The notes below the pieces were generated by a model. It was given only the letters and a program-made list of their open reading frames with translations, made no database searches and had not been told where the DNA came from. A DNA stretch of 64,000 bases from the NCBI GenBank assembly GCA_026129685.1, contig JAHCHO010000002.1, positions 62,001-126,000 on the forward strand, read 5' to 3'. The stretch comes from Fimbriimonadaceae bacterium. GTDB taxonomy: Bacteria > Armatimonadota > Fimbriimonadia > Fimbriimonadales > Fimbriimonadaceae. The position numbers and the translations under genes were made by a program. Shown here one piece after another: positions 1 to 64,000 of the stretch. Numbering within the stretch: the stretch's first letter is position 1; each line of letters opens with the position of its first letter.

Positions 1-3
1 CCA

Positions 4-943
4 GTTTCCGGCGTGTGCCGGGGGCTATGGATTGAAACGCGAGGATGATGTTGGTCTCGACGTTTGGATCCCAAGTTTCCGGCGTGTGCCGGGGGCTATG
101 GATTGAAACTGAGTGGTCGGCGCCACCGCTTGCGCGGTTTGGTTGCAGCGTTTCCGGCGTGTGCCGGGGGCTATGGATTGAAACGTGGGCTGTCCCCCCG
201 CCATTTCGATGAGAAACGTTTCCGGCGTGTGCCGGGGGCTATGGATTGAAACAGAGGGTAATCGTCCCCTGGTCGGGGTTGATCAGTTTCCGGCGTGTGC
301 CGGGGGCTATGGATTGAAACGGGAGTCTTGTCAGACTCAGTCGCCGCCCTCAAGTTTCCGGCGTGTGCCGGGGGCTATGGATTGAAACCTTTGGTGGCAC
401 CATTTGTGGAGCCCACCCTGGAAAGTTTCCGGCGTGTGCCGGGGGCTATGGATTGAAACCCTCCGAACCCAATTCCGCCATACGAGGCGACACAGTTTCC
501 GGCGTGTGCCGGGGGCTATGGATTGAAACTCACTCTCCACTCTGCAAAGCCATCAGCAGGCGGCGAGGTTTCCGGCGTGTGCCGGGGGCTATGGATTGAA
601 ACAGTCGTGGTACTAGCGGTTGCCGAGTGGGTTTCGTTTCCGGCGTGTGCCGGGGGCTATGGATTGAAACTTGAGTCTATTTATCGGATGATAATTAACG
701 CCAAGTTTCCGGCGTGTGCCGGGGGCTATGGATTGAAACGCGAAGAGAATCCCGCACCAGAGCCGAGAAGGGTTTCCGGCGTGTGCCGGGGGCTATGGAT
801 TGAAACCCGCTTTGCGACGACCACCGCCGCGCCGAAAAAGTTTCCGGCGTGTGCCGGGGGCTATGGATTGAAACATTTGCTTGCCGCCCAGTTCTCGAAA
901 GTGTGGCAGTTTCCGGCGTGTGCCGGGGGCTATGGATTGAAAC
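4..943 (+). CRISPR. CRISPR array, 14 repeats visible, 5' part outside window
   Basis: Fourteen identical 35-bp repeats start at 4, 75, 150, 218, 286, 354, 425, 495, 568, 636, 705, 772, 840 and 909. They begin GTTTCCGG and end GGATTGAAAC, and the bases on either side are not conserved, which fixes the repeat length. The 13 complete spacers are 32-40 bp and all different. ATTGAAAC at the repeat's 3' end is the usual 8-nt crRNA handle of type I and III systems, so transcription runs left to right and the leader lies outside the window. Each repeat has a short internal hairpin (CCGGC, loop GTGT, GCCGG) and GTTTC/GAAAC ends. No cas gene is in the window, so the subtype cannot be set. Even the last repeat is undegenerate, which suggests the array once continued past 943. 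Confidence 0.98.
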
Positions 944-971
944 CGCGATCGTAGGCGTACAGCTCCGCCTC

Positions 972-2293
972 GGTTGTGTCCCAAGACGTGGTGTAGGAGC
1001 GCCTTCCGTCGAGTCGCATGATATCACCATCCGGCGGCTCGGGCCAAGAGGGCGTCGTGTTGGGTGCTGGGCAGTCCCAGACTGTGCCGAGCCGTCTGTC
1101 TGCGGGTCACCTGCCACTCGTCGTGCTGTTCCATCAGGATCGCCCCCACCAGACGCACGACGCTGTTCTCGTTGGGGAAGATCTGGACGACGTCCGCGCG
1201 TCGCTTCACCTCCCGATTGAGCCTCTCCAGACCGTTGGTCGAGGCGAGGACGGGCCAGAGCTCCCGAGGGTGGCTCCGATGGGCCAGAACGTCGTCCTTG
1301 GCCTCGCGGACCAGGCGCGCGACCTCGGGAAACGGGTTCTCGAGCATCGTGGCGACCTCGTCCCAACTCGCGCTCGTGTCCTCGGGCGTGGTCTGGGCCA
1401 TCGCGGTGCGCACGAAGCTCGCCACCAACTCCTTTCGACCCTGGGGCACCCGCGCCAGGACGTTTCGCATGAAGTGGACCCGGCACCGTTGCCACTGACA
1501 GCCCGCGCACCGCTGGATGGCCTTGACCAGGCCGGCGTGCGAGTCGCTCGTCGCCAGACGGACGCCCCGAAGACCCCGGTCCAGAAGCGAGCGAAGGAAC
1601 TCCGTCCAGAAGCTCTCGGTCTCCGCGTGGCCCAGCCGCATCCCCAGGACCTCGCGACGACCCTCCTCGTTCAGCCCGACGGCCATCACCGCCGCCTTGG
1701 AGACGATCCGAGAGCCCTCGCGAACCTTCACGTAGGTGGCGTCGAGCCACACGTAGGGGAAGACCCCCTCCAAGGGTCGGTCGAGGAACTCGCGAACGCG
1801 AACCTCCACCTCCGCGCACAGGCGCGACACCTCGCTCTTGGAGACTCCCGAGCCGCCAAGGGCCTTCACCAGGTCGTCCACCGCGCGGGTCGAGACCCCT
1901 TGGAGGTACGCCTCCTGGATCACGCTCACGAGCGCCTTCTCAACCGTGCGCCTGGGCTCCAGGAAGCTCGGAAAGTAGCTGCCCCGACGCAACTTGGGGA
2001 TCCGAAGGGGAAGGTCCCCGACCCGGGAGCGGAGCGTCCGCTCCCGGTACCCGTTGCGGGAGACGAGCCGATCCTCGCTCCGTTCGCCGTGCCCGGCGCC
2101 CGTGAGCGATCGCACTTCCAGTTCCATCAACTCGGTCAGCGCCTCGAGAACCACGTCTCGCAGACGATCCTTGAACTCCGCGCCCTCGAAGAGGGCTATG
2201 CTTTCGTTTGCCATTCTCGTTCTCCGTTGTCTTCTCATCAAAGCAAGGGGACGGAATGGCGCTCCCTCGTACACCAACACTTGGGACACAGCC
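972..2293 (-). mobile_element. IS256-family insertion sequence (about 1.32 kb)
   Basis: A single transposase gene is flanked by imperfect terminal inverted repeats. The outer ends are GGTTGTGTCCCAAG at 972-985 and, on the other strand, GGCTGTGTCCCAAG at 2280-2293 (13 of 14 identical). Similarity continues inward through a shared TGGTGTA. Size, one-gene layout and ends fit the IS256 (mutator-type) family. I could not see an 8-9 bp target duplication: the flanks before 972 and after 2293 differ. The left end lies 28 bp beyond the last CRISPR repeat, so the element may sit inside a former spacer. Confidence 0.85.
1024..2214 (-). CDS. IS256-family (mutator-type) transposase
   Basis: A 396-residue DDE transposase that would catalyse movement of the surrounding insertion sequence. 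The length is normal for the family and the frame is open throughout. Visible family marks are the first catalytic Asp in WLDATYVKVR (about residue 153), the second in TSDSHAGL (about 225), the CRVHFMRNV motif that follows it, and the catalytic Glu in TNGLERLNRE (about 330). The start is set at MANES; an upstream in-frame ATG at 2238 would add eight residues. The gene nearly fills the element between the inverted repeats. Nothing suggests inactivation, so the element could be mobile. Confidence 0.95.
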   Translation of the reverse strand: MANESIALFEGAEFKDRLRDVVLEALTELMELEVRSLTGAGHGERSEDRLVSRNGYRERTLRSRVGDLPLRIPKLRRGSYFPSFLEPRRTVEKALVSVIQEAYLQGVSTRAVDDLVKALGGSGVSKSEVSRLCAEVEVRVREFLDRPLEGVFPYVWLDATYVKVREGSRIVSKAAVMAVGLNEEGRREVLGMRLGHAETESFWTEFLRSLLDRGLRGVRLATSDSHAGLVKAIQRCAGCQWQRCRVHFMRNVLARVPQGRKELVASFVRTAMAQTTPEDTSASWDEVATMLENPFPEVARLVREAKDDVLAHRSHPRELWPVLASTNGLERLNREVKRRADVVQIFPNENSVVRLVGAILMEQHDEWQVTRRQTARHSLGLPSTQHDALLARAAGW

Positions 2294-2486
2294 GTCGTTG
2301 CCCTCGCCTGTTGCCCGATGCGCCCCGGACCGACCAATCCGAACGCACCATTCCCGGAAGGTTGAGGCCACGTCCGAGATCGGGCCCCGCTAAAGACGGC
2401 CCGGGTACCGTGTCCGGAAGCCAAAGAACGAGGAAAGCTCGGGCTCGATAGTTCCGCCTCAATCCGTAGACGCGGACTCCCGTCCC

Positions 2487-3725
2487 TCAGTCGAAGCACG
2501 CCATCGCGTCGCGCAGATTCTCGTCGGTCGCCTCCGAGTAGTAGCGCAGCGTCGTCGAGACGTCCGCGTGACCCGCCAGACGACTCACCACCGTCACCGG
2601 GACCCGTCGGTCGTTGAGCAGGTGCGAGACGAAATGGAACCGCAGGTCGTGGCTCGTCGGATCCGGCTGACCGGGAACCCCGCACAACCCCGCCCGCTCG
2701 AACGCCCTCGCCAGAGACGTCTGGGCCGCCCGAGGCTCGAGCCACCCGCCCAGTCCGTTGCGAACCACCGGGCCGTCGTCGAGCGAGGTCACGAAACGTC
2801 GCACCGAGGCCGGTACCGGGATCGTTCGCCTCGCCCGCTTGGTCTTGAGCTCGACGAGCGCCAGCCTCGAGCCCCCGCCCTCGTTTTCGACCCGCTGGAG
2901 CTGACGGTGCACCAGCACCGTGCCGGCTTCGAGATCGAAGTCGCGGGTGTGCAGCCCCAGCGCCTCGGACACCCGCAGTCCGAGCCGCGACTGCAACAAA
3001 ATCAGCGCGTGAGCGGGCGTCCCTTGGGCCGCCACCAGTGCCGCCTCGACCTCGGTCGCCGTCAGGAGTCGCTTCTCGGGAGCGTCGTCGTGCTCGAGCG
3101 AGGCGTCGTGTCGACGACGCCCCTTGGCGATCGCCTCCCAACGGACGCGCAACCCAAGGGCCGGGTTCTTCGGGATCAGCCCGTGCTCCACCGCCAGATT
3201 CAGCGCCGAACTCAGCGCGGTCCGGGCCGCCTTGAGGCTCGACACCGAGAGCTTCGCCCGACCCGACGCGTCGCCGCCCTTACCCGAACGCGAAACCTCC
3301 TTGTCGGCGAGTCCGTGCAGGAAGGCCCGGATCGCGTTCGGCTCGATCTGGGAGAGGGACAGGTCGCCCAGCACGGGCAGAACGTGATCCCGCATCGAGG
3401 CGGCGTAGTCCCGGACCGTCGCCGGCACCGTGCGGGGCCAGTGCGCCTCGACGCACGCGCGCGTCCACTCCGCCAGCGTCGGACCGTCCTCCCGCACGAC
3501 CAACGTCTGCCGATGGGCCGACCCGCCCTCCACGATGTTGAACTCCTCGTAGAACGCGTCGCGCCGCGTCCGCGCCTCGCCCTTCGATCGGCACCGCGCC
3601 TGGCGTCGGAACAACTCGCCCGAAGCCAGTTTCAGGCGAACGTTCACCCGGTACACCCCCCCTAGGGCCGTGATGTTGGCATCTCGGGTCTTGGGTCGAA
3701 GCGGAATGAAAACACTCGTCGGCAT
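2487..3725 (-). CDS. Tyrosine recombinase / phage-type integrase
   Basis: A 412-residue site-specific recombinase. An N-terminal SAM-like DNA-binding region (about 75-180) precedes the catalytic domain (about 215-405). Catalytic residues can be recognised: Arg in LGLRVSEALG (about 250), Lys in the TKRARRT strand (about 293), HDLR (about 357), His in GHADVSTT (about 387) and the nucleophilic Tyr in RYYSEAT (about 393). The gene starts 53 bp from the 3' end of tRNA-Thr and points away from it, the classic layout of an element integrated into a tRNA gene. It therefore probably marks the right boundary of an integrated element that extends left past the IS and the CRISPR array. No excisionase gene is seen. 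Confidence 0.93.
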   Translation of the reverse strand: MPTSVFIPLRPKTRDANITALGGVYRVNVRLKLASGELFRRQARCRSKGEARTRRDAFYEEFNIVEGGSAHRQTLVVREDGPTLAEWTRACVEAHWPRTVPATVRDYAASMRDHVLPVLGDLSLSQIEPNAIRAFLHGLADKEVSRSGKGGDASGRAKLSVSSLKAARTALSSALNLAVEHGLIPKNPALGLRVRWEAIAKGRRRHDASLEHDDAPEKRLLTATEVEAALVAAQGTPAHALILLQSRLGLRVSEALGLHTRDFDLEAGTVLVHRQLQRVENEGGGSRLALVELKTKRARRTIPVPASVRRFVTSLDDGPVVRNGLGGWLEPRAAQTSLARAFERAGLCGVPGQPDPTSHDLRFHFVSHLLNDRRVPVTVVSRLAGHADVSTTLRYYSEATDENLRDAMACFD

Positions 3726-3753
3726 GTCGCGTCACCAAAGCGACTCTACCACG

Positions 3754-3775
3754 AAATGACTTCAAAATGACTTCA
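3754..3775. repeat. Tandem 11-bp direct repeat between integrase gene and tRNA-Thr
   Basis: Two back-to-back copies of AAATGACTTCA (TTGAAGTCATTT on the other strand) fill 3754-3775. They lie between the integrase start and the tRNA 3' end. This is where integrase arm-binding sites or the integrase promoter would be expected. The role is inferred from position. Confidence 0.5.
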
Positions 3776-3778
3776 ATT

Positions 3779-3853
3779 TGGAGCCGACGACCGGATTCGA
3801 ACCGGTGACCTGCTGTTTACGAAACAGCTGCTCTACCACTGAGCTACGTCGGC
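3779..3853 (-). tRNA. tRNA-Thr (CGT)
   Basis: A 75-nt cloverleaf on the minus strand with an encoded CCA end. The acceptor stem pairs GCCGACG with CGTCGGC, the D arm includes AGCTCAGTGGTAGAGC, and the T arm is GGTTCGAATCC. The anticodon stem GCTGT/ACAGC closes the loop TTCGTAA, giving anticodon CGT (reads ACG). The integrase gene sits immediately downstream of its 3' end, so this gene is the likely attachment site of the left-hand element. Confidence 0.96.
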
Positions 3854-4108
3854 GCGACCGACATTATGGCGCGCAAGCGGGCGGGGCCGCAAGCCTCGCA
3901 CGGGCCCCCGGCGGGTAACCTTGCCCGGTTCGAGGCCAACGGTGCTGAAGCCGGATCAAGATCGAGAGGCGAGAGTCAACCGGCGAATGCCCGCGAGGAC
4001 AAGCCGCGAGGTCGTGGGACGCGCGGTCGCACCGCCCGGAGACGGAACCGCGCGGCGGTCGCCAGCGACCGCTCCGGGGCGCGGCACGCGATCATAGAGA
4101 CCCCAAAT

Positions 4109-4193
4109 GGGCGAGTGGCGGAACTGGTAGACGCGCTGGATTTAGGTTCCAGTGTCGCAAGACGTGAGGGTTCGAGTCCCTCCTTGCCCACCA
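4109..4193 (+). tRNA. tRNA-Leu (TAG)
   Basis: An 85-nt class II tRNA with a long variable arm and encoded CCA. The acceptor stem GGGCGAG pairs with CTTGCCC (one G-T pair), and the T loop lies in GGTTCGAGTCC. The anticodon stem CTGGA/TCCAG encloses TTTAGGT, giving anticodon TAG (reads CUA). Its 3' end is 3 bp from the stop of the convergent ADP-ribosylglycohydrolase gene. The 255 bp between the two tRNA genes show no convincing gene. Confidence 0.97.
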
Positions 4194-4196
4194 CTT

Positions 4197-4973
4197 TCAG
4201 AACTCCACGCCGAATCGGGCGCCGAACGACTCGATCACGCCGGTCAGTTCCTCCGGCAATCGGCTTCGCACCACCGATCGGATCGCCGCCGGCACCTCGC
4301 CGTAGAACGCCTCCGCAATCCCGCCCGCGATGCACGCCTGGGTGTCGGCGTCGCCGCCAAGGGAGACCGCGAGACGAACGGCGTCCTCGTACGACTCGGA
4401 ATCCAGGAACGCGATGATCGCCTCCGGAACGCTGCCCTGGCAGGAGATATCAAAGCGGTATTCCGGTCGGATGGCCTCCACGGTTCGGTCAAGTTCGTAG
4501 CCAAACCTCTCGGAAAGAAGAGCCCGGATACGCTCCTTGCCGTAACCCGTTCGCGCCAGAAACACGGCAAGCGCGACCGACTCCGCCCCCTTGATGCCCT
4601 CCGGGTGGTCGTGCGTCACCTCGGCGGAAAGCTGCGCTTGACGCAACACCTCCTCTTCGCTATCGAAAGCCCAACCGACCGGGGCCACGCGCATCGCCGA
4701 CCCGTTCCCCCAGCTACCATAGGGCGTTCGGACATCCGACATCAGCCAACCGCGGAATGCGCCGCCGTAGCCGGCGAACGGGTAGCGGTTACCCCATCGC
4801 CAAATGGACTCCCCGTACGGCAGTCCACCGACGATTGCGTCGGCCACGGCAATGGTCAGAACGGTGTCGTCCGTGAAGCAGGAACCCTCGCGGAAAAGGG
4901 GAAATTCACGCGACTTGGTCGGGCGATGCTCGAACACCGAGCCGATGACGTCTCCGGCGATCGCGCCGATCAA
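4197..4973 (-). CDS. ADP-ribosylglycohydrolase family protein
   Basis: A 258-residue protein of the DraG/ARH family, which removes ADP-ribose from proteins or cleaves related ADP-ribosyl compounds using a di-metal centre. The two metal-binding signatures are present: FTDDTVLT near residue 35 and GGDADTQACI near residue 217. The N-terminus MIGAIAGDVIGS is standard for the family, which supports the TTG start codon at 4973. It is a single-domain, probably cytoplasmic protein. No dinitrogenase or ADP-ribosyltransferase gene is nearby, so the substrate cannot be deduced. Confidence 0.92.
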   Translation of the reverse strand: MIGAIAGDVIGSVFEHRPTKSREFPLFREGSCFTDDTVLTIAVADAIVGGLPYGESIWRWGNRYPFAGYGGAFRGWLMSDVRTPYGSWGNGSAMRVAPVGWAFDSEEEVLRQAQLSAEVTHDHPEGIKGAESVALAVFLARTGYGKERIRALLSERFGYELDRTVEAIRPEYRFDISCQGSVPEAIIAFLDSESYEDAVRLAVSLGGDADTQACIAGGIAEAFYGEVPAAIRSVVRSRLPEELTGVIESFGARFGVEF

Positions 4974-5034
4974 CGGTTGGCCTCCCTATCCGATAATCGT
5001 CTCCGAACGGTTGGGTGTTCCTTCATATGTTTCC

Positions 5035-5850
5035 TCAGCAAATTAGGTCGCGGCGCGCCCGCGCCCCGTGGCCGATCGGATTCGGACCGATCCAGCGTTC
5101 GTCGACCGGCTCGTTCGCGCTCTGGTAGCGAGAGTCCGTCGAAAGGCGGATGAAGGGCGTTTCGTTGTCGGTGCTCGCGTGGAGCGTGAACATCGAGAAG
5201 GTCAGCAGGTCGCCCATCTGGTACTCGGCGGCGAGCCAGCGACGGTCGAAGCGTTCGGCAACGCTACGGGGATCGTTCGACAGCGCGCCGTAACCATGGT
5301 ATCCAAAGTCGTTCATCGCGCGAACACCGGGCTTGTTGGCGCACATCACGTCCACATCCATCTCGCCATAGGTCGCCTTGAGCTCGTCCAACTTGTGCGC
5401 GTTCTCCAAGACGATAAGGCCGCCCCCTCCGTGGGGAATGTCGCTCATGGGCACCCAAGCGGTGTAGACTCGCTTCGTACCTCGGCCCATGTAGACAATA
5501 TCGTAGTGCGGCTCGGTTGCGCGTCCCGGAGCCATCGCGCGCAGCCATGTGTAATCGTAGTGCATCGCCTTGTCCTCGACCAGTTGCCCGAAGAACGCCA
5601 TCATTCTCGTCGAGTATAGGAGCGAGGTCACGTCCGGATTGCCGTTGGCAAGGTCCGGGCGAAACGCCATATCGAGGTCTGGTCGAGCGACGGCCTTTCG
5701 CCAGTCGTGGTCCGGATCGAGGGCGCCCTCGTTCCGAAGCGCCAGGAGTACGGATTCCCGGGCTCGAACCACATCCTCTCGCTCGAAAAAGCCGGGAACG
5801 AACAGGTACCCGTCCTCGGTCATCCGCGCCCGCATGGTCTCCGGGTCCAT
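5035..5850 (-). CDS. Phytanoyl-CoA dioxygenase (PhyH) family protein
   Basis: An Fe(II)/2-oxoglutarate-dependent oxygenase of the PhyH family, 271 residues from the chosen start at MDPETM. A longer reading from 5949 adds 33 unconserved residues. The family N-terminus is seen in EDGYLFVPGFF. The iron ligands appear as the HYD pair in TEPHYDIVYMG and a distal His in FTLHAST, with the 2-oxoglutarate-binding Arg probably in PFIRLSTDSRYQ. The family hydroxylates diverse small molecules, and the neighbours do not indicate the substrate. It lies alone between the ADP-ribosylglycohydrolase and hisI, all on the minus strand. Confidence 0.88.
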   Translation of the reverse strand: MDPETMRARMTEDGYLFVPGFFEREDVVRARESVLLALRNEGALDPDHDWRKAVARPDLDMAFRPDLANGNPDVTSLLYSTRMMAFFGQLVEDKAMHYDYTWLRAMAPGRATEPHYDIVYMGRGTKRVYTAWVPMSDIPHGGGGLIVLENAHKLDELKATYGEMDVDVMCANKPGVRAMNDFGYHGYGALSNDPRSVAERFDRRWLAAEYQMGDLLTFSMFTLHASTDNETPFIRLSTDSRYQSANEPVDERWIGPNPIGHGARARRDLIC

Positions 5851-5978
5851 GCCAGGCTCGGTGCGGCGTAGTTCGCCAAGGCGGTTCGGCGAGGGATCAA
5901 GCGTCCTTCCACACGAACGAAGGGGACCGGCGACCATGCTCCTGAGCATGACGCCTCCCGCATCCGCCCCGCAAGGCT

Positions 5979-6452
5979 CTAGAGCTTGGTCGGATTCGGC
6001 GCATCCCCGTAGACGGCGACCGGATCGAAGGTCTTCACCGCTTCCTCGAACACGAGTGGACCGCCCGCGGCCGGGCCGAACGGCACGCTCCGGTAGAAGC
6101 AGGACCGGTAGCCGACGTGACAGGAGGCCCCGCCCTGCACATCGACGCGAAGCCAGACGCAGTCCTGGTCGTCGTCCACGCGAATCTCCCTCACCTTCTG
6201 GACCAGGCCGCTCGTCGCCCCCTTGTGCCAGAGGACCCGACGGCTTCGGCTCCAGTAGACTGCCTCGCCGATCTCGATCGTTTTGGCGAGCGCCTCGGCG
6301 TTCATGTAGGCGTGCATCAGAACTTCGCCGGAATCGAAATCCGTAGTGACCACCGGGATCAGGCCATGCTCGTCGAACTTCGGGGCGAGTTCGCGCCCTT
6401 CCTCGACTTGCTCGACGGATCGGCGTTCGGCGAACGGAGTGGATTGGGCCAT
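5979..6452 (-). CDS. hisI: Phosphoribosyl-AMP cyclohydrolase
   Basis: The third enzyme of histidine synthesis: it opens the purine ring of phosphoribosyl-AMP. Diagnostic segments are [32 protein letters not shown] and the metal-binding region [12 protein letters not shown] followed by [11 protein letters not shown] with its conserved cysteines. It is monofunctional, with no fused HisE pyrophosphohydrolase. The start is placed at MAQSTPF (157 residues); the open frame runs back to 6497, but that would overlap the upstream aldo/keto reductase gene. It is the only his gene in the window, so the pathway genes are scattered here. Confidence 0.95.
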
Positions 6453-6481
6453 GGGGACGAAAATGGTACCCGCCGCTTGGG

Positions 6482-7399
6482 CTAGCGCCGCTTCCACCAG
6501 AGCGCCTGGGTTGTCGCGAACGGCTTCATCCGCTCTTCAAGGTCCTTTCGCTCCGCTTCGCTCATCGGTCTGAAGTTCACCACCGACCGCAGATTGGCTT
6601 CGACCTCGGACTCCTTCCGCAAACCGATGGTGAGGGTCGAAATCGGGAGGCTCAACGCATAGCGCAACAAGGGCTCCGCATCGTCGACCGTTCCCTTGGA
6701 GAGTTCCAGCCCCTTGAGCGACTTCATCCCCACGATCCCGATGCCCAACTTCCGTGCCTTGGGCACAACCTCTTCCGCGAAGTCCGACAGGTGCTTGTCC
6801 AAGGCGCTCACCGGCACGAGAATCGAGTCGAACGGATAGCTATCGAGCGCCTTCGCGATCACTTCGGGCCGGGTGTGGCCGGTAATACCGATGAACCGAA
6901 TCAGGCCATCGCTTCTCGCCCGTTCGAGGCCCTTGATCGCCCCCTTGTCCCCCAAGACCTGATCGAGGGTCCCGAAGTCGTTCACGGCATGAATCTGGAG
7001 GGTGTCGATTCGTTTGCACTGCAGGCGCTCCAGGCTCGCTTTGACCTCCGCGTAGGCGCCGTCGGCGTCGCGCGCCAGCGTCTTGGTCGCGAGAAAGACC
7101 TCCGGTCGACGACGCTTCATGACCTCGCCGATCGCGCGTTCACTTCGCGAACCTTGGTAGCTGGGGGCGGTGTCAAGGTAGTTCACCCCCGCGTCGATCA
7201 AGCGATCGATCGCCCGAATCGCCTCCTCGTTGGCCGGAATCTCCGCCGAACCCAGGGCATAGATCGAGGCCTTCCAGCCCGTTTTACCGAAGGGCCGAGC
7301 CGGCATCTTGGGCGCGGCACCCGCTTCGGTGGCAACGCCCCCCAGGGCGAGCGCGCTCGCACCGGTGAGTTTCAGAAAGTCGCGGCGACTGAGGGCCAT
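6482..7399 (-). CDS. Aldo/keto reductase with twin-arginine signal
   Basis: A 305-residue oxidoreductase of the aldo/keto reductase superfamily. It begins with a twin-arginine export signal ([18 protein letters not shown]) ending around AGAA, so it is probably folded with its nicotinamide cofactor and exported by Tat. The barrel carries the family's [17 protein letters not shown] (catalytic Asp and Tyr), FLATKT (Lys) and LQIHAVND (His) motifs. A GGAG-like ribosome site lies 9 nt before the ATG. hisI follows 29 bp downstream. The substrate is unknown; exported members are often annotated simply as oxidoreductases. Confidence 0.9.
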
Positions 7400-7455
7400 G
7401 GGGATCGCTCCGGTCCTACGTTACCTGGGGGAGGAATAAGGAAGGCGCTTTGTCG

Positions 7456-7559
7456 TTGTCACTCTGAGCGAAGCGAAGAGCCCCGAAAGAGCGGCCCGAT
7501 CGCGGAGAAAGCCCCTTGAGCGACCGAGCCGGGATCCTTCGCAGGCTCAGGGATGACAA
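7456..7559. repeat. MITE/REP-like imperfect inverted repeat
   Basis: In the gap between clpC and the upstream-reading reductase gene, an arm starting TTGTCACTCTGAGCGAAG (from 7456) is matched in inverted orientation by an arm ending GGCTCAGGGATGACAA (to 7559). Elements with such TGAGCGAAGCGAAG / CTTCGC..CTCAG..TGACAA ends are commonly dispersed in intergenic space of many bacteria. It could form a hairpin in the clpC transcript. Only one copy is visible here. Confidence 0.6.
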
Positions 7560-7584
7560 AGCCGCGTTCCGCTTCCCTTGCCCC

Positions 7585-10089
<2,505 letters not shown>

Positions 10090-10344
10090 TAGCTCGAACC
10101 TCTGACCAGACCGATGGACACCGTGGGGGTGTGCTCACATATGACCGCAGACCTCATGTCTGAGTTCTACGGACCCAGACGGGTGGGCGTTCGTACCCAC
10201 CAACCGGATCACGGGCTTTCGCCCTTGTCGGTGAAGACGGACGGCACAGCCTGACCGCATCGACCAACACCCGACGAGAATACCTTGCCACCAGGAATCG
10301 GCCCGTGACTGGAATTGTCGGCGAGCCTCGCCCCGACCGGACCC

Positions 10345-11697
10345 CTAGACCAACTCCGCCAGATCGAATTCGGCGTGCAGGACTCGGACCGCCCGCTCCG
10401 AATCGGCCTCCGGAACGAGGCAACTCAGCGAGAAGTCGCTGTCCGAGGTCTGGAGAACGGGAATCTGCGACCGGTCCAACCTCGCCAGTACGCGAACGAA
10501 CACGCCCGGTTGCTGGAGGTACTCGTGCCCAATCAGCGACACCATCGTGCAGCCCTCCGTAACCTCGGCGACCAGGTGGCGTATGGGACCGATCGCCGCC
10601 AGCAACCGCTCTTGGGTTTCGACCTCCCTCGTCTTCGGCCCGATCTGCACCATGTAGATCACGGGCGGGGCCGACTCCCCGTTAAGGGGGACGACCAGCC
10701 CGTCCATGAGGTCCATCACCACCTCGAACTGCCCCCGTGGCACGGCAAAGCCCATTCCGGCGGGACTTAGATTGATCATGAAGAGGTTGATCCCGTACCG
10801 CTCCAACATCTCGTAGACCGTGCTCTGGATGGCCCGCCGGTCCTGTCCGCGCGAGTCCTTGAGGTCGAACTGCAGGTACACGAGTTTGCCCGTATGGGTG
10901 ATGCCCGTCACCCGGCGGCCCGGAAACTGCTCCCGGGTGACGATCTTCGTGCCCGGGTCGTCGCCAAAGGTGCTCTTGACCCAAAGCGGAATGCCGTACT
11001 TCATCGCGATCTCCGCCGCCCGAGGATGCAGCACCTTCGCCCCGAGGTGCGCGATCTCCGCGACCTCGTCGTACGTGACCACCCGAAGCGTCGGTGCGTT
11101 CGGCACGTAATCCGGGTCGGCCGACTTCACGCCGTCGACGTCGGTGAACACCTCGACCGTCTCCGCCCGCAGGGCCGCCCCGACCGCGCTGGCCGTCGTG
11201 TCGGACCCTCCCCGTCCCAAGGTCGTGAGTTCGTTGGGCACACCCTCCGGCGAATGGAACACGCCCTGGAAGCCGCACACCACGGGAATCCGGCCGGACC
11301 CGAGGATGCGACGGATCGCGGACGGCTCGACGCGAGTCACCCGCGCGTTCGTGTAGACCCCGTCGGTGAAGATGCCGGCCTGCCCACCCGTCATCGCCAT
11401 CGCCGGATGGCCAAGCGCCTTGAGCACATGGGCGAACAAGACCGCCGACAGAATCTCGCCGCAGGACATGAGGAGGTCCAGTTCCCGCTCGTCGGGCGCG
11501 GTGTAAGGCTCAATTTCGCCGAGCATGGAGATGAGCGTGTCCGTCGCGTAGGGGGCGCCGCGTCGACCGATCGCGCTCACCACGACCACCGGACTGAAGC
11601 CCTGTTCCTTTGCCGAGATCACCTTAAGGGCGGCCGAGTTGCGCGCCTCGTTCGTCGCCACGCTCGTGCCGCCGAACTTCATCACCTTGATCCTCAA
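10345..11697 (-). CDS. lysC: Aspartate kinase
   Basis: A 450-residue aspartokinase that makes beta-aspartyl phosphate, the first step to lysine, methionine and threonine. The kinase domain opens with KVMKFGGTSVA and contains GRGGSDTTASAVG and FTDVDGV. Two C-terminal ACT domains (about 300-450) are the usual feedback-binding site. It is monofunctional, with no homoserine dehydrogenase. The ATG overlaps the stop of the upstream ACT-domain gene by 4 bp (ATGA), so the two are probably translationally coupled. Together with the aldo/keto reductase they form a tight three-gene operon. Confidence 0.96.
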   Translation of the reverse strand: MRIKVMKFGGTSVATNEARNSAALKVISAKEQGFSPVVVVSAIGRRGAPYATDTLISMLGEIEPYTAPDERELDLLMSCGEILSAVLFAHVLKALGHPAMAMTGGQAGIFTDGVYTNARVTRVEPSAIRRILGSGRIPVVCGFQGVFHSPEGVPNELTTLGRGGSDTTASAVGAALRAETVEVFTDVDGVKSADPDYVPNAPTLRVVTYDEVAEIAHLGAKVLHPRAAEIAMKYGIPLWVKSTFGDDPGTKIVTREQFPGRRVTGITHTGKLVYLQFDLKDSRGQDRRAIQSTVYEMLERYGINLFMINLSPAGMGFAVPRGQFEVVMDLMDGLVVPLNGESAPPVIYMVQIGPKTREVETQERLLAAIGPIRHLVAEVTEGCTMVSLIGHEYLQQPGVFVRVLARLDRSQIPVLQTSDSDFSLSCLVPEADSERAVRVLHAEFDLAELV

Positions 11698-12164
11698 GCT
11701 TCCACCCCCAGGTTGCGCTCGAGCGAGGTTCGGAGCCGCTCCGCCGCGTCGTCGGGAACCACCATCAAAACCCGATCGTGCATGTCGCCGATGTGATCCA
11801 CTTCGACTCCCTCTTCGATCGCCGACCGCACGATGCGCGCGATCAGGCCCTCCTCGTCGCGCATGTTCACCGCGTGGGCGAGGACGATCGAACGGCCCGC
11901 CCGGACGGTGTAGCGGAGGTCGGTCGCCGCGAGCGTCGCCTCCGTCGCCTCCGAGCGCTCCGCCGGAATGATGAAGGACAGTCCGGACTGGGTGAGCTTG
12001 AGGAAGTCGATGCTGATGCCCGCCGCCGCGATCACCCGCAGGACGTCGAGCCGACGCGCCATGAGGGGCTCGCCCAGTGGCCCCACGTGGACCTGCGCCA
12101 GGCCGGACCGGACCTCGACGCGGCTGATCCCGCGCCGTCTTTCAAAAAGCGTTTCGCTAGCCAT
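11694..12164 (-). CDS. Stand-alone ACT-domain protein, aspartokinase-like
   Basis: A 156-residue protein with two ACT-like segments: GLAQVHVG..LDVLRVIAAAGISIDFLKLTQSG, then a second repeat with SIVLAHAVNMRDEEGLIARIVRSAIEEGVEVDHIGD. This resembles the regulatory part of aspartokinases without the kinase domain. It overlaps lysC by 4 bp downstream and the aldo/keto reductase by 8 bp upstream. Location and fold suggest an amino-acid-sensing partner of LysC; that is inference. The frame is open back to 12275, but that extension is low-complexity Arg/Ser, so the start is set at MASETLF. Confidence 0.8.
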   Translation of the reverse strand: MASETLFERRRGISRVEVRSGLAQVHVGPLGEPLMARRLDVLRVIAAAGISIDFLKLTQSGLSFIIPAERSEATEATLAATDLRYTVRAGRSIVLAHAVNMRDEEGLIARIVRSAIEEGVEVDHIGDMHDRVLMVVPDDAAERLRTSLERNLGVEA

Positions 12165-13122
12165 TCGGACGCGCGAACCCCAAGATCTCGTCCGCCTTCG
12201 CCCAGACGTCGTCCCCAAACTGGAGTCCGCACGCCTGGACGTTGGCCTCGATCTGCTCGGGCTTCGTCGCCCCAATGATGACGGATGTGACCTGCTTCTG
12301 TCGCAGACACCAGGCGAGGGCGAAAGCGGGCATCGTCGTCCCGAGTTCCTCCGCGTAGGCCTTCAGATTCTGCACCCGGACGAGAACGTCGTCCTTAAGC
12401 AGACCGTGCATCCACATGTTCGACTTGTCGTCCGCCCCCCGCGATCCCTCGGGCGGCGCCTGGCCGGGGGCGTACTTGCCCGTCAGAACGCCCTGTGCCA
12501 GCGGGGAGAACACGACCATTCCCATCCCCGCCGCTTCGCACGCCTGGATCACGCCGTTCTCGACCTCACGGCCGAGCAGATGGTAGTGGGGCTGGTTGCT
12601 CGCAGGCGGATTTGCGTTCAGGCGCTCGGCGACGTGGACGGCGCGCGCAATCTGGTGCGGCGGCCACTCGCTCACCCCCCAGTAGAGCACCTTGCCCTGT
12701 CGGATCACCTCGTCGATCGCCCGGACCGTTTCGTCCAGGTCCACGTCCGGGTCGAACCGGTGGAACTGCATGAGGTCGAGGTAGTCGGTGTTCAGGCGCC
12801 GGAGGCAACCGTTGACCGATTCGACGATGTGCTTCTTGCTCAGCCCCCGGTCGTTCGGCCCGTCTCCCATCGGGAAGAAGCACTTCGTTCCGATCACCAG
12901 GCTCTCGCGGGGCAGGCCGGCGATCGCCTTGCCCAACGCCTTCTCCGCTTCGCCTCGGTTGTACACGTCGGCGGTGTCGAAGAAGTTGACGCCCAGATCG
13001 TAGGCGCGGCGCACGACCCGGGTCGTCGCCTCGTCGTCCAAAGAGCGGCCGTGGGTCATCCAGCCGCCGAGACCCACTTCGCTGAGCCGGACGCCAAAGC
13101 GCCCAAGTTTCCGGTAGTTCAT
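12157..13122 (-). CDS. Aldo/keto reductase, voltage-gated K+ channel beta-like
   Basis: A 321-residue cytosolic aldo/keto reductase, without a signal peptide. Motifs: GVNFFDTADVYNRGEAEKAL (catalytic Asp and Tyr), VIGTKCFF (Lys), LMQFHRFDP (His), YWGVSEW, and SVIIGATKPEQIEANV near the C-terminus for nicotinamide binding. The YWGVSEW and SPLAQGVLTGKY segments place it near the Kv-beta/YghZ-like branch. It is the first gene of an overlapping run with the ACT protein and lysC. Whether it has a metabolic link with aspartate-family synthesis is unclear. Confidence 0.92.
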   Translation of the reverse strand: MNYRKLGRFGVRLSEVGLGGWMTHGRSLDDEATTRVVRRAYDLGVNFFDTADVYNRGEAEKALGKAIAGLPRESLVIGTKCFFPMGDGPNDRGLSKKHIVESVNGCLRRLNTDYLDLMQFHRFDPDVDLDETVRAIDEVIRQGKVLYWGVSEWPPHQIARAVHVAERLNANPPASNQPHYHLLGREVENGVIQACEAAGMGMVVFSPLAQGVLTGKYAPGQAPPEGSRGADDKSNMWMHGLLKDDVLVRVQNLKAYAEELGTTMPAFALAWCLRQKQVTSVIIGATKPEQIEANVQACGLQFGDDVWAKADEILGFARPNG

Positions 13123-13222
13123 CGTCGGCGGTAGGTTACCGCTACCCGGACGACCCTCGGACTAAGCCACGCCGCAGCGGCGATTGCGCGCGGGCCAACG
13201 GAACGACCGCTGAACCTCGCGA

Positions 13223-15796
13223 TCATCGGTCCGAGGACTCGTCTTCCACGATTCGAAGACCCCGCTTCTTCAGGCCCTTGCCGTGATAGCCCGCGTACTC
13301 GGCCGGATAGGGCGTTTCATATCCCTTCATGGCGTGCCACACGATACGGTTAAGGTTGTCGTCGTCTTGTGCCGTCTTTAGTCCAGTGCGCCGGAGCGGA
13401 ATCCTGGCGCTGACCTCGGCCCAGTACCGAGCGTCGCCGGTCAGTTCGTTCGACGGGGGATTCAGCTCGTCGAGCGGAATCTTGACGGGTATCGCAGTAT
13501 ACGGTTTGAGGTTGGGCTTATCGGTAAAGCACGTCGTCATTATCGGGGAGGAGGCAGTTCGCTGATTTATCGGAGGCATCCCGAATATGCGCTCGATCGT
13601 GCGCAAGACCGAGGTCTGGTTGTAGAACTCGCTCACCACCGCTCCGCGGCGGCTGTAGGGGCTTACGACGAGGCACAACGACCGATGCCCGTCCACGTGG
13701 TCGAACCCCGCCTGAGGATCGTCCTCGTTGATAAAGATCGCCGTCTTGGGCCAGAATCGACTCTTGCTGACGGCCTCCACCAGCCGTCCGACCGCAAGGT
13801 CGTTGTCGGCCACATGCGCCCGGGGCGTCGGCATCCCCGCCTCCGTTCCCGAGGTGTGGTCCTGAGGCAGGTACACCACGACCAGGTTGGGAAAGGTGCC
13901 CTTGCGCTCGAACTCGCGAAACTCTTCAAGGAACCGGTCGACCCGAATCTGATCCGGAATGTTCATGTTCCAGCCGGGCACCCGCAGATTCGAGTACATG
14001 CGAACCCGTTCCACGCCGATGTTGTGCGCGAACTCGATCGGCTGCTTGGCCGCGTACTTGTCCCAGACCTGCTTGAAGCCCATTCCCGCGGGCGGCTCCG
14101 CGTAGTTGAACTCGCCGTAGTTGCGGAAGGACAACCCCGCCGCCAACACGTGATCCCAGAGAAAGCCGCTCGACGAGTAGGTAAGGGGATCGTCTCCGAA
14201 CGTATAGCTTCGCGTGAATCCGCCGAACATCCGCTCCAAGTAGGGCGTCACGTTTCCCTCGGTCGCCCAAGAGTGGCCGTCCGCCGAAAGAACGCCGTTG
14301 CAGTAGTAGTTGTCGAGCAGGCCGAACTCGCGCGCCAACGCGTGGTGGTTCGGCGTGATCTCCTCGCCAAAGACGCACAACTTCGCGTCGCCGTCACCCT
14401 CCTTCATATCGCCGAACACTTGATCGTAGGTGCGATTCTCCTTGATCACGTAAATCACGTGTTCGATCGTGCTCGGGTCGCCCAGTCTCGCGGGAATCGG
14501 CACGGGTTTGGACCGGGATGACCCTCGTCGCTCCATCCCCGCCAGAATCTGCGGCACCCGTGCGTTGTCCAGAACCTTGCGGCTTGCCGACCTCAAAACC
14601 GACGGGGTCGGTACGCCGAACCGCTGCACGCTGCCCCGATGGTCGTGGCTGTTCCATCCCTGCTCCACCGGACGCACTCGGCTCCGAGAACCCACTCCCT
14701 TGTTGTTCGCGACGAACACGCGGTCACCCGAAACCGCCACCGCCGCCGGATACCAGCCGGTCGGAACAAAGCCCTCGATCACAGGCTTGCGCGCGTTGTT
14801 CAGGCTTAGGACCGCCACCGCGTTATTCCCGGCCAAGGCGACCAACAGGCGCCGCCGATCCGGGGTCACGGCAAGCCCGTCCGGCATCGAGCCGAACGGA
14901 AGCGCAAGGCTGGGCTTGACGACGACCGTCCCGACCACCTTGCGCGACGCGAGATCGATCACACAGATGGAGTCGCCGTTCGCGTTCGCGACATAGGCGA
15001 GTCCGTTTGCCACGACCACCGCCGTTGGCTGGAGCCCAACCTCCGTTTCGCCAACGACCTTGCCGCTCTCGGGCGAAACGAACGATACAGAACCCGTCTT
15101 GGCGACCCCTCGCTCGTCCACCGGCGTTTCGGTGCCGGCCGATGGCGCCGTCTTTTGACCCGGTCTGGGTCGAAAACCTCCTTGATTCGTCACGATGAGA
15201 AGGCCGCTGGTCCCGTCCATCGCGACCGCGTAGGGCGCGATGCCGACTTCGGTGCGGGCAACGACCGAGCCGGTGGCGAGTTCGACCTTGACCAACTGGT
15301 TCGCGCGGGACAAACAAGCGTAAAGGTAACGACCGTCCGCCGAAACCGCCATACCGGTGGGATAGGACGCCCCCTTTCCTTCCGGTCCCGGAACGGCCAT
15401 GGTGCGGGAAACCGCGTACTTGCCGTCGGGACCCATTGAGAACTCGTGGACCTCGCTCGCCGCGTTCGAGAAGTACACCTTGGCTCCCCCGCTGCCGACG
15501 GCAAGCCCGAACGACGAGGCGCCCCCTTTGCTCGCCACGCTTTGCACCTCGGTCAGGGTCTTCGGGTCGACCACTCGCAACGAACCCATGTCCTTCACGA
15601 ACAGCCGCGACCCGTCCGGCGACATGGCGACGTCCACCGGGCGTCCGTTGAACTCGAGGGTGCTGCCGTACGGCTCGATCAGAATGTTGGTTGGGGTTAG
15701 GACGCGCCCGGCCTGGTTCCCCGGCTGAACCTTCGGAGTCTGCGCGCCAAGCGCGACTAGAACAAGACAGGACGCCGCAAAGCCGTACCACCGCAT
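13223..15796 (-). CDS. Secreted YncE-like beta-propeller / phosphoesterase fusion
   Basis: An 857-residue exported protein with a signal peptide (MRWYGFAASCLVLVALGAQ). Residues about 40-400 form a seven-bladed YncE-type beta-propeller with repeated VDVAMSPDGSRLFV-like strands. Residues about 445-840 are an alkaline phosphatase-superfamily phosphoesterase of the acid phosphatase/phospholipase C type: VIYVIKENRTYDQVFGD (about 452), HALAREFGLLDNYY, VVYLPQDHTSG and NEDDPQAGFDHVDGHRS (about 692). Proteins of this architecture are annotated as bifunctional YncE/alkaline phosphatase family. The substrate is unknown. It lies 27 bp after an NTF2-like gene, so the two may be cotranscribed. Confidence 0.9.
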   Translation of the reverse strand: MRWYGFAASCLVLVALGAQTPKVQPGNQAGRVLTPTNILIEPYGSTLEFNGRPVDVAMSPDGSRLFVKDMGSLRVVDPKTLTEVQSVASKGGASSFGLAVGSGGAKVYFSNAASEVHEFSMGPDGKYAVSRTMAVPGPEGKGASYPTGMAVSADGRYLYACLSRANQLVKVELATGSVVARTEVGIAPYAVAMDGTSGLLIVTNQGGFRPRPGQKTAPSAGTETPVDERGVAKTGSVSFVSPESGKVVGETEVGLQPTAVVVANGLAYVANANGDSICVIDLASRKVVGTVVVKPSLALPFGSMPDGLAVTPDRRRLLVALAGNNAVAVLSLNNARKPVIEGFVPTGWYPAAVAVSGDRVFVANNKGVGSRSRVRPVEQGWNSHDHRGSVQRFGVPTPSVLRSASRKVLDNARVPQILAGMERRGSSRSKPVPIPARLGDPSTIEHVIYVIKENRTYDQVFGDMKEGDGDAKLCVFGEEITPNHHALAREFGLLDNYYCNGVLSADGHSWATEGNVTPYLERMFGGFTRSYTFGDDPLTYSSSGFLWDHVLAAGLSFRNYGEFNYAEPPAGMGFKQVWDKYAAKQPIEFAHNIGVERVRMYSNLRVPGWNMNIPDQIRVDRFLEEFREFERKGTFPNLVVVYLPQDHTSGTEAGMPTPRAHVADNDLAVGRLVEAVSKSRFWPKTAIFINEDDPQAGFDHVDGHRSLCLVVSPYSRRGAVVSEFYNQTSVLRTIERIFGMPPINQRTASSPIMTTCFTDKPNLKPYTAIPVKIPLDELNPPSNELTGDARYWAEVSARIPLRRTGLKTAQDDDNLNRIVWHAMKGYETPYPAEYAGYHGKGLKKRGLRIVEDESSDR

Positions 15797-15823
15797 GTCA
15801 CAGCATTTCGACGAGATGGGCGC

Positions 15824-16378
15824 TCAGTCCTTTGGAGACGCGCCACCGCCGGATTTCAGGTACCGATCGGGCAGCGGGTTCTCCGGCGTCTCGCCCTGCC
15901 ACATTACGGAGACGATCCACCACCGCTTCCCGTCGTTCATCAGTTGGATCGAGTTGATCCCGCGCTGAAACGGCTTCTCGTCCTCAAGGTTGGCTCGGCT
16001 CTCGTAGGTGCTGAACACGTGCCCGATGTTGCCGAACAACTCGGTCCGCTGGGCAACCTCCTTTTCGAAGAAGCCTCGCTGCTCCAAGGTCGGGCCCGAT
16101 AGCCGGATGTAGTCTTCGACCGTAAGCACGCGCATCGTCATCGGCGGTTCGTCCGGCCCCGCGCCGGGACGATTGGCGACGACGATCATCTTCGCTCCCT
16201 CCGCGAACAGGCCCCGCATCCGGTCCCAGTCGCGCTTCGCACCCGCCGGACCCGAGATGACGGTGTACAGCGCCTGGGTGATGCTCCGAACCGACGCGGT
16301 GTCCGCCGACGTGGTTTGCGCGATGAGCGACGATGCCGCGAAGAACGAAGTCAGGACGGTGGCGGAAAGCTTGTGCAT
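15824..16378 (-). CDS. Secreted NTF2/SnoaL-like protein
   Basis: A 184-residue protein with a cleavable signal peptide (LSATVLTSFFAASSLIAQ). The mature part has the NTF2-like layout: an initial helix (SITQALYTVISG), a WDRMRGLFAEGAKMIV strand-turn typical of DUF4440/SnoaL domains, and closing strands INSIQLMNDGKRWWIVSVMWQ. Many family members bind or turn over small molecules in a hydrophobic cone, and others are catalytically inert. Nothing fixes a substrate here. It precedes the propeller-phosphoesterase gene and diverges from the trans-sulfuration enzyme. Confidence 0.8.
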   Translation of the reverse strand: MHKLSATVLTSFFAASSLIAQTTSADTASVRSITQALYTVISGPAGAKRDWDRMRGLFAEGAKMIVVANRPGAGPDEPPMTMRVLTVEDYIRLSGPTLEQRGFFEKEVAQRTELFGNIGHVFSTYESRANLEDEKPFQRGINSIQLMNDGKRWWIVSVMWQGETPENPLPDRYLKSGGGASPKD

Positions 16379-16512
16379 GGTGGCCCAAATCAGGTGAACG
16401 AAGGTTCGCTCCTAGTCGCGGACCCTCCTGCCCCGCTGCCCGGGCTGTCACAATGGCTTTGACCGAATCCGCGACACAAGCACGGGTGCGGCGATCCAAC
16501 AACGAGGTTGCG

Positions 16513-17802
16513 ATGAAAGAGGTTCACGAGTACAAAGACCGCTCGGTCCTGATCCACGGCAAGTTCAAGAGCGAGAAGTGGGATTTCCAGGACCACATCA
16601 CGGCACCCATCACAACCTCGGTTTCGTTCCGCCTGCGGACCGCCGAGCGGGGGTCGGAGGGGTTTCAGCAGTTCGCGAACCCGGCTCTCGACCGGGCGAC
16701 GACGCACCCGATCTACATCTACGAGCGACTCGACGACCCCTGCCAGGGCCTTCTCGAAGAGACCCTCGCGTTCGCCGAGAAGGGGGAAACGGCGATCAGC
16801 TTCGCCACCGGGATGGCCGCGATCAGCGCCGTCCTCGGCATCCACGTCCAAGCCGGCGATCACATCGTCGTCAACCGGACCATCTATGGCTGCACGTTCA
16901 GCTTGATCGTTCACTGGCTGACCCGTTTTGGCGTAACCCACACGTTCGTGGACCTTGCCCGGCCCGAGCAGCTTCACGAGGCGATCCGCCCGGAGACTCG
17001 CGTCGTCTACTTCGAAACACCCTGCAATCCGACCCTCGAACTTGTGGACATCCGGGGCGTCGTCGCCGAAGTGGCGGTCGCCAATCAGGGCCGCTCGGAA
17101 GAGGACCGGATCGTGACGATCGTGGACAACACCTTCGCGACCCCGTTCTGCCAACGTCCGCTCACCATGGGGGTGAACTACGTCGTCCATTCGCTGACCA
17201 AGAACCTCGGCGGGTTCGGGACGAGCATGGGCGGGGTCGTAATCGGACCGCGAACCCGCGAGACCGACCTCCTCCTCTTTCGCAAGGACTTCGGCGGCTC
17301 TCTCGCCCCGACCAAGGCCTGGGACATCCTCAACTACGGCGTGCCGACGCTCGCCCTCCGGCTCGAGCGACAACAGCAGCTCGCCCGCCGCGTGGCCGAG
17401 TTCCTCGATCTCCATCCCAAGGTGAAGCTCGTCCGCTATCCCGGGTTGGACAGCTTCCCCCAGAGCGAGCTTGCTCGCGAACAGATGCGCGACATCGACG
17501 GCAATTTCGCGCCGGGTTCGCTCCTGTGGTTCGAAATGGCGGGGAACGCCGAGACCTCCTACGGCCGCGCGGTTCGGCTCATCAACCGCGTCGCCGAACG
17601 CGCACTCAGCATCACCCTCGCCGTCAGCCTTGGCAACGTTCGGACCCTGATCGAACACCCATCGAGCATGACCCACAGCGCCCTTCCACCCGAGGAGCAG
17701 GAAAAGGCGGGCATCGCCCCGGGGGGCATCCGTCTCAGCCTCGGGATCGAAGACGTGAGCGACATCCTGCGCGATCTCGAGGACGCCTTGTCGCACGCGT
17801 AG
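16513..17802 (+). CDS. Cys/Met metabolism PLP-dependent enzyme (trans-sulfuration family)
   Basis: A 429-residue PLP enzyme of the cystathionine gamma-synthase / methionine gamma-lyase / O-acetylhomoserine sulfhydrylase family. Key parts: ETAISFATGMAAISAVL (phosphate and cofactor contacts), YFETPCNPTLELVDI, VDNTFATPFCQRPL (the Asp that pairs with the PLP ring nitrogen) and SLTKNLGGFG with the Schiff-base Lys. The C-terminus has SLGNVRTLIEHPSSMTHS and GGIRLSLGIED, standard for the family. The start at MKEVHE is chosen for the GAGG at 16504-16507; upstream ATGs exist at 16453 and earlier. Sequence alone does not separate synthase from lyase. Confidence 0.9.
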   Translation: MKEVHEYKDRSVLIHGKFKSEKWDFQDHITAPITTSVSFRLRTAERGSEGFQQFANPALDRATTHPIYIYERLDDPCQGLLEETLAFAEKGETAISFATGMAAISAVLGIHVQAGDHIVVNRTIYGCTFSLIVHWLTRFGVTHTFVDLARPEQLHEAIRPETRVVYFETPCNPTLELVDIRGVVAEVAVANQGRSEEDRIVTIVDNTFATPFCQRPLTMGVNYVVHSLTKNLGGFGTSMGGVVIGPRTRETDLLLFRKDFGGSLAPTKAWDILNYGVPTLALRLERQQQLARRVAEFLDLHPKVKLVRYPGLDSFPQSELAREQMRDIDGNFAPGSLLWFEMAGNAETSYGRAVRLINRVAERALSITLAVSLGNVRTLIEHPSSMTHSALPPEEQEKAGIAPGGIRLSLGIEDVSDILRDLEDALSHA

Positions 17803-17808
17803 CGTCGG

Positions 17809-19350
17809 TCATTCCCACTCGATCGTCGCCGGCGGCTTGCTTGTGAGATCGTAGAGGACCCGGTTCACGCCCTTGACCTCGTTCACGATCCGGGTCGCGA
17901 TATGCTCCAGCGCTTCGAACGGAATCGGCACCGCGGTTGCGGTCATCGCATCCTCGCTCTGGACCGCGCGCAGCACGATCGGGTTCTCGTAAGTGCGCTC
18001 GTCGCCCATCACTCCGACGCTCCGCACGTCCCCAAGCAGCGCCGCGTAGGACTGCCAAATGCCGCGGTGCAGCCCACGCGCCCGGAGTTCGGAGCGGAAG
18101 ATCCAGTCCGCTTCCTGCACGACGCGGACCCTCTCCGGCGTGACCTCTCCCAGGATGCGGACCCCAAGCCCCGGCCCCGGGAACGGCTCGCGATCCACGA
18201 CCTCTTCCCCCAATCCCAGCGCCCGACCCACCGACCGTACTTCGTCCTTGAACAACCACCGCAGAGGCTCCACAAGTTTGAGTTTCATCCAAGCCGGTAG
18301 CCCGCCCACATTGTGGTGGGTTTTGATCTTGGCGGCGGTCGGCGAACCGGATTCGATCACGTCGGGGTAGAGCGTGCCCTGAGCGAGGAACCGGCAATCC
18401 TTGAGGTCGTCGGCATGATCCTCGAAGACGCGGACGAACTGCTCGCCGATAATCTTGCGCTTGGCCTCGGGATCGGTGACCCCGGCCAACGCTCCGAAGA
18501 ACCGGTCCCTCTCATCGAACACCACCAGGCGGGGATGGAAGTGGCGGGTGAAGGTATCGCGCACCTGTTCGGCCTCGCCTTTCCGCAACAGCCCGTGGTC
18601 CACGGAAACACACACCGCCCGCTCGCCGATCGCCTCGGTCAGGAGCGCCGCCATCACCGAACTGTCCACCCCGCCGCTGACCGCACAAAGGACCTTGCCC
18701 TGTCCGACTTCCTCGCGAATCGAACGAACGGTCTCCTCGATGAAACTCGCACTCGTCCAGTCCGCCTCCAGACCTGCCTCATCGAACAGGAACCGCCGCA
18801 GGATTTCCTTTCCGGCCGGCGTGTGGGAGACTTCCGGATGGAACTGGACTCCGTAGAGTCTTCGACCTGGGTCTGCGAACGCCGCGACCGGACAGGTTTC
18901 GGTACGGGCAACGATGTCCGCGCCCGTCGGCGGCGCCTCGACCTCGTCCCCGTGGCTCATCCACACTTGTGGCGACTCCAGCCCTTCCAGAAACGAGCCC
19001 TCCTTCGTCCAAGTCAGTTCGCGCCGGCCATATTCTCGCCCTTCGGCGTGGGAAACCCGGCCCCCCAGACGAGCCGCCATCAGTTGCTGGCCGTAGCAGA
19101 TGCCGAGCACGGGACGGTCGCCCAACAGCGAAAAATCGAGGTCGGGAGCGCCGGGCGCGGTCACCGACATCGGGCCCCCGCTCAGAATCACGGCGGCAGG
19201 GTTCAGCTCCCTGATCGCCCTCTCGGCCCGGGCAAAGGGCGCCATCTCGCTGTAGACGCCAAGTTCGCGCACTCGGCGAACGATCAGTTGGGTGTACTGG
19301 CCGCCGAAATCGAGCACGAGAACCGCTTGGCGATCGGACGAGGGGCGCAT
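17809..19350 (-). CDS. guaA: GMP synthase (glutamine-hydrolysing)
   Basis: Converts XMP to GMP using glutamine nitrogen and ATP. At 513 residues from MRPSSDRQ it matches the usual length. An N-terminal class I amidotransferase domain has GICYGQQL (nucleophile Cys) and FHPEVSHT (His/Glu). The ATP pyrophosphatase domain starts with [11 protein letters not shown]. The dimerisation domain ends with the canonical [12 protein letters not shown]. The open frame continues to 19404, but that extension is not conserved. A perfect 8-bp inverted repeat lies 18 bp before this start (see 19368-19385). Confidence 0.97.
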
Positions 19351-19367
19351 GGACTGAGTGTGGAGGA

Positions 19368-19385
19368 TGCGCACGCTCGTGCGCA
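19368..19385 (-). promoter_or_regulatory. Perfect inverted repeat upstream of guaA
   Basis: TGCGCACG and its exact complement CGTGCGCA are separated by 2 bp, 18 bp upstream of the guaA ATG. The symmetry and position suggest a repressor operator or a short leader hairpin. No regulator gene is nearby to match it. If the longer guaA start at 19404 were used, the palindrome would lie inside the coding region. Confidence 0.35.
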
Positions 19386-19528
19386 ACGCGCCCTTGGGCA
19401 CCACCGCTGCCTCCGGAAGGCCCGCGATTCCATCGTCCGCGTTTCCCTGCCTCGATCGTCCGGAGAAGCCTCTTGCCGCGAGGCACGCCGCGCCGCCGAA
19501 CCGGTAAGGGTCAGTGGCGAAACGCCCC

Positions 19529-19548
19529 CCGCCGCGATCGAGCGGCGG
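19529..19548 (-). terminator. Possible terminator after the FlgM-like gene
   Basis: A 7-bp GC stem (CCGCCGC/GCGGCGG) with a 6-nt loop sits 30 bp beyond the stop of the FlgM-like gene, in its transcription direction. The downstream U-tract is poor (GGGGGGCGTTTCG), so efficiency is doubtful. Confidence 0.4.
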
Positions 19549-19577
19549 AGGGCGGGAGGTGCGTGTCCTGAAGCAGG

Positions 19578-19853
19578 CTACAAGCTGTACTCGTCGGCGA
19601 TCGCCCGGCGGATCATCGCGTCCGCGATCTCTTCGCCGGTCGGGTTGTACGTCCCGGCCTCGATCCTGGCTTTCAACTCGGCGACCAACTCTTCTCTCTC
19701 CGGCATGTTGGCGATCCGCTTCGTCAGTCTCGCGACGATGTCGCCGGAACTCTCGCCGGTACCTTCACGGAGGCCCAGGATCGAGTCCTGGGTTTGGCCC
19801 TGCTCTTTGCGCCGGGCTACGACTTTCTTCATCTGTTCGTCCGAAATCCGCAT
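19578..19853 (-). CDS. FlgM-like anti-sigma-28 factor
   Basis: A 91-residue protein from MRISDEQ, chosen because AGGA lies 8 nt upstream; a longer reading starts at 19910. The C-terminal half ([17 protein letters not shown], then [16 protein letters not shown]) matches the sigma-binding helices of FlgM, which holds sigma-28 inactive until the flagellar hook is complete. The N-terminal half is charged and probably disordered, also typical. No flagellar or fliA gene is present in the window, so its sigma partner is elsewhere or it has been repurposed. It lies alone between guaA and homogentisate dioxygenase. Confidence 0.72.
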
Positions 19854-20174
19854 GGTCTTTTCCTGACTGCGTACTTGGACAGGCATCCCGGCTGTCTCTT
19901 GCGGGCTCATTCACCGTCCGAGACCCTAGGCTTTGCGTGAGCGAGGTCGCCCTCGTCGTGCCGTTTTTCTGTTCGCGCGTTCGCGTCTAGCTCGATTGTC
20001 GGAAGACCCCCGCAATTTCAACAGGGTGCTTCTCGACTTTTTCGTCGTTTTCTCCGCGAGGGCGTCCCGGTGGAGCGCCGATCTCGTCACTGACCTAAGC
20101 ATCGGCGGTCGGGCGGCGTCCCTCGCTGGCTAAAATATCGGAATACCGTCCCGCGACGAAGGAGTCCCCATTTT
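19854..20174 (+). other. Divergent intergenic region, FlgM-like gene / hmgA
   Basis: This 321-bp stretch separates two divergent genes and is AT-richer than its surroundings (TTTTTCGTCGTTTTC near 20040). A -10-like TAAAAT lies at 20131-20136 and a strong AAGGAG ribosome site at 20159-20164, 10 nt before the hmgA ATG. I see no open frame or RNA gene in it. Confidence 0.5.
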
Positions 20175-21332
20175 ATGCCACGCTACGTCCGCCTGGGCCA
20201 CCTGCCCCGAAAGAAGCACGTTCAGTTTCGCAAGCCCGACGGTGGCCTCTACGCCGAGCAACTGTTCAGCACGCGCGGCTTCAGCGGCCCGATGTCCACG
20301 ATGTATCACATCCACCTGCCGACCGAGGTCGCTCGTTGGGAGGATATGGGGTCGGTCGCGGTCGAGTACCTCGAGCACGAGCCCCTTCGTCACCGTCATC
20401 TCCTGACCTCGCGAATGGCGCCTCATGGCGACGCCCTCACGGGCCGCATCCCGCTGATGGGCAACCAGGACGTCGTCTGGTCCCAGGCGCTCGTCGCCGA
20501 ACCCATGGATTACTTCTACAAGAACGCCGAGGGCGACGAGTGCCTGTTCGTCCACGATGGTCGCGGGGTTCTGGAATCCATGTTCGGGCCGGTGCCGTTC
20601 GAGCCGGGCGACTACCTCGTGATCCCCCGTGGGACGATCTACCGGATCGTGTTCGACGCGTTCCCCGTGCGCCTGATCGCCATCGAGAGCCACGGCCCGA
20701 TCGAGACGCCCAAACGCTATCGCAACGAATACGGCCAGCTCCTCGAGCACGCGCCCTTCAGCGAGCGCGACTTTCGAGCACCCTCCGAACTCTGCACGGT
20801 GGACGAACGCTCCGAGCACGTCGTGGTGATCCGCGCTCGGGGGCGAGACACAAAGTACGTCTACCCCTACCACCCGTTCGACATCGTCGGATGGGACGGC
20901 TACGTGTTCCCCTATGCCTTGAGCATCCACGACTTCCAACCGATCACGGGCAAGCTCCACATGCCTCCACCGATCCACCAGACCTTCGCTGCGCCGGGTT
21001 TCGTGATCTGCTCCTTCTGTCCTCGGATTCTCGACTTCCATCCGGAGGCGATCGTGATTCCGTACAACCACTCGAACGTCGACTCCGACGAAGTGCTGTA
21101 CTACTGCAACGACAAGTTCGGCTCCCGCAAGGGCATCGAGGAAGGCTCCATCACGCTCCATCCCCTTGGTATCCCGCACGGCCCACAGCCTGGTGCGGTC
21201 GAGCGATCGCTCGGGGCGACCCACACCGACGAACTCGCGGTCATGCTCGACACCTGGCGTCCCCTGAAGCTGACCAAGCAGGCCATCGCCCTTGAAGACC
21301 CCGACTACTGGCAGAGCTGGCGAACGACTTAG
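20175..21332 (+). CDS. hmgA: Homogentisate 1,2-dioxygenase
   Basis: A 385-residue iron dioxygenase that opens the ring of homogentisate in tyrosine/phenylalanine breakdown, giving maleylacetoacetate. Recognisable regions include YVRLGHLPRKKH, QLFSTRGFSGPMSTMYH, the cupin strands PGDYLVIPRGTIYRI, and the metal-ligand segment IPYNHSNVDSDEVLYYC with the following HPLGIPHGPQPG. The short length and opening fit the bacterial HmgA-like branch. The downstream genes hppD, fah and maiA are not in the window. A strong AAGGAG site precedes the start. Confidence 0.9.
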   Translation: MPRYVRLGHLPRKKHVQFRKPDGGLYAEQLFSTRGFSGPMSTMYHIHLPTEVARWEDMGSVAVEYLEHEPLRHRHLLTSRMAPHGDALTGRIPLMGNQDVVWSQALVAEPMDYFYKNAEGDECLFVHDGRGVLESMFGPVPFEPGDYLVIPRGTIYRIVFDAFPVRLIAIESHGPIETPKRYRNEYGQLLEHAPFSERDFRAPSELCTVDERSEHVVVIRARGRDTKYVYPYHPFDIVGWDGYVFPYALSIHDFQPITGKLHMPPPIHQTFAAPGFVICSFCPRILDFHPEAIVIPYNHSNVDSDEVLYYCNDKFGSRKGIEEGSITLHPLGIPHGPQPGAVERSLGATHTDELAVMLDTWRPLKLTKQAIALEDPDYWQSWRTT

Positions 21333-21337
21333 GGGCG

Positions 21338-23665
21338 CTACGCCCCGTACGGAACCCAGACGTTCTTGACCTGGGTCGCCTGACGCAGGAACTCGTCCAC
21401 GCCGGCCCGTACCGAGCGACCCGTCCAGGTTCGTTTCAGGTTGCCCGCCGAGCGCCGCTCGATTTCGGCGTCCCAATCGCCGACGAAGCTCCAGCACGAC
21501 TCGATCCCGTCGTGGTCGGCCAACGTCGGCACGACTTCTTCCCGGAGCCCCGTCAATAGGTTGGCAACCCCGTGGGGAACGTCCGAGGCGTCGAGCACCC
21601 GGTATAGGCGCGCGGCGGGAAGCGGGTTGGCCGACGAGGCGAGGGCCACGACCGCGTTCCCCATCGCAAGGCCGGCGGCAAGGGGCCGGACCAGGCCGAG
21701 CAAGGAAGGGGAGTCGGGACACACGACTCCCAAAACACCCATCGGCTCGTTTCGTGTGTAGCACAGGATGCGCCCGGGCACCGCGTGCACCGAGCCGTCG
21801 TACTTGTCGGCCCGGGCCGCGAACTCGAACAGGGTTCTCAGGGTCGCATCGAACTCCGCGGCGGCGGAGGCATCGGAGTCCCCTCCGAAGCGAAGGGCCT
21901 CGACGAGCAATCCCCGCTCCGCCTCGAGGTTTTCGGCGAGATAGTACAGAACCTGGGCCCGTAGGTGCGCCGTCGATTTCGCCCAACCGGGTTGCGCCTT
22001 TCGAGCCGCCTCGACCGCGTTCCGAACGTCCTTGCGGTTGGCTCGTGCGAACGCCTCGCCCCCGATCGTAAGGCTGTATCCCGAGTCGGGTCGAACCTGG
22101 GCACCCCCAACGTACAGTTTGTGCGTGACGTCCAACTCGCCGACGGCGGTCTGTACCCGTGGACGGGTCGATCGGGAGGGGGGAGCCGACGGTTCTGTCG
22201 TTGGCGCCAGGTATTCGTACAACCCCTCCCGACCACCCTCGCGCCCAAAGCCGCTCTCCCGGTAGCCGCCGAAGCCCGATGCCGCGTCGAACCGATTCGT
22301 ACAATTCACCCAGACCGTGCCTGCGACCAATCGTGCGGCAACGTCGTGAGCAACCCCCACATTCTCGGTCCAAACGCTCGCCGCCAGACCGTACACCGTA
22401 TCGTTGGCCAAACGTACCGCCTCGTCCGGTGTGCGGAAGGTCATTGCGACGAGTACCGGCCCGAAGATCTCTACCTGAGCGACGGTCGAAGCCGGGTGCA
22501 CGTTCGTGAGGAGCGTTGGCGGAAAAAACCAGCCCTCGCTCGGGCAGGCGCAGGGCGGTTGGTAGAGTTCCGCGCCCTCCGAGCGACCCTTCTCCACCAG
22601 TTCCTTGATCCTCGTCAACTGGACCGGCGCGACGATCGCCCCGATGTCCACCGCCTTGTCCAGAGGGTCTCCGACCCGAAGCGTCGCCATCCTCGCCCTG
22701 AGCTTGGCCAGAAATCTCTCGGCGACTCCTTCTTGGATCAGCAACCGCGACCCTGCGCAACAGACTTGGCCCTGGTTGAACCAGATCGCGTCCACCAGGC
22801 CCTCGATCGCGCTGTCGAAATCGGCGTCCTCGAACACGATAAAGGCCGACTTGCCCCCCAACTCGAGCGACAGCTTCTTGCCAGTCCCGGCGGTCACCGT
22901 TCGAATCGCCCGACCCACCTCCGTCGAGCCCGTGAACGCGACCTTGTCAAAACCCGGGTGTGCCACGATCGCCCTCCCCGTCTCCCCGTCCCCCGTCACG
23001 ATGTTCACCACCCCGCTCGGCAACCCGACCGCGCGACAGGTTTCGGCGAAAAGCAGGGCGGTCAGCGACGTGTACTCCGCCGGCTTGAGCACCACCGTGT
23101 TCCCCATCGCCAGCGCCGGCGCGATCTTCCAGGCCAACATCAGCAGGGGGAAGTTCCACGGGATGACTTGTCCGCAAACGCCGACGGGGCCAAGGCCTTC
23201 GCGCTCCATAAGTTCGTCCGCGACCTGGGCCCACCCCGCATGGTGCAGCAAATGACGAGCGACCAAGGGAACGTCGATGTCCCGCGTTTCCCGAATCGGC
23301 TTCCCGTTGTCCAGGGTTTCCAGCACGGCGAAGAGCCGAGCGTTTTTCTGGATCTGGCGAGAAAGTGCGTAGAGGTATCGGGCTCGAGCGTGGCCGCCCA
23401 GGGCCGACCACCGGGGCTGAGCCCTCCGCGCGGACCGTACCGCCCGGTCCACGTCGGCCTCGTCCGCCTGGGTGAGGATCGCGATAGGTTGTCCGGTTGA
23501 CGGATTGTAACTTTCAAACGACGCGCCACCGGACCCTGAGCGAAAAAGCCCACCGACGAACAACCCGAAACGGCGCGCGCGCGCGTCCAGCCACGAGCCC
23601 GCAAGAGCCGCCGATTCCGGGGCGGGCCCGTACTCCATGCTCGATAGAAGGTCCGGTAGGCTCAT
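21338..23665 (-). CDS. Two-domain aldehyde dehydrogenase, ALDH16-like
   Basis: A 775-residue protein with a complete aldehyde dehydrogenase domain (about 1-490) followed by a second, shorter ALDH-like domain (about 505-770). The first domain has NFPLLMLAWKIAPALAMGNT, the general-base Glu in LELGGKSAFIV (about 267) and the nucleophile Cys in NQGQVCCAGSRLL (about 302). The second repeats the N-terminal cofactor fold (GVVCPDSPSLLGLVRPLAAG) but ends before a catalytic-cysteine segment and is probably structural. This is the layout of the ALDH16 family. deoC ends 4 bp upstream, so the enzyme probably oxidises acetaldehyde released by DeoC; that pairing is inference. Confidence 0.9.
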   Translation of the reverse strand: MSLPDLLSSMEYGPAPESAALAGSWLDARARRFGLFVGGLFRSGSGGASFESYNPSTGQPIAILTQADEADVDRAVRSARRAQPRWSALGGHARARYLYALSRQIQKNARLFAVLETLDNGKPIRETRDIDVPLVARHLLHHAGWAQVADELMEREGLGPVGVCGQVIPWNFPLLMLAWKIAPALAMGNTVVLKPAEYTSLTALLFAETCRAVGLPSGVVNIVTGDGETGRAIVAHPGFDKVAFTGSTEVGRAIRTVTAGTGKKLSLELGGKSAFIVFEDADFDSAIEGLVDAIWFNQGQVCCAGSRLLIQEGVAERFLAKLRARMATLRVGDPLDKAVDIGAIVAPVQLTRIKELVEKGRSEGAELYQPPCACPSEGWFFPPTLLTNVHPASTVAQVEIFGPVLVAMTFRTPDEAVRLANDTVYGLAASVWTENVGVAHDVAARLVAGTVWVNCTNRFDAASGFGGYRESGFGREGGREGLYEYLAPTTEPSAPPSRSTRPRVQTAVGELDVTHKLYVGGAQVRPDSGYSLTIGGEAFARANRKDVRNAVEAARKAQPGWAKSTAHLRAQVLYYLAENLEAERGLLVEALRFGGDSDASAAAEFDATLRTLFEFAARADKYDGSVHAVPGRILCYTRNEPMGVLGVVCPDSPSLLGLVRPLAAGLAMGNAVVALASSANPLPAARLYRVLDASDVPHGVANLLTGLREEVVPTLADHDGIESCWSFVGDWDAEIERRSAGNLKRTWTGRSVRAGVDEFLRQATQVKNVWVPYGA

Positions 23666-23669
23666 GTCG

Positions 23670-24641
23670 CTATGGACTCGGGTGACGAAAGTCTGCCGAG
23701 TACCTCCCGGTCACAAAGTGCTCGAGTTGGCGCTCGATATCGGTGAGCAGCGAGCTCGCTCCGATGCGAAACAGCTTGGGCGTCAGCCACGGTCGATCGA
23801 GTTCCTCTTTCATCAGGATCAGCCAGTCCAACGACTGCTTGGCGGTACGGATTCCCCCGGCCGGCTTGTAGCCAACCCGAAAGCCGGTCCGCTCAGCGTA
23901 GTCGCGAATCGACCTGGCCATGACGAGCCCCACCGGAAGCGTCGCGTTGACCGACTCCTTGCCCGTGGAGGTTTTGATAAAGTCGGCACCAGCCATCATG
24001 CACACAAGACTGGCGCGGGCCACGTTTGAAAGGGTCCCGAGCTCGCCCGTTGCGAGGATCGTCTTCAGGTGGGCGTCCCCACATGCCTCCCGAAACGCGC
24101 GCACCTCGTCGTACAAAGCGGACCAGTCGCCGGCCAGCGCGTGTTCGCGACGGATCACGATGTCGATCTCCGCCGCCCCCGCGCGCACGCTCGCTTCGAT
24201 CTCCCGCACTCGCTCGGACAGCGGGTTCAGGCCGTGAGGGAAGCCCGTCGAAACCGCCGCCACCGGGATGCCGCTCCCGGCGAGCGACTCGACCGCCGTC
24301 TCGACGAACGCGTGGTACACGCACACCGCGCCAACCCGAATCTCCGGCAAGCCCAGCCCCTGCCGAAGGTCCTCGCGGATCGGCCCGCGCGCCTTGGCGC
24401 ACAACCTGCGAACGGTCCCGGCGGTATCGTCCCCCCCCAGCGTCGTCAGGTCCAAGCATTCGATCGCCCGAACCAGCCAGGCCGCCTGCCAGCGGTTCTT
24501 CACGGTGCGCCGGCCCGGGAGGGTCGCCGCCCGATGCTCGATCGCGCTGCGGTTGGCGCGCGCTTCCTCGACCCAACCCAAATCCAGGCCCATGCCGGGA
24601 TTCCGAAGGTCGAAGTCCACCCTTTTTGGCGAGGGGTGCAT
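23670..24641 (-). CDS. deoC: Deoxyribose-phosphate aldolase
   Basis: Splits 2-deoxyribose-5-phosphate into glyceraldehyde-3-phosphate and acetaldehyde. The catalytic residues are visible: Asp in AAEIDIVIRRE, the Schiff-base Lys in DFIKTSTGKESVNAT and the second Lys in GYKPAGGIRT. At 323 residues it is longer than the E. coli enzyme (about 259), carrying an N-terminal extension of about 70 residues, as in eukaryote-type DeoC. It lies 4 bp ahead of the ALDH16-like gene, a likely two-step deoxynucleoside catabolic operon. Confidence 0.95.
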   Translation of the reverse strand: MHPSPKRVDFDLRNPGMGLDLGWVEEARANRSAIEHRAATLPGRRTVKNRWQAAWLVRAIECLDLTTLGGDDTAGTVRRLCAKARGPIREDLRQGLGLPEIRVGAVCVYHAFVETAVESLAGSGIPVAAVSTGFPHGLNPLSERVREIEASVRAGAAEIDIVIRREHALAGDWSALYDEVRAFREACGDAHLKTILATGELGTLSNVARASLVCMMAGADFIKTSTGKESVNATLPVGLVMARSIRDYAERTGFRVGYKPAGGIRTAKQSLDWLILMKEELDRPWLTPKLFRIGASSLLTDIERQLEHFVTGRYSADFRHPSP

Positions 24642-24745
24642 GCCCAGGATTGTAGCCTTCGACGACGTTCGCCCGCCCGAGCTAGTAGACTCAAGAATCG
24701 GGGAACCGCCAAACCCCTCCCTCTCGTCGTGAAGATTGCCGAACC

Positions 24746-25171
24746 ATGAAGCGCAAGACCTTTACCGGATTCACCCTCGTCCTCGTGCTTATGCTCGGGG
24801 TTGCGGTCTTCTTTCAGTCCAAGTTTCGGCAGGTTATCGTGAGCGGATCGTCTATGGAGCCGACCTTTCACAGCGGCCAGAAGGTCTGGATCAGCAACGC
24901 CTACGGGTTGTTCGGCGGGATCAAACGGAAGGACGTGGTGGTGCTGGCCGGGGAACGCGCGGGCGAATTCCTGATAAAGCGGGTTTACTGGACGGAGGGC
25001 GAGGTCGTCGAACCGGACGCCCGATCCCGGGACATCGGGTTTCTCTCCGAGTACCGCGTTCCCCCGGGGAAGGTCTGGGTCATGGGCGACAACCGATCGG
25101 TGTCCGAAGACTCGCGCGCCTTTGGCCCGGTGGACGTCGACAAGGTGCTCGGCAAGGTGATCAAGTATTAG
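24746..25171 (+). CDS. lepB: Signal peptidase I
   Basis: A small 141-residue type I signal peptidase. One N-terminal membrane segment (FTGFTLVLVLMLGVAVFF) anchors it with the catalytic domain outside. The nucleophile Ser is in VSGSSMEPTF, the general-base Lys in EFLIKRVYW, and the conserved GDNRSVSEDSRAFG box closes the domain. It lacks the large second domain of the E. coli enzyme, as in many Gram-positive or compact forms. It is 1 bp from the following Nudix gene, so they are probably cotranscribed. Confidence 0.93.
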   Translation: MKRKTFTGFTLVLVLMLGVAVFFQSKFRQVIVSGSSMEPTFHSGQKVWISNAYGLFGGIKRKDVVVLAGERAGEFLIKRVYWTEGEVVEPDARSRDIGFLSEYRVPPGKVWVMGDNRSVSEDSRAFGPVDVDKVLGKVIKY

Positions 25172-25172
25172 C

Positions 25173-25691
25173 GTGAAGCGCTTTCCAAGCGGCAAATACG
25201 GACGACAGCGGCTGGAGTTCTTTCCGGCGCCCTTCCGTTCGCCCCTTCGGGCGTTCGCCGCGCTCGTCTTCCCGTGGCGGGGCGACGAAGTGCTTCTGTG
25301 CAACATCTGCGACCGCGGATGGTGCATTCCGAGCGGCCGAGTCGAACCGTTCGAAACCTCGTGCGAGGCCGTCCACCGCGAAGCGGCGGAAGAAGCGGGC
25401 GCGGTCCTGGACAACCTCCAGTATCTGGGGGCCTACCGAATCTCGGAGAGGCAGGAGGTCCGGTGGGCCGATCTGTTCGCCGCCGAGGTGGCCGAACTCA
25501 ACGAGATTCAAATGAAGGAGGAGTCCCTCGGCCGACGCTTCGTTCTCATGGACGATCTCCCCGAGGTCTACCATAGTTGGAACCCCCTTATCGAGGCCCT
25601 CTTCCAGCACAGCTTCGACTGCGTGCGGCGCCGTCAGGCGCACCCCGCGTGTTGCGAGGCGAAGATAGCTATCTGCGAAGACGCGGGCTGA
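25173..25691 (+). CDS. Nudix hydrolase
   Basis: A 172-residue Nudix-fold pyrophosphohydrolase. The signature is complete: G followed by RVEPF, E, seven residues, then REAAEEAGA (residues about 58-80). It starts with GTG, 1 bp after the lepB stop. Cysteines CNIC and the C-terminal PACCEAK are unusual for the family, but no clear zinc site can be built from them. The substrate (nucleoside diphosphate derivative, cap or toxic nucleotide) cannot be inferred. Confidence 0.9.
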   Translation: MKRFPSGKYGRQRLEFFPAPFRSPLRAFAALVFPWRGDEVLLCNICDRGWCIPSGRVEPFETSCEAVHREAAEEAGAVLDNLQYLGAYRISERQEVRWADLFAAEVAELNEIQMKEESLGRRFVLMDDLPEVYHSWNPLIEALFQHSFDCVRRRQAHPACCEAKIAICEDAG

Positions 25692-25764
25692 GCGCGTCGA
25701 TCACCAGCCCTACCAGGCCCGCCACCGCCGCCAAACCGACCGAAACCGTCGCCATACCGATCAT
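25669..25764 (-). CDS. Candidate 31-residue membrane peptide
   Basis: A small open frame on the minus strand from ATG at 25764. It encodes one hydrophobic stretch (MATVSVGLAAVAGLVGLVI) followed by DALSPRLRR, a membrane segment with a positive tail. It overlaps the 3' end of the Nudix gene in antisense by 23 bp. No close ribosome site is seen (a GAAGGG lies about 15 nt upstream). It could be a genuine small membrane protein or chance; the composition is the only evidence. Confidence 0.25.
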   Translation of the reverse strand: MIGMATVSVGLAAVAGLVGLVIDALSPRLRR

Positions 25765-25957
25765 CGAGTCACTTGTTGGCCCTTCCCCGCGAACCTATCC
25801 CGGCGAGCTTGCGAGGTGAGGCCCAACTCCCGCTTGTTTGCGGGCCGGTCGCCTTGCCGGGTCCCAAACCCGCGAATCGTTCGGATTGCCGCCCTTGTTG
25901 AAGAAGGATCGGTCCGTCTTTACGACGCCCGCATCGCCGCGCTTCCATAATGGCCCG

Positions 25958-27919
25958 GTGGCAATCGCATCGTCCCTACTGGATCGGCTCGCCCAGGGCG
26001 TGATGGTCTTCGACGGGGCCATGGGCACCCAGATCCAAGCCGCCGACCTGCACGATCGGGACTTCGTCCTCGACCCGGACGGCGACTACCCGCCCGCCGT
26101 TCGCGAGGCCGCGAGGCGCCTGAACGGCAATCTCCTGGACGGCTGCAACGAGATTCTGTGCTTCACGCGCCCCGACGCCATCCGGACGATCCACGAGCAC
26201 TACCTCGAGGCCGGTTCGGACATGGTCCAGGCCAACACGTTCGGCGCGTCCGGCATCGTGCTCGCCGAGTACGAGATCGCGGAACTGGACTACGAGATCG
26301 GCCTCGCCGCCGGCCGCATCGCCCGCGAGGCCGCCGACCGGCACTGTTCCGACGACAAGCCCCGGTTCGTCGTCGGCGCGATGGGTCCCGGAACCAAGCT
26401 CGTCAGCCTCGGCCAGACGACGTGGGACGAGTTGGAGGGCACCTATCGCCGTTGCTTCCGTGGGCTGCTGGAGGCGGGGGTGGACGCCCTCATGCTCGAG
26501 ACCCTCCAGGACCTCCTGATGGTCAAGGCCGCGTTGCGCGGCGCGCGCCTCGCGATGGACGACGCCGGCCGCGACGTGCCCGTGTTCGTGCAGGTCACGA
26601 TGGAGCAAACGGGCACGATGCTGGTCGGCTCGGAACTCGGCGCGGCGCTCAACACGATCGAGGCGTTTCCCTGGGTCCAGGTCATCGGGATCAACTGCGC
26701 GACCGGCCCGGTCGAGATGGCCACCCACGTCCGCTTTTTGGGAGACCATTCGACCCGCCCGATCTCGATCCAGCCGAACGCCGGACTGCCGATCATGGAA
26801 GGCGGTCGGGCCGTCTACAAACTGAGTCCGGAGGAGATGGTCGTCCACCAGACCCGCTTCGTCGAGGACCATGGCGTGGCCATCGTCGGCGGATGCTGCG
26901 GCACCACCCCCGCCCATATCCGCGCCCTCGCCGACGCGCTGGGCGGCCGACCGCACGGCAACGCGGCCCATTGGCAGCGGGTGCGCGAGGTGTACCCCGG
27001 CTTCGACTTTTCCATGGGGAGCCCGGAGCGCGAGTCGGGCCTTCGGCTCCAGGGCTGCAGTTCCCTCTACCAGTTCGTCCCCTACAAGCAGGACAGCAGC
27101 TTCCTCATCGTCGGCGAGAAGACCAACGCCAACGGAAGCAAGGCGTTCCGCGACATGCTCGGCGCGGAGAACTGGGACGGGCTCGTGGAGCTCGCCCGCG
27201 AACTCGAAGGCGAGGGTTCGCACATGCTGGACGTCTGCACCGCCTACGTCGGTCGCGACGAGGTCCGCGACATGACCACCCTCCTGGGCCACTACAACCG
27301 CCAGGTCACCGTTCCGATCATGATCGACTCGACGGAGGCGCCCGTGATCGAGGCCGCTCTGCGCAAGATCGGCGGCAAGCCCCTGATCAACTCGATCAAC
27401 TTCGAGGACGGCGAAACCCGAACCCGCCGCGTGCTCGGCCTTTGCCGCGACTACGGGGCGGGAGTGGTGGCCCTCACCATCGACGAGAGCGGCATGGCGA
27501 AGACCACCGAGCACAAGGTCGCGGTGGCCGACCGGCTGCTCGCCGCCACTCGCGAGTTCGGTCTGGCCGATCACGACGTGTTCATCGACTGCCTGACCTT
27601 CACCCTCGGCTCGGGCGACGAGGAGTTCCGCAGGTCGGCGATCGCGACGATCGAGGCGATTCGCGAGACCCGGGCGCGACACCCCCGCGTGAACTTCACG
27701 CTCGGCGTGAGCAACGTCAGCTTCGGCCTGAAACCGGCCGCGCGCCAGGTCCTGAACTCGGCGTTCCTCCACTACTGCCTCGAGGCGGGCCTGACGAGCG
27801 CGATCGTCCACTTCAGCAAGATTCGCCCGGAGAACCGAATCGAGCCCGAGATCTGGCAGATCGCCTCCGACCTCGTGTTCGATCGCCGACGTTACAAGTT
27901 AGTGGGATCGGCTGCTTAG
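25958..27919 (+). CDS. metH: Methionine synthase, homocysteine and folate domains only
   Basis: A 653-residue protein corresponding to the N-terminal half of cobalamin-dependent methionine synthase. The homocysteine domain (about 1-340) has [11 protein letters not shown] and the zinc-ligand cysteines in GINCATG and [10 protein letters not shown]. The pterin-binding domain (about 355-640) has [32 protein letters not shown] and [12 protein letters not shown]. The protein stops right after DLVFDRRRY, where the cobalamin cap and B12 domains would begin; no B12 or AdoMet domain follows. The GTG start at 25958 is chosen because a CATAAT box lies 6 nt upstream, suggesting a leaderless message. It could be one half of a split enzyme or a truncated remnant. 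Confidence 0.85.
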
Positions 27920-28677
27920 TCGCACTCGGCGTACCAGGTCCTGCTCCATGAGGTTGGGTGAGCTTCGCCCGAACGCTTGCCCTCCGGGTTGACCCGGGTC
28001 GCGTCGAATGCTCCCGGCGACGTGATGGTCTTGGCATGACCGTCGAAGAAGATCATCGAACCTCCCCGTGAGCCCCAGCGCCGATAGTAGTTGTAGGGCG
28101 GTTCGCAGTCGTAGCCATAGCGCTGGCACCCGACGTCGACCGAGCGGTCGAAGAACGGAAACATCTCGAGGCGCATGACCCGCGTTTCCGAGGGGAACTC
28201 GACCCCGCCGTCCGTCACGATTCGCGTGAAGTCGTACGGCACGTTGTTGCCGCTGGACTCGCCCGCGATCATCGAGTACATGCACTGGGTAAACCGATAA
28301 GAGCTACCATAGGCTTCCCAATAGGTCTGCGCGCCGGGCACGTCTTGGCTCGTGTAGGGCCCGCCCGCATCCAGCGGACTCCGGAACAATTCTCGGCTCT
28401 TGGCGTATGGCATCAGTTCCACCTCGACGCCCTTGTGGCCGGCTTGCCACGCCGGGGGCTGAGAGTTGTACGCGTAGAAGATCGGCATCGTGTCGTCGTG
28501 GTCCGACACGTACATCCGGAGGGCGAGACCGATCTGCCGGGCGTTCGAAAGGCAGGCGGTCGCCTTCCCCGCCTCCTTTGCTTGGGCGAAGACCGGGAAC
28601 AGAATCGCGGCGAGGATCGCGACGATCGCGATAACGACGAGAAGCTCGATGAGCGTGAAGGCGCGTTGCTTGGTCAT
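27916..28677 (-). CDS. Pseudopilin-like protein (prepilin N-terminus, DUF1559 type)
   Basis: A 253-residue protein with a type III prepilin signal: a short charged leader, then [19 protein letters not shown], cut before the Phe by prepilin peptidase. The continuation [19 protein letters not shown] is the hallmark of the large pseudopilin-like family of Armatimonadota. [12 protein letters not shown] box near the end fits the family's C-terminal signature. The function of these proteins is unknown; they are probably secretion-system or surface structural proteins. Remarkably, a TPP riboswitch lies 84 bp upstream on the same strand. The stop codon overlaps that of the convergent metH fragment. 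Confidence 0.9.
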
Positions 28678-28694
28678 GGTACGTCCCCCAGAAC

Positions 28695-28739
28695 CTCCAC
28701 GGGCCGCCTTCGCTTCGATTGCGAGGGCGGCCCGTGGAG
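28695..28739 (-). other. Long perfect stem-loop between TPP riboswitch and pseudopilin gene
   Basis: A 14-bp perfect stem (CTCCACGGGCCGCC with its complement) with a 17-nt loop lies between the riboswitch and the ribosome site (GGGGGA) of the pseudopilin gene. No U-run follows in the transcription direction, so it is not a standard intrinsic terminator. It may be part of the riboswitch expression platform, an RNA-processing or stability element, or a fossil of a rearrangement. Confidence 0.6.
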
Positions 28740-28760
28740 TCTTCTTCGAGGACCGTGCCT

Positions 28761-28853
28761 CCGCAATTCCTACGCCGGTCCTAACCGGATCAGGTTCCTA
28801 GGGTAACTCCGCTCTTCTGCGGAGACTCTCAGCCGTGACGGCTCCCCCTGCGG
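28761..28853 (-). ncRNA. TPP riboswitch (THI element)
   Basis: On the minus strand the thiamine pyrophosphate aptamer is clear: GGGGGAGCC and GGCTGAGAG in the first arm, a variable stem TCTCCGC/GCGGAG, then ACCCTAGGAACCTGATCCGG and GGACCGGCG in the pyrophosphate-sensing arm. It is closed by a P1 helix CCGCA/TGCGG. All conserved core elements are present, so it should bind TPP. The next gene downstream is the pseudopilin-like gene, not a thiamine synthesis or transport gene, and none of those is in the window. Confidence 0.95.
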
Positions 28854-28889
28854 GCAACGCGTGGACGCTATGCGGTTGTCGAACTTATT

Positions 28890-29561
28890 CTACGCCGGTC
28901 TCGCGTCTTCGGCGCCCAGAGCCTCCCGGGTGCGCCGCAGCTCCTGCACGAGCGTCTGGTGGCTCTGGGTCGTGGTGAGGTCGCTTCGCGTTCGTTCGAC
29001 GACCGCCCTTAGGGCGTCGCAAGTTCGGCGCAGTCCATGGGTCAAGGAGTCCGCGTAGTCGAAGCCGATCAGGTCCTCGTAGATCGTCTCCATCCGCGCG
29101 AGGATCGTCTCCGCTCCCTCCACCCGGCCCGAGCGCATTTCGTCCAAGGCGAAGCGCCGACACTCGCTGCTCGCCTCCCCCATCCCGTTCAGATACGTCA
29201 TCGTCTCGACCCCCAGCTCTTGCGGCGTGGGGTACGCCTGCCCCAACACGATCGCGAGCACCGCCGCCGCTTCCACTCGTTCCTTTTCGGCGTCGTGCAG
29301 GTAACCGGCGTGGAACAGCGAAGGGTGAGGCGACAGGGCGTCGCGCGCCTGGGTCGCCACCTCCCGTGCTTCACCCAGGAGACGTTGCGCCTCGTCGAAC
29401 TGGTGGCGATGAACGTGGCGGATGCACCGCGCCGAGAGTTGGGTCAGTTTCCGGCAAAGCGTCAATCCCGCCTCCCGAGCCTCGTGCATATGTTGGGCGT
29501 CGTTCTTGAGTTCTCGGACGATCGCGTCCCACTGCTCGGCAAAGGGCGGAGTCTCATTCAT
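28890..29561 (-). CDS. Translin family protein
   Basis: A 223-residue, mostly helical protein of the translin/TRAX family. The C-terminal region follows the translin pattern closely: ETMTYLNGMGEASSECRRF, then a run of helices, then LRRTCDALRAVVERTRSDL. The family binds single-stranded RNA and DNA; TRAX-type members use acidic residues for endoribonuclease activity, and the Glu in SSECRR and Asp in RTCDALR are at plausible places. Eukaryotic and archaeal members are well known, bacterial ones much less so. The start overlaps the radC stop by 4 bp (ATGA), implying coupled translation. Confidence 0.85.
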   Translation of the reverse strand: MNETPPFAEQWDAIVRELKNDAQHMHEAREAGLTLCRKLTQLSARCIRHVHRHQFDEAQRLLGEAREVATQARDALSPHPSLFHAGYLHDAEKERVEAAAVLAIVLGQAYPTPQELGVETMTYLNGMGEASSECRRFALDEMRSGRVEGAETILARMETIYEDLIGFDYADSLTHGLRRTCDALRAVVERTRSDLTTTQSHQTLVQELRRTREALGAEDARPA

Positions 29562-30211
29562 AGAAGGCCTCGTCGTCGGAAGCTGACGAACTCGGGGTCG
29601 CCAATGATCACGTGGTCGAGCACGGGCACGTCCAGTTCCTCCCCAATGCGCACCAGCCGTTTGGTGATGGCGAGGTCTTCGGGGCTCGGCTCCGGGTCGC
29701 CGCTCGGGTGGTTGTGGGCGACGACAATGGAGGACGCCCCCTCCCTCACCGCGACCCGGAACACCTCCCGCGGGCCGACGACCGTGCTGTGCAGGGTCCC
29801 GATGTGAACGGTCTGCGACCGATAGACCTTGTTCTTCGCGTCCAGCAACAGCACGACGAAGTGCTCGCGCTTCTCGCCGATCAGGTGCGTCAGCTCCGCG
29901 TAGACGTCCTCGGGCACCCCGATCGAGGACTGGACGCCTTTGTTGGCGAGGGCCGCGCGGCGACCCAGTTCGATGAGCGCCAGAGCCCGGTCGCACTCGA
30001 ACGCGTCGAGTCCGAATCGGTCCCGCAACTCGGTTGAACTGAGGTCGGTGATGTGACGAACATGCCCAAGCCCCTGCAAGAGGAGCTGTGCAACCTCCAC
30101 ATTCGGCGCCACGTCCTCTTCGCATCGGCTCAGCCCGACCGAGAGAAGGGCGGTCGGCGAAGCGGCGCGCATCCCCAGGCGTCGGAAGCCGGCCAGCGGG
30201 TCCGTTGACAC
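29558..30211 (-). CDS. radC: RadC-family JAB-domain protein
   Basis: A 217-residue protein with the RadC layout: an N-terminal helix-hairpin-helix-like region (FRRLGMRAASPTALLSVGLS, LLQGLGHVRHITDLSSTEL) and a JAB/MPN metalloprotease-like domain carrying HNHPSGDPEPSPED. The name comes from a supposed repair role that was later withdrawn, and the activity is uncertain. The GTG start at 30211 is chosen by alignment to the usual N-terminus; the frame is open to 30430, but that would overlap the glutathione peroxidase gene. It is translationally coupled to the translin gene. Confidence 0.88.
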   Translation of the reverse strand: MSTDPLAGFRRLGMRAASPTALLSVGLSRCEEDVAPNVEVAQLLLQGLGHVRHITDLSSTELRDRFGLDAFECDRALALIELGRRAALANKGVQSSIGVPEDVYAELTHLIGEKREHFVVLLLDAKNKVYRSQTVHIGTLHSTVVGPREVFRVAVREGASSIVVAHNHPSGDPEPSPEDLAITKRLVRIGEELDVPVLDHVIIGDPEFVSFRRRGLL

Positions 30212-30264
30212 GTCGTCGGGGATTCGACGGGGATCGCCGGCTTCCTTCCCGCCTTCTTGGAGAC

Positions 30265-30861
30265 CTACTTTGGCTCGGCGAGCGCCTTGAGAATTGCGGT
30301 CGTCAGGATCTGGTCGTCCGGCTTCGTGCGAGACGAGAACCGGGCGATCACCCGCCCGTCGCGACCGACCAGGAACTTGGCGAAATTCCAGTCCACATCC
30401 TCTCGCGGCTCGACCGAACCGATCAACCACTGGTAGAGCGGGTCGATGTCGATCCCTTTGACCGAGATCTTCGAGAACATCGGGAAGGTGACCCCGAACT
30501 TCGATTCGCAGAACTCCTTGATCTCCTCGTTCGTCCCGGGCTCTTGGGCGCCGAAATCGTTCGAGGGGAAGCCCGCGACCACCAGGCCCCGTTCCTGGTA
30601 GCGGCGATAGAGTTTCTCAAGGCCCGCGTACTGGGGGGTGTTCCCACACTGGCTCGCCACGTTGACCACCAAGACCACCTTGCCCCGGAACTTGCGGAGC
30701 GAAACGTCCCGCCCCTCGATGTCCTTCACGACGAAATCGTGGAGGGTCGTTCCGTCTTTCTTCGACTGGCCCGGCCGGGGCGAGGCCGCGTACGCCACCA
30801 AGGTGGCGACGAGCAGAGCGGCGGCACCGAAAGCGAGGTTCCTGAAGCGCATCATTGACAT
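30265..30861 (-). CDS. Exported glutathione peroxidase-family protein
   Basis: A 198-residue thiol peroxidase with an N-terminal signal or anchor (FGAAALLVATLVAYAAS). The catalytic tetrad is recognisable: Cys in VASQCGNTPQY, Gln in DFGAQEPGT, and Trp/Asn in DWNFAKFLV. It uses Cys rather than selenocysteine, so it is more likely thioredoxin-dependent than glutathione-dependent. It is the first gene of a minus-strand run with radC and translin, 53 bp upstream of radC. A role in reducing lipid or hydrogen peroxides at the cell surface is likely. Confidence 0.92.
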   Translation of the reverse strand: MSMMRFRNLAFGAAALLVATLVAYAASPRPGQSKKDGTTLHDFVVKDIEGRDVSLRKFRGKVVLVVNVASQCGNTPQYAGLEKLYRRYQERGLVVAGFPSNDFGAQEPGTNEEIKEFCESKFGVTFPMFSKISVKGIDIDPLYQWLIGSVEPREDVDWNFAKFLVGRDGRVIARFSSRTKPDDQILTTAILKALAEPK

Positions 30862-30978
30862 CCTGAACGCGCCCGGCGGGCGCGAGTTCGCAATGATATG
30901 GACGAATCGCCCCCCAGGTGGGTTACCCGAGGGTCCGATCGCAACCGACCGAGGGCCGAATCACGTAGAATTGTGTCG

Positions 30979-33042
<2,064 letters not shown>

Positions 33043-33126
33043 GCCGCGAACACGGTGCCGGGTCTTGGGGTCTCACAACCGAATCCGCCGTGCGGAAGGC
33101 GGAAAATCGCTTACAATAGGAATACC

Positions 33127-36009
33127 ATGCGGCTCAGAGGGTTCTTGCGTGCCGCGGGCGGCTTCGGTCTGCTCGCGATGGCGACGTTGGTCGCCGCTCA
33201 AAAAACCGACCGGCTCGTTCCGGTCGACCAATATGTAACGGGTCCGGCGGTGGTGGACAGCACCTACAACTACTTCCCGCCGATCGACAACTCCCTTCAG
33301 AAGCCGAGCAAGCGTCCGGCCAACCCTTTGAAGCTCTTCACCGAGCCGGGCCTGCCGAACAAGCTCGTGCCGGGCGGCATGCTCAAAGAGACTCGCGGCG
33401 CTCCCGAGATGCGGTTTCCGGGCATCAGCTACACGGGCTGGATTCCTCCCGACCCCGACATGGCGGTCGGCCCCAACCACTATATCGAGGTCGTCAACAG
33501 CCGGATGGCGATCTACCAGAAGTCGAACGGTAGCGCGACCTTCCAGCAGAATCTGGACGGCGCCAACTTCTTCTCCGGCCTGGGCGCCACGAACTTCACC
33601 TTCGACCCCAAGGTCTTCTACGATCCGGTTTCGCAACGATTCGTGGTCCTGATCCTCGAGGAGCAGGACAGCCCCCAGGTCAGCAAGGTCCTTATGGCCG
33701 TCTCGGACGACAGCGACCCGAACGGCACGTGGTTCAAGTACCGCCTCGAGGCGGCCCAGGTACTCAGCGGCAACAACACCTGGATGGACTATCCCGGCAT
33801 GGGCTTCACCAGCGACGCCTTTGTCGTCTGCGGCAACCAGTTCGGGTTTTCCGGCGGCTACGGTGGCGTCCAGTTCATGATCCTTCCGAAGGCCACGATG
33901 CTGACGGGCGGTTCGGTGACGGTCACGCGCTACCAGACGTCCTCTTCGAGTTTTTCGGTCCAGCTGTCCCAGGCCGCGGAGAGCAACAACACGCTCTACG
34001 GGGTGTCCGAGCAGACCTCGACCTCGCTTCGCGTCTTCCGTCTGCAGAACCTGGCGGGAGGTTCACCCACCGTCAGCCAGAGCGATCTGTCGGTTCCCGC
34101 CTTCACCTCTCCCTCCTCGGGAGCGGCGAGTCGCGGCGGTCGCCTTCTCGATGCTCTCGATGGACGCACCATCAACGTCAGCCAGGCGGGCAACCGCCTC
34201 GCGGTGGCCCACGGGATCGATGCCAGCGGCCGTAAACAGGTCCGGTGGTACGAGATCAACGTCACGGCCTGGCCGCCCACCCTCGTCCAATCGGGCAACG
34301 TGGGCGAGGTCGGCAGCGACTGCTTCATGCCCGGCATCGCGATCAACGGCAACGGCGATATCGTGACTTGCTTCACCCGCAGCAACTCGTCCACGACCGC
34401 CGACTTCTGTTACGCGGCGCGTCGATCCGGTGACGCCGCCGGCTCGATGGGAGCGATCCAACTCCTGGAGGCCAGCGCCGCCGTGGCCTATGGCAGCGCT
34501 TCCGGCACGAACCGCTGGGGCGACTACTTCGACGTCAACGTCGACCCGAGCAACGCCTCGCGATTCTGGATGGTCGGCATGATCGGCACGGCGGCCGCCA
34601 ACTGGGGAACGGTGGTCCACACGATCCTCATGGCCGAGCCGTCGCTCAGTTCGCTCACGCTGAACCCGACCACCGTGGAGGGTGGCCAGACGTCGACCGG
34701 CACGGTGACGCTGATCAACGCGGCCCCGGCGGGCGGCGCCCTCGTCGCGCTTTCGAGCGGCAACACTTCCGTCGCCACCGTCCCCGCCAACGTGACCGTC
34801 CCCGCCGGCCAGACCTCCGCGACCTTCACCGTGACGACCGCCGCCGTCACCCAGAACGGCACCAGCACGATCGGCGCGACCTATGCCGGTGACGCCAAGA
34901 GCGCCGACATCACGGTCCAAGCCAGCTACAAAATCGGCGGCACGATCACCAGCGGTGGCAGCCCCCTCAGCGGCGTCAACGTCCAGGTGACGGGTCCCTT
35001 CCCCGCCGTTCACAACCAGTCGCAATCGTCGGGCCAGTCGGTCACGGACTTCACCACCACCGAATCGAACATGGTCGTGACGCAAACCGGAACCGTCAAG
35101 GCGGTCGTGGTCGGGGTGGACATCACCCACACCTATCGGGGCGACCTGCGCGTGTGGCTCGTGCACCCGGACGGAACCGCCGTCATGCTCAAGGAGGCGA
35201 ACGGCAACGACAACGCCCAGAACCTCGTGACGACCTACCCGACCTCGACCACCCCGGTCGAATCGCTCGACGCCTTCATCGGCAAGCCGCTCAACGGCAC
35301 CTGGAAGTTGCGCGTCTACGACAACTTCTCGGGCGACAGCGGCACCATCAACTCCTGGAACCTCTCCGTCACCTACCTGGCGAACGGAAGCCAGAACGTC
35401 ACCACCAACGCGAGCGGCGTCTACCAGATCGCCAACCTCTCGTCCGGCACGTTCACCGTCACCCCGACGCTCAGCGGCTACACGTTCACCCCGGTGAACC
35501 GGTCCGTCGCCGTGGGGCCGAGCAAACTGTCCGAGAACTTCACCGCCAACTCCGCCACTCGGCCCGTCAGCGGCACCATCACCCTCGGCCAGTACACCGC
35601 CTCGCCCAACGGGGTTCAGCTCACGATGATCCTCCGGAACACCGGATCGACGGTGGCGCTCGAGACCAAAACGGTGACCCTTGACGGAAGTGGGAACTAC
35701 TCGTTCCAAACGTCGCTCCAGGGCACGTACGACCTCGCCATCAAGGGTAGCCACTGGCTCCGCAAAGTCGTCCCCGTGAACATCGCGGCGGGCGGCGTCA
35801 CGGGCGTCAACGCCAGCCTCCTCAACGGCGATGTGAACGGCGACAACACCGTCAACATCTCGGACTTCGTCGCCCTGCGCGCGGCGTTCGGGTCCTCGTC
35901 GGGTAGCGGCAACTGGAACCCGAACGCGGATCTGAACGGAGACGGAAGCGTCAACCTGGCCGACTTCCTGATCCTCCGGGCGCGCTTCGGCAACTCGGGC
36001 GACGCGTAA
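33127..36009 (+). CDS. Secreted multidomain protein: nested P-domain plus dockerin
   Basis: A 960-residue exported protein with a signal peptide (GFGLLAMATLVAAQ). Residues about 30-500 form a large propeller-like region of unknown function (WIPPDPDMAVGPNHYIE is characteristic). An Ig-like domain follows (about 515-600). At about 601-815 a carboxypeptidase-regulatory-like beta-sandwich (YKIGGTITSGGSPLSGVNV .. ASGVYQIANLSSGTFTV) is interrupted at about 629-754 by a proprotein-convertase P-domain (HTYRGDLRVWLVHPDG .. NGTWKLRVYDNFSGDSG). The tail has a SHWLR beta-sandwich and a type I dockerin-like pair (DVNGDNTVNISDF, DLNGDGSVNLADF; about 900-955). A TACAAT box lies 9 nt before the ATG. Confidence 0.88.
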   Translation: MRLRGFLRAAGGFGLLAMATLVAAQKTDRLVPVDQYVTGPAVVDSTYNYFPPIDNSLQKPSKRPANPLKLFTEPGLPNKLVPGGMLKETRGAPEMRFPGISYTGWIPPDPDMAVGPNHYIEVVNSRMAIYQKSNGSATFQQNLDGANFFSGLGATNFTFDPKVFYDPVSQRFVVLILEEQDSPQVSKVLMAVSDDSDPNGTWFKYRLEAAQVLSGNNTWMDYPGMGFTSDAFVVCGNQFGFSGGYGGVQFMILPKATMLTGGSVTVTRYQTSSSSFSVQLSQAAESNNTLYGVSEQTSTSLRVFRLQNLAGGSPTVSQSDLSVPAFTSPSSGAASRGGRLLDALDGRTINVSQAGNRLAVAHGIDASGRKQVRWYEINVTAWPPTLVQSGNVGEVGSDCFMPGIAINGNGDIVTCFTRSNSSTTADFCYAARRSGDAAGSMGAIQLLEASAAVAYGSASGTNRWGDYFDVNVDPSNASRFWMVGMIGTAAANWGTVVHTILMAEPSLSSLTLNPTTVEGGQTSTGTVTLINAAPAGGALVALSSGNTSVATVPANVTVPAGQTSATFTVTTAAVTQNGTSTIGATYAGDAKSADITVQASYKIGGTITSGGSPLSGVNVQVTGPFPAVHNQSQSSGQSVTDFTTTESNMVVTQTGTVKAVVVGVDITHTYRGDLRVWLVHPDGTAVMLKEANGNDNAQNLVTTYPTSTTPVESLDAFIGKPLNGTWKLRVYDNFSGDSGTINSWNLSVTYLANGSQNVTTNASGVYQIANLSSGTFTVTPTLSGYTFTPVNRSVAVGPSKLSENFTANSATRPVSGTITLGQYTASPNGVQLTMILRNTGSTVALETKTVTLDGSGNYSFQTSLQGTYDLAIKGSHWLRKVVPVNIAAGGVTGVNASLLNGDVNGDNTVNISDFVALRAAFGSSSGSGNWNPNADLNGDGSVNLADFLILRARFGNSGDA

Positions 36010-36029
36010 GGTCTCGTCTGCCCGTCGAG

Positions 36030-36056
36030 CGGGGGTCGGCCTTGGGTCGGCCCCCG
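36030..36056 (+). terminator. Intrinsic terminator after the P-domain/dockerin gene
   Basis: A 10-bp stem (CGGGGGTCGG with TCGGCCCCCG, two G-U pairs) and a 7-nt loop are followed by TTTGCCGTTTG, 20 bp past the stop codon. Confidence 0.7.
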
Positions 36057-36109
36057 TTTGCCGTTTGCGGGAGGAATGGCGGCGGAAGCGTCGAAATCCG
36101 TCGCTCATC

Positions 36110-38923
36110 ATGACCACCATGGTTCGCCCGCGCATCGGCGCCACGATCCTCGCCCTCCTCCTTGCCACGGCGTCTTTCGCTCAGGCCAAGAAGCCGCTGG
36201 ATCACTCCGTCTACGATGGATGGAAGTCCGTCGGGGCACCCGCATTGAGCCGCGACGGGCGATGGCTGCTGTACACGGTGAACCCCCAAGTGGGCGACGG
36301 TGAACTCGTCGTGAGGCAGACTTCGGGCAGCACCACCCACACTATGCCCCGAGCCACCGCTGCCCGCTTCAGCGACGATGGATCGTTCGTCGTCGCCACC
36401 GTTGTCCCCGCCAAGGCGGACGTGGACAAAGCCAAGAAGGACAAAAAGAAGCCCGAGGAGATGCCCAAGAACGCTTTGGCCATCCTCAGCCTGACCGACG
36501 GCGAGGTGCGCACGATCGAAAACGTGGCCTCTTGGTCTTCACCGCGCGACCTCGCGGGCTGGATCGCGTACCGGCTCCCCACCGAAACGGCCAAACCCGC
36601 GCCGGAAGGGGAGAAGAAGGACGAGACGAAGACCGAGAAGCGAAAGGACCACCGCCCCGGCACCGACCTCCACCTCCTTCGTCTGGCTTCCTCGACCTCC
36701 GACAAGATCGAGTTTGTGGACCAGTTCACCTTCACCGAGGACGGAACGCGTCTCGTCTTTTCCCTCTCGACCAAGGACGGCGCCGAGGACGGGCTCTACG
36801 TCCGCGACCTCGCTTCCGGCAAGACCGAGACGATCCTCAAGGCGCCGGCAAACTACCGCCAGGTTGCGGTGAACGACAAGCCTTTCCGCGTTGCCTTCTA
36901 CACGGATAAGGACGACTACAAGGCCACCAAGCCGCAGTTCTCGCTCTACGGTGCCGAAGGCGGCCGAGTTCGACTCCTCGCCAAGGCTGGCTCGGCGGGC
37001 ATTCCCGAGGGGCTTGTTCCGGTCGAGCGGGTTCGGCCGCGCTTCAGCGAGTCCGGCTCACGGGTGTTTTTCGGAACCGCGCCCAAGCCCGAAGAGGAGA
37101 AGAAGGACGAGACCCCGGAGGACGAAAAGCCCGTGCTCGACGTCTGGGCGTGGACCGACCGCCTGATCCAGCCGATGCAGCTCAAGCAGGTGGCGACCGA
37201 ACGCAACCGCAGCTTTGAGGCGATGGTCGAGTTCGCCGGCGGCAAAGTGCTCCAACTCGCCACCCCCGACACGCGCACCGCCACCATCGGCGACCGGGGC
37301 GACGGACGGTTCGCGGTGGCGACCGACGACCGGCCCTACCTCCTGGAGAGCTCCTGGAACATGGGCTACAACGACGTCTACCTCCTCGACACCCGGACGG
37401 GAACCCGCGCTAAGGCGCTCGAAAGGGTACGAGGCGGAGTCGCGTTTTCTCCGACCGGGAAGTACCTCACCTGGTGGAACGGCGAGCAAGGCGCCTGGTT
37501 CGCCATGGACGTCGCGCGCCGCACGACGGTGAACCTAAGCGCCACCCTGCCTCACCCGGTGGTCCAGGACGACCACGACACACCCAACGAACCCGGGTCC
37601 TACGGCGTCACCGGCTGGACCCAAAACGATGATCGCTTCCTGATCAACGACAAGTTCGATGTCTGGGCGACGGACCCCGACGGCAAAGCCGCCCCCGTGT
37701 GCGTGACGGACGGGGCGGGACGCCTCGAGTCCGTGCAGTTGCGCGTGTTGCGGCTCGACGCGGAGGAGCGATGGATCGACCCCGCCAAGCCGATGCTCCT
37801 CTCCGCGACCAACCTGGAAACGATGGCCGGCGGCTTCTACCGCGACACCTTCTCGAGCGCTCCGCAACGCCTTGTGATGATGGATGCCGACTATGGCAAC
37901 CCGATCAAAGCCAAAGACGCGGACCGCGTCGTGGTGTCTCGTCAGACCTTCGCCGACTACCCCGACCTCTATGCCACGACGTCCTCGTTCGCGTCCTTCA
38001 CGCGGATGAGCGACGCAAACCCGCAGCAAAAGGACTATCTCTGGGGCGATGCCGAGCTGATCGACTATCGCTCGATGGACGGCGTACCCCTCAAGGGCGT
38101 CCTGATCAAGCCAGGCGGGTTCGAGTATGGCAAGCGCTATCCGATGCTCGTGTACTTCTACGAGCGTCTCTCGAACACCCTTCACCAATACCGGTCTCCG
38201 TCGCCGAGTGGGTCCTCCATCAACCCAGCGTTCTTCGCGAGCCGCGGCTACGTCGTGTTTCTTCCCGATATTCCCTATCGCGAAGGCTACCCTGGCGAAA
38301 GCTGCTATGCGGCGGTGATGCCCGGGGTCCAAGCGGTCCTCGACCGCGGGTTCGTGGACCCAAAACGCATCGGCATTCAAGGCCATTCGTGGGGCGGCTA
38401 CCAGTCGCTCTACTTGGTGACGAAGACGACCATGTTCGCCTGCGCCGAAGCCGGCGCGGCGGTGTCCAACATGGTCAGCGCCTACGGCGGCATCCGCTAC
38501 GGAACCGGAATGAGTCGGATGTTCCAGTACGAACAGACCCAAAGCCGGATCGGCGCGAGCCTCTGGGATCGCCCGTTGCGCTTCCTCGAGAACTCGCCCA
38601 TCTTCTTCGCCGACAAAGTGACGACGCCCCTGCTCCTCCTTCACAACGACCAGGACGGCGCCGTGCCCTGGACGGAGGGCATTCAGATGTTCCTCGCGTT
38701 GCGCCGCCTCGCCAAGCCCGCCTGGCTCGTGAACTACAACGGCGAGGATCACGGAATCGGCAGGCGTCCGAACCGGCTGGACTGGACCGTTCGAATGCAG
38801 CAGTTCTTCGACCACTACCTGCAAGGCGCCCCGGCCCCGGTCTGGATGACCGACGGCATTCCCGCCGTGGACAAGGGCAGGAAACTTGGGCTCGAACCAA
38901 AGGTCTCGAAAGGCGGCTCCTAG
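36110..38923 (+). CDS. Secreted S9-family serine peptidase
   Basis: A 937-residue prolyl-oligopeptidase-family enzyme with a signal peptide (IGATILALLLATASFAQA). A beta-propeller (about 30-620) shields the alpha/beta-hydrolase domain (about 640-920). The catalytic Ser is in GIQGHSWGGYQ, the Asp in LLLLHNDQDGAVPW and the His in GEDHGIGRR. Two or three lysine/glutamate-rich insertions break the propeller (KKDKKKPEEM, EGEKKDETKTEKRKD, PEEEKKDETPEDEK). Such peptidases degrade peptides outside the cytoplasm. folK starts on the last base of its stop codon. Confidence 0.92.
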   Translation: MTTMVRPRIGATILALLLATASFAQAKKPLDHSVYDGWKSVGAPALSRDGRWLLYTVNPQVGDGELVVRQTSGSTTHTMPRATAARFSDDGSFVVATVVPAKADVDKAKKDKKKPEEMPKNALAILSLTDGEVRTIENVASWSSPRDLAGWIAYRLPTETAKPAPEGEKKDETKTEKRKDHRPGTDLHLLRLASSTSDKIEFVDQFTFTEDGTRLVFSLSTKDGAEDGLYVRDLASGKTETILKAPANYRQVAVNDKPFRVAFYTDKDDYKATKPQFSLYGAEGGRVRLLAKAGSAGIPEGLVPVERVRPRFSESGSRVFFGTAPKPEEEKKDETPEDEKPVLDVWAWTDRLIQPMQLKQVATERNRSFEAMVEFAGGKVLQLATPDTRTATIGDRGDGRFAVATDDRPYLLESSWNMGYNDVYLLDTRTGTRAKALERVRGGVAFSPTGKYLTWWNGEQGAWFAMDVARRTTVNLSATLPHPVVQDDHDTPNEPGSYGVTGWTQNDDRFLINDKFDVWATDPDGKAAPVCVTDGAGRLESVQLRVLRLDAEERWIDPAKPMLLSATNLETMAGGFYRDTFSSAPQRLVMMDADYGNPIKAKDADRVVVSRQTFADYPDLYATTSSFASFTRMSDANPQQKDYLWGDAELIDYRSMDGVPLKGVLIKPGGFEYGKRYPMLVYFYERLSNTLHQYRSPSPSGSSINPAFFASRGYVVFLPDIPYREGYPGESCYAAVMPGVQAVLDRGFVDPKRIGIQGHSWGGYQSLYLVTKTTMFACAEAGAAVSNMVSAYGGIRYGTGMSRMFQYEQTQSRIGASLWDRPLRFLENSPIFFADKVTTPLLLLHNDQDGAVPWTEGIQMFLALRRLAKPAWLVNYNGEDHGIGRRPNRLDWTVRMQQFFDHYLQGAPAPVWMTDGIPAVDKGRKLGLEPKVSKGGS

Positions 38924-39426
38924 TGACACCCGTCGCCATCGCCCTTGGATCGAACCTCGGAGACCGTCTCGCTCACCTGCGAGAGGCGGTCTCTCTTTTG
39001 GGCCAGGCGATTTGCCTTGAACGGGTCAGCCTCGCGTACGAAACGCCGCCGATGTACGTCGAGGACCAGCCACCCTATCTGAACGCCGCCGTCACCGGCG
39101 AGACCGACCTGGGACCACTGGCTCTCATCGCGTTCCTCAAATCGACGGAACATCGGATTGGGCGCACGCCGCACCAACGCTTCGGACCCCGAGAGATCGA
39201 CCTTGACCTGATCGCTTACGGTCGGCTTCGAATCCGGAGTCGCGGGTCCATTCCGTTGCACGTGCCCCATCCCCGTTTGCCAGAACGGCGATTCGTGCTC
39301 GAACCGCTCGCCGAAATCGCCCCCGGACTCGGGCTGCCCGGCTTGGGGTCGGTGAGCGAACTGCTGGGTTCGCCCACCGTTCGGGCGCAGGGGTGCGAGC
39401 CGTTCGCCCAAATCGCGCCTCGCTAG
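38923..39426 (+). CDS. folK: 2-amino-4-hydroxy-6-hydroxymethyldihydropteridine diphosphokinase
   Basis: Transfers pyrophosphate from ATP to the pterin alcohol in folate synthesis. The 167-residue protein has ALGSNLGDR at the start, the FGPREIDLDLIAYG metal-binding signature, and PHPRLPERRFVLEPLAEIAP. The GTG start shares one base with the stop of the S9 peptidase gene, and no other start is available without losing the conserved N-terminus. No folP or folB is adjacent. It ends in a 4-bp convergent overlap with the M48 gene. Confidence 0.94.
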   Translation: MTPVAIALGSNLGDRLAHLREAVSLLGQAICLERVSLAYETPPMYVEDQPPYLNAAVTGETDLGPLALIAFLKSTEHRIGRTPHQRFGPREIDLDLIAYGRLRIRSRGSIPLHVPHPRLPERRFVLEPLAEIAPGLGLPGLGSVSELLGSPTVRAQGCEPFAQIAPR

Positions 39427-40286
39427 GAAGCGGCCGATTCCTGACGACGAGGGTAGTCTCCCGCCATGATCTTGTCGTAGGCCCCGCTCAGCACCCAGCG
39501 CTCGAGTTGTTGGGTGCGATGAACGGGCATCGGGTGCGTGTACGTCGAGCCGCGCAGGATGAAGATCAGAATCTTGCCCAGATTCTCTAGCGCCCCGGCT
39601 TCCTGGTAGGCCCTCGCCTGATCCATGAACGCGTCTCGGTTGACCTCGTGAAGGAACCGACTCGGTCCGGCGGTGAGCGCCAAGTTGGCGTCGATCGAGG
39701 TGTTGAGGTCCTGCGCGACGAGCAACCCGGCTCGGTCGGCGGTCAGTTCGGCCTGCCGCGACCACTCCGTCATCGCCAGCACCAGGCCGATCGTTGCCAC
39801 GTCGCCCAAGCCCATCGTTCTTCGCCCAACCATCTCCAGCAACGGGATCAGGACGCTCGCGACGGACCGGTAGAGCACGTGGCCCGCCTTGATATGGCCA
39901 AGTTCGTGACCGATCAGATGATACAATTGCTCGTCCGTCAGGGTGTCGATGATCGAGGAGCGCAAGGTGATGTACGGGCGTTCGACCCCTCCCGCAAACG
40001 CGTTCGGGAACGGGTTGCTCGTGACGTAGAGTTCCGGTTCGGGCATGTCCAACACGTCGCTGGACTCCCGCAGAATCTCGTAGAGGGATTTGAACTGGTT
40101 CGGGCCGCACCGCACCGACATGGACATGTTCCAGCAATACAGCCACCGATCCACTCCAAGGTCGAAGAACTTCTGGATGATCTGAGGCAAGAGCGGAACC
40201 CGTTTCAGCGCGTCAAGGGCGACGCGGTCCGTCTCCGCCACGAACGCGCGGGCTTCGATGCCGTCGAGTCGCTTGCGATTGGCCAT
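39423..40286 (-). CDS. M48-family metallopeptidase
   Basis: A 287-residue HtpX/Ste24-like zinc protease. The zinc site HLIGHELGHIKAGH is intact and the third ligand Glu lies in QAELTADRAGLL. Hydrophobic stretches after the motif (VLIPLLEM.., DVATIGLVLAM) may be weak membrane segments. HPMPVHRTQQLERW is the usual M48 C-terminal box. The start at MANRKR is chosen because a TAAGAT box lies 10 nt upstream; an ATG at 40298 is the alternative. It diverges from the dehydratase gene. Confidence 0.9.
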   Translation of the reverse strand: MANRKRLDGIEARAFVAETDRVALDALKRVPLLPQIIQKFFDLGVDRWLYCWNMSMSVRCGPNQFKSLYEILRESSDVLDMPEPELYVTSNPFPNAFAGGVERPYITLRSSIIDTLTDEQLYHLIGHELGHIKAGHVLYRSVASVLIPLLEMVGRRTMGLGDVATIGLVLAMTEWSRQAELTADRAGLLVAQDLNTSIDANLALTAGPSRFLHEVNRDAFMDQARAYQEAGALENLGKILIFILRGSTYTHPMPVHRTQQLERWVLSGAYDKIMAGDYPRRQESAAS

Positions 40287-40394
40287 GGTTGAACGCATCT
40301 TACTGGCGAAAGACCGCTCTCGTTGCGCGATCGTGCCCCGACGACGACGACGACCAGAGTCGGAAGACCCGTCGTCCTCCCATAATCAAGCGGC

Positions 40395-41357
40395 ATGCCT
40401 GTCACCTACGACGACGTCGTCTCCGCCGCCGAGCGTCTGTGCGGCGTCGCCGCCCAAACTCCCGTCTTCACGTCGCGCACCCTCGACGGACGGCTGGGCG
40501 CCCACGTCTTCTTCAAGGCCGAGAGCTTCCAACGGGTCGGCGCGTTCAAGTTTCGGGGCGCGTACAACACCCTCAGCCGATTGGACGACCGGGCGCGCCG
40601 CAACGGGGTGTTGACCTTCTCCAGCGGCAACCACGCGCAAGCGGTCGCCCTCGCGGGCCGTCTCTTGAATATTCCCACCGTCATCGTGATGCCCTTCGAC
40701 GCCCCCGCCGTCAAGGTCGAGGGAACGCGCGGCTATGGCGGCGAAGTCGTTCTCTACCACCGCGACGAAACCACCCGGGAGGCACTCGGGCAACGACTGG
40801 CCGAAGAGCGTGGCCTCACCGTCGTTCACCCTTACGATCACGACCATGTGATTGCGGGCCAAGGCACCGTCGCCAAGGAACTGATCGAGGAAGTGGGCGA
40901 ACTCGACCTCCTGCTGGCTCCGGTGGGCGGTGGCGGCCTCTTGGCGGGATCGGCGCTGTCAGCAAGGGCGCTCAGCCCGCGTTGCCGAGTCATCGGCGTC
41001 GAACCTGCCGCCGGCGACGACGCCGCCCGCTCGTTCCGAAGCGGGACGATTCAGACCTCCCTTGACCCGGTCACGATCGCCGACGGGGCGCGAACCCCCT
41101 GCATCGGCGAGCGCAACTTCGCGATCATCCGCCGCGACGTTTCCGACATCGTCACCGTCGAAGACGGCCCCCTCCTTCCCGCCCTCCGCTTCCTATGGGA
41201 GCGCATGAAGCTGGTCATTGAACCGACCGCCGCCCTTCCCGTCGCGGCTCTCCTGGAAGGGATCGTTTCCGTCCGGGCCGGACAGCGGGTCGGCGTGATC
41301 CTCAGCGGGGGCAACGTGGACCTCGCCCAGATGGGGGACCTCTTCGCCCATGGATAG
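40395..41357 (+). CDS. PLP-dependent threonine/serine dehydratase
   Basis: A 320-residue fold-type II PLP enzyme that deaminates threonine or serine to the oxo acid, or racemises serine. Visible: the Schiff-base Lys in GAFKFRGAYN, the substrate loop FSSGNHAQAVA, and the phosphate-binding GGGGLLAG. There is no C-terminal ACT domain, so it is a catabolic (TdcB-like) or serine-racemase-like form rather than biosynthetic IlvA. A CATAAT box at 40381-40386 is 8 nt before the ATG, suggesting a leaderless message. rsmG overlaps its 3' end by 8 bp. Confidence 0.92.
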   Translation: MPVTYDDVVSAAERLCGVAAQTPVFTSRTLDGRLGAHVFFKAESFQRVGAFKFRGAYNTLSRLDDRARRNGVLTFSSGNHAQAVALAGRLLNIPTVIVMPFDAPAVKVEGTRGYGGEVVLYHRDETTREALGQRLAEERGLTVVHPYDHDHVIAGQGTVAKELIEEVGELDLLLAPVGGGGLLAGSALSARALSPRCRVIGVEPAAGDDAARSFRSGTIQTSLDPVTIADGARTPCIGERNFAIIRRDVSDIVTVEDGPLLPALRFLWERMKLVIEPTAALPVAALLEGIVSVRAGQRVGVILSGGNVDLAQMGDLFAHG

Positions 41358-42027
41358 CGAGTCCCTCCGGCAAGGCGCCGCCCAAATCGGGCTGAACCTC
41401 GACCCCGAGACGCTCATCGCATTCGAGGGCTTTGAGCGCGACCTCTACGAGGCCAACTCGGTCATGAACCTCACCCGAGTGCCCCGAGAGGAGTGCGTCG
41501 TGCGCCACTTCCTCGACTCGCTCCTCATCGCTCCGGAAGCCGAGTCTGGGGCGACCGTCCTCGACCTGGGCACGGGACCCGGCTTCCCCGCGTGGCCCCT
41601 CGCTCTTGCCCGGCCCGACCTCCGGGTGACCGCCCTCGACTCTTCCGGCAAGATGCTCGGGTTCCTCCGCCGCCATCCGTTGCCGAACCTGGAGATCGTC
41701 GAGGCGCGCGCGGAGGACTGGGGAGCTCGGGAGCGATTCGACCTCGTCACCGGCCGCGCCCTCGCCCCTTTGGCGATCCAACTTGAACTGAGCGCGCCCC
41801 CTTGCCGAGTCGGGGGGACGGTTTGCCCGATGCGCACGCCGAACGACCTGGCCGCGATCGCCGCTTTCCCCGCCGCGCGCCTCGGGCTGGCAAGCCCCGA
41901 GATCGTCGAACGTCGGTTGCCCCACTCCGACATCGTCCGCGTCCTGCCTCGCTTTCCGAAGGTCCGAGCCACCGATCGGGCCTACCCGCGACGATGGGCC
42001 GAAATCCGTGCCCGCCAGCTTGCCTAG
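41350..42027 (+). CDS. rsmG: 16S rRNA (guanine527-N7)-methyltransferase
   Basis: Methylates G527 in the 530 loop of 16S rRNA using S-adenosylmethionine. The 225-residue protein has the family order: NSVMNLTRVPREECVVRHFLDSL, the SAM-binding VLDLGTGPGFPAWPLAL, and ERFDLVTGRALAPL. It overlaps the dehydratase gene by 8 bp and is probably cotranscribed with it. The usual neighbours mnmG, parA and parB are absent, so it is not near a classical origin cluster. Confidence 0.93.
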   Translation: MDSESLRQGAAQIGLNLDPETLIAFEGFERDLYEANSVMNLTRVPREECVVRHFLDSLLIAPEAESGATVLDLGTGPGFPAWPLALARPDLRVTALDSSGKMLGFLRRHPLPNLEIVEARAEDWGARERFDLVTGRALAPLAIQLELSAPPCRVGGTVCPMRTPNDLAAIAAFPAARLGLASPEIVERRLPHSDIVRVLPRFPKVRATDRAYPRRWAEIRARQLA

Positions 42028-42131
42028 ATCGCCCCACGGAGTCCACGGCGAGGGACCCGACCCCGCCGGGGCACCCCAGGTACCATAGGCAGCAAGGCCG
42101 CAACGTTGCGGCTTTTGTCATGAGGAAACCT

Positions 42132-43292
42132 ATGAACAAGACGTATGCCGTGCTCGGCTCCGGTATGCAAGGCACCGCCGCCGCGTACGACCTGGCCCTC
42201 CACGCCAATCCCGCCCGCATCGTGATGGGGGATCTCGATCCCGATCAGTCCCAGACCAATGCGGACCGGATAAACCGTCTTGTGGGTCGCGAGGTCTGCG
42301 TTCCCGCGCAGGTCAACGCCCTCGACAGCGCCTCGCTCGCCAAGTTCCTCGAGCCCGTGGACGTGCTCCTGAGCTGCGTGCCCTACTGGATGCACCCGCA
42401 GGTCGCCGCCGTCGCCATCGCCACGAGGACGTCCATGGTGGACATGGGGGGCGACACCGACGTTTCGCTCAAGACCCTCGCCCTCGACGAAGACGCCAAG
42501 GCCGCAGGGGTGAGTATCGTGCCCGATACCGGATTGGCTCCGGGCCTGGTCAACAATCTCGGCGCTTACTTCATTGAGAACTTGGATGAGGTGGATACGA
42601 TCAAGTTGTACTGTGGTGGCCTTCCCCAGAACCCGAAGCCACCGTTCAACTACAAGCTCGTGTTCAACATCGAGGGTCTCGTCACCGAGTACGTGGACCA
42701 AGCCCGCGTCATCCGCAACGGCGAGGTCGAGATGGTCGACACCCTCGATGAACTCGAAATCCTCCATGTGGACGAGCTCGGCGAGATGGAAGCCTTCACC
42801 ACCTCCGGTGGAACCAGTACCGCGCCCTACACCTTCAAGGACAAGGTCCGCAACTACGACTACAAGACGATCCGCTTCCCGGGCCACTGCGAGAAGATGC
42901 GCATCTTCATGGACTTCGGCTTTTGGGGCACCGAGAAGATCGCCGTTCACGGCCAGCTCGTCGAACCGCGCGAAGTCTTCCATCGCCTGATGGGACCGCG
43001 TCTTCGCGACGACGCCGACGTGGACCAGGTGGTCGTTCGTGGCGTCGGCATGGGCACCCGGGGCGGCAAGCACACGACCCTCCAGATCGACATCCACGAC
43101 AAGTTCGACCGGGCCACGGGTTTCAGCGCCATGGAGCGCATGACCGGCTTCTCCACGGCGACGATCGCCAAGGAGATCGCCGATGGCCACGTGGCGACCG
43201 GTTGCGTTCGCTACGAGGAAGCCATGACGGGCACCAAGTTCGTCGAAGAGATCCAGAAGCGCGGCATCAAACTCGTCTTCTCGACGAAGTGA
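42132..43292 (+). CDS. Saccharopine dehydrogenase family protein
   Basis: A 386-residue NAD(P)-binding oxidoreductase. An N-terminal Rossmann motif TYAVLGSGMQGTAAAYDL is followed by DVLLSCVPYWMHPQVA and DTGLAPGLVNNLGAY, both typical of saccharopine and carboxynorspermidine dehydrogenase relatives. The C-terminal part is the family's alpha/beta catalytic region. A role in lysine or polyamine metabolism is possible but not shown. The ATG at 42132 is preferred for the GAGG 7-10 nt upstream. A strong hairpin terminator follows. Confidence 0.9.
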   Translation: MNKTYAVLGSGMQGTAAAYDLALHANPARIVMGDLDPDQSQTNADRINRLVGREVCVPAQVNALDSASLAKFLEPVDVLLSCVPYWMHPQVAAVAIATRTSMVDMGGDTDVSLKTLALDEDAKAAGVSIVPDTGLAPGLVNNLGAYFIENLDEVDTIKLYCGGLPQNPKPPFNYKLVFNIEGLVTEYVDQARVIRNGEVEMVDTLDELEILHVDELGEMEAFTTSGGTSTAPYTFKDKVRNYDYKTIRFPGHCEKMRIFMDFGFWGTEKIAVHGQLVEPREVFHRLMGPRLRDDADVDQVVVRGVGMGTRGGKHTTLQIDIHDKFDRATGFSAMERMTGFSTATIAKEIADGHVATGCVRYEEAMTGTKFVEEIQKRGIKLVFSTK

Positions 43293-43302
43293 GCCAACCG
43301 CA

Positions 43303-43333
43303 GGGCCGACGCCACGAACGCGGGCGTCGGCCC
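43303..43333 (+). terminator. Intrinsic terminator after the saccharopine dehydrogenase-like gene
   Basis: An 11-bp perfect stem (GGGCCGACGCC and its complement) with a 9-nt loop starts 10 bp after the stop codon and is followed by CGCATCCTTTCC. Confidence 0.65.
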
Positions 43334-43410
43334 CGCATCCTTTCCGGGTTCTCCTCAGTTGGTGCATGATGGAGGCAAGCGCGGACCACGCCGTCTGCGC
43401 CCGAGGACCC

Positions 43411-43995
43411 ATGCATACCGACGACGCCCGGCGAGGTTGGGAGACCGGCAAGGTTCGCCTAGTCTCCCTCGACTTCGACCGCCACTTCGAGAACTGCCTT
43501 CGCTGGATCAACGACCCGGACGTGACCCACTGGCTCATCGTCGGCGACTACCCCCCGATCAGCCGCCTAGCGGAGAAGGACTGGTTCGAATCCGCTTCCA
43601 AAGACCGTGACCGCGACGTCCTGTTCGCGATCGAGACCCTTGACGGCGTCCACATTGGCAACACCGGCGTCCACGCCGTCAACCACGTGCACCGCAACGC
43701 GATGACGGGCTCAATGATCGGCGAGAAGTCGTACTGGGGACAAGGCTACGGCAAGGCCGCCGCCATTGCGCGTTCCCTCTACTGCTACAAGGTCATGAAC
43801 CTTGAGCGACTCTTCTCCAGCGCGCTCGAAGGCAACGTTCGCTCCTTCCGAATGCTGACCGGCGTCGGCTACACCGAGTGCGGGCGCATGCCGAAGCGGT
43901 TTTTCAAACGAGGACGCTATTGGGACGAGATCCTTTTGTGCCAGGAGCGCGACGCGTTCCTCGATCGCTTCGGCGATCACCCATTCCCATCCTAA
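43411..43995 (+). CDS. GNAT-family N-acetyltransferase
   Basis: A RimJ/RimL-like acetyltransferase of 194 residues from MHTDDAR, where GAGG sits 4 nt upstream; an earlier start at 43366 would add 15 residues. Core features: VRLVSLDFDRHFENCLRWINDPDV, the acetyl-CoA loop KSYWGQGYGKAAAIA, and LEGNVRSFRMLTGVGYTECGRM. The RSFRMLTGVGY segment and the C-terminal arm resemble enzymes that acetylate protein N-termini or sugar-nucleotide amines. The substrate is unknown. It stands alone between the terminator and a dockerin protein gene. Confidence 0.87.
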   Translation: MHTDDARRGWETGKVRLVSLDFDRHFENCLRWINDPDVTHWLIVGDYPPISRLAEKDWFESASKDRDRDVLFAIETLDGVHIGNTGVHAVNHVHRNAMTGSMIGEKSYWGQGYGKAAAIARSLYCYKVMNLERLFSSALEGNVRSFRMLTGVGYTECGRMPKRFFKRGRYWDEILLCQERDAFLDRFGDHPFPS

Positions 43996-44066
43996 GCTTG
44001 CGCGGAAACCCGCAGTTCTGACGGCCTGTTTTGGGGGACGCGCGACGATGATTGAACCGGGTTCGC

Positions 44067-45380
44067 ATGCGCCGTCTCTTTCTCAACCTGGGTTTGGTCG
44101 CGATCGCCGCCGGCGCGCTTGGACAGCGAATGGCGCCCGCCTTCGCGAGCGACTACCGGCTGATCCCCCTTGGCGTCGTCCCCGGCCATCCCGGCGGCCT
44201 CGGCGCGATCGAATTCGACCCGAACGATCCGAATCTCCTCTTCCTTGGTGCGAACTCCATCGAACCGAACGGAGAACTCTACAAGATTCGGGTCTTGCGC
44301 GACGGGCAGGGGCGCATCGTCGGCTACGATGGTCGCGCCGCGTTGCGCTCGCGCGCCCCCCAAATCGACGGGGGTCTCTGCTTCAGCCCCACCGGCGTGC
44401 TGTTCTACGCCTGCTACCCAACCAACGAACTCGGCCAGATCACTCCGAACTCCGTTGGCCCCCTGAAGACGGCCCGACTCGGCGCGGTCGGGATCAACAG
44501 TTCCATCGGCGCGATTCGCTTCGTGCCGCGCGGATTCCCCGGAGCCGGTTCCCTAAAGCTGGCGAGCTACACCTCGGGCCAATGGTACGACGTCGCCATC
44601 CGCCAAGACGCCGCCGGCACCTACGATGTCGTCGGCTCGAGTTCCATTGAAGGCTCGATCGTCGAAGGCGGGGCCGGAAGCGCCGCGTATGTTCCGCTTC
44701 CCTTCCCCCAGTTCGCCAAACCGAGCGTCTTGGTCACCGAGTTCGACTATCGCAGCGTCTCCGCCTTCGAGCTGTCGGACGACGGGTGCCCCCTGCCGCA
44801 AACGAGGCGCGAGTTCGTCACCGGTTTGATCGGCGTACAGGGTGCGACTCTCGACCGAGGGACCGGCGACCTCCTGCTCACGTCGATGCTGACCAACGAG
44901 ATCACGATCGTCCGCGCCGAGAGTGTCCCCGCCCGCATCACCGGCGGGGTCGTCCTTCAGGACTACGTCGGTTCTCTTGCCAACCTCCCGATCACCGTCT
45001 CGATTCGCAACCGGACGACGGGGGCGGCGATCCAGACCCTCTCCACCCGGCTGAACCGTTACGGCGCCTTTGCCCTCGACACCAACCTGCGCGGCCGGTA
45101 CCGGGTGACCGTGAAGCTGTCGCACTGGCTCCGCGACGCCCGAGACGACGTGTCGATCGGGCCCGGAACCACGCTCGGCGTGGACTTCACGCTTAGGAAC
45201 GGCGACGCAAACGGTGACAACGTCGTCAACGTCGCCGACTTCGTCGTGCTCCGCAACGCCTTCGGCTCGCGCCGAGGGTCGGCGGGGTGGAACGAGATGG
45301 CCGACCTCGATGGCAACGGCTCCGTCGGCACGAGCGATTTCCTCGTTCTTCGCAAGTACTACGGCATGGGCGGCGCCTAG
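44067..45380 (+). CDS. Secreted protein with C-terminal dockerin-like module
   Basis: A 437-residue exported protein with a signal peptide (RLFLNLGLVAIAAGALG). Residues about 30-280 are propeller-like and unassigned (GGLGAIEFDPNDPNLLFLGA). A beta-sandwich (about 285-375) and a type I dockerin-like pair (DANGDNVVNVADF, DLDGNGSVGTSDF; about 380-435) close the protein. The sandwich-plus-dockerin tail, including SHWLR, matches the tail of the protein at 33127-36009. Cohesin partners are not in the window, so the module may be a Ca-binding anchor rather than a cellulosome part. The start could also be the TTG at 44052. Confidence 0.8.
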   Translation: MRRLFLNLGLVAIAAGALGQRMAPAFASDYRLIPLGVVPGHPGGLGAIEFDPNDPNLLFLGANSIEPNGELYKIRVLRDGQGRIVGYDGRAALRSRAPQIDGGLCFSPTGVLFYACYPTNELGQITPNSVGPLKTARLGAVGINSSIGAIRFVPRGFPGAGSLKLASYTSGQWYDVAIRQDAAGTYDVVGSSSIEGSIVEGGAGSAAYVPLPFPQFAKPSVLVTEFDYRSVSAFELSDDGCPLPQTRREFVTGLIGVQGATLDRGTGDLLLTSMLTNEITIVRAESVPARITGGVVLQDYVGSLANLPITVSIRNRTTGAAIQTLSTRLNRYGAFALDTNLRGRYRVTVKLSHWLRDARDDVSIGPGTTLGVDFTLRNGDANGDNVVNVADFVVLRNAFGSRRGSAGWNEMADLDGNGSVGTSDFLVLRKYYGMGGA

Positions 45381-46306
45381 GCCGGATCGATCTGCCCGTA
45401 GACTTCTTTGAGCGAAGCGGCGGATTTGTACAACCCCTCGCTCTCCAAATAGTCCACATCAGGCTCCAGGATTCCGAGAACCCCCGCGCGCCCCACGACC
45501 GTCGGCAACGAGAGGCAGACGTCCGAAATGCCAAGACGACCCGTCTGGTAAGCCGAAACCGGAAGCATCGCGTCCTTGTCCAGGGCGATCGCCTCGACCA
45601 CTTCCTTGATCGAGACACCGACCGCGCGACCCGCGCCACCCTTGAGCCGAATGACCTCCGCGCCCGATTTGCGCGTCATCGCGAACACCTCTTCGGCGGC
45701 CTCCGTCGTGTAGCCGGGAAGGCTGCTCATCTTCACGCCCGCCACCGTCGCCGAAGACCAGATCGGCACCATGGAGTCCCCGTGCTCGCCCAGAATGAGG
45801 GCATGGACGTCGCGCGCGCCGACCTTGAAGTGGTCCGCCAGTAGCGACCGAAACCGGCAGGTGTCCAACACGGTTCCAAGGCCCAGAACCGACATCATCG
45901 GCACGATGTCCGCCTCCACCGCCAGTTGCGTCAGGATGTCCACCGGGTTGGAGACGACCATGATGATCGCGCCGTTGGCCAACTTCACATCCTTGATCTT
46001 GGACAGGATATCGCGAAACAGGGCGACGTTGCGATTGACCAACTGAAGGCGGCTCTCGTCCGGCTTGCGCCGCAGACCCGCCGTGATCACGACGCAGTCG
46101 CTCCCGTCCACGACCTCGTACCCCCCACTGGAAAAGGTCGTGTTCGCGGTCAGCGCCGCCCCGTGACGCAGGTCGAGCGCCTCTCCCGCCGCCATGTCCT
46201 CGTTCATGTCCACGAGGGCGATCTCGTCCATCATCCCGCCGAGTTGAAGCGCGTACGCGGCGTCCGAGCCGACCCGTCCACCGCCGCCGATAATGCTGAC
46301 CTTCAT
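45377..46306 (-). CDS. mdh: Malate dehydrogenase (lactate/malate dehydrogenase family)
   Basis: A 309-residue NAD-dependent dehydrogenase of the LDH-like malate family. Rossmann start VSIIGGGGRVGSDAAYAL, active-site loop GLRRKPDESR, SNPVDILTQL and the catalytic His in LGEHGDSMVP are all present. The loop has Arg where lactate dehydrogenases have Gln, which favours malate/oxaloacetate over lactate. The cofactor Asp in ALVDMNED indicates NAD. Its stop overlaps the convergent dockerin gene by 4 bp. No other TCA-cycle genes are adjacent. Confidence 0.88.
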   Translation of the reverse strand: MKVSIIGGGGRVGSDAAYALQLGGMMDEIALVDMNEDMAAGEALDLRHGAALTANTTFSSGGYEVVDGSDCVVITAGLRRKPDESRLQLVNRNVALFRDILSKIKDVKLANGAIIMVVSNPVDILTQLAVEADIVPMMSVLGLGTVLDTCRFRSLLADHFKVGARDVHALILGEHGDSMVPIWSSATVAGVKMSSLPGYTTEAAEEVFAMTRKSGAEVIRLKGGAGRAVGVSIKEVVEAIALDKDAMLPVSAYQTGRLGISDVCLSLPTVVGRAGVLGILEPDVDYLESEGLYKSAASLKEVYGQIDPA

Positions 46307-46376
46307 GAAACTATGAGTTCTCCTGCCCCGGAGACGGTTCCTTGACCATCTGGCGGAGCAAGTGGATTATGGCATC

Positions 46377-46413
46377 GGGCTCGGGTCCCACCCGTCGGTT
46401 GTGACCCGAGCCC
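46377..46413 (+). promoter_or_regulatory. Perfect 10-bp hairpin in the MFS gene leader
   Basis: GGGCTCGGGT and its exact complement enclose a 17-nt loop, ending 32 bp before the MFS ATG, in the divergent region with mdh. It may be a leader structure, an operator or an attenuator; no U-run follows. The role is unknown. Confidence 0.35.
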
Positions 46414-46445
46414 AGCGGGTACAACGGCACGTCGCGCCGCGCGCC

Positions 46446-47636
46446 ATGAAAGGCAAGCCCAGCCCCCTTCTCTCGATCTTCTTCACCGTCTTCCTCGACA
46501 TGTTGAGTTTCGGGATGGTCATCCCCGACATCCAACTCCGTGGGGAACGTCTCGGCGCGCACGGCGCGATGATCGGCCTCGTCATCGCAACCTTCAGCCT
46601 TGCCCAACTGCTGACCGCACCCCTTCTGGGAAGACTTAGCGACCTCCACGGTCGTCGCCGCGTCCTTCTGCTGACCACCGTGCTGGCCACCGCCAGCTTC
46701 CTCTTCTATGCCAACGCGCACGCCCTATGGGCGATGTTCGCCGCCCGTGTCTTCGCCGGGATCGCCGGCGCCAACATCGGGGTCGCCTACGCCTACATCG
46801 CGGACGTGACCAAGCCCGAGGAACGCTCGAAGGGCATGGGTCTGGTCGGCGCCGCCTTCGGGATGGGGTTCGTGTTTGGCCCGGTGACCGGGGCGGCCCT
46901 TGTTCGCTTGGGGCACGGAGAGCCGGACCTGCTCGGATACACCGCCGCCGTCCTCGCCGCCCTGAACTTCGTGTTCGTCTACCTGTTCGTGCCGGAACCC
47001 GCGTCCCACCGGGAGTCGCCGACGGAAGGCAGTCGCATCGCCCAACTTCGCCGCGCCTTCGCCTCGGCGGAGTTGCGTCTGCTCCTCATCCTCTTCGTCG
47101 TCGCGAACTTCGCCTTCTCCAATCTCGAAAGCACCTTCTTTCGCCTGGTGACCGGGAGGTTCGCGATGTCGCAGATGGACGGTGCGTTCGTCCTGGTGTT
47201 CGTGGGCCTCGTCGCCGCCCTGATGCAAGGCGGAGCCGTCCGTCGCCTCGGACCTCGCTTCGGGGATGTTCGTCTCCTAAGGGCCGGCTATATCCTCCAA
47301 GCGCCCGCACTCGCCGGCCTGGCCTTTGCTCCGCCTTGGGTTCCGATGTTGCTCGCATCCCTGGTACTCGGCATCGGGTCGGGTATGTCCCAGCCGAGCC
47401 TCGGCAGCCTGATCTCCAAGCGCGCTCCCGCCACGATGCAGGGCGGCGTCTTCGGCGTCACGCAGGCGCTCGGCGCGTTCGCGCGGATAGTCGGCCCCCT
47501 GCTCGGAAACGTGCTCTTCGACATGCAGACCTGGTTGCCATACGTCGTTGCGGGCGTCCTGATGCTCGTCCCGATCTCCGCCGCGTTCGCCGTTCGAGAG
47601 AACCCCATGGGAGAATCCGCGACCTCTCGATCCTGA
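46446..47636 (+). CDS. MFS transporter, TetA/multidrug-efflux-like
   Basis: A 396-residue major facilitator with about 12 membrane segments. Motif A, GRLSDLHGRRRVLLL, lies between segments 2 and 3, and the antiporter-type motif GAAFGMGFVFGPVTGAAL is in segment 5. This pattern places it among drug:H+ antiporters such as TetA. The substrate is unknown. The start at MKGKPSP fits the topology: a short charged N-terminus, then SIFFTVFLDMLSFGMVI. It diverges from mdh, with a hairpin in the leader. Confidence 0.9.
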   Translation: MKGKPSPLLSIFFTVFLDMLSFGMVIPDIQLRGERLGAHGAMIGLVIATFSLAQLLTAPLLGRLSDLHGRRRVLLLTTVLATASFLFYANAHALWAMFAARVFAGIAGANIGVAYAYIADVTKPEERSKGMGLVGAAFGMGFVFGPVTGAALVRLGHGEPDLLGYTAAVLAALNFVFVYLFVPEPASHRESPTEGSRIAQLRRAFASAELRLLLILFVVANFAFSNLESTFFRLVTGRFAMSQMDGAFVLVFVGLVAALMQGGAVRRLGPRFGDVRLLRAGYILQAPALAGLAFAPPWVPMLLASLVLGIGSGMSQPSLGSLISKRAPATMQGGVFGVTQALGAFARIVGPLLGNVLFDMQTWLPYVVAGVLMLVPISAAFAVRENPMGESATSRS

Positions 47637-47707
47637 ACCCGGACTTCCCCCGGTGGAAAGCCCCGTCTCCGGCAGGCGGTATCCTGATCGTGGTCACAGT
47701 CCTTCAC

Positions 47708-48076
47708 ATGGCAAGCCCCGCTCAAACTCCTCGTACCGGTCGGCCCGAGTGGCTCGGGGCCGTGCTGGGCGTGGCGACGTTCGTGCTGGGCGTCTATCTG
47801 CTTTGGCAGACTTTCCAGTGGGCTCACGAGATCTTGGTTCAGTCCCCGGAGCAGGCGCTCAAACTCGACAAGGACAAAGCGGTGGACATCGGCGTGGCGG
47901 GCCAGTCCTTGGTCTCCATCACTCAGCGGCTGCTCGCGCTCGTCCTCATGGCGGGCATCGGCTCGATGATCGCGACCCGTGGCGTCAAGCTCTATCTCGC
48001 TTCGCGCACCCCGAGTCCGCCCAATGAGTCGACCCAAACCCGGGTCGCGTCCGAGCCGACCGAGCCCACCGCATGA
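47708..48076 (+). CDS. Small two-span membrane protein of unknown function
   Basis: A 122-residue protein with two hydrophobic segments (WLGAVLGVATFVLGVYLLW and ITQRLLALVLMAGIGSMIA) separated by a charged loop of about 40 residues, and a disordered Pro/Ser/Thr tail. I do not recognise the family. The ATG at 47708 is used; an in-frame GTG at 47690 lies just after a TATCCT box and is a possible alternative. It lies between the MFS gene and the ECF sigma operon, both on the plus strand. Confidence 0.7.
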   Translation: MASPAQTPRTGRPEWLGAVLGVATFVLGVYLLWQTFQWAHEILVQSPEQALKLDKDKAVDIGVAGQSLVSITQRLLALVLMAGIGSMIATRGVKLYLASRTPSPPNESTQTRVASEPTEPTA

Positions 48077-48094
48077 GGACGGTGGGCACTAGGG

Positions 48095-48130
48095 TGTAAC
48101 CTCGCGTAACGAGAGAGTCTCGTCAACGTC
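48095..48130 (+). promoter_or_regulatory. Candidate ECF-type promoter with internal palindrome
   Basis: Upstream of the sigma gene two GTAAC boxes occur 10 bp apart (48096-48100 and 48106-48110). The second is followed after exactly 16 bp by CGTC (48127-48130), a layout like many autoregulated ECF promoters. Between them ACGAGA and TCTCGT form a 6-bp inverted repeat (48109-48123). This is a pattern match by eye, not proven. Confidence 0.35.
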
Positions 48131-48173
48131 GTACCTGTGGCGCCCCCAAAGGGTCGCCCTACGACGGCCCGAG

Positions 48174-48791
48174 ATGATTCGAACAAGGACCTTTGACGGT
48201 TTGATCGCAGGCAACGCACAGCTGGATACGGACGAAGCCTTGGTGCGGCGGGCGAAGCGCGGCGAATACTCCGCGTTCGAGACGCTGTACGAGCGCCACC
48301 GTGCGCTCGTGTACCGCTTCGCCTACCAGATGTTGCCGAGACGCGACGATGCCGAAGATATCACCCAAGAGGCGTTCGTGCGCGCGTACCAGAACCTGGA
48401 CCGGTACCGAGACGAGGCCAAATTCACGACTTGGCTTCTTCGGATCGTCACCAACCTTTGCACCGATCGGTCCCGGATGTCCCAGCGACGGACCAACCTC
48501 GAAACCCAGGAGGCGGCGGGAGCCCTCGCTTGGATGACGATCGGGATTCAGGACGACCCGGTGGAGAACCTGGAGGGCGACCGGCGGATGCACGCGATCA
48601 AGACCGCCCTCGGGGCCCTACCCCTCCATCACCGGACGGCGATCGTCCTTCGCGACATCGAAGAGCGCGAGTACGACGAGATCGCCTCGATTTTCGGGTG
48701 CAGCGTGGGTGGAGCGAAGCTCAGAGTGCTTCGCGCCCGGCGCGCCCTGCGCGACCGCGTCGCTCCCTTGATCGGAGAGACAACGACATGA
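48174..48791 (+). CDS. ECF-type sigma-70 family RNA polymerase sigma factor
   Basis: A 205-residue extracytoplasmic-function sigma factor. Region 2 (about 28-95) includes LVYRFAYQMLPRRDDAEDITQEAFVRAYQNLDRYRDEAKFTTWLLRIVTNLC, of which DAEDITQEAF is the polymerase- and -10-binding core. Region 4 (about 140-195) has LPLHHRTAIVLRDIEEREYDEIA and a helix-turn-helix that reads the -35 box. It overlaps the next gene by 4 bp (ATGA), as expected for a sigma/anti-sigma pair. A promoter it might itself read lies upstream. Confidence 0.95.
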   Translation: MIRTRTFDGLIAGNAQLDTDEALVRRAKRGEYSAFETLYERHRALVYRFAYQMLPRRDDAEDITQEAFVRAYQNLDRYRDEAKFTTWLLRIVTNLCTDRSRMSQRRTNLETQEAAGALAWMTIGIQDDPVENLEGDRRMHAIKTALGALPLHHRTAIVLRDIEEREYDEIASIFGCSVGGAKLRVLRARRALRDRVAPLIGETTT

Positions 48792-49561
48792 AGAACATAC
48801 CGGAAGATGATCTGATCCGGATCGCCTTTGGCGAAGCCTCCGAAGAGGAAGCTCAGCGGTTGCTGGCGGGGGCCGACCCTGGGTCCGCCATGAAGCTGGA
48901 CCTCTATCGGCGCCTGTGCGCCGACCTTCGCGGCATGGCGTCCGACGTTCCCGAACCGCAACTCTCGCAGGAGCGGCTGCAGGAGGCGATTCTGCGCGCC
49001 GGCCTGAAGCGTGAGCGTCGTGCGTGGTCTTGGACTTGGGCCTTCGCCCCGGTGGCGGCACTGGCGATCGGTGTTCTGTTCATCAACCGTCGCCCCGACC
49101 TGGTCGAACCCGTCCAACCTAACCGCGAGACGATCGAAGCTCCCGAAGCCGCGACCCAGGGCCCCGTCGCCCCTGCGCCGAAGACTTCGCCCGGCCCGGC
49201 CGTCGCCGAGGTCCGCCCCTCCGGAGCGCCCGTGGCCCCGGTCGCCGCGCCAAAGCGCTACGTTCGCCTCGGCGGCGCCGCGCGAAACAAGTCGACCATC
49301 CCCGTGACCGGCGGTCTCGCTGCCGATGCGATGCGGAATCTCGCCTTCTTAGGGGCGTCCAAGCGCAGTGCGCCCGAACTCGCCTCTCGGGGCGACGCCG
49401 CACCTCGGGCCGGCTCCTCGGACCCCGCGCGCACGTCGGTCGACGCCGCAGCCCCCGCAGATGCCATGATCGTGCTTATCGCCTCGGAAACCGATGCGGC
49501 TACCGGAGCGAACCTGGCCATCGAGGTGGCCTCGACCAGCAATGTTGTCATCGGTAGTTAG
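48788..49561 (+). CDS. Probable anti-sigma factor, single membrane span
   Basis: A 257-residue protein. The N-terminal 80 residues are helical and charged (DDLIRIAFGEASEEEAQRLLAG), like anti-sigma domains of the ASD/zinc-less type; no HxxxCxxC zinc motif is seen. One membrane span (WTWAFAPVAALAIGVLFI, about 85-105) is followed by a long Ala/Pro-rich outer region of low complexity. Position (4-bp overlap with the sigma gene) and topology make an anti-sigma role likely. It overlaps the next gene by 20 bp. Confidence 0.75.
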   Translation: MKNIPEDDLIRIAFGEASEEEAQRLLAGADPGSAMKLDLYRRLCADLRGMASDVPEPQLSQERLQEAILRAGLKRERRAWSWTWAFAPVAALAIGVLFINRRPDLVEPVQPNRETIEAPEAATQGPVAPAPKTSPGPAVAEVRPSGAPVAPVAAPKRYVRLGGAARNKSTIPVTGGLAADAMRNLAFLGASKRSAPELASRGDAAPRAGSSDPARTSVDAAAPADAMIVLIASETDAATGANLAIEVASTSNVVIGS

Positions 49562-50504
49562 CCTGGCGGTCGGACTCCTCGGCTTTGGACAGCTCAGTTC
49601 GCAGGAACTGGCCGTCTGGAAGCGCATCGAGTCGTCCGTCGTCATGATCGAACAAGGCGACCGGATCGTCGGTCCCGCCGCCCTGATCGACGCGCGCGGC
49701 TTCTTCGTCGCCCACAAGAGCGTCGTCCTCGGCGGAAAGGTACGGGGGAGACGCTCGAACGGCGAGCTCGTCGAGTTCGACGCCCGTGCGACCGACGAGG
49801 CGAGCCAACTCGTGCTCCTCGAGGCGTCCGGCTGGCAAGCCGCGAGCGTCAGTCCCTTCACCGTCGTCTCGGACCGGGAGCGTCCCGGCGCCCGCCTGCT
49901 CGCCGTCATCGGACAGGGCCCGATGCGTGCCCAGGTGTCCTCGCAGGTCGTCTTCGGTTTGGTGGATCGCTCCCAGCGCGCCGCCATGCTGACGCCCGTC
50001 GAGTTCGAAGTGCCCCTATCGCAAGTGGCGGGCGCGATCCTGTTCTCGCTCGACGGACGTCTCGTCGGTCCGATCGCGGGAACCCTCGGCACCGACAGCG
50101 TACGCACCCAGTTCGAGCGGAACGTCGCTCAGGGCCTGGCCAACCGAAAGTCGTTCGGACCGGCCGCCATCGCGACGGGCTACACCCTCGGCCCGAACGT
50201 GGTGCGCCGGGTGGTGGACGGCTTTCGCTCCCCCGGCTTTCGCGTCCAGCATCCGCGGATCGGCGTGTTCTGCGTCGATGAGCCCGGCGGGGGCGCCCTC
50301 GTCCAGACCGTTGAGAAGGGCTCGCCGGGTTACCTTATCGGCCTCCGGACGGGCGACGTGGTGCTCGCTCTGGACGGCCGCCCGGTCCGCAACCAGGTCG
50401 AGTTGTCCTCCATGATCTTCGAGTGCCAGGTGGGCCAGATCGTGCGAATCACCTACGTGCGCGACCGCGTTACCACTCACGCGAGCATCGTTGTCGGAAC
50501 CTAG
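49542..50504 (+). CDS. HtrA-like PDZ protein with degenerate protease domain
   Basis: A 320-residue exported protein with a signal or anchor (VVSLAVGLLGFGQLSS). Residues about 25-185 follow the HtrA/Deg trypsin-fold pattern but the catalytic triad seems lost: aligning GFFVAHKSVV to GYIVTNAHVV puts Ser60 at the His position, SQLVLLE puts Gln89 at the Asp, and VAGAILFSLDG puts Ala163 at the Ser. A C-terminal PDZ domain (about 225-315; GSPGYLIGLRTGDVVLALDG) is intact. The start overlaps the anti-sigma gene. It probably senses or tethers envelope peptides rather than cutting them; this is inference. Confidence 0.8.
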   Translation: MLSSVVSLAVGLLGFGQLSSQELAVWKRIESSVVMIEQGDRIVGPAALIDARGFFVAHKSVVLGGKVRGRRSNGELVEFDARATDEASQLVLLEASGWQAASVSPFTVVSDRERPGARLLAVIGQGPMRAQVSSQVVFGLVDRSQRAAMLTPVEFEVPLSQVAGAILFSLDGRLVGPIAGTLGTDSVRTQFERNVAQGLANRKSFGPAAIATGYTLGPNVVRRVVDGFRSPGFRVQHPRIGVFCVDEPGGGALVQTVEKGSPGYLIGLRTGDVVLALDGRPVRNQVELSSMIFECQVGQIVRITYVRDRVTTHASIVVGT

Positions 50505-51511
50505 CGCGCTGCCACCGGTCCCCCCTCCGCCAGCCCCAGATACCGAAGGGCCAGGCCAAGGGCCTTGCGTTGTGGCGCCGGCATCGGTGTTTCCGCGAGT
50601 TCGGCGACCGTGCGCCACGAGAACCCCTCTTCGCCCTCGACAACGCGCCGGAGCCGCACGCGATAGCGGATGCGATGATGGGTCACGCTGTGCCGGAAAG
50701 TCCCCAGTTCCTCCGACCACGGGCCCGCCGACGACGCTTCGGGAAACTCCCAAAGGCCTTCCCACCATCCCCCCGGGGGTATCCGACGCACTGCGAACCG
50801 GTCGCCCATCCAAAGCAATTCGATCGTGCGCGACTCGTGCACGGTCGCGGTGCGCCGCGCCACCGCCGGACGCGCCGCGACCGTTCCGTTGATCGCCGCC
50901 AGGCACCAAGCTCTCAAGGGGCACCCGCTGCAGTCGGGGGCATCCCGCCGGCACACGAGGGCGCCCAGTTCCATGAGCGCCTGGTTCCAGTCGCCGGGAT
51001 TGGCACGGTCGAGCGATCGTTCCGCCCAATCCCAAGCACGACGATGGAGGTCGCCGTCGGTCGCCAGATCGTCGACGACCCGCGCGTAGACCCTCTCCAC
51101 GTTGCCGTCGACGACCGGAGCGGCCTCGCCATAGCAGATCGAGGCGATCGCTCCGGCCGTGTACCGCCCGACGCCCGGAATGGCCCGCCACCCCTTCGCC
51201 GTCGCCGGCCAACCTTCGGCGACCACCCGCCGTGCGCCCTCGAGAAGAAGGCGGCACCGACGGTAGTAGCCAAGGCCCTGCCAGGCGGCCAGGACTTCTT
51301 CCTCGGAAGCTTGTGCCAACGCCTCGACCCCTGGGAAACGCCGCATCCAGGCTTCGTAATACGGCAACGCCGTCGCGACTTGGGTCTGCTGCAACATGAC
51401 CTCGCTCACCCACACGGAGTACGGATCCTTCGTCCGGCGCCAAGGAAGGTCGCGGCCCGCGCGCCGGAACCACTGGGCAAGCGCCCGACGCGCCTCCTCG
51501 GGTAGGGGCAC
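50501..51511 (-). CDS. mutY: Adenine DNA glycosylase
   Basis: Removes adenine mispaired with 8-oxoguanine. The 336-residue protein has DLPWRRTKDPYSVWVSEVMLQQTQV, the helix-hairpin-helix IPGVGRYTAGAIASI with the following catalytic Asp in VVDGNVERV, and four cysteines spaced C-x6-C-x2-C-x5-C (CRRDAPDCSGCPLRAWC) for the iron-sulfur cluster. A C-terminal NUDT1-like domain (ELLWMGDRFAVRRIPPGGWWEGLWEFP) recognises 8-oxoG. It is 3 bp after pyrF and ends in a 4-bp convergent overlap. Confidence 0.96.
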   Translation of the reverse strand: MPLPEEARRALAQWFRRAGRDLPWRRTKDPYSVWVSEVMLQQTQVATALPYYEAWMRRFPGVEALAQASEEEVLAAWQGLGYYRRCRLLLEGARRVVAEGWPATAKGWRAIPGVGRYTAGAIASICYGEAAPVVDGNVERVYARVVDDLATDGDLHRRAWDWAERSLDRANPGDWNQALMELGALVCRRDAPDCSGCPLRAWCLAAINGTVAARPAVARRTATVHESRTIELLWMGDRFAVRRIPPGGWWEGLWEFPEASSAGPWSEELGTFRHSVTHHRIRYRVRLRRVVEGEEGFSWRTVAELAETPMPAPQRKALGLALRYLGLAEGGPVAAR

Positions 51512-51514
51512 CTC

Positions 51515-52210
51515 CTACGCTCCCGGCCCAAAACCTAAGGCGGCCAAGGCCGCGGACACGTCCGGGTTGTCCGTCAGCGCCCGCCCCACCACGAGGTAGT
51601 CCGAACCGTCCGCCAACGCCGTCTGCGCCTCGCCCACCCGCATCTGATCGTGGAGGTCCGCTCCCGCCGGCCGTATCCCCGGCGTCACGATGATGCCCCG
51701 GCCGACCGCGTCGCGGACCTCCTTGACCTCGTGCGCCGAACACACCACGCCGTCCATCCCGCAATCGCAGGCGAGTCGAGAAAGGTGGACCATTTGCTCG
51801 CTGATCGTTCGTTGGACACCGACGTGATCGGTGAGGGTGTGCTGGTCGAGCGAGGTCAGCACGGAAACGCCGATCAACAGCGGGGCATGGGGCGCGCTGC
51901 GAGCCTCCATGACCGCCGCGCTCATCATCGCCGGCCCTCCCACCGTGTGCATCGTCAGCATCCAGACTCGATGCCGGGCCGCCTCCCGAACCGCGAGCGC
52001 CACAACGTTTGGAATGTCGTGGAACTTGAGGTCGAGGAAGATGCGGGCCGCGCCCGCGTCTTGGAGCCGTTCGATCACGTCGAGTCCGTGACCGAGCGTC
52101 AGGGCGTGTCCGATCTTGAACGCGCCCACGTGCGGCGACAGCCGACGGGTGAGCGCGATCGCGCGGTCAAGGTCCGAGGTGTCCAGCGCACAGATTATCT
52201 TTCGGATCAT
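51515..52210 (-). CDS. pyrF: Orotidine 5'-phosphate decarboxylase
   Basis: The last step of UMP synthesis: decarboxylation of OMP. The 231-residue protein has IICALDTSDLDRAIAL, the catalytic FLDLKFHDIPNVV (Asp-Lys-Asp set), TPGIRPAGADLHDQMR and DYLVVGRALT. It belongs to the bacterial type I subgroup. It leads a two-gene unit with mutY (3-bp gap). No other pyr genes are in the window. Confidence 0.96.
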   Translation of the reverse strand: MIRKIICALDTSDLDRAIALTRRLSPHVGAFKIGHALTLGHGLDVIERLQDAGAARIFLDLKFHDIPNVVALAVREAARHRVWMLTMHTVGGPAMMSAAVMEARSAPHAPLLIGVSVLTSLDQHTLTDHVGVQRTISEQMVHLSRLACDCGMDGVVCSAHEVKEVRDAVGRGIIVTPGIRPAGADLHDQMRVGEAQTALADGSDYLVVGRALTDNPDVSAALAALGFGPGA

Positions 52211-52328
52211 GGCAACCCCCTCCCGGTCCCCTCATTGTCTCACATACGAGGCGGGGACGGTATTGTCGAGCAGGCGTACGCCCGGGAACTCGAACCCGGA
52301 GCCTCCCGTTTTGGCCACGAAGCCCGCC

Positions 52329-54356
52329 ATGGACTACCCCCACTCGATCGCTCTTCGACTCGCCCGTTGCCTCGGCTTGGGAACGTCTCTCGTTTGGGCG
52401 GGCCTAAGTTATGCCGGTCCACCGCCGACGCTCTTCACGATCGGCGGACTGAACGCCCCCGTGAACGACATCGACGTCCACCCTTCCGGCCTCTGGGTCG
52501 CGGTGTCCACCGGTCGTGGCGTGTTCGAGTACAGCACGACCGACGCCGCCCTCACCGCTCACGTCGGCCCGGAACTCGCGCCTGGCCTCCCGGGCGCCCA
52601 GGCGATTCGCTACTCGCCCGAAGGAAACTGGGCGGCCGTTCGGTTCGGCAATACGATCCGCATCTACAGCACCCCCGGCTTCACCTTCTACGGCCACTTC
52701 AGCGCCACCGGCGGCACCCCGATCTTCCAGGGCACCAATCGCCATCTTGGCGTGATCGGGGGCTCGATCTACCGCACCTCCGACTTTCAACCCATTGCCC
52801 TGACCTACAACGGCAGCCCCGTCGATTACCAGTTCATCGCTTGGCTCGGCCACTATGCGTACATCCGAAGCGACCCGTTCGGCCTCTTCTACATTATCGG
52901 AATCGAGGGCGACTACCGGGTGGATCGCGCGATCTCCGTCGGCCTGTTTGGGTACCAGGTCTTTGGCAACGACCTCGGCGTCGTCCCCCCCTACCAGAAC
53001 CACAACTTCCACCTTGGCACGACCGCCTTCCCGGGGATTCGCGTCTACCCCCATGCGGTGGGTAACGCGTCCAACCCTTGGACCACCTTCGCGAGCGCTT
53101 CCGGTTCGAACGCCTCGGGCGGCAATCACCGCTTCTCGCGGGACGGCCACTTTATCGTGCACCGTGGGTACGCGGAGCCGAGCAACGTCCAGATCTGGAA
53201 CTACGATCCGGAGCGCATCACCCTCACCGACATGTACGGTTACGGCGAGCACGTTCGCGGACAAGAAGCCGTCGCGGCGATCCACGCGCCTCCCGGATGG
53301 CAGCTTGGCGACGTGTTCATGGCCTCCGCCACCTACGACGTCCACTGGGTCCAGATCAATGCGAACCATGGAGAAAAGTGGAAGCTTTTCGACTTCACCC
53401 CCAACGTCGGCGGAGTGCCCAGGGTCGCCTTCTCGCCGAACGGGTCCGAATTGGCCGCCGGGGTCTACAACAGCCTCGGCTCCGACAGGGGCGTCTGGAT
53501 CTGGAACGTTGCCACGAACCGCCCGAAGAGACGCCTAACGACGACCGACACCGTGACGCACCTCGCTTACCTGGACGGATCGCGCCTGCTCGTGGGCCAC
53601 GGCGAGAGCCCGGGCCGTTTGGAGGTCTGGCGGCGGGCCCCTGGAGACTGGGTTCTCGAAAGAACGATCGAGACGGGCAGGTTCCAGGACCTTGAGGTCG
53701 CGGGCGCCCGCGCGGTCGTTCTGCTTTCGCAGCAACGCCTGTGGACGCTCGACCCCACGACCGGTCTGACCACCTCGTCGCATCCGTTCCCTACCCTGTA
53801 TGGCGGCACGATCGCCGTGTCGCCGTCCGGAAGATTTGTCGCCCAACACCGGGGCGGGTACTTCGACGTCGTCCTCCGCCGCACCGACGACCTTGAAACC
53901 GCCACCCAACTCACATCGGTGCCGCAAGGTGGGGTGGCGATGGACTGGTCGCCCGACGGACGAACCCTCGCCCTCGCGATCCGAAGCGCGAGTGGCGAAA
54001 ACACCTTGCGCCTTGTGGACACCTCGACGGGACGCGCCCGCGAACGAACCTTGCCGAACCACGTCGGCGCAGTTCGTTTCGTGCCCAACCGTAACACGAT
54101 CGTCGCCTACGGCGCCTTGACGCGCTGGGCGGCCCATTACGACGTCCAAACCCTCCAACCCATCGCCGAGTACGACGCCCGCATTCTGGGGGGCGGGTTG
54201 AAGCAACAACTCGCCGTCTCGCCCGACGGTACCAAGACCGCCTACGGAAGCGCCGACGGCCCGATCGTCGTCGCCACGAACCCCGGGGCGCCCAGCGTCC
54301 AGCGCGAGCGTTGGTCGCCACCGGGCACGCGCGGCAACCAATCCACTGTAAGATAG
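52329..54356 (+). CDS. Exported WD40-like beta-propeller protein
   Basis: A 675-residue protein with a signal peptide (CLGLGTSLVWAGLSYAG). The rest is a series of beta-propeller blades recognisable by VNDIDVHPSGLWVAVSTGRG, VAFSPNGSELAAGVYN and VAMDWSPDGRTLALAIRS. No enzymatic motif is seen. It ends 3 bp before a thioredoxin-like gene. It might be a scaffold or binding protein, but no partner is evident. The frame is open upstream of 52329; the start is set by the signal peptide. Confidence 0.78.
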   Translation: MDYPHSIALRLARCLGLGTSLVWAGLSYAGPPPTLFTIGGLNAPVNDIDVHPSGLWVAVSTGRGVFEYSTTDAALTAHVGPELAPGLPGAQAIRYSPEGNWAAVRFGNTIRIYSTPGFTFYGHFSATGGTPIFQGTNRHLGVIGGSIYRTSDFQPIALTYNGSPVDYQFIAWLGHYAYIRSDPFGLFYIIGIEGDYRVDRAISVGLFGYQVFGNDLGVVPPYQNHNFHLGTTAFPGIRVYPHAVGNASNPWTTFASASGSNASGGNHRFSRDGHFIVHRGYAEPSNVQIWNYDPERITLTDMYGYGEHVRGQEAVAAIHAPPGWQLGDVFMASATYDVHWVQINANHGEKWKLFDFTPNVGGVPRVAFSPNGSELAAGVYNSLGSDRGVWIWNVATNRPKRRLTTTDTVTHLAYLDGSRLLVGHGESPGRLEVWRRAPGDWVLERTIETGRFQDLEVAGARAVVLLSQQRLWTLDPTTGLTTSSHPFPTLYGGTIAVSPSGRFVAQHRGGYFDVVLRRTDDLETATQLTSVPQGGVAMDWSPDGRTLALAIRSASGENTLRLVDTSTGRARERTLPNHVGAVRFVPNRNTIVAYGALTRWAAHYDVQTLQPIAEYDARILGGGLKQQLAVSPDGTKTAYGSADGPIVVATNPGAPSVQRERWSPPGTRGNQSTVR

Positions 54357-54359
54357 AGC

Positions 54360-54911
54360 ATGCGCAAACGACTCGTCTGGATGCTCGCCGCCTCACTGGT
54401 GTCTACTCTCGCCCTTGCGGGCGACACCCCCAAACCCGCTGCCGACGTCGTCGCCGCCGCTTCCAAGATCGCGAAGAAGGAGGGCAAGAACGTCATGGTC
54501 CTGTTCCACGCCTCGTGGTGCGGATGGTGCAAGCGTCTGGACGCCTTTATGACGCGCGCCGACATGAAGCCGCTGTTCGAGGCGAGCTACACCATCGTCC
54601 ACCTCGACGTGCTGGAGCAACCCGACAAGAAGAACCTCGAGAATCCGGGCGGCGCCGATATGCTGAAGCAGCTCGGCGGCGAGAACCAAGGCATTCCCTA
54701 CTTCGCGGTCGTCGACCCTAGCGGCAAGGTGCTGATCACCTCCAAGATGCCGAGCGACAAGCAACCCGCCGGCGCGAACATCGGTTGCCCGGCCACCGCC
54801 GAGGAGATCGGCTGGTTCGATACGATCCTCGCGAAGACCGCGCCGAAGATGAGTAAGGCTCAGCGCGAGAAGATCAGGGCCGCCCTCGAAGAGCAGGCCA
54901 AGGGCTTCTAG
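54360..54911 (+). CDS. Exported thioredoxin-like protein (CGWC)
   Basis: A 183-residue protein with a signal peptide (LVWMLAASLVSTLALAG) and a thioredoxin fold. The active site VLFHASWCGWCKRLDAFM has the CxxC pair, and the cis-Pro is in NQGIPYFAVV. The extended loop after the second strand resembles the thioredoxin_7/DUF255-like group. It probably acts as a disulfide reductase or isomerase in the envelope. A TAAGAT box lies 5 nt before the ATG, so the message may be leaderless. Confidence 0.88.
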   Translation: MRKRLVWMLAASLVSTLALAGDTPKPAADVVAAASKIAKKEGKNVMVLFHASWCGWCKRLDAFMTRADMKPLFEASYTIVHLDVLEQPDKKNLENPGGADMLKQLGGENQGIPYFAVVDPSGKVLITSKMPSDKQPAGANIGCPATAEEIGWFDTILAKTAPKMSKAQREKIRAALEEQAKGF

Positions 54912-54940
54912 GTCTGTTCCGGTCGGGGCCATACTGAAAC

Positions 54941-55690
54941 GTGGCCCCGATCGCCCTGACCCTCTACACCCTGCGCGACTCCCTCGCGACGCCCGACGAT
55001 TGCCGTGCCAGCCTTCCGCGCGTCCGTGCGATCGGCTACGAGTTCGTCCAGGTCTCGGGCGTTCGCGGTCTTCCCCCGGACGAACTCCGAACCGCCCTCG
55101 ACGACGCCGGGCTGACCTGCATCGCGACCCACTGCCAGTACGCCGAACTCCGCGACGAGCCGAGCAAGGTCGCCGACGCGATGGTCGCCCTCGGTTGTGC
55201 GCACACCGCCCTCGCCTATGTCCCCCGCGAATTGCAGAACAAGGAAGGCTTCGAAAGAACCGGCGACCTTCTGGGCGAGCGAGCGGCGGCGATGCGAGCG
55301 CAAGGGCTCACCCTCAGCTATCACAACCATGCCTTCGAGTTCGAGCGCTTCGCGGGCCAGACCGGCTGGGAGATCATGGTCGAGAGGGCACCCGACCTGG
55401 CGATCGAGTTCGACGTGTACTGGCTCGCCCATGCCGGATGCGACCCCGCCGACTGGATTCGCCGCTGTGACCGGGCCCAACCCCTTCTCCACCTCAAGGA
55501 CCGCGCCGTCTACGCCGACGAACCCGACTACGCCGAGGTCGGCTACGGCAACCTGAACTGGGACGCCATCCTCGCCGCCGCCGAGGAGCGATCCGTGGAG
55601 TGGTGGATCGTCGAGCAGGACACCTGCCGGCGCGATCCCTTCGACAGCGTCCGACTCAGCTTCGATTGGCTGGCCGGTCGACGAGGTTAG
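54941..55690 (+). CDS. Sugar phosphate isomerase/epimerase (xylose isomerase-like barrel)
   Basis: A 249-residue TIM-barrel protein of the AP-endonuclease-2 superfamily, with GTG start. Motifs: LTLYTLRDSLATPDD, AIGYEFVQVSG, LTLSYHNHAFEFERF (metal-ligand region) and WWIVEQDTCRRDPFDS. Family members isomerise or epimerise sugars or inositols; the substrate is not known. It converges on the GH32 gene with a 4-bp overlap, and the two may belong to the same carbohydrate context, though on opposite strands. Confidence 0.88.
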   Translation: MAPIALTLYTLRDSLATPDDCRASLPRVRAIGYEFVQVSGVRGLPPDELRTALDDAGLTCIATHCQYAELRDEPSKVADAMVALGCAHTALAYVPRELQNKEGFERTGDLLGERAAAMRAQGLTLSYHNHAFEFERFAGQTGWEIMVERAPDLAIEFDVYWLAHAGCDPADWIRRCDRAQPLLHLKDRAVYADEPDYAEVGYGNLNWDAILAAAEERSVEWWIVEQDTCRRDPFDSVRLSFDWLAGRRG

Positions 55691-57090
55691 GCGTCTAGGT
55701 CGAAGACCTTGCGGCCCGGCGCGCCGTCGCCCGCCTCGATCCGCGACACCGCCACGCTCTTCGCCATGCACGTCCCGCCAGGAGCCTCGACCGAGACGCT
55801 GAGCCGGTCCGAACGCGGGAAGACCAGCGCCGTGAGCGTCGTCCTTCCCCCGTCCGCCAACACCTCGACTGAGCATCGGTCTATCACCACCATCAGGTCC
55901 ACGCCTCCCTCGCGAGTCTGCAACGGTCCCTTGTAGACACCGGGAAACTCGGGGTGGATCGCCGGCCCGGACCGTCGACGGTCGAGCCGCACCGTCCCCT
56001 TCAGGCCCTCGAGCGTGATCGGCACCGTGTCGGCGTCGCCGAACTGCAGGTTCAGCGTGACCGACGGACAATCCGCGAGCTGCATGCTCGCCTCGAGGAA
56101 CACCGCTCCCTGGGAGAGGTCCTGGACGCCGAAAAGCCCGCCGATCAAGCGGGCGTCCGCGTTCCTGAGATCGAACAGTCTCGTTCGGCGGCACAGGACG
56201 GCCTCCGCCACGGACTGGGTCACCACGAGCGTCCCCTCGTCTACGGCGAGTGACAGCTCACGCGGGATCGTCATGGCACCGCGCCATCCGTTCGTCGGGG
56301 TGGCATGGGCGTACTTCCAGTTCGACATCCAGGCCACCCCGAGGCCCGGTCGCCGAGCGTGGTTCCAGGTCTGAAAGGCGTAGAAGTCGGGCCCATGGTC
56401 GAGCCGTTGTGCGAACGGCCGGTCTGGCCGAAAGGTGGCGCCGTCGAACTCCCCGACGTACGCGTCGCACCCGCCTTCGTTGCTGACGGTGAGCATCCAC
56501 CGTGGTCCGTCCGGTCCAGCCAGCTCGACGAGATCGGGGCATTCCCAGATGCCCTTCGCGCCCTCGACCGTGAACTCCCCCGTCTGCTCCCAGTTCGCCA
56601 GGTCGCCGTCGCTCGCGTAGAACCGCACCGTCCGCTCCGTCGGCAATGCGACCGCCATGCGAAGCGACCGCGAAAACGGGACCCGAAACAACTTTGGATC
56701 GCGGAAGTCGGCCATGCCAAGGTCCAGCACCGGGTTGCCCTCGAACCGCCGCCAAACATCCCCGTCCTCGCTCAGGGCGAGCGACTGGGTCTGCCGCCCT
56801 TCGCGGTGCGACGTGTACGCCGCCAGCATCCTGCCGTCGTCGAGCACGATCGCCGAACCCGAGAACACCATGTCGTGCTCGTCGCACCATAGGGCCACCG
56901 GCCGCTCTTGCCAGTGCACAAGGTCCTCGGAAACGGCGTGGGACCAACTCATATTGCCCCAAGTGTCCCCGTGCGGATTGTGCTGAGCGAACAAGTGGTA
57001 GTGCCGCCCGTCGAACACGAGGCCGTTCGGGTCGTTCACCCATCCGTGCGGCGGGGAGTAGTGCGCGTGGGGACGGTGACGGTCGGGCAT
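55687..57090 (-). CDS. Glycoside hydrolase family 32 (sucrose/fructan hydrolase)
   Basis: A 467-residue GH32 enzyme that hydrolyses beta-fructosides such as sucrose or fructans. The five-bladed propeller carries the three catalytic acids: Asp in WVNDPNG (nucleophile), Asp in FRDPKLF (transition-state), and Glu in WECPDL (acid/base). A C-terminal beta-sandwich follows (about 320-467). There is no signal peptide, so it is cytoplasmic and probably acts on imported sucrose or sucrose-6-phosphate. No PTS genes or sugar-specific regulator are nearby. Confidence 0.95.
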   Translation of the reverse strand: MPDRHRPHAHYSPPHGWVNDPNGLVFDGRHYHLFAQHNPHGDTWGNMSWSHAVSEDLVHWQERPVALWCDEHDMVFSGSAIVLDDGRMLAAYTSHREGRQTQSLALSEDGDVWRRFEGNPVLDLGMADFRDPKLFRVPFSRSLRMAVALPTERTVRFYASDGDLANWEQTGEFTVEGAKGIWECPDLVELAGPDGPRWMLTVSNEGGCDAYVGEFDGATFRPDRPFAQRLDHGPDFYAFQTWNHARRPGLGVAWMSNWKYAHATPTNGWRGAMTIPRELSLAVDEGTLVVTQSVAEAVLCRRTRLFDLRNADARLIGGLFGVQDLSQGAVFLEASMQLADCPSVTLNLQFGDADTVPITLEGLKGTVRLDRRRSGPAIHPEFPGVYKGPLQTREGGVDLMVVIDRCSVEVLADGGRTTLTALVFPRSDRLSVSVEAPGGTCMAKSVAVSRIEAGDGAPGRKVFDLDA

Positions 57091-57136
57091 GCCGGCCTCA
57101 AGTCTAGCCCCGGAACGCTATACTGGAGTGGCCCCA

Positions 57137-57871
57137 ATGAAGCTCGCGATCGTCATCCCGGCGCGCATGGCCAGCACCCGCTTTCCGGGTAAGCCCCTAT
57201 GCGACCTCTTGGGCCGGCCGATGATCGCTTGGGTCTACGAACGAGCCTGCGCCGCCGAAGTGACGGACAACGTTCTCGTCGCCACTCCCGACCCCGAGAT
57301 CGAGACGGTCTGTGCGAATCTCGGCATACCCGCCGTCCGCACTCGTCTCGACCACCCGAGCGGCACCGACCGAATCGCCGAAGTCGCCGAGACGCACCCC
57401 GCCGACGTGTTCGTCAACCTTCAGGGCGACGAACCGCTTGTCCGCCCCGACACCATTCGCGCCTGCGTCCGGCCCTTCCTTGCCGGCGAACCGGTCGAGA
57501 TGGCGAGCGTGTGCGCCCCCGCCGCCGCGAACGAGTTGGAGAACCCGGCGGTGGTGAAGGTCGTCACCGATCTCGCCGGTTACGCCCTCTACTTCAGCCG
57601 CTGGTGCCTCCCCTTTCCGCGGTCCGATCGCCCCGAGCCCGTCAAGAAGCACATCGGCCTTTACGCCTACACCCGCGACGTCCTTCGTCGCTTCGCGACG
57701 TGGCCACCCTCGCCGCTCGAACGAGCCGAAAGCCTTGAGCAGTTACGCTTCTTGGAGAACGGCGTACGGATCAAGATGGAGTTCGGCCAAGGCTCCGAAA
57801 TGGCGATCGACACGCCCGAGCAAGCGGACATCGTGCGGAGCATTCTCACCCGGGGGGACGTCCTCGCGTGA
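57137..57871 (+). CDS. kdsB: 3-deoxy-manno-octulosonate cytidylyltransferase
   Basis: Activates Kdo as CMP-Kdo for lipopolysaccharide core synthesis. The 244-residue protein has the nucleotidyltransferase signature IPARMASTRFPGKPL, then VFVNLQGDEPLV (metal Asp), KKHIGLYAYTRDVL and RAESLEQLRFLENG. Its presence supports a diderm outer membrane with Kdo. A TATACT box lies at 57119-57124 and GGAG at 57125-57128, 8 nt before the ATG. The rel gene overlaps its stop by 4 bp. Confidence 0.95.
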   Translation: MKLAIVIPARMASTRFPGKPLCDLLGRPMIAWVYERACAAEVTDNVLVATPDPEIETVCANLGIPAVRTRLDHPSGTDRIAEVAETHPADVFVNLQGDEPLVRPDTIRACVRPFLAGEPVEMASVCAPAAANELENPAVVKVVTDLAGYALYFSRWCLPFPRSDRPEPVKKHIGLYAYTRDVLRRFATWPPSPLERAESLEQLRFLENGVRIKMEFGQGSEMAIDTPEQADIVRSILTRGDVLA

Positions 57872-60105
57872 AGACGAATCCCACCGACCGTTACCACATC
57901 GACGATCAGTGGGAGGAGCCGGAAGCCCTCCACGAACTGACGCAAAAGCTCTACGCGTACCATCCGGAATCGGACCTGGTTCGGGTGCGGTACGCCTACT
58001 ACTTCGCGGAAAAGGCTCACGCCGGGAAGTTGCGCTCGTCGGGCGATCCCTACATCACCCACCCCCTCGCCGTCGCCCATATCGTCGCCGACTTGAGAAT
58101 GGACGACGACTCCGTCGTCTCCGCGTTGTTGCACGATACCGTCGAGGACTGCGAGGGGGTCACCGTTGAGACGATCACGAGCCGATTCGGGCCGGAAGTG
58201 GGCAATCTGGTCGACGGAGTCACCAAGCTAAGCTGGCGCCATGTCCGCGAACTGGGATCGCAAGGAATGCGCGCCCAAGAAACGATCAAAGCCGCCGAGT
58301 CGCTTCGGAAAATGCTCCTGGCGATGGCGAAGGACTTCCGGGTGATGGTGATCAAGTTGGCGGACCGGCTCCACAACATGATCACCCTTGACAGCCTGCC
58401 GCCCGAAAAGCGAACCCGCATCGCGACCGAAACGATGGACGTTTACGCCCCGCTGGCGGCGCGCCTCGGCATCTGGCAGATCAAGTGGCAACTCGAGGAC
58501 CTGGCCTTCAAGCATCTGCATCCCGCCGAGTTCAAGCAGATGACCGAACTGGTTTCGCGTTCCCGCGCCCAAAGGGAGACCGACATCAACCGCGCGATCG
58601 GCGCACTTAGGGAGCGGCTCGAATCGGAAGGCATCCGAGACGCCGAAATCCAGGGCCGGCCCAAGCACCTGTACAGCATCTTCAACAAGATGATCCAGCA
58701 GGGGCTGGACTTCGATCAGATCTTCGACCTCACCGCTATCCGGATTATCGTGAACACGATTCCGGAGTGCTACCAGGCCGTCGGTGCCGTTCACGCCCTT
58801 TGGGTGCCGATGGGCAATCTGTTCTACGACTACATCGCCAAGCAGAAATCGAACGGTTACCAGTCTCTCCACACCAAGGTCATCGGCCCCCACGGCGAGC
58901 CAATGGAGGTGCAGATTCGCACCCGACGGATGCACGAAATCGCCGAGTTCGGGGTGGCCGCCCACTGGACGTACAAGGAGGGTCGCGCCAAGCAGGAGGA
59001 AACCCAGAAGTTGGCGACGTTGCGCCAACAGCTGTTCGACTGGTCGAGCGACGCCCGCATGTCGAGCGACTTCTTGCGTTCCCTCTCCACCGATCTTTTC
59101 GCCGAACAGGTCTTCGTCTTCACACCGAGGGGCGACGTGATGGACCTGCCCAAAGGGGCAACCCCCATCGACTTCGCGTTCCGCGTTCACACGCAAGTCG
59201 GCATGACCCTCGTCGGCGCAAAGGTGAACGGCCATATCGTTACCCTCTCCACTCCGCTGAAGAACGGTGACGTGTGCGAGCTGATCACCCGTTCCAACGC
59301 TGCCCCGAGCCTCGACTGGCTCGACTACGCGAAAACCTCGCACGCCAAGTCCCGGGTTCGCGCCTACTTCCGCCGTACCCATCGCGACGAGTACGCGCAG
59401 AAGGGGAAGGAAGCCATCGAGCGGGAGCTGAAGACCCAAGGTCTCGAACCGCGCGAGTTCCTCGGCGAGGACCGACTCACCGAAGTCGCCAAGGCGTACG
59501 AGGGATGCCACGAGGCCGAAGATCTGCTCGCCAAGGTGGGCGGGGGCCTCGTTTCGGTGCAGAGCGTCGTCCAGAAACTGGTCGGCAACCGGCCCGAGCC
59601 GGCCAAGCCCAATCGCATCGAATCCAAACGTTCGGACGGCGGGAAGACGGTCTTGGTCTCCACCGGCGCGTCGAACCTCCTCGTGCGACGGGCTCGTTGT
59701 TGCGAACCGATTCCTGGCGACGACGTCGTCGGTTATGTCACCCGGGGCCGCGGAATCATGCTCCACCGGTCCGCCTGCCCGAACGCCCAGCACTTGCGCG
59801 ACACCGAGCCCGAGCGCCTTGTCGAGTTCGACTGGCCCGCCGACGGCACGAACTACCCGGTGTGGATACGCATCTTGGCCCAAGATCGACAGGGGCTGTT
59901 GATGGACGTCTCGACGGTGTTCGCCGAGACCAAGGCCAACGTCGGCAACGCCACCATCCGCATGACCCCCGGTCACACCGCCGAGATTTCCCTCACCCTC
60001 GAGGTTCAGGACGCGGCCCACCTGAGCCACGTCATGAACCGCGTGGGCCAGTACCAGGACGTGATCAGCGTCCTCCGCAAGTTCGGTCGTGGGGGCGCGA
60101 ACTGA
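57868..60105 (+). CDS. rel: Bifunctional (p)ppGpp synthetase/hydrolase RelA/SpoT
   Basis: A 745-residue stringent-response enzyme that makes and degrades (p)ppGpp. The HD hydrolase domain is intact (THPLAVAHIV, LLHDTVEDC, MVIKLADRLHNM), followed by the synthetase (FDLTAIRIIVNTI, NGYQSLHTKV), TGS (VFTPRGDVMDLPKGATPIDFAF), a conserved-cysteine region (RRARCCEPIPGD) and a C-terminal ACT domain. Both active sites look complete. It starts with GTG overlapping the kdsB stop and is itself overlapped by dtd, giving a tight three-gene run. Confidence 0.97.
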   Translation: MKTNPTDRYHIDDQWEEPEALHELTQKLYAYHPESDLVRVRYAYYFAEKAHAGKLRSSGDPYITHPLAVAHIVADLRMDDDSVVSALLHDTVEDCEGVTVETITSRFGPEVGNLVDGVTKLSWRHVRELGSQGMRAQETIKAAESLRKMLLAMAKDFRVMVIKLADRLHNMITLDSLPPEKRTRIATETMDVYAPLAARLGIWQIKWQLEDLAFKHLHPAEFKQMTELVSRSRAQRETDINRAIGALRERLESEGIRDAEIQGRPKHLYSIFNKMIQQGLDFDQIFDLTAIRIIVNTIPECYQAVGAVHALWVPMGNLFYDYIAKQKSNGYQSLHTKVIGPHGEPMEVQIRTRRMHEIAEFGVAAHWTYKEGRAKQEETQKLATLRQQLFDWSSDARMSSDFLRSLSTDLFAEQVFVFTPRGDVMDLPKGATPIDFAFRVHTQVGMTLVGAKVNGHIVTLSTPLKNGDVCELITRSNAAPSLDWLDYAKTSHAKSRVRAYFRRTHRDEYAQKGKEAIERELKTQGLEPREFLGEDRLTEVAKAYEGCHEAEDLLAKVGGGLVSVQSVVQKLVGNRPEPAKPNRIESKRSDGGKTVLVSTGASNLLVRRARCCEPIPGDDVVGYVTRGRGIMLHRSACPNAQHLRDTEPERLVEFDWPADGTNYPVWIRILAQDRQGLLMDVSTVFAETKANVGNATIRMTPGHTAEISLTLEVQDAAHLSHVMNRVGQYQDVISVLRKFGRGGAN

Positions 60106-60548
60106 GGGCCGTCGTCCAGCGCGTCTCGGCCGCAACCGTGACGGTGGAAGGGTTGGTCGTTGGCGAGATCGGCGAAGGTCTCCTCGTCCTCGCCGCCGCC
60201 CATCGCGACGACCCGGGCGAACGCGCCGACCGGATGGCCCACAAGGTGGCGAACCTTCGCATCTTCAACGATGCGACGGGAAAGATGAACCTCTCGCTCC
60301 TAGACCTGTTGTCCGACCGGCCCGTCGGCGTTCTCGCGGTCTCGAACTTCACCGTCTACGGAGACGCCACGAAGAACCGCCGCCCGAGCTTTATCGAGGC
60401 GGCGCCCTACGACGACGGCGAACGGCTGTTCGAGCGATTCGTGAGCGCCCTCGGCGCCCTCGTCCCGGTGAAGAAAGGAGTCTTCGGAGCCCACATGGAG
60501 GTCACCCTCGTGAACGACGGACCCGTGACCATCGTACTGGAATCCTAG
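60102..60548 (+). CDS. dtd: D-aminoacyl-tRNA deacylase, apparent CTG start
   Basis: Removes D-amino acids (and glycine from tRNA-Ala) from tRNA. The 148-residue protein has RAVVQRVSAATVTVEG, the SNFTVYGDATKNRRPSF segment equivalent to the SQFTL active-site loop, and NDGPVTIVLES with the Gly-cisPro-like pair. The conserved N-terminus reaches back to RAVVQRV, directly after CTG at 60102-60104, which overlaps the rel stop as CTGA. No ATG, GTG or TTG in frame lies upstream near enough, so CTG is the likely start codon. Confidence 0.92.
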   Translation: MRAVVQRVSAATVTVEGLVVGEIGEGLLVLAAAHRDDPGERADRMAHKVANLRIFNDATGKMNLSLLDLLSDRPVGVLAVSNFTVYGDATKNRRPSFIEAAPYDDGERLFERFVSALGALVPVKKGVFGAHMEVTLVNDGPVTIVLES

Positions 60549-61603
60549 TCGGCCGCCTTCGTCAACACGATCTCCAGGCTTGCCGGAGGATTGGTCGGGT
60601 CGATCCCAACCGCGGATTCCGTTCGCCAAGCCACCCGGTCTTTCACCCGAATCTCCGCCATCAGCGCGTACTTTCGGTCGGCAACGATTCGTTTTGCGTC
60701 GAACGCGAGCCGAAAACGGATCGGGACGCCCTTCAAGTCCTGGTCCTGGTACTCGGCGATCAGGGGATTCCCCCGAACCTGCATGTCGAGCAGCGTCACC
60801 CGCAGCACCGCGCCCGGAGGCAGGGCGACTCGCTCCCGAAAGGTCGCCGCGCCCGTGACCGCACGGAGATCGGGCGGCGGGGCCGCCTCCTTGGCGACGC
60901 CCTTCAGCGGGCCCTCCGGGTCGAGGACTTCCGCAAGGTCCGCGAACGGTACCTTCACCTGGAACGACCCCTGCACGAAGGGCCCCATTTCGTAGGGGTC
61001 GAACAGGAACGTGATGCCCGAGGGAGTCACCACGAACGAATCGCACTGCTCCGGGGTGAGGGCCTTGACCGTCCCGTCCTGCACCCATTGGGCGTCCAAC
61101 TTAACGAGACGGGGCAGCACCATCTCCCCGAACACCGTCACCGGATCAAGGCCCGCCTTCAGTAGGTCCGATGCCGCCAACCGCTTCGCGCGGCCCCGGA
61201 CGAAGCCGTACGCGAACGGCCGAGTGACCTCCATCCCGTGGGCGCCCCCCGTTTCGGTGTCAACCGTGGCAAGGAGGCTGATCAGGTCGGGACGCACGAC
61301 CGAGGTCGTCACCTTCGAGGTGTAGGTCCATTCTCGCCTCGGCAGGCCCGGGACCGGCTTCTGGTTGAGCGAATGAGCCCGCCCGACAAACGCATAGAAG
61401 CCGTCCTCCAGCGCGAGCTCCAAATCCGGTCCGGCACACTGCTCGAGCACCCCGTCCGTCGCGAACCTCGGCACCTGCGCCACCGCCCGCCACTTCCCCT
61501 TCTCCACCGAGCGCAAAGTCTCGAAGCGAATCTTGGGGCCAAACTGACCCTGCCCCGCGACCGCGGCGAGGAGCAACCCAAGGGTGACGAGGCGCGTCAT
61601 CAT
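60545..61603 (-). CDS. Exported DUF3298-like / YbaY-domain fusion protein
   Basis: A 352-residue protein with a signal peptide (LVTLGLLLAAVAGQG). Residues about 25-225 resemble the PdaC/RsiV-type DUF4163-DUF3298 region (SLLATVDTETGGAHG, GITFLFDPYEMGPFVQGSFQVKVPF). Residues about 245-350 match the YbaY/YscW lipoprotein domain (TGAATFRERVALPPGAVLRVTLLD, PIRFRLAFDAKRI). I do not know a function for the combination. It converges on dtd with a 4-bp overlap. Confidence 0.8.
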   Translation of the reverse strand: MMTRLVTLGLLLAAVAGQGQFGPKIRFETLRSVEKGKWRAVAQVPRFATDGVLEQCAGPDLELALEDGFYAFVGRAHSLNQKPVPGLPRREWTYTSKVTTSVVRPDLISLLATVDTETGGAHGMEVTRPFAYGFVRGRAKRLAASDLLKAGLDPVTVFGEMVLPRLVKLDAQWVQDGTVKALTPEQCDSFVVTPSGITFLFDPYEMGPFVQGSFQVKVPFADLAEVLDPEGPLKGVAKEAAPPPDLRAVTGAATFRERVALPPGAVLRVTLLDMQVRGNPLIAEYQDQDLKGVPIRFRLAFDAKRIVADRKYALMAEIRVKDRVAWRTESAVGIDPTNPPASLEIVLTKAAD

Positions 61604-61682
61604 GCCGCCAGTATGCCTCAGACCCCACCCGGAGCGAACGCCCAAGGCGAACCCACCGATGCGCGTGTAAACTCCCTCCGAC

Positions 61683-63080
61683 ATGGCGACCGCCACCGAC
61701 TCCCACGACAAGCATTCCCAAGTGGTTTCCGAGCGCGGACTCCCCGGCCTCATGCCTCGACCGATCAGCGTGACGATGATCGGGGCGGGCAGCTTCTTCA
61801 CCAATGCGATCCTGAAGGACGTCGTCCTGATCCCCGGCAATGCCGGCGGCGAGTTGCGACTGATCGACATCGACGGGCACCGTCTGGGGCTCGCCGAAAG
61901 CCTGATGCGCAAGATCGTCGAGGCCGCGGGCCAAGCCGACAAGTGGACGATCCGCGCCAGCACCGATCGAACCGAACTCCTCCCGGGAACCGACTACATC
62001 GTCAACTCCATCGAGGTCAGCGGGGTCGAGTGTGTGCGGTTCGACAACGACATTCCCCTTGAGTTCGGGGTGAGCCAGTGCATCGGCGATACCATCGGCC
62101 CGGGCGGCCTCTTCAAGGGTCTGCGCACGATCCCCGTCTTCCTCGAGATCCTCCGCGACGCCGAGCGACTCTGCCCGCGCGCCCTCGTTCTGAACTATAC
62201 GAACCCGATGAACATGATGTGCCTGGCCGCCTCGCGGGTGAGCCGGATGCCCGTCGTGGGACTCTGCCATTCCGTCCAGGGCACCTCGCACCTGCTCGCG
62301 AAATGGGCCGCCGTCGAGTACGAACAGATGCGCTGGGAGTGCGCGGGCATCAACCATTTGGCGTGGTTCACGCGTCTTGAAGACGCGGACGGGAAGGACC
62401 TCTACCCCGTCCTGATGGAACAGGCACGGGATCGCGAAAGCGCCTTCGCGAAAGCCGAGCCCGTGCGCAGCGACATGATGCTCCACTTCGGGGCGTTCAT
62501 CACCGAGTCGAGCGGTCACCTAAGCGAGTACCTGCCCTATTACCGCAAACGCAAAGACCTGATCGAACGCTATACGGACGAGGGCTATCTGGGAAGGGAG
62601 AGCTTCTACGCCGACAACTGGCCGAGCTGGCGCAAGGGTCAGGACGCTTCGCGCGAACGCCAGATCTCCGGCGAGGAGCCGATCAAGTTGGAGCGGACAT
62701 GGGAGTACGGCGCGTGGATCATCGAGGCGCGCGAGAAGAACGTGCCCTACCGCATCCACGGCAATGTCGCGCCGAACGCCGGACTGATCCCGAACCTGCC
62801 CGACGACGGCTGCGTCGAGGTCGCCTGCCTCGTCGACCGCAACGGCATCCAGCCGACCCAGCACGGACGCCTGCCCAAGCAGATGGCCGCGATCTGCGAC
62901 TCGAACATGCGGATGTTCGACCTCGCCGCCGACGCCTGCATCGAGCGCTCGAAGACGCTCGCCTACCACGCACTGCTTCTCGACCCCCTAACCTCCGCCG
63001 TCTGCTCTCCCGCCGAGATCAAGACCATGACCGAGCGCCTTTTCGAGGCGGAGGCGGCCTTTCTACCCGGCTTTCGCTAG
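61683..63080 (+). CDS. Glycoside hydrolase family 4 (alpha-galactosidase/glucosidase-like)
   Basis: A 465-residue GH4 enzyme, which needs NAD and a divalent metal and cleaves by oxidation-elimination. Seen: the Rossmann start VTMIGAGSFFTNAIL, VLNYTNPMNM, VGLCHSVQ (metal Cys/His) and CAGINHLAWF (catalytic region). The CHS motif group covers alpha-galactosidases (MelA) and alpha-glucuronidases as well as 6-phospho enzymes, so the sugar is not settled. There is no signal peptide. A TAAACT box at 61668-61673 is 9 nt before the ATG, suggesting a leaderless message. Confidence 0.93.
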   Translation: MATATDSHDKHSQVVSERGLPGLMPRPISVTMIGAGSFFTNAILKDVVLIPGNAGGELRLIDIDGHRLGLAESLMRKIVEAAGQADKWTIRASTDRTELLPGTDYIVNSIEVSGVECVRFDNDIPLEFGVSQCIGDTIGPGGLFKGLRTIPVFLEILRDAERLCPRALVLNYTNPMNMMCLAASRVSRMPVVGLCHSVQGTSHLLAKWAAVEYEQMRWECAGINHLAWFTRLEDADGKDLYPVLMEQARDRESAFAKAEPVRSDMMLHFGAFITESSGHLSEYLPYYRKRKDLIERYTDEGYLGRESFYADNWPSWRKGQDASRERQISGEEPIKLERTWEYGAWIIEAREKNVPYRIHGNVAPNAGLIPNLPDDGCVEVACLVDRNGIQPTQHGRLPKQMAAICDSNMRMFDLAADACIERSKTLAYHALLLDPLTSAVCSPAEIKTMTERLFEAEAAFLPGFR

Positions 63081-63135
63081 AGCCGGTCGTGCCACGATGG
63101 GCTCCGGTGCGCGATAGCGGGCGGCCCAACCAAAA

Positions 63136-63160
63136 CGGAGGACCCAAATCGGGTCCTCCG
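63136..63160. terminator. Bidirectional terminator between GH4 and PEP-CTERM genes
   Basis: A 10-bp perfect stem (CGGAGGACCC and complement) with a 5-nt loop lies between the convergent genes. On the minus strand it is followed by TTTTGG, on the plus strand by TTCG, so it works best for the minus-strand gene. Confidence 0.75.
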
Positions 63161-63183
63161 TTCGTTCAAGGGCAAACGCCGAG

Positions 63184-63783
63184 TCAGCGCGCGCGGCGAC
63201 GACGCAGAAGCGCCAACGCCCCCACGCCGAGCGCGATGAAGCTGGCCGGCTCCGGCACCGCCCGGATGTTGTCCACGTACATCGTGCGCGGACCCGCGTT
63301 CGCCGAGTTCACTCCGATGAACACCTGGAACCACGGGTTGCTCAAGTTCGGGGCCTGAATGGCCGAAACGTCCACCGACACCGTGTGCAGACCCGCGGCG
63401 GTCGGGATCGTGGTGCTCGTGCCCGTCTGGCGCCAGCCGTACGAGCCGTCGTTGTAAGCGACCAGCATGTTGGCCCAGTTGGACTGACCCACGAAGCCCG
63501 GGTCCACCGTAATGTCCATCAGGATCTGGTTCGCACCGTGGAGCGCGGTCTCGACCGCTCCCGCCGTGGAACTCGTCCCGATCCAGCCGAAGCCACCGCT
63601 CCAAGTGATGGACATCGCCTGGGTCCCGTTGGTGGCGCCCGTCGTCGATTGGGCAAGGGTGATGACCGGATCGCCGGCCAGATCCGCCCAGCCTTGAAGG
63701 TCGGATTCGAAAGAGTAAAGCGTTTGGGCGAAGGCACCCGTCGAAACGAGCGCGAGGGCGAACACAAGGGATCGCTTCATCAT
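63184..63783 (-). CDS. Exported PEP-CTERM sorting-domain protein
   Basis: A 199-residue protein with an N-terminal signal peptide (SLVFALALVSTGAFAQ) and a C-terminal sorting signal: VPEPASFIALGVGALALL followed by RRRRAR. In this system an exosortase recognises the PEP motif and processes the protein at the membrane. The middle is a beta-rich, Ser/Thr/Gly-rich jelly-roll-like domain of unknown role (YSFESDLQGWADLAGD). AGGA lies 6-9 nt before the ATG. The exosortase gene is not in the window. Confidence 0.88.
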   Translation of the reverse strand: MMKRSLVFALALVSTGAFAQTLYSFESDLQGWADLAGDPVITLAQSTTGATNGTQAMSITWSGGFGWIGTSSTAGAVETALHGANQILMDITVDPGFVGQSNWANMLVAYNDGSYGWRQTGTSTTIPTAAGLHTVSVDVSAIQAPNLSNPWFQVFIGVNSANAGPRTMYVDNIRAVPEPASFIALGVGALALLRRRRAR

Positions 63784-63855
63784 TGACTTCCTACTCCTGC
63801 GCTTCGCCTCTGTCGGGCGAATGCGCCATCGGGCGCGACACCGCGCCACACCCCC

Positions 63856-63884
63856 ATTGTAGCGACATCGGCGCCAAATCCGAA
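63856..63884 (-). promoter_or_regulatory. Candidate sigma-70-type promoter for the PEP-CTERM gene
   Basis: On the minus strand TTCGGA (weak -35) and TACAAT (-10) are 17 bp apart, 72 bp upstream of the ATG. Spacing is ideal and the -10 is good; the -35 is poor. Confidence 0.45.
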
Positions 63885-63885
63885 T

Positions 63886-63908
63886 CGGCGGGGCGAAACG
63901 CCCCGCCG
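63886..63908 (-). terminator. Intrinsic terminator of the gene entering from the right
   Basis: A 10-bp perfect stem CGGCGGGGCG/CGCCCCGCCG with a 3-nt loop lies 27 bp beyond the stop of the partial gene and is followed on that strand by ATTCGGATTTGG. Confidence 0.6.
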
Positions 63909-63935
63909 AATGGTCCAAAGGTCCCAGGGAGCCGC

Positions 63936-64000
63936 CTAGAGCACGATCGCGGTGGACACCGAGTGGCTCAGCACTTCCTCCGCCGTCACTTCCCGGCCGA
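63936..64000 (-). CDS. 3' end of a gene cut by the window edge
   Basis: The last 65 bases hold the C-terminal 20 codons and stop of a minus-strand gene, ending REVTAEEVLSHSVSTAIVL. The frame is open to the window edge and a terminator follows. Too little is visible to assign a family. Confidence 0.6.
   Translation of the reverse strand, partial: GREVTAEEVLSHSVSTAIVL

Follow-up and report, generated by a model that had tools for sequence, protein, structure and literature searches.

TPP riboswitches are known as regulators of thiamine synthesis and transport, and they are usually of the OFF type, in which a high level of TPP represses. A cobalamin riboswitch is likewise known upstream of the gene of the TonB receptor btuB, an arrangement in which a vitamin-sensing RNA precedes the gene of an outer-surface protein. 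For thiamine, such an arrangement has been described in Bacteroides thetaiotaomicron, where a TPP aptamer lies before the gene of the thiamine-acquisition surface protein OMthi (BT2390), a putative TonB-dependent outer-membrane thiamine transporter, and pnuT-tnr3 are found in a further TPP-riboswitch operon (excerpts of PMC5613172). According to the same excerpts, the transcripts of the TPP-riboswitch transport operons of this organism did not change significantly with thiamine (PMC5613172), implying that the presence of an aptamer alone is no proof of a response. The same aptamer class is also found before thiC in a sister family (f3, 10 loci) of the same phylum and order as the genome described here.

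The locus under study is located in a stretch of 64,000 nucleotides (the window; G000:C11:62001-126000) from the genome of a Fimbriimonadaceae bacterium of the phylum Armatimonadota. It comprises the following features:

28749-28858, minus strand: TPP riboswitch aptamer (RF00059), complete and with a canonical core (cmscan 66.9 bits, gathering cut-off 54.3)
28695-28739, minus strand: putative expression-platform hairpin, with an outer stem of 14 bp and an inner stem of 4 bp
28684-28689, minus strand: probable ribosome-binding site GGGGGA, a weak Shine-Dalgarno match
27916-28677, minus strand: prepilin-type gene encoding a protein of 253 residues (PF07963, 36.3 bits; AlphaFold2 model; 73-row alignment)

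The match to RF00059 extends over the full length of the model (positions 1-105), which bears out the first-pass annotation in describing the aptamer as complete. It is the sole TPP aptamer found in the source genome (3.94 Mb, 99% complete), and 72 nucleotides separate its last base from the pilin start codon at position 28677 on the minus strand. By analogy with its class, this aptamer would be expected to bind TPP and to repress the gene that follows.

This gene, the next one on the same strand, had been annotated as encoding a prepilin-type, DUF1559-like protein, and this description holds. At its N terminus the protein carries a class III signal and a methylation motif, representing the single prepilin motif in the entire 64-kb window, and its scores are above the cut-offs for both N_methyl (PF07963; cut-off 21.2) and TIGR02532 (32.1 bits, cut-off 16.3). 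With 21.6 bits it stays just below the cut-off of DUF1559 (PF07596; 23.3), so that "DUF1559-like" is correct and "DUF1559" is not. No TonB plug or barrel domain could be identified in the protein, N_methyl and the sub-threshold DUF1559 being the only Pfam domains. In its AlphaFold2 model (mean pLDDT 95.2) a long N-terminal helix leads into a globular head (about residues 60-253), in which Cys, Arg, Trp and Asp residues are conserved (73-row alignment). Sequence matches in the PDB are mostly limited to the N-terminal pilin helix, and a Foldseek search with the model had no hit with an E-value of 0.001 or lower. The structural neighbours found with VIA-align are mainly type IV pilins, the best of 177 aligned chains being PilA4 of Thermus thermophilus (6xxd; Z 5.2, rmsd 3.8, 122 residues), which also matches the window pilin in sequence across the N-terminal helix. 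PilA4 is much shorter, however (125 residues versus 253), and the low Z value indicates roughly a pilin-like arrangement only. PilA4 is also the best neighbour of the cobalamin-linked pilin described below (Z 5.6), and as these values are low, nothing beyond pilin-like can be said for either protein; the fold searches recognize a pilin and no binding site. The profiles of GspG, GspH and GspJ all score far under their cut-offs on the window pilin. Pseudopilins of type II secretion have the same N-terminal domain, and the protein could conceivably be part of a secretion machine exporting enzymes that free bound or phosphorylated thiamine. We regard this as improbable, since the solved GspG chain has 134 residues, far fewer than the pilin, and since neither a downstream partner conserved across the family nor a co-regulated secreted enzyme was seen.

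The first-pass annotation had put forward two explanations, i.e. a surface protein under thiamine control, or a riboswitch orphaned when a thiamine gene was replaced, and it had proposed a comparison of the locus in related genomes. RF00059 is present in 78 of the 85 genomes and 29 of the 32 genera of the Fimbriimonadaceae, and in 77 of 81 cases the aptamer is followed by the same pilin gene, starting within 400 nucleotides downstream (tblastn with the window pilin). The aptamer-linked pilins of the other family genomes are 52-79% identical to that of the window. In 74 of the 77 pilin-linked loci the likely start codon is found 43-99 nucleotides past the aptamer, and the CTGAGA core is kept in 76 of the 77 aptamers. 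For background, random points were taken in the same family loci with the aptamer-pilin sites left out, and a prepilin motif was encountered within 400 nucleotides downstream in 0.4% of these trials. At the level of sequence, this comparison demonstrates that the riboswitch-pilin pairing is conserved, and it strongly supports the first of the two explanations, in which the protein would be located at the surface and would respond to TPP.

The exceptions are second aptamers in three genomes (G001, G034 and G031), and a contig in G074 that ends 151 nucleotides after the aptamer. The second aptamer of G031 (G031:C29:51556-51665) scores below threshold with 53.6 bits, and the pilin-linked aptamer follows 3.5 kb downstream of it; what comes after the sub-threshold aptamer may be the remains of a decayed pilin gene. 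The extra aptamers of G034:C9 (L105) and G001:C18 (L109) are found before genes for proteins of 580 and 231 residues, respectively, the latter without a Pfam match.

Searching the window by tblastn with ThiC, ThiE, ThiG and two Thi4-like sequences, these five proteins from other loci being the only queries, gave no match at E 0.001, in agreement with the earlier statement that the window contains no thiamine gene. A hidden thiamine operon downstream of the pilin was considered and rejected, as the next gene in the window is a convergent metH, the end of which is overlapped by the pilin stop codon by a few bases, and as no neighbour is conserved in the family. The MetH-like protein itself (25838-27919, plus strand; 693 residues) has the homocysteine and pterin modules only, covering positions 2-612 of the 1182 of TIGR02082, and may be either a truncated MetH or one part of a split one.

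For eight of the nine neighbour proteins in the window, no genome but the window's own was found to have a counterpart near the aptamer. The ninth, metH, had been taken to make a rearrangement plausible, but this is not supported, as it occurs near the aptamer in two genomes only, that of the window and G073. In the family as a whole, a survey of mechanically called ORFs in loci of up to 13 kb yielded no ORF family in more than 10 genera, the most widespread being another pilin. Since the flanking genes are not conserved, the riboswitch-pilin pair appears to be kept as a unit. A riboswitch that is merely the relic of a lost or replaced thiamine gene would be compatible with the lack of a ThiC match anywhere in the source genome, and with the presence of thiC after the aptamer in sister family f3. 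The pair nevertheless persists in the family, and in other families as well, while its neighbours change. In addition, 11 of the 19 consensus pairs of the aptamer are changed on both sides (74 related aptamer sequences, in which the changes are not independent events), and the aptamer is followed by a structured platform. Both the relic and the rearrangement were rejected on these grounds, and we consider the former extremely improbable.

The platform of the window folds with -43.9 kcal/mol (z -6.5 versus 100 shuffles). For the 77 leaders, taken from aptamer to start codon, the mean fold z is -3.6 versus dinucleotide shuffles, with 84% of the leaders below -2. In its inner part the window hairpin carries CGCAAT, a 6-nucleotide complement to the 3' strand of P1 in the aptamer, and exact complements of at least 6 nucleotides to this strand, of the kind an antiterminator-like switch would need, are found in 25 of the 77 leaders versus 10.9 expected. 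The energy of the aptamer-platform duplex is no stronger than in shuffles (mean z -0.6; 77 loci), and no clear U-run follows the hairpin in the window. At least four T in the eight nucleotides past the last folded pair were found in only 8 of the 77 leaders, a count that in some leaders skipped T-rich stretches that were themselves folded. We propose that at high cellular TPP the aptamer would close P1, the downstream hairpin would form and pilin expression would be off, be it through transcription or translation, and that at low TPP the freed 3' strand of P1 would base-pair with the platform, allowing synthesis of the pilin.

Throughout the Armatimonadota, RF00059 was identified in 224 of 291 genomes. 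Sixty aptamers were sampled outside the window's family, 19 from the same order and 41 from beyond it, and these precede a pilin gene (26), ThiC (18), Thi4/ThiE/ThiG-like genes (15) or the gene of a membrane-like protein (1); the ThiC neighbours were assigned by coordinates and the Thi4/ThiE/ThiG-like ones by eye, with one Thi4 and one ThiE confirmed by Pfam. Two of these 26 pilin loci, in G214 and G257, are weak (41-44% over 127-128 residues), and their pilins are not among the matches of a pilin-head HMM at E 1e-20. This HMM has matches in 136 of the 291 genomes and 67 of 156 genera, one of them in the head region of a pilin at G007:C1:4102523-4103128, and comparison of the two result tables shows a TPP aptamer in every one of the 136. 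Outside the family, and among the matches listed, 44 of 66 pilin matches lie directly after a listed aptamer and 6 do not; the remaining 16 belong to genomes whose aptamers are not among the positions listed. In the pilin tree (midpoint rooting), the members of families f10, f12, f13 and f19 cluster, and those of f1, f2 and f31 do not separate cleanly. The membrane-like protein mentioned above (227 residues; G177:C33, L208, 1768-2448) is encoded after a TPP aptamer in a genome with neither ThiC nor a pilin match, and is possibly a thiamine transporter.

ThiC was found in 121 of the 291 genomes (one match being below the curated cut-off). Only 7 genomes have both pilin and ThiC, 129 have the pilin only, 114 ThiC only and 41 neither; Fisher tests of this near exclusion give 3e-36 for all genomes and 3e-19 when the window's family is excluded, both values ignoring kinship. 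In one of the 7 genomes with both genes ThiC is a fragment of 59 positions. In G129, which also has both, there are separate aptamers, one before the pilin and the other before a thiE-like gene, with ThiC encoded on that same strand. When counted per family, with a few genomes absent from the tables assigned by handle order, 7 families have the pilin without ThiC, 28 ThiC without the pilin, 5 both and 5 neither. Within the window's family, G059 has a full ThiC and is without aptamer and pilin. The arrangement that the first-pass annotation had named as speaking against regulation of the pilin, thiC after the aptamer and no pilin gene, does indeed occur in other families (e.g. the 10 loci of f3), where it reflects the near exclusion of the two genes and is not a refutation of the pairing. 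The 41 genomes without either gene show that ThiC is also lost without the pilin being present, and the pilin is therefore not the sole answer to loss of ThiC.

Thiamine pyrophosphokinase (TPK) is encoded in the window's genome outside the window (G000:C11:272813-273094), and it is found in 76 of the 85 family genomes. With TPK present and ThiC not found, the organism should need imported thiamine, the gene set being that of an auxotroph. No transporter was recognized beside TPK in seven TPK neighbourhoods, the ORF lists of which were read by eye. In Fimbriimonas ginsengisoli, the enzymes of thiamine synthesis are described as completely absent with only TPK kept, and 79 pseudopilin genes are reported (excerpts of PMC4072686). 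A TonB plug (PF07715) had no match in the window's genome, and at least one is found in 21 of the 85 family genomes. In the phylum as a whole, it was counted by hand in 50 of the 136 genomes with the pilin versus 78 of the 155 without, indicating that the pilin does not simply stand in for TonB receptors genome by genome.

If pilins take part in vitamin acquisition, B12 riboswitches might likewise control pilins, and cobalamin aptamers (RF00174) were inspected for this reason. They are present in 62 of the 85 family genomes. A prepilin motif was found within 300 nucleotides downstream in 28 of the 30 family loci fetched and was absent in 2; in 30 loci from the best-scoring matches in the phylum, it was found within 400 nucleotides in 19 and was absent in 11. 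The window's genome has such a cobalamin aptamer-pilin pair (G000:C14:311175-311310), with a pilin of 254-260 residues depending on the start codon; this is the second vitamin riboswitch-pilin pair of this genome (L348, G000:C14, 5311-6311). The cobalamin-linked pilins form a different subfamily from the TPP-linked pilins, and comparison of the head profiles reveals a scaffold common to both (probability 94, E 1e-7, 111 columns, 30% identity). The AlphaFold2 model of the cobalamin-linked pilin (mean pLDDT 92.2) shows the same architecture, with a globular head behind a long N-terminal helix. One of three cobalamin-linked pilins scanned passes the DUF1559 cut-off (26.9). FMN riboswitches (RF00050) were found in none of the 85 family genomes.

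Two further loci of the family are worth describing. In G069:C70 (L301), a TPP-pilin unit (828-939, minus strand) and a cobalamin-pilin unit (999-1137, plus strand) are located back to back. In G049:C41 (L286), one of the two family cobalamin loci that have no prepilin motif, the riboswitch precedes a TonB receptor gene; this genome has seven TonB plug matches, which is atypical for the family, and the arrangement is due either to contamination or to a real difference.

Pilins commonly act in attachment, and a TPP-controlled pilin could serve adhesion, with starved cells attaching to vitamin producers, particles or biofilm without any binding of the vitamin. Attachment has in fact been suggested for the pili of F. 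ginsengisoli (excerpts of PMC4072686). However, the existence of separate TPP- and cobalamin-linked subfamilies and the conservation of the head, which is 48-80% identical to that of the window in a 42-row alignment covering much of the family, are in better agreement with a fixed small ligand than with a variable surface, and we find a purely adhesive role rather unlikely.

We consider it likely that aptamer and pilin constitute one regulatory unit, i.e. a vitamin-repressed pilin on the cell surface that helps an auxotroph to acquire thiamine, as the distribution of ThiC, the auxotroph-like gene set and the parallel with cobalamin together suggest. The pilin would be processed by the prepilin peptidase, which is encoded in the same genome (PF01478, 51.4 bits, cut-off 26.5; G000:C6:36493-36843), and would be placed on the cell surface. 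Its conserved head would help the thiamine-auxotrophic cell to acquire thiamine, which the pyrophosphokinase would convert to TPP. A sister class of pilins would be under the control of cobalamin riboswitches, and the pilins would hold the place that TonB receptors have elsewhere. In relatives without the key synthesis gene, the pilin probably assists in vitamin scavenging in the same way. More tentatively, the vitamin-specific pilins could themselves be surface receptors that bind thiamine or cobalamin and deliver it via pilus dynamics, doing the work of TonB receptors; this remains a speculative extension, which we hold to be possible and somewhat doubtful.

Text searches of the open-licence PMC literature, which combined the more recent name Armatimonadota with thiamine and pili alone and in which papers were judged by title and opening of the abstract, found no earlier report. 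Conserved as the target of TPP riboswitches in one family, the pilin is also often found in this position in other parts of the phylum, and 129 of the 136 genomes having it are without ThiC. The link to a riboswitch offers a testable function for pilin families that have none; one planctomycete, for instance, is reported to have 68 DUF1559 paralogues of unknown function (excerpts of PMC10632474). The cobalamin parallel suggests a principle, with riboswitch-controlled nutrient pilins where TonB receptors are few or none. If the pilins were indeed receptors, they would add a new route to those by which vitamins are taken up and would give type IV pilin-like proteins a new function, hinting that the large pilin sets of the Armatimonadota are nutrient receptors.

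Compared with the known systems, the present locus shares with OMthi the position of a TPP aptamer before the gene of a presumed surface protein for thiamine acquisition, but this protein is of the prepilin type, and no TonB plug was found in the genome. The TPP riboswitch-thiC units of the sister family control synthesis and not a surface protein, and ThiC and the pilin are seldom found in one genome. An arrangement like that of btuB is seen in the family in G049, whereas in 28 of the 30 family cobalamin loci a prepilin gene takes the place of the receptor.

Follow-up and report, generated by a model that had tools for sequence, protein, structure and literature searches.

The 64,000-nucleotide stretch of DNA analysed here (the window) carries, between positions 48174 and 50504, three genes that lie on one strand and overlap one another, as the original prediction had described them. 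The first (48174..48791, +) encodes a sigma factor of 205 aa, which matches Pfam Sigma70_r2 and Sigma70_r4_2 above cut-off as well as TIGR02937 (sigma70-ECF) and has the sigma-70 regions 2 and 4 without region 3 that characterise an ECF factor. It overlaps by 4 nt (ATGA) with the gene for a membrane anti-sigma factor of 257 aa (48788..49561, +), assigned from its position after the sigma gene and from its fold model. The third gene (49542..50504, +) encodes an HtrA-like pseudoprotease of 320 aa with an N-terminal signal sequence and a PDZ domain, identified by an AlphaFold model, a structure search and a profile alignment to DegP; we refer to it as pseudo-HtrA. Its reading frame shares 20 nt (49542..49561, +) with the anti-sigma gene. 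An alternative start at 49494 is allowed by the rules for open reading frames; most relatives, though, share the ATG at 49542 as their start. An ECF sigma factor paired with a membrane anti-sigma factor is a main bacterial way to sense envelope stress, and in the textbook system the envelope signal is read by an active HtrA protease of the DegS type.

A survey of relatives bears out the gene order. The pseudo-HtrA gene of the window's family is present in most of the 85 genomes in the family search, the order sigma, anti-sigma, pseudo-HtrA is kept on one strand in every locus of that family with enough flanking sequence, and in most of these loci the overlap of the second and third genes is again exactly 20 nt. 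Two reduced genomes, each 97% complete (G060 and G061), lack the orthologues of both the sigma factor and pseudo-HtrA. In sigma relatives at a greater distance (L155-L162 and others) the anti-sigma gene is present with no HtrA-like gene behind it. Comparison of the neighbours of these loci revealed no conserved fourth operon gene, the usual downstream neighbour being a convergent gene. A pseudogene or an assembly error was rejected, as the open reading frame is intact and is conserved in most genomes of the family.

Several neighbouring genes may be recorded here. In the window, a MutY-like adenine glycosylase gene (50501-51511, −; named by eye) converges on the pseudo-HtrA gene, and the stop codons of the two overlap by a few bases. 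About 12 loci of the family (L050-L062) have a gene resembling D-aminoacyl-tRNA deacylase (protein start MRAIVQRV) directly before the sigma gene on the same strand. Further upstream in the window, a secreted-looking protein (44052-45380, +) ends in two dockerin-like repeats (DxNGDxxVNxxDF), and the end of a trypsin-like protein at another locus (L005) is similar to these repeats, both by eye.

A putative autoregulatory ECF promoter, GTAAC-N16-CGTC, lies near the start of the sigma gene (48106..48130, +). Of 104 loci, 42 carry the general pattern GTAAC-N15-17-CGT[ACT] upstream of the sigma gene; the reverse strand gives 3 and shuffled sequence about 2. No genome-wide enrichment was found: the window's own genome holds 14 occurrences against 8 in the reversed control, and in the genomes of two relatives the pattern does not rise above the control. 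The motif would accordingly support autoregulation only, and no wider regulon.

Fold of pseudo-HtrA and loss of its catalytic triad

The claim that the third gene product combines an HtrA fold with a PDZ domain is well founded. The AlphaFold model, built from an alignment of 66 relatives, has a mean pLDDT of 91 and a pTM of 0.86, and its best match among solved structures is PepD of Mycobacterium tuberculosis (Z 26.3 over 271 residues, 20% identity). DegP, DegQ and DegS follow with Z scores of 20-25, and AlgW and the HtrA protease MucD are also listed. The model places a trypsin-like domain at residues about 20-200 (49599..50141, +) and a PDZ domain at residues 238-317 (50253..50492, +; Pfam PDZ_2, E 3.6e-10), the domain succession of the S1C (HtrA/DegP/DegS) fold. 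Pfam detects a PDZ domain in 66/66 relatives and Trypsin_2 in 18/66, the window's protein not being among these 18.

The His-Asp-Ser triad of active HtrA, DegP and DegS proteases is absent. A by-eye reading had placed Ser, Gln and Ala at the catalytic positions, and the same columns emerge from profile alignment, in which the family profile matches DegP at an E value of about 1e-35. Taking the catalytic residues of DegP to be His105, Asp135 and Ser210, we find Ser60 (49719..49721, +) opposite H105, a column with His in 0/75 family members; Gln89 (49806..49808, +) opposite D135, where Gln occurs in 50/75 and Asp in 2/75; and Ala163 (50028..50030, +) opposite S210, where Gly (54/75) and Ala (11/75) far outnumber Ser (3/75). 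Not one of these 75 aligned sequences, whose median pairwise identity is 30%, keeps two triad residues. A triad rescued by His58 is likewise not supported, on grounds of conservation rather than of distances: this residue lies opposite DegP N103, the first Asn of TNNH and two residues before the His column, and is found in 48/75 relatives of the window's family. A metal-binding reading built on His58 was rejected because the residue is not conserved, and the family alignment contains no near-invariant His.

The loss extends well beyond the window's family, and the residues that now fill the lost positions differ from one family to another. Within the order, family f2 has Glu, Asp or Pro at the His position, mostly keeps the Asp and has lost the Ser; in f3 the His position holds Glu or Asp, the Asp position Gly (once Asn) and the Ser position mostly Pro, Gln or Ser; and one protein of f4 reads E-R-S. 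In the two families outside the order, the triad positions read D-N-S in f19 and E/D-N-S in f13, the catalytic Ser being kept in both. The D/E-N-S of the f13 and f19 proteins (L120-L131, L144-L154, L163) forms a consistent pattern rather than one of random decay. Altogether 121 sequences from six families of one phylum (75+8+16+1+7+14), plus cut ones, were compared, some of them at contig ends, where orthology is shown and linkage is not. The catalytic His is present in 0/121 of these operon-linked or orthologous proteins and none has more than one triad residue. The loss is more than a peculiarity of one locus, and a complete triad occurs in no operon-linked relative. Ordinary HtrAs of the same phylum, encoded away from the sigma gene, have H-D-S intact, and so do L002 and L003 of the window's own genome. 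In a tree whose root is not fixed, a branch with 100/100 support separates the H-D-S proteins from all operon-linked proteins, a topology that fits a single ancient loss of the His. That pseudo-HtrA is catalytically dead, and that the loss is old and conserved, is strongly supported by these alignments.

The protein nevertheless remains, to judge from its sequence, under selection, since D85, P207 and G241 are invariant at a median identity of 30%, the open reading frame is intact and the fold is confidently predicted. G241, presumed to be the Gly of the carboxylate-binding loop of the PDZ domain, is invariant in 74/74 sequences.

The anti-sigma factor and its conserved tail

The model of the anti-sigma factor comprises a helical N-terminal domain (helices within residues 6-71), one TM helix, a disordered linker and a C-terminal hairpin module. 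The predicted TM segment spans residues about 82-100 (49031..49087, +), on the strength of a modelled helix at 87-100 and the hydrophobicity of the orthologues. It is followed by a linker of some 120 residues that is predicted to be disordered (pLDDT 45-58). No Pfam family matches the protein above cut-off, and a fold search gave no match with an E value below 0.001. Anti-sigma orthologues of sister families carry the HxxxCxxC motif of the ZAS class, one of them with zf-HC2 above cut-off, and the motif occurs in 0/72 anti-sigma factors of the window's family. Zinc-free class I anti-sigma factors (ASDI) are common (PMC7406223), and the window's protein has their features: a small helical N-terminal domain, a gene directly after that of the ECF factor, and a TM helix.

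The outer end of the protein is its most distinctive part. Residues 225-257 (49460..49558, +) form a conserved module consisting of a beta-hairpin and the ending NVVIGS; the modelled strands 228-235 and 242-247 have a pLDDT of about 90 and the last stretch is looser. Measured in bits per column, conservation is 1.19 for the linker, 2.14 for the final 33 residues and 3.13 for the final five. The consensus ending in the window's family is TGAxxATEVxxxxNVVxGG, with the terminal GG present in 60/72 sequences. The ending differs by family: VxGG is shared by f1 and f2, f3 ends in SF-COOH, f19 in VE and f13 mostly in Y or W. Ser-Phe closes nearly all anti-sigma tails of the f3 loci (L102-L119) and is similar to the aromatic C-termini that PDZ domains of the DegS type bind.

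Within the overlap, the wobble positions of the HtrA frame hold a fixed G where they coincide with the first positions of the two GG codons of the anti-sigma factor (55/59 and 53/59 loci), whereas third positions of the HtrA frame downstream of the overlap vary freely; the TGAxxATEV stretch lies upstream of the overlap and is still conserved. The fixed wobble G and the conserved stretch outside the overlap together argue that gene overlap alone cannot explain the conserved tail. A conserved tail end is in itself no proof of HtrA binding either, because some relatives in f31 that lack an HtrA gene also share a short tail (EDWL/EEWL). A Gly-Gly C-terminus is, moreover, not a usual PDZ ligand, and this counts against a reading in which the tail sits in the PDZ groove. 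Recognition by PDZ domains usually involves the three or four residues at the C-terminus of the target (PMC8103513), and PDZ domains of the DegS type bind YxF ends (PMC8545111).

A possible guard on an HtrA scaffold

The original prediction went on to suggest that a dead protease with a working PDZ domain would act as a sensor or shield and so control the anti-sigma factor in its own way. The dead protease, with its old and conserved loss, has stood; that pseudo-HtrA controls the anti-sigma factor is supported only indirectly, by the strict gene linkage, the intact PDZ domain and the conserved tail module. The reading that we favour, and hold to be somewhat better than an even bet, is that pseudo-HtrA is an RseB-like guard that holds the anti-sigma tail, with separate DegS-like and RseP cutters.

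We tentatively propose the following sequence of events. The sigma factor would be held inside the cell by the anti-sigma factor, whose disordered tether ends outside in the hairpin and the C-terminal peptide. Pseudo-HtrA would grip this tail, most likely by the PDZ groove and perhaps by the dead cleft too, and the gripped tail would be shielded from the true site-1 protease. An envelope signal, which may be a competing peptide or a lipid, would loosen the grip, whereupon a DegS-like protease would make the first cut and one of the RseP type the second; the sigma factor thus freed would raise expression of its own operon. Elsewhere in the genome there are candidates for both cutters, namely an H-D-S protease that is anchored by a TM segment and has a single PDZ domain (L002), and an RseP-type protease. 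Within this scheme we infer the binding of the tail, the negative sign of the control, the signal and the identity of the cutting protease.

Precedent for such logic comes from RseB and MucB, which bind the outer domain of the anti-sigma factor and block cleavage by DegS and AlgW (PMC8103513, PMC8545111). As proposed here, the window's system would resemble E. coli RseA-RseB-DegS-RseP and Pseudomonas aeruginosa MucA-MucB-AlgW in having a periplasmic cover that stays in place until a signal arrives (PMC8103513, PMC8545111). Unlike RseB and MucB, which have a lipid-binding fold (PMC8545111), the partner in the window has, by the structure search, an HtrA plus PDZ fold and not that of RseB. If the guard reading is true, the protease fold itself would be the shield.

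The main rival is that pseudo-HtrA is an output of the system, a protease-dead periplasmic chaperone for misfolded envelope proteins that shares the operon for co-expression only. An HtrA gene is often part of the regulon controlled by the ECF factor encoded beside it, as in the rpoE-rseA-mucD operon of Stenotrophomonas and Xanthomonas (PMC4229105), HtrA of gram-positive bacteria is credited with chaperone as well as protease function (PMC12826053), and the promoter of the present operon looks autoregulatory. Such a role would, however, leave the conserved C-terminal module of the anti-sigma factor and the tie of this particular copy to the operon unexplained, in a genome that already has active HtrAs, and we consider it unlikely, at odds of perhaps one in a handful.

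In a further reading, to which we give a similarly low probability, pseudo-HtrA would be a competition sensor whose PDZ groove normally holds the anti-sigma C-terminus; misassembled outer-membrane proteins would push it out with their own C-termini, and the released tail would be cut. The clearest case would be the Ser-Phe tails of f3, which recall the YxF peptides that DegS binds. If this is true, the stress signal is read by a protein that never cuts.

Pseudo-HtrA could also act with the opposite sign, delivering the tail to an active HtrA or stimulating cutting within a mixed oligomer. The analogy is with MamO, a degenerate HtrA that activates MamE without catalysis of its own (PMC4794232), and potential active partners exist in the genome. 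The activating function of MamO, however, maps to its transporter domain, which pseudo-HtrA lacks, and we consider this reading improbable, more so than the chaperone role. Finally, it is very improbable that pseudo-HtrA has remained a protease by means of an atypical set of catalytic residues. The Ser retained in f13 and f19, where the His column holds Asp or Glu and the Asp column Asn, and the His58 of 48/75 family members could be taken in favour of such activity. Against it, nearly all f1 and f2 sequences have Gly or Ala in the Ser column, with no conserved replacement nucleophile, and His58 is not conserved and sits at a different position.

Relation to known systems

In gene content the closest parallel is rpoE-rseA-mucD of Stenotrophomonas and Xanthomonas, where an ECF sigma factor, a membrane anti-sigma factor and an HtrA-family gene form one autoregulated operon (PMC4229105); the difference is that MucD is described as an HtrA protease, whereas in all relatives of the window's pseudo-HtrA that were compared the triad is lost. 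MamO of magnetotactic bacteria is likewise an HtrA-family protein that has lost catalysis and taken on another role (PMC4794232). MamO, however, serves magnetite formation, binds metal through a di-His motif, has a transporter domain and has no link to a sigma or anti-sigma factor, and neither Pfam nor the AlphaFold model places a transporter domain in the 320-aa pseudo-HtrA. M. tuberculosis PepD (Rv0983) shares with pseudo-HtrA a protease domain followed by one PDZ domain and is connected to the SigE stress network (PMC3062566). PepD, however, is an active protease, and its gene is described as under the control of MprAB and SigE rather than as the third member of an ECF operon.

HtrA genes in ECF operons (PMC4229105) and HtrA pseudoproteases, such as MamO, are thus each already known. 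In the open-licence literature, subscription papers being outside the scope of the search, we found no report that joins an HtrA pseudoprotease to an ECF operon. The locus presents an HtrA-fold protein that is predicted not to cut and that is tied to an anti-sigma gene across several families of one phylum. The tail, the PDZ domain and the differing endings of the sister families make this a system that can be tested with peptides. If the tail is indeed held, the HtrA scaffold would have been reused as a guard in a setting where its relatives are the cutters.
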